DNA of 20,112 nt from the IMG/VR virus record IMGVR_UViG_3300006329_000093, positions 1 to 20,112 of that record, one strand, 5' to 3'. Position 1 is the stretch's first letter, and each line of letters starts with the position of its first letter. The notes beneath the pieces were generated by a model. The model worked only from the letters and a program-made list of their open reading frames with translations, was not told the DNA's origin and searched no databases. Position numbers and translations under genes: made by a program. Below, piece after piece: positions 1 to 20,112 of this stretch. This stretch comes from a virus.

Positions 1-1
1 G

Positions 2-280
2 TCCTATGGGACTTTCTCTACTGGTATTAACATTAAGCGTCTTCATAATATCGTCTTTGCCAGTCCCTCCAAGTCTAGAATCAGAAACCTCCAATCAATC
101 GGGAGGGTACTTCGGGTCGGCAATGGAAAAACTATAGCAACATTATATGATATTGCTGACGACATCGGCGGTCAGAACTATACGCTTCGTCATTTGAACG
201 AGAGAGTAACCATATACAACGAGGAAAATTTTAAGTATGAAGTTATCAAGGTAAACCTTACAGCAAGTAAACAATTATGA
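2..280 (+). CDS. uvsW: UvsW-like RNA/DNA helicase, C-terminal end (5' truncated by window)
   Basis: This is the last 92 codons of an open frame that enters from the left edge and stops at 278-280. Near the middle of the fragment the sequence reads QSIGRVLRVGNGKT, which is helicase motif VI of superfamily 2 with its arginine finger residues. It is followed by a conserved tail (YDIADD..., TLRHLNERVTIYNEE, FKYEVIKVNL) of the kind seen at the C-terminus of T4 UvsW. In T4, UvsW unwinds R-loops and branched DNA, switching replication from origin-dependent to recombination-dependent and helping fork regression. The stop overlaps the next start (ATGATG from 277), so the following gene is probably translationally coupled. 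The helicase core lies outside the window, so intactness cannot be judged. The family call is firm; the symbol is taken from T4. Confidence 0.9.
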   Translation, partial: SYGTFSTGINIKRLHNIVFASPSKSRIRNLQSIGRVLRVGNGKTIATLYDIADDIGGQNYTLRHLNERVTIYNEENFKYEVIKVNLTASKQL

Positions 281-675
281 TGGAAGATGAATTCTACGCT
301 ACAATAAAGTTAACAACTGGGGAAGAGATCGTTGCGAAAGTTTCCTTTATGCCAGATGATGACAGTCTTGTGCTAGATAATCCTTTGGAAGTTGTACCTG
401 TACAACAACAGCGATCCCCAGAAATACAAGTCAACGGGTTCGCCCTCCAGGAATGGATTAAATCAACGTTTGATCAAATGTTTGTATTACCTCGTAAACA
501 TGTGCTTACTATGACTGAGACAGACAAAAAAATAGAGCACTTCTATTTGAAGACACTCAAGAAAATGCATATGGGTCTGGACAATAATAAGTTCACCAGA
601 AGTATGGGACGGTTAGGATCCGTCGTAGAGACCAAGAAGTATCTAGAGAAAATATATAAGCTACCATCCCCTTGA
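277..675 (+). CDS. Small LSm-like beta-barrel protein, function unknown
   Basis: A 132-aa acidic/basic mixed protein with no signal or membrane segment. Residues 7-18 read YATIKLTTGEEI, followed by VAKV and an acidic turn (PDDDSL) before VLDNPLEVVPV. A second beta-like stretch (MFVLPRKHVLTMTE) comes about 45 residues later, and then a charged helix (KKIEHFYLKTLKKM). This is the strand pattern of Sm/LSm-type folds, and it recurs in two other proteins of this window (16433-16885 and 16812-17078). The start at 277 is ATGATG, overlapping the uvsW stop; either ATG could be used and no Shine-Dalgarno sequence is evident, which fits coupling to uvsW. The fold is inferred from pattern only. An RNA-binding or oligomeric role is possible but not shown. 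Confidence 0.75.
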   Translation: MMEDEFYATIKLTTGEEIVAKVSFMPDDDSLVLDNPLEVVPVQQQRSPEIQVNGFALQEWIKSTFDQMFVLPRKHVLTMTETDKKIEHFYLKTLKKMHMGLDNNKFTRSMGRLGSVVETKKYLEKIYKLPSP

Positions 676-711
676 ACCCTTGACAGAGTTAGTCTACACC
701 TAAATCGATAC

Positions 712-736
712 GTTGTCAACCCCCTGTATTGACAAC
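712..736. repeat. Perfect 8-bp inverted repeat overlapping the gp55 promoter -35
   Basis: GTTGTCAA (712-719) and TTGACAAC (729-736) are perfect inverted copies separated by the 9-nt spacer CCCCCTGTA. The right arm contains the TTGACA -35 hexamer. No T-run follows, so it does not look like an intrinsic terminator. The position suggests an operator site, or an RNA hairpin at the 3' end of the upstream transcript. Confidence 0.55.
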
Positions 737-757
737 CTTCCAATAGGGTGGTATACT
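729..757 (+). promoter_or_regulatory. Sigma-70-type promoter for gp55
   Basis: TTGACA at 729-734 and TATACT at 752-757 are separated by exactly 17 nt, matching the bacterial housekeeping consensus at 11 of 12 positions. Transcription would begin near 763-765, just at the AAGGAG of the gp55 ribosome binding site. This implies recognition by unmodified host RNA polymerase and excludes the upstream in-frame GTG (748) and ATG (760) as starts. Confidence 0.8.
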
Positions 758-783
758 TTATGAAGGAGCAAGCATTATATGAC

Positions 784-1287
784 ATGAGGACAATGGTAAA
801 AAAGAAAACAGAGTACTACGTCAACAATAAAGAATTTCTAGAAGCGATTACTGTATATCGTAACTCTGTTATTTCTGCCAAAGAACTTGGTGAGACCCGC
901 CCCCGTGTGCCGAATTATATCGGTGACTGCTTCTTGAAGATAGCTACTCACTTGTCGTATAAACCGAACTTCGTGAACTATATGTTCAGAGAGGACATGA
1001 TATGTGATGGGATAGAGAACTGCTTGCAATACATAGACAACTTCGATCCAGATAAATCTAAGAATCCTTTTGCTTACTTCACTCAGATCATTTATTATGC
1101 GTTTCTTCGTCGAATCCAAAAAGAGAAGAAACAACTTGAAATAAAAAATAAAATTCTAGAAAGATCAGGGTATGATGAAGTTATGCACACGGATACTTTT
1201 GAAGGTTCAATGACTGGGATGAATCCATCTCAATCTGACATGGGATCCATAAAGGAAAACATCGAAACTAAAATGAATAGAGGATAA
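784..1287 (+). CDS. 55: T4-type late sigma factor gp55
   Basis: A 167-aa protein related to T4 gp55, a minimal sigma factor that directs host RNA polymerase to late promoters with short -10-like elements. The diagnostic stretch is NPFAYFTQIIYYAFLRRIQ (about residues 94-112), the sigma region 2 core-binding and melting helix, followed by the basic KEKKQLEIKN. The N-terminal YYVNNKEFLEAI is also typical of phage homologues. I place the start at ATG 784 (MRTMVKKKTEYY): the TATACT box at 752-757 would put the transcript start near 764, leaving AAGGAG (763-768) as the leader. ATG 793 is an alternative; upstream in-frame codons at 748 and 760 lie at or before the inferred transcript start. The C-terminus (SIKENIETKMNRG) is hydrophilic and lacks an obvious clamp-binding hydrophobic motif. 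Its stop overlaps the pyrE start. Confidence 0.9.
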   Translation: MRTMVKKKTEYYVNNKEFLEAITVYRNSVISAKELGETRPRVPNYIGDCFLKIATHLSYKPNFVNYMFREDMICDGIENCLQYIDNFDPDKSKNPFAYFTQIIYYAFLRRIQKEKKQLEIKNKILERSGYDEVMHTDTFEGSMTGMNPSQSDMGSIKENIETKMNRG

Positions 1288-1889
1288 TGAAACTCGAATC
1301 TCAATTCACCGCCCACGAATGGAAGAATGCTATTCCTCACGAGGACATGAAGCATCGGGAAACGCTCCTTAAATTATTACATGAGAAAGCATACCGTCAC
1401 GGACAGTTTACTTTATCATCTGGTAAAGAATCGGAGCATTATGTTAACTGTAAACCTGTTACATTATCATGTGAGGGTAATGCACTGTTAGCACATCTCT
1501 TGATCAAATTGATTGAGAAAGATGCTGTAGCAGTTGGAGGACTTACACTAGGTGCTGATCCATTAGTATGTGGTATCGCACAGAAAGCATATTATAAGTG
1601 TAACAGACATATTGATGCACTTATTATACGTAAGAATCCTAAAGGATATGGTACTAGGGAAGTCATCGAAGGACCAAAACCACCTAAAGGATCAGTAGTA
1701 ACTGTACTTGAGGATGTCACAACAACTGGTAGTAGTGCTATGACTGCTGTTAGAGTATTACGTGAAGCAGGGTATACTGTGAATCGTGTTATTGCTATCG
1801 TAGATAGAATGGATAACCATGATACATGGGCAAAAAATAATCTTGAGTATCATTCATTATTCTTATTAGATGAGGTGGCACATGCCTAG
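1287..1889 (+). CDS. pyrE: Orotate phosphoribosyltransferase (PyrE)
   Basis: A 200-aa type I phosphoribosyltransferase that joins orotate to PRPP to make OMP, the fifth step of pyrimidine synthesis. The PRPP-binding loop VLEDVTTTGSS lies at residues 140-150. The N-terminal FTLSSGKESEHYVNCKP (41-57) matches the orotate-side motif of the family, GGLTLGADPL is at 84-93, and the mobile catalytic loop region IRKNPKGYGT is at 114-123. Length is normal for bacterial PyrE (about 200-215), and nothing key seems missing. The ATG overlaps the gp55 stop (TAATG), implying translational coupling. In an infected cell the enzyme would raise UMP supply for phage DNA and RNA synthesis. It is an auxiliary metabolic gene of plausible bacterial origin; base composition is not visibly different from its neighbours. 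Confidence 0.92.
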   Translation: MKLESQFTAHEWKNAIPHEDMKHRETLLKLLHEKAYRHGQFTLSSGKESEHYVNCKPVTLSCEGNALLAHLLIKLIEKDAVAVGGLTLGADPLVCGIAQKAYYKCNRHIDALIIRKNPKGYGTREVIEGPKPPKGSVVTVLEDVTTTGSSAMTAVRVLREAGYTVNRVIAIVDRMDNHDTWAKNNLEYHSLFLLDEVAHA

Positions 1890-2280
1890 AGCAATATATA
1901 ATGACAATTCTATACTCATTAATTTGAATGAGTTAGTCACAATAAGAGGTGAGTATCTGTTTAAAGATGATGATGTGTCGATGACTACAAATCAAATTGA
2001 CTATATAGCAGAGCGACTTCGACATACATTAACATGGGATACTCTATACAGTATGATAGATCAAAGTATCCTAGAGTTCTATGATTGTCATGAACACCCA
2101 GAGGTCTGGGATCCTCATTACGGTGAGATTCAACCAGAACCAGGACGTGAGAAAGAACTAAACAAACGTGAAGCTGAAGCAAAGAAGAAGCAAGCGGAGT
2201 TTGAAAAGAACTTTGAAATGAAAGTATTAGTTAGTCCTTCATGGACAATTGAAGTACCAGTGAGGAAGAAACATGACTGA
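1882..2280 (+). CDS. Hypothetical protein, 132 aa
   Basis: Not recognised. The start ATG at 1882 is preceded by GAGG (1873-1876) at a 5-nt spacing and overlaps the 3' end of pyrE by 8 nt. An in-frame ATG at 1870 exists but would place the GAGG inside the coding region. The N-terminal half (MPRAIYNDNSILINLNELVTI onward) is mixed alpha/beta, and DYIAERLRHTLTWDTLYSMID looks helical. Residues about 90-112 form a strongly charged helix rich in K, E and A (REKELNKREAEAKKKQAEFE), probably coiled coil, and the tail is beta-like (SWTIEVPVRKKHD). No catalytic motif or membrane segment is seen. It is followed without a gap by another small gene. Confidence 0.8.
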   Translation: MPRAIYNDNSILINLNELVTIRGEYLFKDDDVSMTTNQIDYIAERLRHTLTWDTLYSMIDQSILEFYDCHEHPEVWDPHYGEIQPEPGREKELNKREAEAKKKQAEFEKNFEMKVLVSPSWTIEVPVRKKHD

Positions 2281-2431
2281 GGATGGTTTACCAGAACATA
2301 TTAATAATCTTTGGGAAGACATGGAACGCCTCAATGCATTATATGAAGAACTTATGTGGGAACATGATGCAAAGTTAGAGTTTAAAGCAGACTACGAAAA
2401 TAATCGTATTATCATACAGCAGAAGAAATGA
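2273..2431 (+). CDS. Hypothetical small acidic protein, 52 aa
   Basis: ATG at 2273 overlaps the end of the previous gene and is preceded by TGAGGAAG around 2260-2267, a usable ribosome binding site. The product starts MTEDGLPEHINNLWEDMERL and continues with a helical acidic stretch ending in IIIQQKK. It looks like a single amphipathic helix or short coiled coil. Its stop (TGA 2429-2431) overlaps the next ATG (2428), and this chain of tight overlaps is the main argument that it is real. Function unknown. Confidence 0.65.
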   Translation: MTEDGLPEHINNLWEDMERLNALYEELMWEHDAKLEFKADYENNRIIIQQKK

Positions 2432-2994
2432 ATACAAGTAAATGGGTTGGGATAAGTTTAGGGGCAGTCTTAGGAGTGTCTCATATTGGTATGATTGGTA
2501 TGATTGCTAATCGACCAAGTAAGTTACCAACAATTAATTTTCCAGTTGGACCTTACACTTCTTATGAAGCGAACGTAGGGGAAGATGGATACAGCATCAA
2601 ATATAAATCTAATGATCCTAAAGTGATGCGTGTGGAAAAAGATCTTAAAAGAAAAGGTGGCTTTCTGGGACTGGGTAACAACATTACTAAGACAACAGAA
2701 GAGTACACAATGGATGGTGCTCAACACCTACAACAGTATGGAGGAGGTGTATCAAAAGAAGCATCAAAAAAGTCCGAAGCTTGCCTTAAAGCAATCGGTG
2801 GAGGAGAAGGAACAGGTAGAATTGTCGGTGGTAGCGTTGGTGCTGCTGTTGCTACTACTAGTATTTCCTCTATTCCTTTTGTCGGTTGGGTACTTGCTGG
2901 TGCTGCTACAATGATCGGAATGGATCAAGGTGCAGAAATCGGTGGTAACATGGTAGAAGATCTTAGTAAGGAATGTGTAGAAGACGATGCTTGA
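2428..2994 (+). CDS. Glycine-rich membrane protein, 188 aa
   Basis: Function unknown. Residues about 5-27 (WVGISLGAVLGVSHIGMIGM) are hydrophobic and could be an uncleaved signal anchor or N-terminal membrane helix. The C-terminal third is a glycine/alanine-rich hydrophobic segment (about residues 130-170: GRIVGGSVGAAVATTSISS, then FVGWVLAGAATMIGMDQG) resembling glycine-zipper membrane motifs that mediate helix packing. Two cysteines occur in the C-terminal half (KSEACLKA and SKECVED). Candidate roles for such a protein include a membrane-associated or holin-like function, but it has no lysis-gene context here and I would not call it a holin. The ATG overlaps the previous stop (ATGA), so it is co-translated with the 52-aa gene. 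Confidence 0.75.
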   Translation: MNTSKWVGISLGAVLGVSHIGMIGMIANRPSKLPTINFPVGPYTSYEANVGEDGYSIKYKSNDPKVMRVEKDLKRKGGFLGLGNNITKTTEEYTMDGAQHLQQYGGGVSKEASKKSEACLKAIGGGEGTGRIVGGSVGAAVATTSISSIPFVGWVLAGAATMIGMDQGAEIGGNMVEDLSKECVEDDA

Positions 2995-3079
2995 AATACA
3001 ATTAGCAGTAGTTAGAAAACTAAGGAAATTATATCCACAAACTAGAACAGTATACAAAATTAAAACATATATGTTATGA
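2987..3079 (+). CDS. Hypothetical 30-aa basic peptide bridging to gp47
   Basis: ATG at 2987 overlaps the previous gene, and the TGA at 3077-3079 overlaps the gp47 ATG at 3076. The product is MLEIQLAVVRKLRKLYPQTR followed by TVYKIKTYML, a short basic amphipathic peptide. The perfect stop-start linkage on both sides suggests it is translated, at least as a coupling leader for gp47. AAGGAA lies 12 nt upstream of the start, a weak site. Coding status is uncertain because of its size. Confidence 0.5.
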   Translation: MLEIQLAVVRKLRKLYPQTRTVYKIKTYML

Positions 3080-4116
3080 AGATTGCTGTCATTACAGATC
3101 AACATCTGGATGGAAGGAAGGGTTCACTCCCCTTCTGGAATTACTTTAACAAATTTTATGATGAAATATTTTTCCCAACACTTGAGAAACACGGTATCAA
3201 TACCATCCTTGATCTTGGCGACACATTTGATAACCGAAAGTCTATGGATTTTAGTACTCTTGCGAGGATTAAAACTGACTATTTCGACAGACTTAGAAAG
3301 TATGATGTACACATGATTCTAGGGAATCATTGTACCTATTATAAAAATACCAATAGGATCAATTCCCCCGAACTATTATTGGAAGAATATGATAACATAA
3401 CTATCTACTCTGAACCTACTACTCTTAAGTTTGGTGACAGAGATTTTCTTATGTTACCATGGATTAATTCTGGTAATCGTGAACAAGCAGAGAAAGCTAT
3501 TGAAGATTCTGATGCTGGTATCTGTGCTGGTCATTTAGAGATTGACGGCTTTGAGGTCATGGCAGGTCACAGATTCAATGGTGGATTCAAACCCCCAGAC
3601 TTTAAAAAGTTTAATCGTGTATGGTCTGGACACTTTCATCATAAGTCTAAGCATGGTAACATTCAGTACTTGGGTAATCCGTACCAGATGTTCTGGAATG
3701 ATTATGCTGACACCAGAGGTTTTCATATCTATGATACAGATACTGATAGACTGACATACATCAAGAATCCTTTTGAGATGTTTGCTAAGGTATTCTATAA
3801 TGATAAGGCATATGATTATAGAAAGTATGACACTACTGTCCACAAGAATCAATATGTTAAAGTAGTAGTAGAAGAGAAAACTCGAATGGATGAATTCGAG
3901 AGTTTAATTGATGGACTCTATCTCAACGGTGCTCACGATGTTAAGATTGTTGAAACATTGGTTGACACGAAGGTAGATGATGATGTAGAATTGAACGTAA
4001 AAGACACCCTAACTTTATTGGGTGAATATATTGATGAGGTGGACATTCAGGTAGACAAATCCGACCTGAAGACACTCATGCAATCTCTATACATAGAAGC
4101 GTGTGAAGTATCTTGA
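3076..4116 (+). CDS. 47: Recombination nuclease subunit gp47 (Mre11/SbcD-like)
   Basis: A 346-aa calcineurin-like metallophosphoesterase, the nuclease half of the gp46/gp47 complex that resects DNA ends for recombination-dependent replication and repair. Visible metal and active-site motifs are D8-x-H10 (TDQH), G48-D49 (LGDTFD), G83-N84-H85, H153 (AGHLE), and G185-H186-x-H188 (SGHFH). Length is close to T4 gp47 (about 340). The residue after the catalytic histidine is C86 (GNHCTYYKNTN) where T4 and most Mre11 proteins have D or E. The start overlaps the preceding 30-aa frame. The C-terminal part (after about residue 250) would form the domain that caps the ATPase gp46, encoded just downstream. 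Confidence 0.95.
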   Translation: MKIAVITDQHLDGRKGSLPFWNYFNKFYDEIFFPTLEKHGINTILDLGDTFDNRKSMDFSTLARIKTDYFDRLRKYDVHMILGNHCTYYKNTNRINSPELLLEEYDNITIYSEPTTLKFGDRDFLMLPWINSGNREQAEKAIEDSDAGICAGHLEIDGFEVMAGHRFNGGFKPPDFKKFNRVWSGHFHHKSKHGNIQYLGNPYQMFWNDYADTRGFHIYDTDTDRLTYIKNPFEMFAKVFYNDKAYDYRKYDTTVHKNQYVKVVVEEKTRMDEFESLIDGLYLNGAHDVKIVETLVDTKVDDDVELNVKDTLTLLGEYIDEVDIQVDKSDLKTLMQSLYIEACEVS

Positions 4117-4125
4117 CACCATTCT

Positions 4126-4440
4126 ATGTTTGTCATCACTTTAAAAGACCATCCACAGGGTGTGTATTCTGTTCTGGATGAGGATGATGATCGTATCATC
4201 CCTATCTTTGAGAACAGAGAGGATGCTTTTCGGTATGTAAATCTTCTAGGTGTTGACGAAGAAAACCCCAAACTAGATGTCGTGACTGTGCAGCTTGAAC
4301 AAATGGTACAAGCCTGCTCGATGTCTGGTCAAAGATATAGTATTATAACCACTGACGACTTCATAGTCCCACCTGATACCTATGATCACTTTCCAAAAGA
4401 TCCGTTGGAAGAACCTCCTGAGCACGGGAAACACGTTTAG
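4126..4440 (+). CDS. DUF3110-like small protein
   Basis: A 104-aa acidic protein with the layout FVITLKDHPQGVYSVLDEDD, then IPIFENREDAFRYVNLL, then a V-rich strand (DVVTVQLEQMVQACSMSGQRYSI). This resembles the DUF3110 family of short cyanobacterial proteins, which combine a GVYSV motif with an F/E-D-A-x-R-Y motif. Its function is not known to me. It lies between gp47 and gp46 and overlaps the start of gp46 by 59 nt in another frame, so its C-terminal tail (PPDTYDHFPKDPLEEPPEHG) is constrained by the gp46 N-terminus. A shorter protein with a similar [15 protein letters not shown] segment is found at 19561-19740. The family name is by eye only. Confidence 0.75.
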   Translation: MFVITLKDHPQGVYSVLDEDDDRIIPIFENREDAFRYVNLLGVDEENPKLDVVTVQLEQMVQACSMSGQRYSIITTDDFIVPPDTYDHFPKDPLEEPPEHGKHV

Positions 4441-6127
4441 TGAGATAGATCTCTCTGCGACAAGAAATACTTTAATAGTTGGTGCTAATGGATCAGGTAA
4501 GAGTACGATCTTAGATGCACTGACATATACATTGTTTGGTAAACCCTATCGTAAGATTAATAAAGGGATGCTGGTTAACAGTGTCAATCAAAGTAACCTC
4601 ATTGCAGAACTTGAGTTTACTATTGGTAAGAATGAATATAAGATTGTACGAGGTACTAAACCAAATAGGTTTGAGATCTTTTGCAATGGTCAGATGTGGG
4701 ATAAAGAATCCACTGTTGTAGAACAGCAGAAGAACCTAGAGCAGAATGTGTTGAAGATGAATTACAAGTCTTTTACACAGATTGTGGTGCTAGGATCTAG
4801 TACCTTTGTTCCTTTCATGCGTCTGCCACTACCGCAACGCCGAGAGATCATTGAAGACATCTTAGACATTCAAGTTTTCTCTATCATGAATAGTAGATTG
4901 AAGGATAGAGTCAGAGAGAATTCCAATGAGATTAAAGATCTAGATTATCAACTCCATCTTCTTAATGAAAAGATTGATCTTCAAAAGAAATATATGTTTG
5001 AATTAGAGAAGAAAAATCAAGAAGAGGTATTGAAAAAAGAAGAAAAGATTAAAGAGTATGAAACAGAAAATGAACAGGCAACTGAAGAAATCAAGATTTT
5101 AGCAGAAGAAGCTCACTTGTTGCATATACAACTAGAAGATTACGCTGCGTCTGCTGACAAGTTGCAAAAATTAAATACTATCTTAATAAAACTACAGCAA
5201 AAGTTACAAGGATGTCAGAAGGAGCACAAATTCTTTGAAGAGAATGATGAATGTCCTACATGCTCTCAAAAAATTAAGAAAGCATTTAAGAATTCAATGA
5301 TCGGTGCTCTTGATACAAAGATCAATGACATGTCTAATGGTAAGTCTGAGTTGGAGAAAGCTATTGAAGAAGAACGAGAAAGAAATTTGATGTTTGTTCA
5401 ACTGTCTAAGCAAAGTACTGAAGTGAATACATCTATGTCTAACGTTAACTATAAGTTAGTTTCGATTCGTAAGTCTATTGATGATATTCGAAAAGATATT
5501 GAAGAACTAGAAGGTTCTAATCCTGATAAGAAAGCAGAGTATAAAAAACTTGAGACTCTTGTAAATGAGAAGAAAGAAGTAAAGACTAACAATACCAATT
5601 CCAAGAAGGATAGGGATGTTCTTAATGCTGCTACTGCCTTGTTAAAAGACAGTGGTATTAAGACCAGGATCATCAAGACATATCTTCCTACAATGAATAA
5701 GATGATCAATCAGTACTTACAAAGTATGGACTTCTATGTTAATTTTACTTTAGATGAGAACTTTGAGGAGACTATCAAGTCTAGATATAGAGATATCTTT
5801 ACGTACGAGTCCTTCAGTGAAGGAGAGAAGGCACGTATTGATATTGCACTATTGCTTACTTGGAGAAGTATTGCTAAACTTAAGAATAGTGTAGACACTA
5901 ACCTTTTAATTCTGGATGAAATCTTTGACAGCTCACTTGACCAATCTGGTGCTTCTGATCTTGGTTGGATCTTACGTAATTTCGACGATAGCACTAATGT
6001 TTTCGTAATAAGTCATAAGGAAGCATTGAATGATAAGTTTGATAGAACTATCAATGTATCGAAAGAAAAGAACTTCTCTAGACTAGAGGAGACAGTTAAC
6101 GAAGTGACACACGCACTGGTTGGCTAA
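4382..6127 (+). CDS. 46: Recombination nuclease ATPase subunit gp46 (Rad50/SbcC-like)
   Basis: A 581-aa SMC-type ATPase partner of gp47. Walker A is GANGSGKST at residues 34-42. Long coiled coils (about 170-440) surround a zinc-hook CPTC motif at C291-x-x-C294. The ABC signature FSEGEKAR starts at F478, and Walker B ends in D512-E513 (LLILDEIFDSS). The coiled coil is short, as in T4 gp46 (about 560 aa), compared with cellular Rad50. The start MITFQKIRWKNLLSTGNTF aligns with the beginning of T4 gp46, which supports ATG 4382 despite its 59-nt overlap with the upstream gene and the absence of a clear Shine-Dalgarno site. With gp47 it resects double-strand ends so that UvsX can load. All ATPase motifs are intact. 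Confidence 0.95.
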   Translation: MITFQKIRWKNLLSTGNTFSEIDLSATRNTLIVGANGSGKSTILDALTYTLFGKPYRKINKGMLVNSVNQSNLIAELEFTIGKNEYKIVRGTKPNRFEIFCNGQMWDKESTVVEQQKNLEQNVLKMNYKSFTQIVVLGSSTFVPFMRLPLPQRREIIEDILDIQVFSIMNSRLKDRVRENSNEIKDLDYQLHLLNEKIDLQKKYMFELEKKNQEEVLKKEEKIKEYETENEQATEEIKILAEEAHLLHIQLEDYAASADKLQKLNTILIKLQQKLQGCQKEHKFFEENDECPTCSQKIKKAFKNSMIGALDTKINDMSNGKSELEKAIEEERERNLMFVQLSKQSTEVNTSMSNVNYKLVSIRKSIDDIRKDIEELEGSNPDKKAEYKKLETLVNEKKEVKTNNTNSKKDRDVLNAATALLKDSGIKTRIIKTYLPTMNKMINQYLQSMDFYVNFTLDENFEETIKSRYRDIFTYESFSEGEKARIDIALLLTWRSIAKLKNSVDTNLLILDEIFDSSLDQSGASDLGWILRNFDDSTNVFVISHKEALNDKFDRTINVSKEKNFSRLEETVNEVTHALVG

Positions 6128-6147
6128 CCTATTTTGTTTGCTATCAT
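6120..6147 (+). promoter_or_regulatory. Putative extended -10 promoter for the VWA gene
   Basis: TGCTATCAT (6139-6147) has the TGn extension next to TATCAT. TTGGCT at 6120-6125 is a possible -35 at a 16-nt spacing, and it overlaps the gp46 stop region. The same TTGCTATCAT string with a 16-nt spacer occurs before the CobS-like gene (9047-9074), which raises confidence in both. Confidence 0.5.
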
Positions 6148-6169
6148 AGGTATACAAACAAAGAAAAGC

Positions 6170-8449
6170 ATGTACGATTACTACACAAGAGATTTGACAA
6201 GACAAGAGATTAAAGGAAACCTTGCACGTCTGCTCGCTACAGAAAACCTTATTGTTGAGCACAGAGGTGATATTCCTACTGCTTCTTTTGATGTAGATCG
6301 TAGGGTACTTCAACTTCCTCAGTGGGATAAAGCATCTGGTCAAGTTTATGACATGTTAGTTGGTCATGAAGTTGGTCATGCTCTTTATACTCCCAACGAA
6401 GATTACACTGACTATGTTCAGTGTCCAATGGATTATGTGAATGTCGTTGAAGATGTTCGCATCGAGAAACTTATGAAGCGTAAGTATCCTGGTCTTAAGA
6501 AGAGTTTCAATGCAGGTTACAAAGAACTTAATGAGCAAGATTTCTTCCAAGTTGAAGGTGTAAACTACAGTACAGTTTTATTCATCGATAGAATAAATCT
6601 TCACTACAAACTTGGTCCTTCTGCAATGGTTCCTTTCACTGAAGCAGAGAAGGTCTTTGTTAATAGAGTTGCAGAGACAGAAACCTTTGAAGAAGTATGT
6701 GCTCTAGCAGGTGAGATTTACGGTAAGCAGAAAGAAGAGCAAGAGAAACTTCAGAGTGCAGAAGTTCCTGTACCTCAAAATGGTGGACAGGAAGAAGGTG
6801 ATGTTAAAGATGGTGAAGAGCAGCAGTATCAAACACCTAAGAAAGGTAACAATGATGAGAAAGAGAAAGCAGATCTAGATACACCTTCATATAATAAGAA
6901 AAAGGATGAGAAAAAGGATGATCAAAATAGTGAGCAAGGTCAAACCTCTGGTGCTTCTGGTGGTTCTGCTGGTGCAGAAGGATCTGCTGGTCCTCAAGAC
7001 ATTGATTCTGCTAAGACACAACAATCTTTTGACTCTGCTGCATCAGGTCTCAGCACACAAAGTAAGCACAACATTGGTTATGTAGAAATTCCTTCTACAT
7101 TAAAGTTAGATGATTACCTTGTAGACTGGGAAGAAGTTCATAATTGGATTGATAATCGTTTTTCTCAATATCCAGAACCACAAGAATCTAGGGGTTCTGA
7201 TGGTACTTTATACTGGAAGCAACTAGGTCTTGCTGATGCAGATGCTGACTATAAAGAGTATAGACAATCAGCACAGAAAGAAGTAAATTATCTTGTAAAA
7301 GAATTCGAGTGTAGAAAATCAGCATCTGCATATGCACGTGCTTCTGTTTCAAAGACTGGAGTTATTGATACAACAAAGCTTCATACTTACATGTACAATG
7401 AAGACATCTTTAAAAAGATCTCTGTAGTACCTGATGGTAAGAATCATGGTTTACTATTCCTTCTTGACTGGTCTGGTTCTATGGGTGATCAAATCCATGC
7501 AACCTTGAAGCAGATCTTAAACTTGACAGCATTCTGTAAAAAGGTTAATATACCTTTTGAAGTATATGCCTTCACAAATGAGTGGAGAGTTGTCCAAATG
7601 ATTAAGGACAACAATCCCGAAGCAAGTTCTTACTGGTATCACGAAGATCGTGATTCAAATACACCTGTAGATGGTGAGATTTACATCCGTAAAGGTGAGT
7701 TCAACCTTATGAATATTATCTCCTCTCGTAGTAACACACGTGACTATGAAAGGCAGTGTAAGAATATGTATCGTTGCACCTATGCATTTGATCATCGTGG
7801 AAATTCCTACCAGATTCCAGAAGGATTACAACTATCTGGAACACCATTAAATGAAGCAGTAGTTATGCTTAACTACATCATTCCATCTTTCAGAAAGAAG
7901 AATGATTTAGAGAAAGTAAACGTATGCATTCTTACAGATGGTGAAGGAGCATGTTGTGGTTACGGTAGGAAGAGAACTCCAGATTATGATCCTCAAGAAA
8001 AACTTTACGTTAGTAAAATTGGTTCTTTAAACGCATTGCGTGATCGTAAGACTGGTATTGTATACAAACCAATGGATGATTCTTACAGTGCTGTAACTAA
8101 TCAGTTGATCACTCAAGTTAGGGATCGTAATACTGGTGTTAATGTTCTTGGATTTAGAATCCTAAGTGGAAGTCGTCTTAACGAATTCATCAATAGGTAC
8201 TCTGAGAATAATTACTCCTACGATAAGGTACTCCAAGAATGGAGAAAGAACAAATCCGTTATTGTTCCAAACCCACTTGGATACACTGCTCTCTATGCTA
8301 TACAGCAAACCGCACTTGACGCTGATACAGATCTCAAGGTAGAATCGGGAGCAAAGAAAGCAGACATCTCTCGTGCTTTCAAAAAAATGTTGAAGTCAAA
8401 GTCAACTAACAAGAAACTGTTGAATTCCTTTGTCGGGTACGTTGCTTGA
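6170..8449 (+). CDS. CobT-like VWA-domain protein with N-terminal HEVGH metallopeptidase motif
   Basis: A 759-aa protein starting MYDYYTRDLTRQEIKGNLAR. The N-terminal part holds a zinc-peptidase-like HEVGHALYTP (H66-E67-V-G-H70), with a candidate third ligand E94 in DYVNVVEDVRIE. Residues about 190-285 are a low-complexity E/K/Q/G/S linker. The C-terminal von Willebrand A domain carries a complete MIDAS metal site: D433-W-S435-G-S437, T558 (SGTPLNEA) and D590 (LTDGEG). VWA proteins of this class usually act with a MoxR/CobS-type AAA+ ATPase, and one is encoded just downstream (9107-10192). Cyanophage copies are often labelled CobT-like or peptidase. The combination suggests ATP-driven protein remodelling or proteolysis, or metal chelation, rather than proven cobalt insertion. 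I prefer ATG 6170 to the in-frame TTG at 6134, which precedes the likely promoter start. Confidence 0.85.
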   Translation: MYDYYTRDLTRQEIKGNLARLLATENLIVEHRGDIPTASFDVDRRVLQLPQWDKASGQVYDMLVGHEVGHALYTPNEDYTDYVQCPMDYVNVVEDVRIEKLMKRKYPGLKKSFNAGYKELNEQDFFQVEGVNYSTVLFIDRINLHYKLGPSAMVPFTEAEKVFVNRVAETETFEEVCALAGEIYGKQKEEQEKLQSAEVPVPQNGGQEEGDVKDGEEQQYQTPKKGNNDEKEKADLDTPSYNKKKDEKKDDQNSEQGQTSGASGGSAGAEGSAGPQDIDSAKTQQSFDSAASGLSTQSKHNIGYVEIPSTLKLDDYLVDWEEVHNWIDNRFSQYPEPQESRGSDGTLYWKQLGLADADADYKEYRQSAQKEVNYLVKEFECRKSASAYARASVSKTGVIDTTKLHTYMYNEDIFKKISVVPDGKNHGLLFLLDWSGSMGDQIHATLKQILNLTAFCKKVNIPFEVYAFTNEWRVVQMIKDNNPEASSYWYHEDRDSNTPVDGEIYIRKGEFNLMNIISSRSNTRDYERQCKNMYRCTYAFDHRGNSYQIPEGLQLSGTPLNEAVVMLNYIIPSFRKKNDLEKVNVCILTDGEGACCGYGRKRTPDYDPQEKLYVSKIGSLNALRDRKTGIVYKPMDDSYSAVTNQLITQVRDRNTGVNVLGFRILSGSRLNEFINRYSENNYSYDKVLQEWRKNKSVIVPNPLGYTALYAIQQTALDADTDLKVESGAKKADISRAFKKMLKSKSTNKKLLNSFVGYVA

Positions 8450-8474
8450 CAACTACCCCTTTCGGCATTATACT
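8446..8474 (+). promoter_or_regulatory. Sigma-70-type promoter upstream of the 176-aa gene
   Basis: TTGACA (8446-8451) and TATACT (8469-8474) are separated by 17 nt, the same hexamers and spacing as the gp55 promoter. The -35 overlaps the TGA stop (8447-8449) of the VWA gene. Transcription would start near 8481, about 24 nt before the ATG at 8505. The leader lacks an obvious Shine-Dalgarno sequence. Confidence 0.75.
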
Positions 8475-8504
8475 TACTCAAACAGGCCAAATCTCACATA
8501 ATCT

Positions 8505-9035
8505 ATGAGAAAACTCAAACAGTTGTGCAGAGAGTTTCGCCAATATGAAACTTTACATATTGGAAAGATACTTGTTCATGCACTAAAACAACAAATCCGT
8601 CAACGTCCAAATGGTACTCAGGTACGGTTTATCAAGAAGTCTGCTAAGTCATACTTCAGAGAAAACTATCCTGCTGCATTTGATGAGATGAAAGAAAAGG
8701 ACTGGGATGACGTAGCAAAACGCTTAAGTCATATCTGGAACACAACTAAGAACGAAGATCCTATCTTCGCAGAGTATAGGAAAACCTATCCATCATACTT
8801 TGCTGATAGTGCTCAGGTTTCAGAAGAGCAGATTAAACTACCATTCGATATTTACGATGAAGTAGTTCTACCTGTAGAAAAGAGAGCACCTATCCCTCAA
8901 CCTGCTTATGCTTTCAAGGCAGATACTACACCGTCACCTGACGTTGCATTCTCTGTTGTTGATCGTATCATAGATAGGTTTACTGAAGCAACGGTAACCA
9001 CTAAAGACGGTACAGTGATCCAGTTGAAGAAGTGA
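8505..9035 (+). CDS. Hypothetical protein, 176 aa, between the VWA and CobS-like genes
   Basis: Not recognised. It starts MRKLKQLCREFRQYETLHIG, a basic helical N-terminus, followed by another basic segment (QQIRQRPNGTQVRFIKKSAK). The middle is helical and aromatic (FRENYPAAFDEMKEKDWDDV, IWNTTKNEDPIFAEYRKTYP), and the C-terminal part is proline-rich before a final helix and strand (VVDRIIDRFTEATV). The abundance of basic and aromatic residues would suit binding to nucleic acid or to a protein partner, but there is no motif to prove it. It has its own consensus promoter (8446-8474) and is closed by a terminator (9041-9064), so it forms a single-gene transcription unit inside the AAA+/VWA module. 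That makes it a candidate accessory or regulator of the module. Confidence 0.85.
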   Translation: MRKLKQLCREFRQYETLHIGKILVHALKQQIRQRPNGTQVRFIKKSAKSYFRENYPAAFDEMKEKDWDDVAKRLSHIWNTTKNEDPIFAEYRKTYPSYFADSAQVSEEQIKLPFDIYDEVVLPVEKRAPIPQPAYAFKADTTPSPDVAFSVVDRIIDRFTEATVTTKDGTVIQLKK

Positions 9036-9040
9036 CACAC

Positions 9041-9064
9041 ACCCCCTTCACAGGGGGTTTTTTC
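9041..9064 (+). terminator. Intrinsic terminator
   Basis: ACCCCC (9041-9046) pairs with GGGGGT (9053-9058) around the loop TTCACA, and T-rich sequence follows directly (TTTTTTC, 9058-9064). It lies 5 nt after the stop of the 176-aa gene and would end its transcript, and read-through from upstream, before the CobS-like gene. Confidence 0.85.
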
Positions 9065-9074
9065 TTGCTATCAT
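9047..9074 (+). promoter_or_regulatory. Putative extended -10 promoter for the CobS-like gene
   Basis: TGCTATCAT (9066-9074) is an extended -10. TTCACA (9047-9052), which is also the terminator loop, stands 16 nt upstream as a -35-like hexamer. A promoter is expected here because the preceding terminator would block transcription of the next gene. It shares TTGCTATCAT and the spacing with 6120-6147. Confidence 0.55.
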
Positions 9075-9106
9075 TAGTACATAACAAATAAACAACTTCA
9101 AGACAA

Positions 9107-10192
9107 ATGCCAGCGAAGAATCCACTGACAACTCAGACATTGGTTAAGTACCTCACCAAGAAAAATGGTACAGATATAAATGCAGATCACGTACGTGAAG
9201 CAGCAGCACATTTCGGACTTAAGTATGCTTCTACTATAAAGAGGCTTCGTAAGTTTTATGTTAAGCGTGGAACATGGTCGTTGGAAGAAGTCAAAGAGAA
9301 TCTTGAGCGTCAGATCTCTGCTCCTGCTGTTATTCCACAGGAAGCACAGAACCTAGTACCATCAAAAGATCCAAACTTTGTTCCTTTCGGTAACTTTGCT
9401 GATGTAAAGAAAATTATCAACAGCAAACTCTTCTATCCTACTTTCATTACTGGACTCTCTGGTAATGGTAAGACTCTCGGTGTAGAGCAAGCATGTGCTC
9501 AACTAAATAGGGAACTAATTCGTGTTAACATTACCATTGAAACAGACGAAGATGATCTCATCGGTGGATTCAGACTTGTTAATGGACAAACTGCATGGCA
9601 CAATGGTCCTGTGGTAGAAGCACTAGAGAGAGGTGCAGTTTTACTTCTTGATGAAGTTGACCTCGCATCAAATAAGATTTTATGCTTACAATCTATCCTA
9701 GAAGGTAAGGGTGTCTTCCTTAAGAAGATCGGTAGGTATGTTAAGAGATCACCAGGATTTAATGTTATTGCAACTGCTAACACTAAGGGTAAAGGATCTG
9801 ATGATGGTAGATTCATAGGAACTAATGTTCTTAATGAAGCATTCCTAGAGAGATTCGCTTTAACCTTTGAGCAAGAATATCCATCTGTTGTAACAGAGAA
9901 AAAGATTCTTGAGAAGGTTGCTGGTAATCTAGGTGCTCTTGATCAAGAGTTCTGTGAGCATCTTGCTAACTGGGCAGACATCATCCGTAGAACTTTCAAG
10001 GATGGTGGTATCGATGAGGTTATCTCTACTCGTAGATTGGTGCATGTTATTCGTGCATTCGCTATCTGGCAGAATCGTATGAAGGCAATCAAACTTTGCA
10101 TCAATCGTTTCGATGATGAAACAAAGCAGTCTTTCCTAGATCTCTATGATAAGATTGATGCAGATGTAGAAACTGAAACTGAGGAGTCATGA
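9107..10192 (+). CDS. cobS: CobS-like (MoxR-type) AAA+ ATPase
   Basis: A 361-aa AAA+ ATPase of the CobS/MoxR clade. Walker A GLSGNGKT is at residues 116-123, Walker B LLLDEVD at about 179-185, a sensor-1 stretch IATANTKG follows, and LERFAL holds a candidate arginine finger. About 90 N-terminal residues (MPAKNPLTTQTLVKYLTKKN onward) form a helical region ahead of the ATPase core. In bacteria CobS and CobT drive cobalt insertion into hydrogenobyrinate in aerobic B12 synthesis, and cobS is a common cyanophage gene by annotation. No CobN-like chelatase subunit is present here. With the neighbouring VWA/HEXXH protein, a MoxR-VWA chaperone or protease role is equally plausible. The start ATG has no clear Shine-Dalgarno. 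The stop TGA (10190-10192) overlaps the next gene. Confidence 0.88.
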   Translation: MPAKNPLTTQTLVKYLTKKNGTDINADHVREAAAHFGLKYASTIKRLRKFYVKRGTWSLEEVKENLERQISAPAVIPQEAQNLVPSKDPNFVPFGNFADVKKIINSKLFYPTFITGLSGNGKTLGVEQACAQLNRELIRVNITIETDEDDLIGGFRLVNGQTAWHNGPVVEALERGAVLLLDEVDLASNKILCLQSILEGKGVFLKKIGRYVKRSPGFNVIATANTKGKGSDDGRFIGTNVLNEAFLERFALTFEQEYPSVVTEKKILEKVAGNLGALDQEFCEHLANWADIIRRTFKDGGIDEVISTRRLVHVIRAFAIWQNRMKAIKLCINRFDDETKQSFLDLYDKIDADVETETEES

Positions 10193-10353
10193 TGAAGACA
10201 GGTGATTGTAGGTTCATAGGCAGCATCGTATCCCTTAAGGGGGGTGCTGCCAGAGTCCAGAAAGTCCATGATGATAAAATCACTGTGGTAAAACTTGACG
10301 GAACTCCAAAAGAGTGTTATTATGAAGAGATACAATATGTATGGACACCTTGA
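10192..10353 (+). CDS. Hypothetical small protein, 53 aa
   Basis: GAGGAG at 10181-10186 gives a strong ribosome binding site 5 nt before ATG 10192 (an ATG at 10189 is too close). The product starts MKTGDCRFIGSIVSLKGGAA and continues RVQKVHDDKITVVKLDGTPK, then ECYYEEIQYVWTP. It looks like a small all-beta SH3-like barrel with alternating hydrophobic residues. It overlaps the CobS-like stop and runs 13 nt into the DUF3310 gene, so it sits in a tight translational chain. No function can be assigned. A strong hairpin lies inside its coding sequence (10219-10251). Confidence 0.75.
   Translation: MKTGDCRFIGSIVSLKGGAARVQKVHDDKITVVKLDGTPKECYYEEIQYVWTP
10219..10251 (+). repeat. Inverted repeat / RNA hairpin inside the 53-aa gene
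   Basis: GGCAGCA (10219-10225) pairs perfectly with TGCTGCC (10245-10251). Between them the perfect palindrome CCCTTAAGGG (10232-10241) gives an inner stem with a TTAA loop. The resulting hairpin lies in the coding sequence upstream of DUF3310 and gp45 and could affect mRNA stability or processing. No T-run follows, so it is not a standard terminator. Confidence 0.55.
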
Positions 10354-10658
10354 AGTATAACGAAGACCAACTCATCAAAGAGATTCATGACTATATCAGT
10401 CAAACCTACAGAGGACACTACTCTGCTGGTAATGTACAAACACTTGACCTCATTGATTCTGTAGGAGACGCTGAAGCATTCTGTAGAAGCAATGTTCTGA
10501 AATATGCTTCACGATATGATCGTAAAGGATCAGCACGTAAAGATATTATTAAAATTATTCACTATGGAATTCTCCTTCTACACTTCAATGACAAACGAGC
10601 AGCAGCAGACCCTGCCCCCACTGGTTCCACCTCCTTCACCGTTGACTATGACAAGTAA
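10341..10658 (+). CDS. DUF3310-type protein
   Basis: A 105-aa protein matching the pattern of the phage DUF3310 family: a short N-terminal helix, then HYSAGNVQTLDLIDSVGDAE, then FCRSNVLKYASRYDRKGSAR, then DIIKIIHYGILLL. The N-x-x-KYxxRxxxKG...D...I order is diagnostic. Some annotation pipelines call the family nucleotide kinase, but no P-loop is present, so I would not use that name. The C-terminal tail (AAADPAPTGSTSFTVDYDK) is low complexity. The start overlaps the 53-aa gene, and the stop overlaps the gp45 start by 11 nt, which suggests co-translation with the sliding clamp. Its physiological role is not established. Confidence 0.8.
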   Translation: MDTLKYNEDQLIKEIHDYISQTYRGHYSAGNVQTLDLIDSVGDAEAFCRSNVLKYASRYDRKGSARKDIIKIIHYGILLLHFNDKRAAADPAPTGSTSFTVDYDK

Positions 10659-11322
10659 AGTAACTCTATCGACACAAACATTAAACGTACTTAAAAATTA
10701 TAGTACGATCAATTCTTCTATTGTTTTTAGGAAAGGTAATGTCATCAGAACCATCAGCAATGCAGAGAACATACTCGCTAAGTACACCTGCGAAGAAAGC
10801 TTTCCAACTGACTTCGCTATATATGATCTTGGCCAGTTTCTTTCAGGTATCTCTCTGTTTGTCAATCCTCAACTGGACTTCACCTCTGGGGATTTTGTCA
10901 CTATTCGTAGCGGTGGTCGCTCTGCTAAGTATTATTTTAGTGACCCTGAGATTACGCTCAAGTCTGCACCAGAAAAGAATGTAAAATTTCCTGGTGGAGA
11001 TCTCTCCTTCAACATTACTGCTGAAGATTTGTTTGCTCTACAGAAAGCATCATCTGTATATGATCTACCTGATCTTACATTTGATACTACTAAAGGAAAG
11101 ATCAAATTGATTCTTAGAGACAAGGAGAATGATACCAGTAATACATTTGAACAAGATGTTAGTGGTGGTGCTGTATTCGAAGGTGAGTTTTCTCTTGATG
11201 TTAAGATTGAGAACATTAGATTAGTACCAGGTAATTATGCTGTGAAGGTATCTTCTCAGTTGATTTCTGAGTGGACTAATCTTGATACAGATCTTACATA
11301 TTATATCGCATTGGAACCTTGA
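10648..11322 (+). CDS. 45: Sliding clamp gp45
   Basis: A 224-aa protein very close in length to T4 gp45 (228). It is the ring-shaped trimeric processivity factor of the phage polymerase and, in T4, the mobile activator of late transcription. The sequence starts MTSKVTLSTQTLNVLKNYST and carries clamp-like stretches: INSSIVFRKGNVIRTIS, AIYDLGQFLSGISLF and VPGNYAVKVSSQLISEW. I chose ATG 10648 because this start gives the T4-like N-terminus; an in-frame ATG at 10504 would add 48 residues encoded inside the DUF3310 gene. Its TGA overlaps a TTG start of the following oxygenase gene (TTGA). The clamp loader subunits gp44 and gp62 are encoded nearby but not contiguously. Confidence 0.9.
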   Translation: MTSKVTLSTQTLNVLKNYSTINSSIVFRKGNVIRTISNAENILAKYTCEESFPTDFAIYDLGQFLSGISLFVNPQLDFTSGDFVTIRSGGRSAKYYFSDPEITLKSAPEKNVKFPGGDLSFNITAEDLFALQKASSVYDLPDLTFDTTKGKIKLILRDKENDTSNTFEQDVSGGAVFEGEFSLDVKIENIRLVPGNYAVKVSSQLISEWTNLDTDLTYYIALEP

Positions 11323-11894
11323 GTTTAAAATATCCTCATCTTAAAGATTACATTTTCAAAATGAATCTTCTACCAGAGGATGTATGTGATAATGTAATAA
11401 AAAGATTAGAAAGAAAACCTAAGTGGGAAGATCACGGTTGGTACGATGCAAAGGAACAATCTTCTTATAGTAAAGGAGATTTTCAAACAGTAAAGAATGA
11501 CAAGTGTCGCCAGAAAGTCTTCCCATATATTAGGGATCTCTGTATCGAATATAACAAAAAGTATTTTGTTAAAGAGAATACCAATTCTGATATTTTCTGG
11601 TCAACTACAGGTGACATGAAGTTCAACAAGTATTCTGTTGGTGAATCTATTGAACCACACCACGATCATATTCATGATATGTTTGATGGTAAGGTTCGTG
11701 GTATTCCTACCACCAGTCTCATTGGTGTACTTAATGATGATTATGAAGGAGGAGAACTACTCTTCTGGAATGAGTATCGGGTTGATTTGAAGAAGGGTGA
11801 CGTTGTTGCGTTTCCTTCTGTGTTTTTATTCCCACACGAAGTCACGACAGTGACAGGGGGTATACGTTATTCTTGGGTTACCTGGTGCGTTTAA
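11319..11894 (+). CDS. 2OG-Fe(II) oxygenase, prolyl-4-hydroxylase-like
   Basis: A 191-aa double-stranded beta-helix dioxygenase. The iron ligands are visible as H114-x-D116 (EPHHDHIHD) and H173 (LFPHEV), with R183 (GGIRYSW) as the 2-oxoglutarate anchor. The motif KYSVGESIEPH and the strand YEGGELLFW are typical of P4H-type enzymes. The substrate is unknown: peptidyl proline, another amino acid or a nucleobase are all possible. The start is uncertain. TTG 11319 overlaps the gp45 stop and gives MSLKYPHLKDYIFKMN, which looks like a natural N-terminus, while the first ATG (11361) would remove 14 residues. The gene separates gp45 from gp44, which are adjacent in T4. The stop overlaps the gp44 ATG (TAATG). 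Confidence 0.85.
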   Translation: MSLKYPHLKDYIFKMNLLPEDVCDNVIKRLERKPKWEDHGWYDAKEQSSYSKGDFQTVKNDKCRQKVFPYIRDLCIEYNKKYFVKENTNSDIFWSTTGDMKFNKYSVGESIEPHHDHIHDMFDGKVRGIPTTSLIGVLNDDYEGGELLFWNEYRVDLKKGDVVAFPSVFLFPHEVTTVTGGIRYSWVTWCV

Positions 11895-12838
11895 TGAAGA
11901 AAGATTTTTTATGGGTTGAGAAGTACCGTCCTACAATTGTAGAGGACTGCATCCTTCCCGACACTATCAAACAAGTTTTTAAAGGGTTCGTCTCTCAAAG
12001 AGAACTCCCTAACCTATTACTCAGTGGTTCTGCTGGTGTAGGTAAAACTACAATTGCCAAAGCTCTATGTGATGAGATTGGTGCATCCTACATTATGATT
12101 AATGGATCTGATGAGGGTAGATTCTTAGATACTGTTAGGAACAGGATAAGGACATTCGCTTCAACTGTCTCATTGACCTCTGGAGCGTCCCATAAGGTTG
12201 TTATTATAGATGAAGCAGACAATACAACCAACGATGTTCAACTGTCTCTCAGAGCTGCTGTGGAGGAGTTCCATAATAATTGTAGGTTTATATTTACTTG
12301 CAACTTTATCAATAAGATTATTGAACCCTTACACTCACGGTGTACAGTGGTTGATTTTCGTGTAAAGAATGGACAGAGTGTAGCAGTACAAGGTCAGTTC
12401 TTTGAACGTCTTAGAGGTATATTAAAAAAAGAAGATATTAAATTTGAAGACAAGGTTCTGGCGAAACTTATTAAAAGGTACTATCCTGATTGGCGTAGAC
12501 TTATTAATGAGTGTCAACGGTACGCTGCAAATGGATCTATTGACACTGCTATCCTTGTGGACGTTGCTGATGTTAACTTTGATCATCTTCTTACGGCATT
12601 GAAGCAGAAAGATTTCAAGACTGTAAAAATATGGGTAGTTCAACACATGGATAATGATCCTAGTATGATTATGCGTAAGATTTATGACAATTTATATGGC
12701 GTGTTAAAACCTGCTTCAATTCCAGAAGCTGTGTTAGTTATTGCAAAGTATATGAGAGATATCTCAAACGTACCTGATCAAGAGATCAATATGCTTGCAT
12801 GTCTGACTGAAATTATGATGACTTGTGAGTTCCAATGA
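11894..12838 (+). CDS. 44: Clamp loader large subunit gp44
   Basis: A 314-aa AAA+ ATPase of the RFC/gp44 type that, with gp62, opens and loads the gp45 clamp. The N-terminal FLWVEKYRPTIVEDCILP is the classic clamp-loader start. Walker A GSAGVGKT is at residues 45-52, Walker B VIIDEAD ends at 109, sensor 1 is FTCNF, and the SRC motif with the trans-acting arginine is at 148-150. Length is close to T4 gp44 (319). The ATG overlaps the oxygenase stop. No strong Shine-Dalgarno is evident, so coupling is likely. In T4 this mRNA is a target of RegA; I could not identify the operator here. Confidence 0.94.
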   Translation: MKKDFLWVEKYRPTIVEDCILPDTIKQVFKGFVSQRELPNLLLSGSAGVGKTTIAKALCDEIGASYIMINGSDEGRFLDTVRNRIRTFASTVSLTSGASHKVVIIDEADNTTNDVQLSLRAAVEEFHNNCRFIFTCNFINKIIEPLHSRCTVVDFRVKNGQSVAVQGQFFERLRGILKKEDIKFEDKVLAKLIKRYYPDWRRLINECQRYAANGSIDTAILVDVADVNFDHLLTALKQKDFKTVKIWVVQHMDNDPSMIMRKIYDNLYGVLKPASIPEAVLVIAKYMRDISNVPDQEINMLACLTEIMMTCEFQ

Positions 12839-13026
12839 TAACACCTAAGATTGCTAGAAACCAATTAATCCATTTGCAACTACAAGCAATAATGAGAGAG
12901 AATGTTATTCCTGATACAGAAATAAAGTATCTTGGATTACGTGATGGTGATCATTGGTATCTCATAGCAAACGAACATGAAGTACCTGCTCAAGATATAC
13001 AGGATATTACATCAGTAGATGACTGA
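12835..13026 (+). CDS. Hypothetical protein, 63 aa
   Basis: Starts at ATG 12835 overlapping the gp44 stop (ATGA). The sequence is MITPKIARNQLIHLQLQAIM, then RENVIPDTEIKYLGLRDGDH, then WYLIANEHEVPAQDIQDITS. The pattern is one helix followed by three short strands. It occupies the place where T4 has gp62, but it is too short and does not resemble gp62, which is found at 14346. It is probably the last gene of the gp45/gp44 transcription unit, since a promoter follows at 13028. Function unknown. Confidence 0.75.
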   Translation: MITPKIARNQLIHLQLQAIMRENVIPDTEIKYLGLRDGDHWYLIANEHEVPAQDIQDITSVDD

Positions 13027-13027
13027 C

Positions 13028-13056
13028 TTGCAAATCTGAGAAAACTGTGCTAAATT
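13028..13056 (+). promoter_or_regulatory. Putative sigma-70-type extended -10 promoter for dam and downstream genes
   Basis: TTGCAA (13028-13033) is 17 nt upstream of TAAATT (13051-13056), and TGC stands just before the -10 (13048-13050), giving an extended -10 form. It lies in the only real gap between gp44 and dam and would start a transcript near 13063. Confidence 0.5.
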
Positions 13057-13081
13057 ACTGTACAGATACCAGGTGGTAATC

Positions 13082-13228
13082 ATGACTGAACTAAAGAGAC
13101 CAAATCCTTATAATGGCAACAACACAAAAATCACTGAAGACACCACTAAGATATCCAGGAGGGAAGAGCAGAGCAGTAGTAAAACTGTTGCAGTTCCTCC
13201 CAGACCTTACCCAGGTAAAAGAGTATAG
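13082..13228 (+). CDS. Possible 48-aa ORF overlapping the 5' end of dam
   Basis: ATG 13082 has the best ribosome binding site of the area (AGGTGG at 13071-13076, 5-nt spacing) and opens a 48-codon frame beginning MTELKRPNPYNGNNTKITED. It then runs through the first third of dam in another frame and is rich in S, R, P and T. The composition looks like an overprinted frame rather than a folded protein. It may act as a leader that delivers ribosomes to the weak dam start 31 nt downstream, or it may be spurious. Confidence 0.35.
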   Translation: MTELKRPNPYNGNNTKITEDTTKISRREEQSSSKTVAVPPRPYPGKRV

Positions 13229-13961
13229 AGAACCATTTTTAGGTGGTGGGTCTGTTGCACTAGAAATTACAAAGAGATATCCTCATATAAAGGTTTGGGT
13301 CAATGACTTATACGAACCTCTATACAATTTCTGGTGCGAACTACAACATGATGGTGAGAAACTAAAGAAAGAATTGCTGAGTCTTAAGGAGGTACATTGT
13401 AACCAAGATTCAGCAAGATGTTTATTCCAAGAAATGAAGGAGATAATTAATGACGAAGAAAAATCTAACTTTGATCGTGCCCTCGCTTTTTATATCGTTA
13501 ATAAGTGTAGCTTCAGTGGTCTCACTGAGTCTTCATCATTTTCTGCACAAGCATCTGACTCCAACTTCTCAGTCAGAGGTATTGAAAGACTCATGGAATA
13601 CCAAGAACTTATCGAAAACTGGACAATCACAAACATAACATATGAAAGAATGTTAGTTAACGATTGGGATAATAAAGGGATATTTACATACATGGATCCA
13701 CCCTATGATATCAAAGACAATCTCTATGGTAAGAAGGGTGGTATGCATAAAAGATTTGATCACGATGAGTTTGCTAAGAACTGTGACGAGTATACTGCAC
13801 CTTTGTTGATCTCATACAATAGTTCTCAAATTGTCAAAGATCGTTTCAAGGAGTGGACAGTTGCGGAATTTGCACATACATACACCATGCGCTCTGTGGG
13901 ATGCTATAATATAGATCAAGCGTCTCGTAAGGAACTTGTCCTTTTAAATTATGAAGTGTGA
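13113..13961 (+). CDS. dam: Dam-type DNA adenine-N6 methyltransferase
   Basis: A 282-aa D12-class enzyme that transfers a methyl group from SAM to adenine N6. Motif I is LRYPGGKSRAVVKLL with the following FLGGGSVALEI (SAM binding), and the catalytic motif IV is YMDPPYD. SFSGLTESSSFSAQASDSNF is the typical loop between them. Length is normal for Dam (about 270-280). The likely target is GATC, but this is inferred from family; GATC sites are easy to find in this window, so no avoidance is evident. It may protect phage DNA against restriction or affect transcription. The ATG has only a weak Shine-Dalgarno; a better one belongs to an overlapping frame 31 nt upstream. Its end overlaps the next small gene by 11 nt. 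Confidence 0.88.
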   Translation: MATTQKSLKTPLRYPGGKSRAVVKLLQFLPDLTQVKEYREPFLGGGSVALEITKRYPHIKVWVNDLYEPLYNFWCELQHDGEKLKKELLSLKEVHCNQDSARCLFQEMKEIINDEEKSNFDRALAFYIVNKCSFSGLTESSSFSAQASDSNFSVRGIERLMEYQELIENWTITNITYERMLVNDWDNKGIFTYMDPPYDIKDNLYGKKGGMHKRFDHDEFAKNCDEYTAPLLISYNSSQIVKDRFKEWTVAEFAHTYTMRSVGCYNIDQASRKELVLLNYEV

Positions 13962-14094
13962 AGTAAAACTCTACGTTGCTGGCAGAGTCTATAGTGAATT
14001 TGTCGAAGCACGTGACTATCAAGAAGCACGTCAGGTTGCGGAAGTACGTAACCCACATGCTAAGGTAATGTCAGTAAATGCTGTATTCAAATGA
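13951..14094 (+). CDS. Hypothetical small protein, 47 aa
   Basis: Begins MKCEVKLYVAGRVYSEFVEA, followed by RDYQEARQVAEVRNPHAKVM and SVNAVFK. The strand-helix-strand pattern with VxLYVAGxVYxExVxARDYxEAR and a terminal AKVMSVNAVF looks like a compact conserved small phage protein, and it is well packed for its size. It overlaps dam by 11 nt, and its stop overlaps the next ATG (ATGA at 14091). Function unknown. Confidence 0.75.
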   Translation: MKCEVKLYVAGRVYSEFVEARDYQEARQVAEVRNPHAKVMSVNAVFK

Positions 14095-14195
14095 GCAAAA
14101 CAAATCTCCAAGAGAAAATTGTTTTAGCAAAAAAGCGAATCGATGAATTGCTTTTGCTCATAGAGCACTGGAAAAAAGCAGATAACAAAAAATGA
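14091..14195 (+). CDS. Hypothetical 34-aa helical peptide
   Basis: MSKTNLQEKIVLAKKRIDEL followed by LLLIEHWKKADNKK, a single amphipathic helix with leucine spacing that could form a coiled coil. The start overlaps the previous stop and the stop (14193-14195) overlaps the next ATG (14192). This unbroken chain of overlaps supports its being translated. No function can be suggested. Confidence 0.6.
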   Translation: MSKTNLQEKIVLAKKRIDELLLLIEHWKKADNKK

Positions 14196-14344
14196 TTATT
14201 GTTTACATCATCATCGGTCTTCTATTATTCCTAGTTGGATGGGGAGTCTATCTAACTTTTGGAGAAGGCAAAGAAGAACTTAAGGATCCAATCAAAGAAC
14301 ATGCTAAAATGCATGAACTGGGTATAGCACACAAACACGATTAA
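14192..14344 (+). CDS. PsbN-like single-pass membrane protein, 50 aa
   Basis: Residues 2-22 (IIVYIIIGLLLFLVGWGVYL) are a single membrane helix, followed by TFGEGKEELKDPIKEH. Cyanobacterial and plastid PsbN is a protein of about 43 aa with one N-terminal helix ending in a YxxFG motif, then a L-x-D-P-F-E-E-H motif. Here Y20-x-x-F23-G24, L30-K-D32-P33 and E36-H37 keep the same order and spacing. PsbN is needed for assembly or repair of the photosystem II reaction centre rather than being a stable subunit. The last 13 residues, including HELGIAHKHD, are an extra tail. The stop lies 1 nt before gp62. The assignment rests on short motifs; a generic small membrane protein is the alternative. Confidence 0.65.
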   Translation: MIIVYIIIGLLLFLVGWGVYLTFGEGKEELKDPIKEHAKMHELGIAHKHD

Positions 14345-14345
14345 C

Positions 14346-14741
14346 ATGTATCAACTGAAAGACTATCTTTATTCCATCAATCAATCTAAGAAGAACCTGA
14401 TGGTGGATGATGTTGATGCTGTGAAAAAATATACACCCTATGTCGTTAATAGATGTCTGTCGTCTTTCACAGATGCTATTCTATATGCCAATGAAATGAA
14501 TAAGTCTTCTCATCTTCCAAAGAAGATGCAGTACGACTTTTATATAAATAGTCTCAAGCCTAGGAAGCGTTTTTCGCCATGGGCACGTAAAGATTCTATT
14601 GATTATATTGAATTTGTAAAAGAGTATTATGATTATAATGATGATAAAGCTCTTCAAGCACTCAGAATTCTCACTAAGGATCAACTTGAACATATAAAAT
14701 ATTCATTGAGAAAGGGTGGAAAAAATGAGCGTCGAAACTGA
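14346..14741 (+). CDS. 62: Clamp loader small subunit gp62
   Basis: A 131-aa protein with the gp62 pattern of marine T4-like phages: LKDYLYSINQSKKNLM, then YTPYVVNRCLSSFTDAILYA, NEMNKSSHLPKKMQYDFYIN, and a C-terminal KALQALRILTKDQLEHIKYS. It is shorter than T4 gp62 (187 aa) but agrees with the cyanophage form as I know it. It pairs with gp44 (four copies of gp44 to one of gp62 in T4) to load gp45. It directly precedes and overlaps regA, preserving the T4 order 62-regA. It is separated from gp44 by a 63-aa gene, dam and three small genes. Confidence 0.85.
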   Translation: MYQLKDYLYSINQSKKNLMVDDVDAVKKYTPYVVNRCLSSFTDAILYANEMNKSSHLPKKMQYDFYINSLKPRKRFSPWARKDSIDYIEFVKEYYDYNDDKALQALRILTKDQLEHIKYSLRKGGKNERRN

Positions 14742-15150
14742 GATTCAGTGGAAACAATCTGACATGATTGAAGTAATGCTGAGTGAACCAGATGATTTCC
14801 TTAAGGTGAGAGAGACTCTAACTAGGATTGGAGTAGCATCTCGTAAAGAGAAAAAGATTTATCAGTCTTGCCATATTCTTCATAAGCAAGGTAAGTATTA
14901 CATAGTTCATTTCAAAGAACTGTTTGCTTTAGATGGTAAGAAAACAAATTTATCAAGCAACGATGTCCAACGTCGTAATAGAATCATCCAGTTGTTATCT
15001 GACTGGGGGTTGATTAAGATTGCTGATTCAACAAAGGTTACTGACTTAGCACCTCTTAATCAAATTAAGGTTCTAGCATTCAAAGAAAAGGATGACTGGA
15101 CATTAGAAAGTAAGTATAATATTGGAAGAAAGAAGTCTGAACCTTCATAA
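14725..15150 (+). CDS. regA: RegA translational repressor
   Basis: A homologue of T4 RegA, a small RNA-binding protein that represses translation of many early mRNAs by covering their ribosome binding sites. Strong family stretches are PDDFLKVRETLTRIGVAS, YQSCHILHKQGKYYIVHFKE and RIIQLLSDWGLIKIADST. I list ATG 14725 (141 aa), preceded by AAGGGTGG. However, T4 RegA aligns from MIEVMLSEPDDF, whose ATG is at 14764, so the shorter 128-aa form is quite possible. An in-frame GTG at 14716 is less likely. The gene overlaps the end of gp62, and its TAA overlaps the next ATG. In T4 it also represses its own mRNA; whether that holds here cannot be read from the sequence. Confidence 0.92.
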   Translation: MSVETEIQWKQSDMIEVMLSEPDDFLKVRETLTRIGVASRKEKKIYQSCHILHKQGKYYIVHFKELFALDGKKTNLSSNDVQRRNRIIQLLSDWGLIKIADSTKVTDLAPLNQIKVLAFKEKDDWTLESKYNIGRKKSEPS

Positions 15151-15884
15151 TGCAATTCCTCGATAATAATGATCTTAATCATCTTGTAATTCATAAACAA
15201 ACTGATAAGTTACACCGTTGGAAAACTTGGGAACCTAAGACACCGTTTGCACCTAATGTAGACGCACACCTTTATTGTGATAAGTATGAACCTTTACTTG
15301 CAAAAGAAATAAAGGTCATAGCAAATCAATCTTACTTGGGTCAGATAGAAGAAAGTAAATTTCTAACTGGTGCTAACTGGAAATCTTTGTGGACTAAGTA
15401 TAATGTTTTCTCTTGGTCTCATTCAGTTTTTAATGTATTAAGGGATAACATATACAATAGTTACGTTAAGTATTGTGAGTCACTTGAGTTTCCTGTTCTG
15501 GATAGAAAAGATATCTGGATTAGAGGATGGTTCACTAGACTAGAACAAGGACAAAATATTGGTATGCATTCACATGCCTTACATGAGAATGCTTTTGTTA
15601 GTGGCAACATGGCGTTGCATAATCTCAATCAAACCACTACTACAGATTACTGGATACCTTTGTTCAGTTTATATCATGGTTACTTTCATGTTAAAAATGA
15701 ACCAGGTTCTGTAACCTTCTTTCCTTCGTGGTTACAACATAGAGTTGATACTAATCCAAATCCAAAGGTTCGGTATACCCTAGCTTTCGATCTTTTTAAC
15801 GAATATAATTTTAAATATATCAGGAAAACCGAAACTTCTGATACGGATCTTGCGAAAATAATCCTGTTGTCAACTAAGTTATAG
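15150..15884 (+). CDS. Putative 2OG-Fe(II) oxygenase-like protein (HxH type)
   Basis: A 244-aa protein. The C-terminal half has the cupin-like pattern IWIRGWFTRLEQGQNIGMHS with H-S-H (iron-ligand position), then SGNMALHNL. Next come PGSVTFFPSWLQHRVDTNPN with the distal histidine, and RYTLAFDLF with the arginine expected to bind 2-oxoglutarate. This matches the group of 2OG oxygenases that use HxH rather than HxD, common in marine T4-like phages. The substrate is unknown. The N-terminal 100 residues are not informative. It sits between regA and hsp20, where T4 goes directly from regA to gene 43. The ATG overlaps the regA stop (TAATG). Confidence 0.75.
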   Translation: MQFLDNNDLNHLVIHKQTDKLHRWKTWEPKTPFAPNVDAHLYCDKYEPLLAKEIKVIANQSYLGQIEESKFLTGANWKSLWTKYNVFSWSHSVFNVLRDNIYNSYVKYCESLEFPVLDRKDIWIRGWFTRLEQGQNIGMHSHALHENAFVSGNMALHNLNQTTTTDYWIPLFSLYHGYFHVKNEPGSVTFFPSWLQHRVDTNPNPKVRYTLAFDLFNEYNFKYIRKTETSDTDLAKIILLSTKL

Positions 15885-15888
15885 TATG

Positions 15889-15896
15889 ATTAAATA
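15889..15896 (+). promoter_or_regulatory. Putative gp55-dependent late promoter element
   Basis: ATTAAATA resembles the T4 late promoter box TATAAATA and lies about 54 nt upstream of the hsp20 ATG, after the end of the oxygenase gene. The related string GATTAAATA occurs again at 16389-16397 upstream of the next gene. A sigma-70 reading (TTGTCA 15867-15872, N17, TTAAAT 15890-15895) is possible but weaker. Confidence 0.4.
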
Positions 15897-15899
15897 GTA

Positions 15900-15918
15900 G
15901 TGTCGCCTTCGGGGACAC
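15900..15918 (+). promoter_or_regulatory. UUCG-tetraloop hairpin in the hsp20 5' leader
   Basis: GTGTC (15900-15904) pairs with GACAC (15914-15918), CC (15906-15907) pairs with GG (15912-15913), and the loop is TTCG. One G (15905) is bulged. The C(UUCG)G loop is exceptionally stable in RNA. No T-run follows, so it is more likely a leader stabiliser than a terminator. Confidence 0.5.
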
Positions 15919-15949
15919 AATTTACACTCGCTTAATAAGGAGAACTATC

Positions 15950-16378
15950 ATGGAAAAGATACAAAGGTATCATGCTGCGGATCTACCACAGCTACTAGAA
16001 AGAATTAATAAGAACTCCATCGGAATGGAAGATTTTTTCGATGGGTTTTTTAATGCAACAACAGATAACTATCCACCATATAATTTGGTATCTGTAAACA
16101 ACATTGAATCCAGACTAGAAATTGCTCTTGCTGGTTTCAAGAAAGAAGAGGTTGCAGTTTACACAGAGTATGGTAAACTATTTGTAGAAGGCAAGAAAGA
16201 AAACACAGACACAGAAACTGAATATCATCACAGAGGACTAGCACAGAGATCTTTCAAGAGGTCATGGCATACTCCAGATGATGTAGAAATCAAGTCTGTT
16301 GAGTTTCAAGATGGTCTTCTCTCTGTCAGACTAGGGAAAATCATTCCAGAGCATCATGCAAGGAAAGATTGGCTTTGA
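15950..16378 (+). CDS. hsp20: Small heat-shock protein Hsp20 (alpha-crystallin family)
   Basis: A 142-aa small heat-shock protein. The alpha-crystallin domain covers about residues 45-130, beginning YNLVSVNNIESRLEIALAGF, with KKEEVAVYTEYGKLFVEGKK, and the closing strand EFQDGLLSVRLGKIIPE. The A-G-F...V...G...L-x-V motifs are typical. The N-terminal region contains a DFFDGFF aromatic segment, as in IbpA-like proteins. It would bind unfolding proteins, perhaps in virion assembly. AAGGAG (15937-15942) 7 nt before the ATG is one of the strongest ribosome binding sites of the window, and an upstream hairpin and late-type motif point to high, separately controlled expression. hsp20 is a common member of the marine T4-like core. 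Confidence 0.9.
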   Translation: MEKIQRYHAADLPQLLERINKNSIGMEDFFDGFFNATTDNYPPYNLVSVNNIESRLEIALAGFKKEEVAVYTEYGKLFVEGKKENTDTETEYHHRGLAQRSFKRSWHTPDDVEIKSVEFQDGLLSVRLGKIIPEHHARKDWL

Positions 16379-16379
16379 C

Positions 16380-16408
16380 TTGACAAGTGATTAAATATAA
16401 TGTATAAT
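16380..16408 (+). promoter_or_regulatory. Perfect sigma-70 promoter with embedded TTAAATA
   Basis: TTGACA (16380-16385) and TATAAT (16403-16408) with 17 nt between them match the housekeeping consensus at all 12 positions. GATTAAATA (16389-16397), a late-box-like string, lies within the spacer. Transcription would start near 16415, 18 nt before the ATG at 16433. It would drive the LSm-like genes and gp43. Confidence 0.8.
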
Positions 16409-16432
16409 AATAAAACCGTAGACTAATAAATT

Positions 16433-16885
16433 ATGACGGATTCAGCTGCAGGTGCTCAGTCTGCACCAATTCAACACAATATTCGCATCGTTACTTTAGC
16501 ATCAGGTGAGAACGTTATTTGTAACTTCTCTCAGGTTCGTGAGGAAGATAAGTTTGTAGCATATCAAATGTTATATCCTTTGATCACAGAGCTTGAGGTA
16601 GAGGGCAAAGAAGGTTCTCCCGATGCTGTGTATCGTGTGAACTATCGTCGTTGGAATGTTTTCACACCCTATGAAGACTTCCGAATTAACCCACAACATG
16701 TGGTGACTGCCATGCCTCCTAATCAGGAGATCATGACAAATTATGTACAGAAGTTGAAGGATGCTGGAGTTGATCTAAGCTTCCTACCTAATAATGGAGA
16801 GGATATTTTAAATGGCGGAGGAACAACAGGAGAGTCTAGTGCGGCTGCTGCTACTACAGGACCAGTGGCTGGTAGCACGAGTTGA
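16433..16885 (+). CDS. LSm-like protein with low-complexity tail, 150 aa
   Basis: Residues about 15-50 read NIRIVTLASGENVICNFSQV, then REEDKFVAYQMLYPLITELE. A second element (FRINPQHVVTAMPPNQEIMT, then NYVQKLK) follows at about 83-109. This strand arrangement (I-x-L-x-S-G-E ... P-L ... H-V-V-T-x-x-P) parallels the proteins at 277-675 and 16812-17078 and resembles an Sm/LSm barrel. The last 25 residues (GGGTTGESSAAAATTGPVAG) are low complexity and are encoded where the next gene starts in another frame. The ATG is 24 nt after a perfect promoter. An RNA-binding or assembly role is conceivable but unproven; the family is not named here with confidence. Confidence 0.8.
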   Translation: MTDSAAGAQSAPIQHNIRIVTLASGENVICNFSQVREEDKFVAYQMLYPLITELEVEGKEGSPDAVYRVNYRRWNVFTPYEDFRINPQHVVTAMPPNQEIMTNYVQKLKDAGVDLSFLPNNGEDILNGGGTTGESSAAAATTGPVAGSTS

Positions 16886-17078
16886 GGAACTAGGTGGTGT
16901 AGAGTTTGGTGATCCAGACTGTGTACTATACAAACCTAAAGAAGTAAAAGACGATGGTGAATTAATATCATGGCCTCCTCATTCTGAGGATGATGAAGTT
17001 GTTATACGATCATCTGATATACTGGTCTTGGTTAATCCAAGTAAAAAAGTTCTCGCTCGCTACATTGAATCTGAATGA
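16812..17078 (+). CDS. LSm-like small protein, 88 aa, overlapping the previous gene
   Basis: ATG 16812 is preceded by GGAGAGG (16797-16803) at a workable distance and overlaps the previous gene by 74 nt. After an odd N-terminus (MAEEQQESLVRLLLLQD) come the strand QWLVARVEELGG, FGDPDCVLYKPKEV, WPPHSEDDEVVIRSSDILVL and VNPSKKVLARYIESE. The order of elements matches the two other LSm-like proteins of the window. The D-P-D-C and W-P-P motifs look like conserved landmarks. Its stop overlaps the gp43 ATG (17075), so it is probably co-translated with the DNA polymerase. Function unknown. Confidence 0.8.
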   Translation: MAEEQQESLVRLLLLQDQWLVARVEELGGVEFGDPDCVLYKPKEVKDDGELISWPPHSEDDEVVIRSSDILVLVNPSKKVLARYIESE

Positions 17079-19564
17079 AGTTCTACACTAACGTTGAACA
17101 AGCTGGCAATCGCTTGCTAGTGCGTGGTTATGATGCAGGTAGCGCATTTTCATATAGGGTGAGTTTTAATCCCACCCTATATGTTCCTACAAAGAATTAT
17201 ACTGAGTGGCGTACACTCGAAGGAAAATGTGTAGAACCTATAAAGATGGGTTCTATTAATTCTGCTAAGGAATTTATCCAAGAGTATAAAGAAGTACCTG
17301 ATTTCGATATCTATGGTAACAGAAGGTATCTTTATCAGTACATTACAGAAGAACATCCAGAGGATGAGATTAAGTACGACACGTCTCGTATTAGAGTATT
17401 CAACATCGATATTGAAACTGCTGCTGAGAATGGGTTTCCCGATATCGAATCAGCAGACCAAGAAATCCTAGCGATCAGTATTAAGGACTCTTACACTGGT
17501 CGCATTGTTGTCTTTGGTGCAAGACCATTTGACAACAAGCATGATGATGTAGATTACATGCATTTCAGAACAGAAGAGTCCATGTTGACTTCATTCTTGG
17601 GTTACTGGAATGAAAATTGTCCTGACGTTATTACAGGTTGGAACGTACAACTGTTTGATATTCCCTATATTGCTAGGCGTATTGATAGGTTACTCGGTTC
17701 AAAAGCTGCTAAGAGTCTTAGTCCTTGGAAGCTTATATCTTCGAGGGAAATCTATATTAAAGGAAGAAAGCAAATCGCTTACGATCTTCCAGGAATTTCA
17801 ACTCTGGATTATCTCGAACTCTACCGAAAATTTACTTATACAAACCAAGAAAGCTATCGACTCGATCACATCTGTTTGGTTGAACTTGGAGAGAGAAAAC
17901 TAGATCACTCTGAGTATGATACTTTCAAAGAGTTTTATGAGAAGGACTGGCAGAAGTTTATTGATTATAATATCCATGACGTTCGTCTAGTTGATAAACT
18001 AGATGACAAGATGAAACTTCTAGACCTTGCGTTTACTATGGCATATGATGCTAAGGTAAACTATGAGGATGTATTCTCACAGGTACGTATGTGGGACAAC
18101 TACATTTACTGTGAGTTAAATAAAAGAAAAATTGCTATCCCTCCTAAGAAGGAAGCAACTAAAGATGCTAAGTATGCAGGTGCTTATGTCAAGGAACCGA
18201 AAGCAGGACGCTATGATTGGGTGGTTAATTTTGACCTTAATAGTCTGTATCCTCATCTCATTATGCAATATAATATTTCCCCAGAGACGCTCACAGATGA
18301 CAGACATCCAACAGTTACAGTTGATAAAATACTTCAACAAGAAGTAGAAATAGATGGTGACCTTGCTGTGTGTGCCAATGGAGCACAGTACAGGAGAGAT
18401 ATACAAGGGTTCTTGCCTTTGATGATGCAAAAGATGTATGACTCTAGGGTCATCTTCAAGAAGAAAATGATCAAGGCAAAGCAACAGTATGAAAAAACTC
18501 CTACTGTTGAACTGATGAAAGAGATTTCTCGCTGTAATAATATACAGATGGCAAAGAAGATCTCCTTAAATAGTGCCTATGGTGCTATTGGTAATGAACA
18601 CTTCCGTTATTATCGTCTTGCAAATGCTGAAGCAATTACTCTATCAGGACAAGTTTCTATCCGTTGGATAGAGAACAAGATGAATGCTTATCTAAATAAA
18701 CTGCTCACGACAGACAAGGTAGATTATGTCATTGCATCCGACACCGACTCAATATATCTTAATCTCGGACCTGTTGTTGATAAATTTTTTAGTAATAAGT
18801 CTGACGATAAGAATAAAATTGTTGAGTTACTTGATAAGGTCTGTAAAGATAAATTGGAACCGTTCATTAACGCATCGTATGAAGAACTGGCAACGTATGT
18901 TAATGCGTATGATCAAAAAATGATTATGAAACGTGAAAATATTGCAGATCGTGGTATATGGACAGCAAAAAAGAGATACATATTAAATGTATGGGACTCT
19001 GAGGGAGTCAGATATAAAGAACCCAAGATGAAAATTATGGGTCTGGAAACAGCGAGGTCTTCAACACCTCAATATTTTAGGGACAAGTTATATGCAGCTT
19101 TTAAGATCATTATCAGCAAAACAAATGATGAACTTATCACTTTTGTCAATGGTGTCAGAACAGAAACAAAAGAGCAAGGAACAGAAGGAGTCGCCTTCCC
19201 CAGAGGAGTTAACAACCTTGAAAAGTACCGCAGCAGAACTGACATCTATTGCAAAGGAACACCCATCCACGTCAGAGGAGCACTCCTCTACAACGATTTC
19301 GTCAGAAAAAACAAGTTAGAACATAAGTATCCATATATTCAAGAGGGAGAAAAGATCAAGTTCATTTACCTAAAGACACCAAATCCATTACATGAGAATT
19401 GTGTGTCATTTTTTAGCACTATCCCACCAGAAATGAACCTTGACAAATATGTTGACTATCAGTTACAATTTGAAAAGAGTTTCTTAGAACCTCTCAAAAA
19501 TGTGCTACAATGTGTGGGATGGACACACGAAAAGAAAATAACAATAGGGAGTTTCTTCGCATGA
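17075..19564 (+). CDS. 43: Family B DNA polymerase gp43
   Basis: An 829-aa replicative polymerase with proofreading exonuclease. Exo I is D112-I-E114 (FNIDIET), Exo II is GWNVQLFDIPYI (D195), and Exo III is YNIHD302. Polymerase motif A is D387-LNSLYP, motif B is KKISLNSAYGAIGN (about 494-507), and motif C is the catalytic D556-T-D558-S. The later KKRY-like site is TAKKRYILN. All catalytic residues are present. It is about 70 residues shorter than T4 gp43 (898). The C-terminus ITIGSFFA ends in aromatic residues, as expected for the clamp-binding tip that contacts gp45. Start and stop both overlap neighbouring genes (ATGA type). No intron, intein or split is visible. Confidence 0.97.
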   Translation: MKFYTNVEQAGNRLLVRGYDAGSAFSYRVSFNPTLYVPTKNYTEWRTLEGKCVEPIKMGSINSAKEFIQEYKEVPDFDIYGNRRYLYQYITEEHPEDEIKYDTSRIRVFNIDIETAAENGFPDIESADQEILAISIKDSYTGRIVVFGARPFDNKHDDVDYMHFRTEESMLTSFLGYWNENCPDVITGWNVQLFDIPYIARRIDRLLGSKAAKSLSPWKLISSREIYIKGRKQIAYDLPGISTLDYLELYRKFTYTNQESYRLDHICLVELGERKLDHSEYDTFKEFYEKDWQKFIDYNIHDVRLVDKLDDKMKLLDLAFTMAYDAKVNYEDVFSQVRMWDNYIYCELNKRKIAIPPKKEATKDAKYAGAYVKEPKAGRYDWVVNFDLNSLYPHLIMQYNISPETLTDDRHPTVTVDKILQQEVEIDGDLAVCANGAQYRRDIQGFLPLMMQKMYDSRVIFKKKMIKAKQQYEKTPTVELMKEISRCNNIQMAKKISLNSAYGAIGNEHFRYYRLANAEAITLSGQVSIRWIENKMNAYLNKLLTTDKVDYVIASDTDSIYLNLGPVVDKFFSNKSDDKNKIVELLDKVCKDKLEPFINASYEELATYVNAYDQKMIMKRENIADRGIWTAKKRYILNVWDSEGVRYKEPKMKIMGLETARSSTPQYFRDKLYAAFKIIISKTNDELITFVNGVRTETKEQGTEGVAFPRGVNNLEKYRSRTDIYCKGTPIHVRGALLYNDFVRKNKLEHKYPYIQEGEKIKFIYLKTPNPLHENCVSFFSTIPPEMNLDKYVDYQLQFEKSFLEPLKNVLQCVGWTHEKKITIGSFFA
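19484..19511 (+). promoter_or_regulatory. Possible extended -10 promoter inside the gp43 3' end
   Basis: TGCTACAAT (19503-19511) is an extended -10, with a weak TTAGAA (19484-19489) 16 nt upstream. A second candidate is TTGACA (19440-19445) with TACAAT (19464-19469) at an 18-nt spacing. Either could give separate transcription of the 59-aa gene and uvsX. Both lie in coding sequence, so chance matches are likely. Confidence 0.3.
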
Positions 19565-19740
19565 GTAAAACGGTTTGGACAGTAACGTATCAGGATAATC
19601 AAGTGGAAGCACTTAATGCTGAACAAGTGAAAGTTTTTGAAGACCGTGAAGCTGCTAGGTTTTATGCTCTTGAATTGTCAAAAAAATATGATTATATTAA
19701 TATGTACGAAAGTGAGGTTACAGACACATGGGTTTCTTAG
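19561..19740 (+). CDS. Hypothetical small protein, 59 aa
   Basis: ATG 19561 overlaps the gp43 stop (ATGA). The product begins [20 protein letters not shown], continues [20 protein letters not shown] and ends [19 protein letters not shown]. The pattern is a strand, a turn, a helix carrying [10 protein letters not shown], and a final strand. That helix motif resembles FENREDAFRYVNLL in the DUF3110-like protein at 4126-4440, so the two may share a fold. It overlaps the uvsX start by 13 nt. Function unknown; an earlier in-frame start at 19510 lies inside gp43 and is not favoured. Confidence 0.75.
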
Positions 19741-20112
19741 ATACAGTAATTAAAGATAGTGGAAATGAATTTGCAAGTAAAGTTAGTGATGGAGTGGCTG
19801 CAGGAGATACATCCTCCTTTGTTGATACTGGCTCTTATATTTTCAACGCTGTCGTTAGTGGTTCTTTATTTGGAGGTATTCCATCCAACAAAGTCACTGC
19901 ATTGGCAGGAGAATCCTCAACAGGAAAAACTTTCTTTGCCCTTAGCGTTGTACGTAACTTTCTTGCTAACAATAGCAACGGTGGCGTTATTTACTTTGAG
20001 TCTGAGTCTGCTATCTCCAAGGATATGATTGAGTCTAGGGGAATAGATTCCAAACGTATGGTAATCTTTCCTGTAGCAACCATAGAAGACTTCAGAACAC
20101 AAGCGGTTAGAA
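19728..20112 (+). CDS. uvsX: UvsX RecA-like recombinase, N-terminal part (3' truncated by window)
   Basis: The first 128 codons of the phage RecA homologue that forms filaments on single-stranded DNA and performs strand exchange, feeding recombination-dependent replication with gp46/47, UvsW and others. Walker A GESSTGKT is at residues 61-68. [20 protein letters not shown] follows, with the FESES stretch typical of UvsX/RecA after the P-loop. The N-terminus ([20 protein letters not shown]) agrees with the cyanophage form. GAGG at 19714-19717 may serve as ribosome binding site at a rather long spacing, and the start overlaps the previous gene. The rest, including the second half of the ATPase core and DNA-binding loops, lies beyond the window. 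Confidence 0.93.

Follow-up and report, generated by a model that had tools for sequence, protein, structure and literature searches.

A MoxR-type AAA+ ATPase and its zincin-like/VWA partner in a T4-like marine phage: probably a protein-remodelling pair and very likely not a cobaltochelatase

Organization of the Locus

The window described here, the whole stretch of 20,112 nucleotides that was analysed, is part of the genome of a T4-like marine phage. Between gp46 and gp45 it carries the gene of a zincin-like/VWA protein (6170–8449) and that of a CobS-like ATPase (9107–10192), together with the following features.

6138–6152, + strand: TTGCTATCATAGGTA, an extended −10 motif resembling a promoter, ahead of the peptidase-VWA gene
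6170–8449, + strand: zincin-like/VWA protein, 759 aa (phrog_459 'peptidase', T4-GC 146)
6170–6769, + strand: N-terminal metallopeptidase-like domain, residues 1–200 (AF2 model and structural matches)
6365–6379, + strand: HEVGH, residues 66–70, with H, E and H conserved throughout
6449–6460, + strand: E94 as a candidate third ligand of the metal, along with D95 and R97 (conservation)
6764–6991, + strand: low-complexity linker, approximately residues 199–274 (pLDDT below 50, unalignable)
7232–8446, + strand: VWA domain with MIDAS residues D433, S435, S437, T558 and D590 (VIA-align, conservation)
8505–9035, + strand: lineage-specific 176-aa ORF, seen only in the six closest loci
9041–9058, + strand: hairpin with a T run behind it, resembling an intrinsic terminator, between the 176-aa ORF and the ATPase gene
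9065–9079, + strand: TTGCTATCATTAGTA, promoter-like, ahead of the ATPase gene and matching the motif at 6138 exactly
9107–10192, + strand: MoxR/CobS-class AAA+ ATPase, 361 aa (phrog_249 'porphyrin biosynthesis', cobS, E 8e-138)

The zincin-like/VWA protein matches phrog_459 with E 7e-263 over residues 11–759. Its length of 759 residues is counted from an ATG; the mechanically called reading frame begins at a TTG, at position 6134. The two genes of the pair are not adjacent in the window, as the 176-aa ORF and the terminator-like hairpin intervene. This ORF gave no significant family match in profile searches and lies outside the conserved module. The sequence TTGCTATCATNNNTA has just two exact matches in the window, each closely upstream of one gene of the pair, and the motif preceding the ATPase gene is also present in four close relatives; to judge from these sequences, the motifs at 6138 and 9065 may serve as promoters.

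Structure of the AAA+ ATPase and the VWA Domain

The sequence of the ATPase assigns it to the MoxR/CbbQ-type AAA+ proteins, with Walker A (GLSGNGKT, residues 116–123), Walker B (D182/E183), sensor 1 (TANTKGKG), the arginine-finger region (EAFLERF) and sensor 2 (STRRL) all present, and the residues of these motifs are unchanging across nine divergent homologues. Its Pfam matches are AAA_5 (E 1e-18) and CbbQ_C (E 6e-5), and its matches in the PDB are midasin, CobS, NorQ and CbbQ. A helix-turn-helix noticed by eye at the N terminus scored E 0.0093–0.1, short of the cut-off, and was rejected.

The AF2 model of the whole zincin-like/VWA protein, predicted from an alignment built from the window, viral-contig and genome-contig loci, has a pLDDT of 77 and a pTM of 0.74. 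The MIDAS residues of its VWA domain, which include those of DWSGS (residues 433–437), are almost as invariant as the metal-site residues described below: D433, S435 and S437 are shared by all 116 sequences in the alignment, while T558 is found in 113 of 114 and D590 in 114 of 114. The best structural matches of this domain in VIA-align are the MIDAS domain of MDN1/Rea1 (midasin) and the VWA domain of NorD, with Z between 13.9 and 15.2, compared with at most 12.1 for generic VWAs, so the modelled domain appears to be nearest to VWAs that partner AAA+ proteins. Every residue named in the original prediction, namely HEVGH, E94, DWSGS, T558 and D590, lies exactly where it had been placed, and the intact Walker motifs of a MoxR/CobS-type ATPase and the long low-complexity linker were found as described. 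The motifs, MIDAS and HExxH, as well as the VWA matches, also bear out its description of an AAA+/VWA/HExxH module.

The N-Terminal Domain and Its Candidate Metal Site

Conservation of HEVGH had been set beforehand as a test of the predicted peptidase, and the outcome was decisively in its favour. Residues H66, E67, H70, E94, D95 and R97 are identical in all 117 non-redundant homologues, a set with a median pairwise identity of 43% and a minimum of 17%, whereas the free positions of the motif vary (V, C, I or T at 68 and G, S or A at 69), which places the HEVGH/E94 sequence pattern far above chance. E94 is located within the segment VVEDVRIE. Among 15 aligned relatives from phages, plasmids and bacteria, the H, E and H of HExxH are present in each, and the glutamate equivalent to E94 is retained in 14.

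Since the whole model drew nothing but VWA proteins from Foldseek, the N-terminal domain was folded by itself (pLDDT 87, pTM 0.82). In this model, helix 57–73 bears HEVGH and the next helix, 87–105, bears E94, which is the order expected of a zincin. The same arrangement, an HExxH helix followed by a helix with a candidate glutamate ligand, is found in minigluzincins/selecase, ArdC, IrrE/PprI and Wss1, which the domain resembles with modest structural scores and no sequence match. The comparison with zinc peptidases called for by the original prediction gave a mixed picture: the 16 best VIA-align matches are all HExxH metallopeptidases, with Z of 4.8–6.4, a range that can reflect a mere common arrangement, and no peptidase model of Pfam was matched by the window protein. 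Foldseek with the isolated domain gave no match at E 0.001, and searches of Pfam, NCBIfam and PDB sequences with the whole protein returned nothing useful. On the strength of the model and the conserved residues, the domain is probably an active metal-dependent peptidase, which would bind zinc and cleave proteins.

A different use of the same site, in which HExxH-E holds a metal and passes it to a client enzyme without peptide hydrolysis, is suggested by the best-studied relatives of the pair, NorQD and CobST, both of which insert metals (PMC13036017). Two histidines and a glutamate would suffice for binding, and the VWA domain is, among metal-inserting systems, nearest to that of NorD. NorQ–NorD (PDB 9qh6, 9qhd; PMC13036017), which acts on nitric oxide reductase, is also similar in its ATPase (homologous, E 2e-15), in its VWA fold (Z 14) and in the NorD layout of N-terminal domain, long linker and VWA. 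However, the catalytic E67, needless in a pure carrier, shows the same invariance (117/117) as the ligands, and NorD/CbbO-like proteins, including the NorD-like proteins among our matches, as well as CobT proteins, lack the HExxH motif. Metal insertion is thus an unlikely function of the phage pair.

Genomic Setting of the Pair

The pair is found in almost all T4-like marine cyanophages, and the co-occurrence of its two genes is near-perfect, the counts by host group in the phage collection being the same for both (Synechococcus 365, Cyanophage 61, Prochlorococcus 24). One of 98 cyanobacterial genomes contained a homologue, on a phage contig; the gene is therefore not an obvious acquisition from the host. 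Not all phage MoxR ATPases belong to the module, since a Staphylococcus kayvirus and the Acinetobacter phage Mithridates encode a related ATPase with no HExxH–VWA partner among the neighbouring ORFs checked.

Among unrelated phages the pair adjoins gp45-44-62-regA-43 (XG4), DNA polymerase III alpha (SSU5, Cyrano, RHph_N1_10 and Cantare) and primase/DnaB (Hanem), and on an IncC plasmid it adjoins ssb-bet-exo; in CRP-810 and GMA3 the replication context is weaker. Replication blocks occupy roughly a fifth of the genome in each of two phages examined for this, and the position is co-inherited in some lineages, so this context is suggestive only. We would put a target linked to replication or recombination at a little short of an even chance. 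A literature search found neither the expression timing of the pair nor a paper tying the IncC/SXT genes to a function.

The same architecture has already been published for group 2.2 jumbo phages by Iyer et al. 2021 (PMC7824862), who proposed a role in virion assembly for a MoxR–vWA–metallopeptidase pair (ASV44728/ASV44729). Its genes and domain order are the same, with an N-terminal metallopeptidase fused to vWA, a likeness judged here by architecture; the cyanophage pair is a core pair of the replication cassette that is also borne by plasmids. A chaperone-protease that cleaves or assembles structural proteins would be consistent with this likeness, with the requirement for a MoxR–vWA pair in tail assembly of Acidianus two-tailed virus, reported in the same paper, and with the nearby Hsp20 of cyanophages, suggested to be a head scaffold aid (PMC3037559). 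However, IncC plasmids hold the same pair yet produce no virions, and in the whole maps of SSU5 and Cantare the pair lies in the replication block, outside the structural block. The setting near polymerase, helicase, clamp and SSB–Bet–Exo genes, virion-less plasmids included, favours replication or recombination substrates, and it is improbable that the pair serves virion assembly.

Relationship to CobT and the Cobaltochelatase

The CobT-like and 'VWA domain-containing' proteins encoded by IncC plasmids and by SSU5-type phage-plasmids share with the window protein HExxH, the E-D pair, the linker, VWA and a CobS-like ATPase nearby, but are distant from it in sequence. The SSU5 and Cyrano members match Pfam CobT (E 2e-37 and 6e-27), whereas the window protein matches neither PF06213 nor PF11775, and in the phage family just 3 of 36 members gave any hit, with E 0.3 at best. 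Direct hhalign comparison of the phage N-terminal domain, or of the full profile, with CobT alone was not significant. The domain is connected to the plasmid/phage relatives with P 98.3 and E 1.8e-14, and these in turn to CobT with P 96.5 and E 9e-10, which points to a distant homology of the phage and CobT N-terminal domains, detectable only through the intermediates. The known CobS–CobT system (PDB 9uka and related) likewise combines a CobS-like ATPase with VWA, but CobT lacks HExxH in all 24 chromosomal proteins sampled and partners CobN, whereas HExxH is retained in the phage pair, which comes without a CobN.

As originally noted, no CobN-like subunit is seen in the window, itself a genome fragment, and none (PF02514) is encoded by the 20 complete phage or plasmid records with the pair, examined as sets of 11 and 9. 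Phages and plasmids of E. coli and Salmonella carry the pair; E. coli is not known to synthesize the corrin ring, and Salmonella employs CbiK. The pair is also present in pelagiphage HTVC008M, whose host group, SAR11, is B12-auxotrophic (PMC9296465). Because no CobN is carried, some hosts are B12 auxotrophs or make no corrin, and CobT has lost HExxH, the pair is read as a MoxR AAA+/VWA/zincin module. It is very likely not a cobaltochelatase, and the B12 label, suspected of being misleading from the outset, very probably is. A chelatase-related role in B12-making hosts is possible, because the family shares ancestry with true CobT.

Marine cyanobacterial genomes encode two PF02514 CobN-family proteins but lack PF06213 CobT (0 of 40 relatives), which leaves a vacancy for a viral partner. 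The proposal that viral CobST borrows host CobN to form a hybrid chelatase that raises cobalamin supply, for example for ribonucleotide reductase (PMC8651126, where the 'peptidase' label is deemed mistaken), fits this vacancy, the CobT-like N-terminal and VWA domains and the CobS-like ATPase (TIGR01650, E 4e-19; PDB CobS, E 5e-21), but is highly improbable given an ATPase score of 69 bits against the CobS equivalog cut-off of 558.55, the retained HExxH, and carriers that lack CobN, some of them in hosts without the pathway.

Proposed Mechanism and Implications

The best explanation, to which we assign a probability of roughly 0.6, is that the pair is an ATP-driven MoxR AAA+/VWA protein-remodelling machine with an apparently intact zinc-peptidase domain, more probably directed at replication or recombination. 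The CobS-like protein would form a hexameric ring onto which the VWA domain docks, as NorD does on NorQ. ATP hydrolysis would turn the VWA domain and put the linker under strain; a protein bound as target would be remodelled, with the HExxH domain cleaving it or rendering it cleavable. This target would more probably take part in, or stand in the way of, phage DNA replication or recombination than be a corrin ring or a virion. Both the ring–VWA complex and the substrate class are proposed by analogy with these relatives and from the genomic setting, and the co-occurrence of the two genes bears on the complex indirectly.

A core gene of T4-like cyanophages that also serves as a marker of their communities, cobS is widely regarded as an auxiliary gene raising vitamin B12 in the sea (PMC2984593, PMC9983427, PMC8651126). 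Should the pair prove to be a protein-remodelling peptidase, this ecological inference would not hold for cyanophages, pelagiphages, roseophages and others; phages and resistance plasmids would then share a function that awaits assay. The two published readings, a hijacked chelatase and a chaperone-peptidase, are in conflict, and HExxH, strict in the mobile elements and lost in true CobT, offers a testable discriminator between them.

We can speculate, though the idea is rather doubtful, that tailed phages and conjugative plasmids share one ancient class of ATP-driven metallopeptidases acting on replication and recombination complexes, of which CobT would be a later, dead offshoot and the phage 'B12 genes' the active parent form. 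An example of such action would be the clearing of proteins from DNA ends or of cross-linked proteins, similar to that of eukaryotic Wss1/SPRTN.

Gene neighbourhood of the pair

The window represents 20 kb from the genome of a T4-like marine phage, in which the two genes of the pair are accompanied by replication and recombination genes:

3076, SbcD/gp47 (PHROG model)
4382, SbcC/gp46 (PHROG model)
6170–8449, 759-aa HExxH–linker–VWA protein (phrog_459), between gp46 and the clamp
9107–10192, 361-aa CobS-like MoxR AAA+ ATPase (phrog_249), between gp46 and the clamp
Further neighbours in the window: clamp loader gp44, Dam-like methylase, and DNA polymerase gp43 (PHROG models)

In relatives, the sliding clamp comes after the pair. 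The slot between the two genes holds a 176-aa ORF (8505–9035) seen in the closest relatives only; other cyanophages can have a DNA-binding protein (phrog_624), plastocyanin, or purine genes there, which makes the slot an insertion hot spot. Exact copies of TTGCTATCATNNNTA occur only twice in the window, each ending no more than 30 bases upstream of one of the pair's start codons; this suggests common regulation of both genes despite the ORF and the terminator between them.

Three other ORFs lie next to replication genes. One resembles orotate phosphoribosyltransferase (PyrE) by eye (1287–1889); a conserved phrog_605 protein directly upstream of gp47 (2428–2994) has a glycine-rich, possibly membrane-active C-terminal half; and a phrog_61 2OG-Fe(II) oxygenase-like gene with a TTG start (11319–11894) directly precedes the gp44 gene.

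Conservation and predicted structure

The family is found in 463 phage records. Counts of the two genes agree exactly in each of the three main groups of hosts (365 Synechococcus, 61 Cyanophage, 24 Prochlorococcus), so that they behave like an obligate pair. The original prediction had suggested that the module may be a protein-remodelling or proteolytic system rather than a cobalt chelatase, and every residue number that it gave is correct. Among 117 non-redundant sequences spanning the N-domain (median pairwise identity 43%, minimum 17%), His66, Glu67, and His70 of the HEVGH motif are invariant, as are Asn91, Glu94, Asp95, Arg97, and Gly108, while Val68 is replaced by Cys, Ile, or Thr and Gly69 by Ser or Ala. 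A fixed H/E/H and Glu94 with positions 68–69 free is the pattern of a putative metal site in use. The MIDAS is likewise retained, with Asp433, Ser435, and Ser437 fixed in all 116 covering sequences, Asp590 in 114/114, and Thr558 in 113/114.

The model of the whole 759-aa protein has a mean pLDDT of 77 and a pTM of 0.74, with a disordered linker (199–274). In VIA-align, the VWA domain matches the MIDAS domains of midasin/Rea1 and the VWA of NorD at Z 13.9–15.2, above all other VWA proteins (≤12.1), so it is predicted to be of the type that docks on AAA+ rings. The N-domain modelled alone (pLDDT 87) places HEVGH on helix 57–73 and Glu94 on helix 87–105, preceded by three strands. Its top matches are selecase, ArdC, abylysin, BlaR1, jannalysin, IrrE/PprI, and BepA, with Wss1 slightly lower; the best are HExxH metallopeptidases without exception, yet at Z ≤6.4, so that in the model their uniformity is telling while the scores by themselves fall short of proof. 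The observation behind the original prediction is confirmed, and its remodelling or peptidase reading holds up for the most part. The first 70–80 residues of the ATPase (9107–9346) have some resemblance to a helix-turn-helix: two homologues give weak, below-cut-off matches to HTH_28 and wHTH (E 0.1 to 0.009) at identical positions.

Kinship with CobT and the chelatase question

Profile comparison links the phage N-domain to plasmid and phage relatives (P 98.3, E 1.8e-14), and these to CobT (P 96.5, E 9e-10). The proteins of SSU5 and Cyrano belong to the Pfam CobT family (E 2e-37 and 6e-27) yet retain HExxH, which is lost in 24/24 chromosomal CobTs of Pseudomonadota, where equivalents of Glu94 and Arg97 are kept. 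These profiles and this loss suggest that CobT is a catalytically dead offshoot of the family, in which the phage proteins retain an intact site; a limited literature search found no published statement to this effect. The Cyrano protein (L177, 2380–4488) is annotated as dimethylbenzimidazole phosphoribosyltransferase, a mix-up of two unrelated proteins named CobT that recurs for Roseobacter phage CRP-810 (PMC11288001).

It has been proposed that the viral pair hijacks host CobN in cyanobacteria (PMC8651126), which is conceivable there, as these hosts have two PF02514 proteins but no CobT. However, the pelagiphage HTVC008M has a close family member, and its SAR11 host is B12-auxotrophic (PMC9296465). 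Distant versions of the pair also occur in Escherichia and Salmonella phages and in IncC plasmids. E. coli is not known to make a corrin ring. The ATPase scores far under the CobS equivalog cut-off, and the search for CobN beyond the window found none in 20 complete phage or plasmid records carrying the pair. The pair is very probably not a cobaltochelatase.

Replication setting and proposed mechanism

The pair adjoins DNA polymerase III alpha in SSU5, Cyrano, RHph_N1_10, and Cantare, is close to a DNA polymerase in ICP2 and BS162P1 and to primase/DnaB in Hanem, and flanks ssb-bet-exo in an IncC plasmid; the ATPase-family profile (A2) had no match to the ATPase of BS162P1 or GMA3. In the whole maps of SSU5 and Cantare, the pair lies outside the structural block and inside the replication block, which takes up about a fifth of either genome. 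In Pseudoalteromonas phage XG4, the VWA and HExxH parts are separate genes in reversed order and the ATPase is split, with all parts ahead of gp45-gp44-gp62-regA-gp43; the parts are thus separable, yet stay with the replication cassette. The XG4 ATPase (L016, 10296–11526) consists of two ORFs, the Walker A part and the remainder, with extra sequence at the junction, and may represent cooperating halves, a disrupted gene, or an artefact of assembly. The replication setting across elements is suggestive, although the lineages are not fully independent. Virion assembly as a general function is spoken against by the plasmid copies.

As a remodelling or proteolytic system, the pair may work like NorQD, in which a VWA finger is inserted in the ATPase pore and ATP hydrolysis rotates the VWA, stretching the linker to the N-domain (PMC13036017). 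Because the phage protein has the same layout of N-domain, long linker, and VWA, a similar ATP-driven rotation and stretching would be expected, during which the N-domain could cleave a bound target. On present evidence, such targets are likeliest to be replication or recombination complexes. The MoxR–vWA–metallopeptidase concept is already in print for jumbo phages (PMC7824862); to this, the present analysis adds the test of invariance, the kinship with CobT and its HExxH loss, the host argument, the split genes of XG4, and the replication setting common to phages and a plasmid.

Further HExxH–linker–VWA proteins occur in bacterial genomes (loci L167–L170), with a CobS-like ATPase 2–7 kb off in L167 and L170, and may lie on integrated elements. 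A close relative of the cyanophage-type gene is found on a 188 kb contig of a Nonlabens xiamenensis isolate assembly (L031); this contig may be a phage sequenced along with the isolate or a T4-like phage of flavobacteria.
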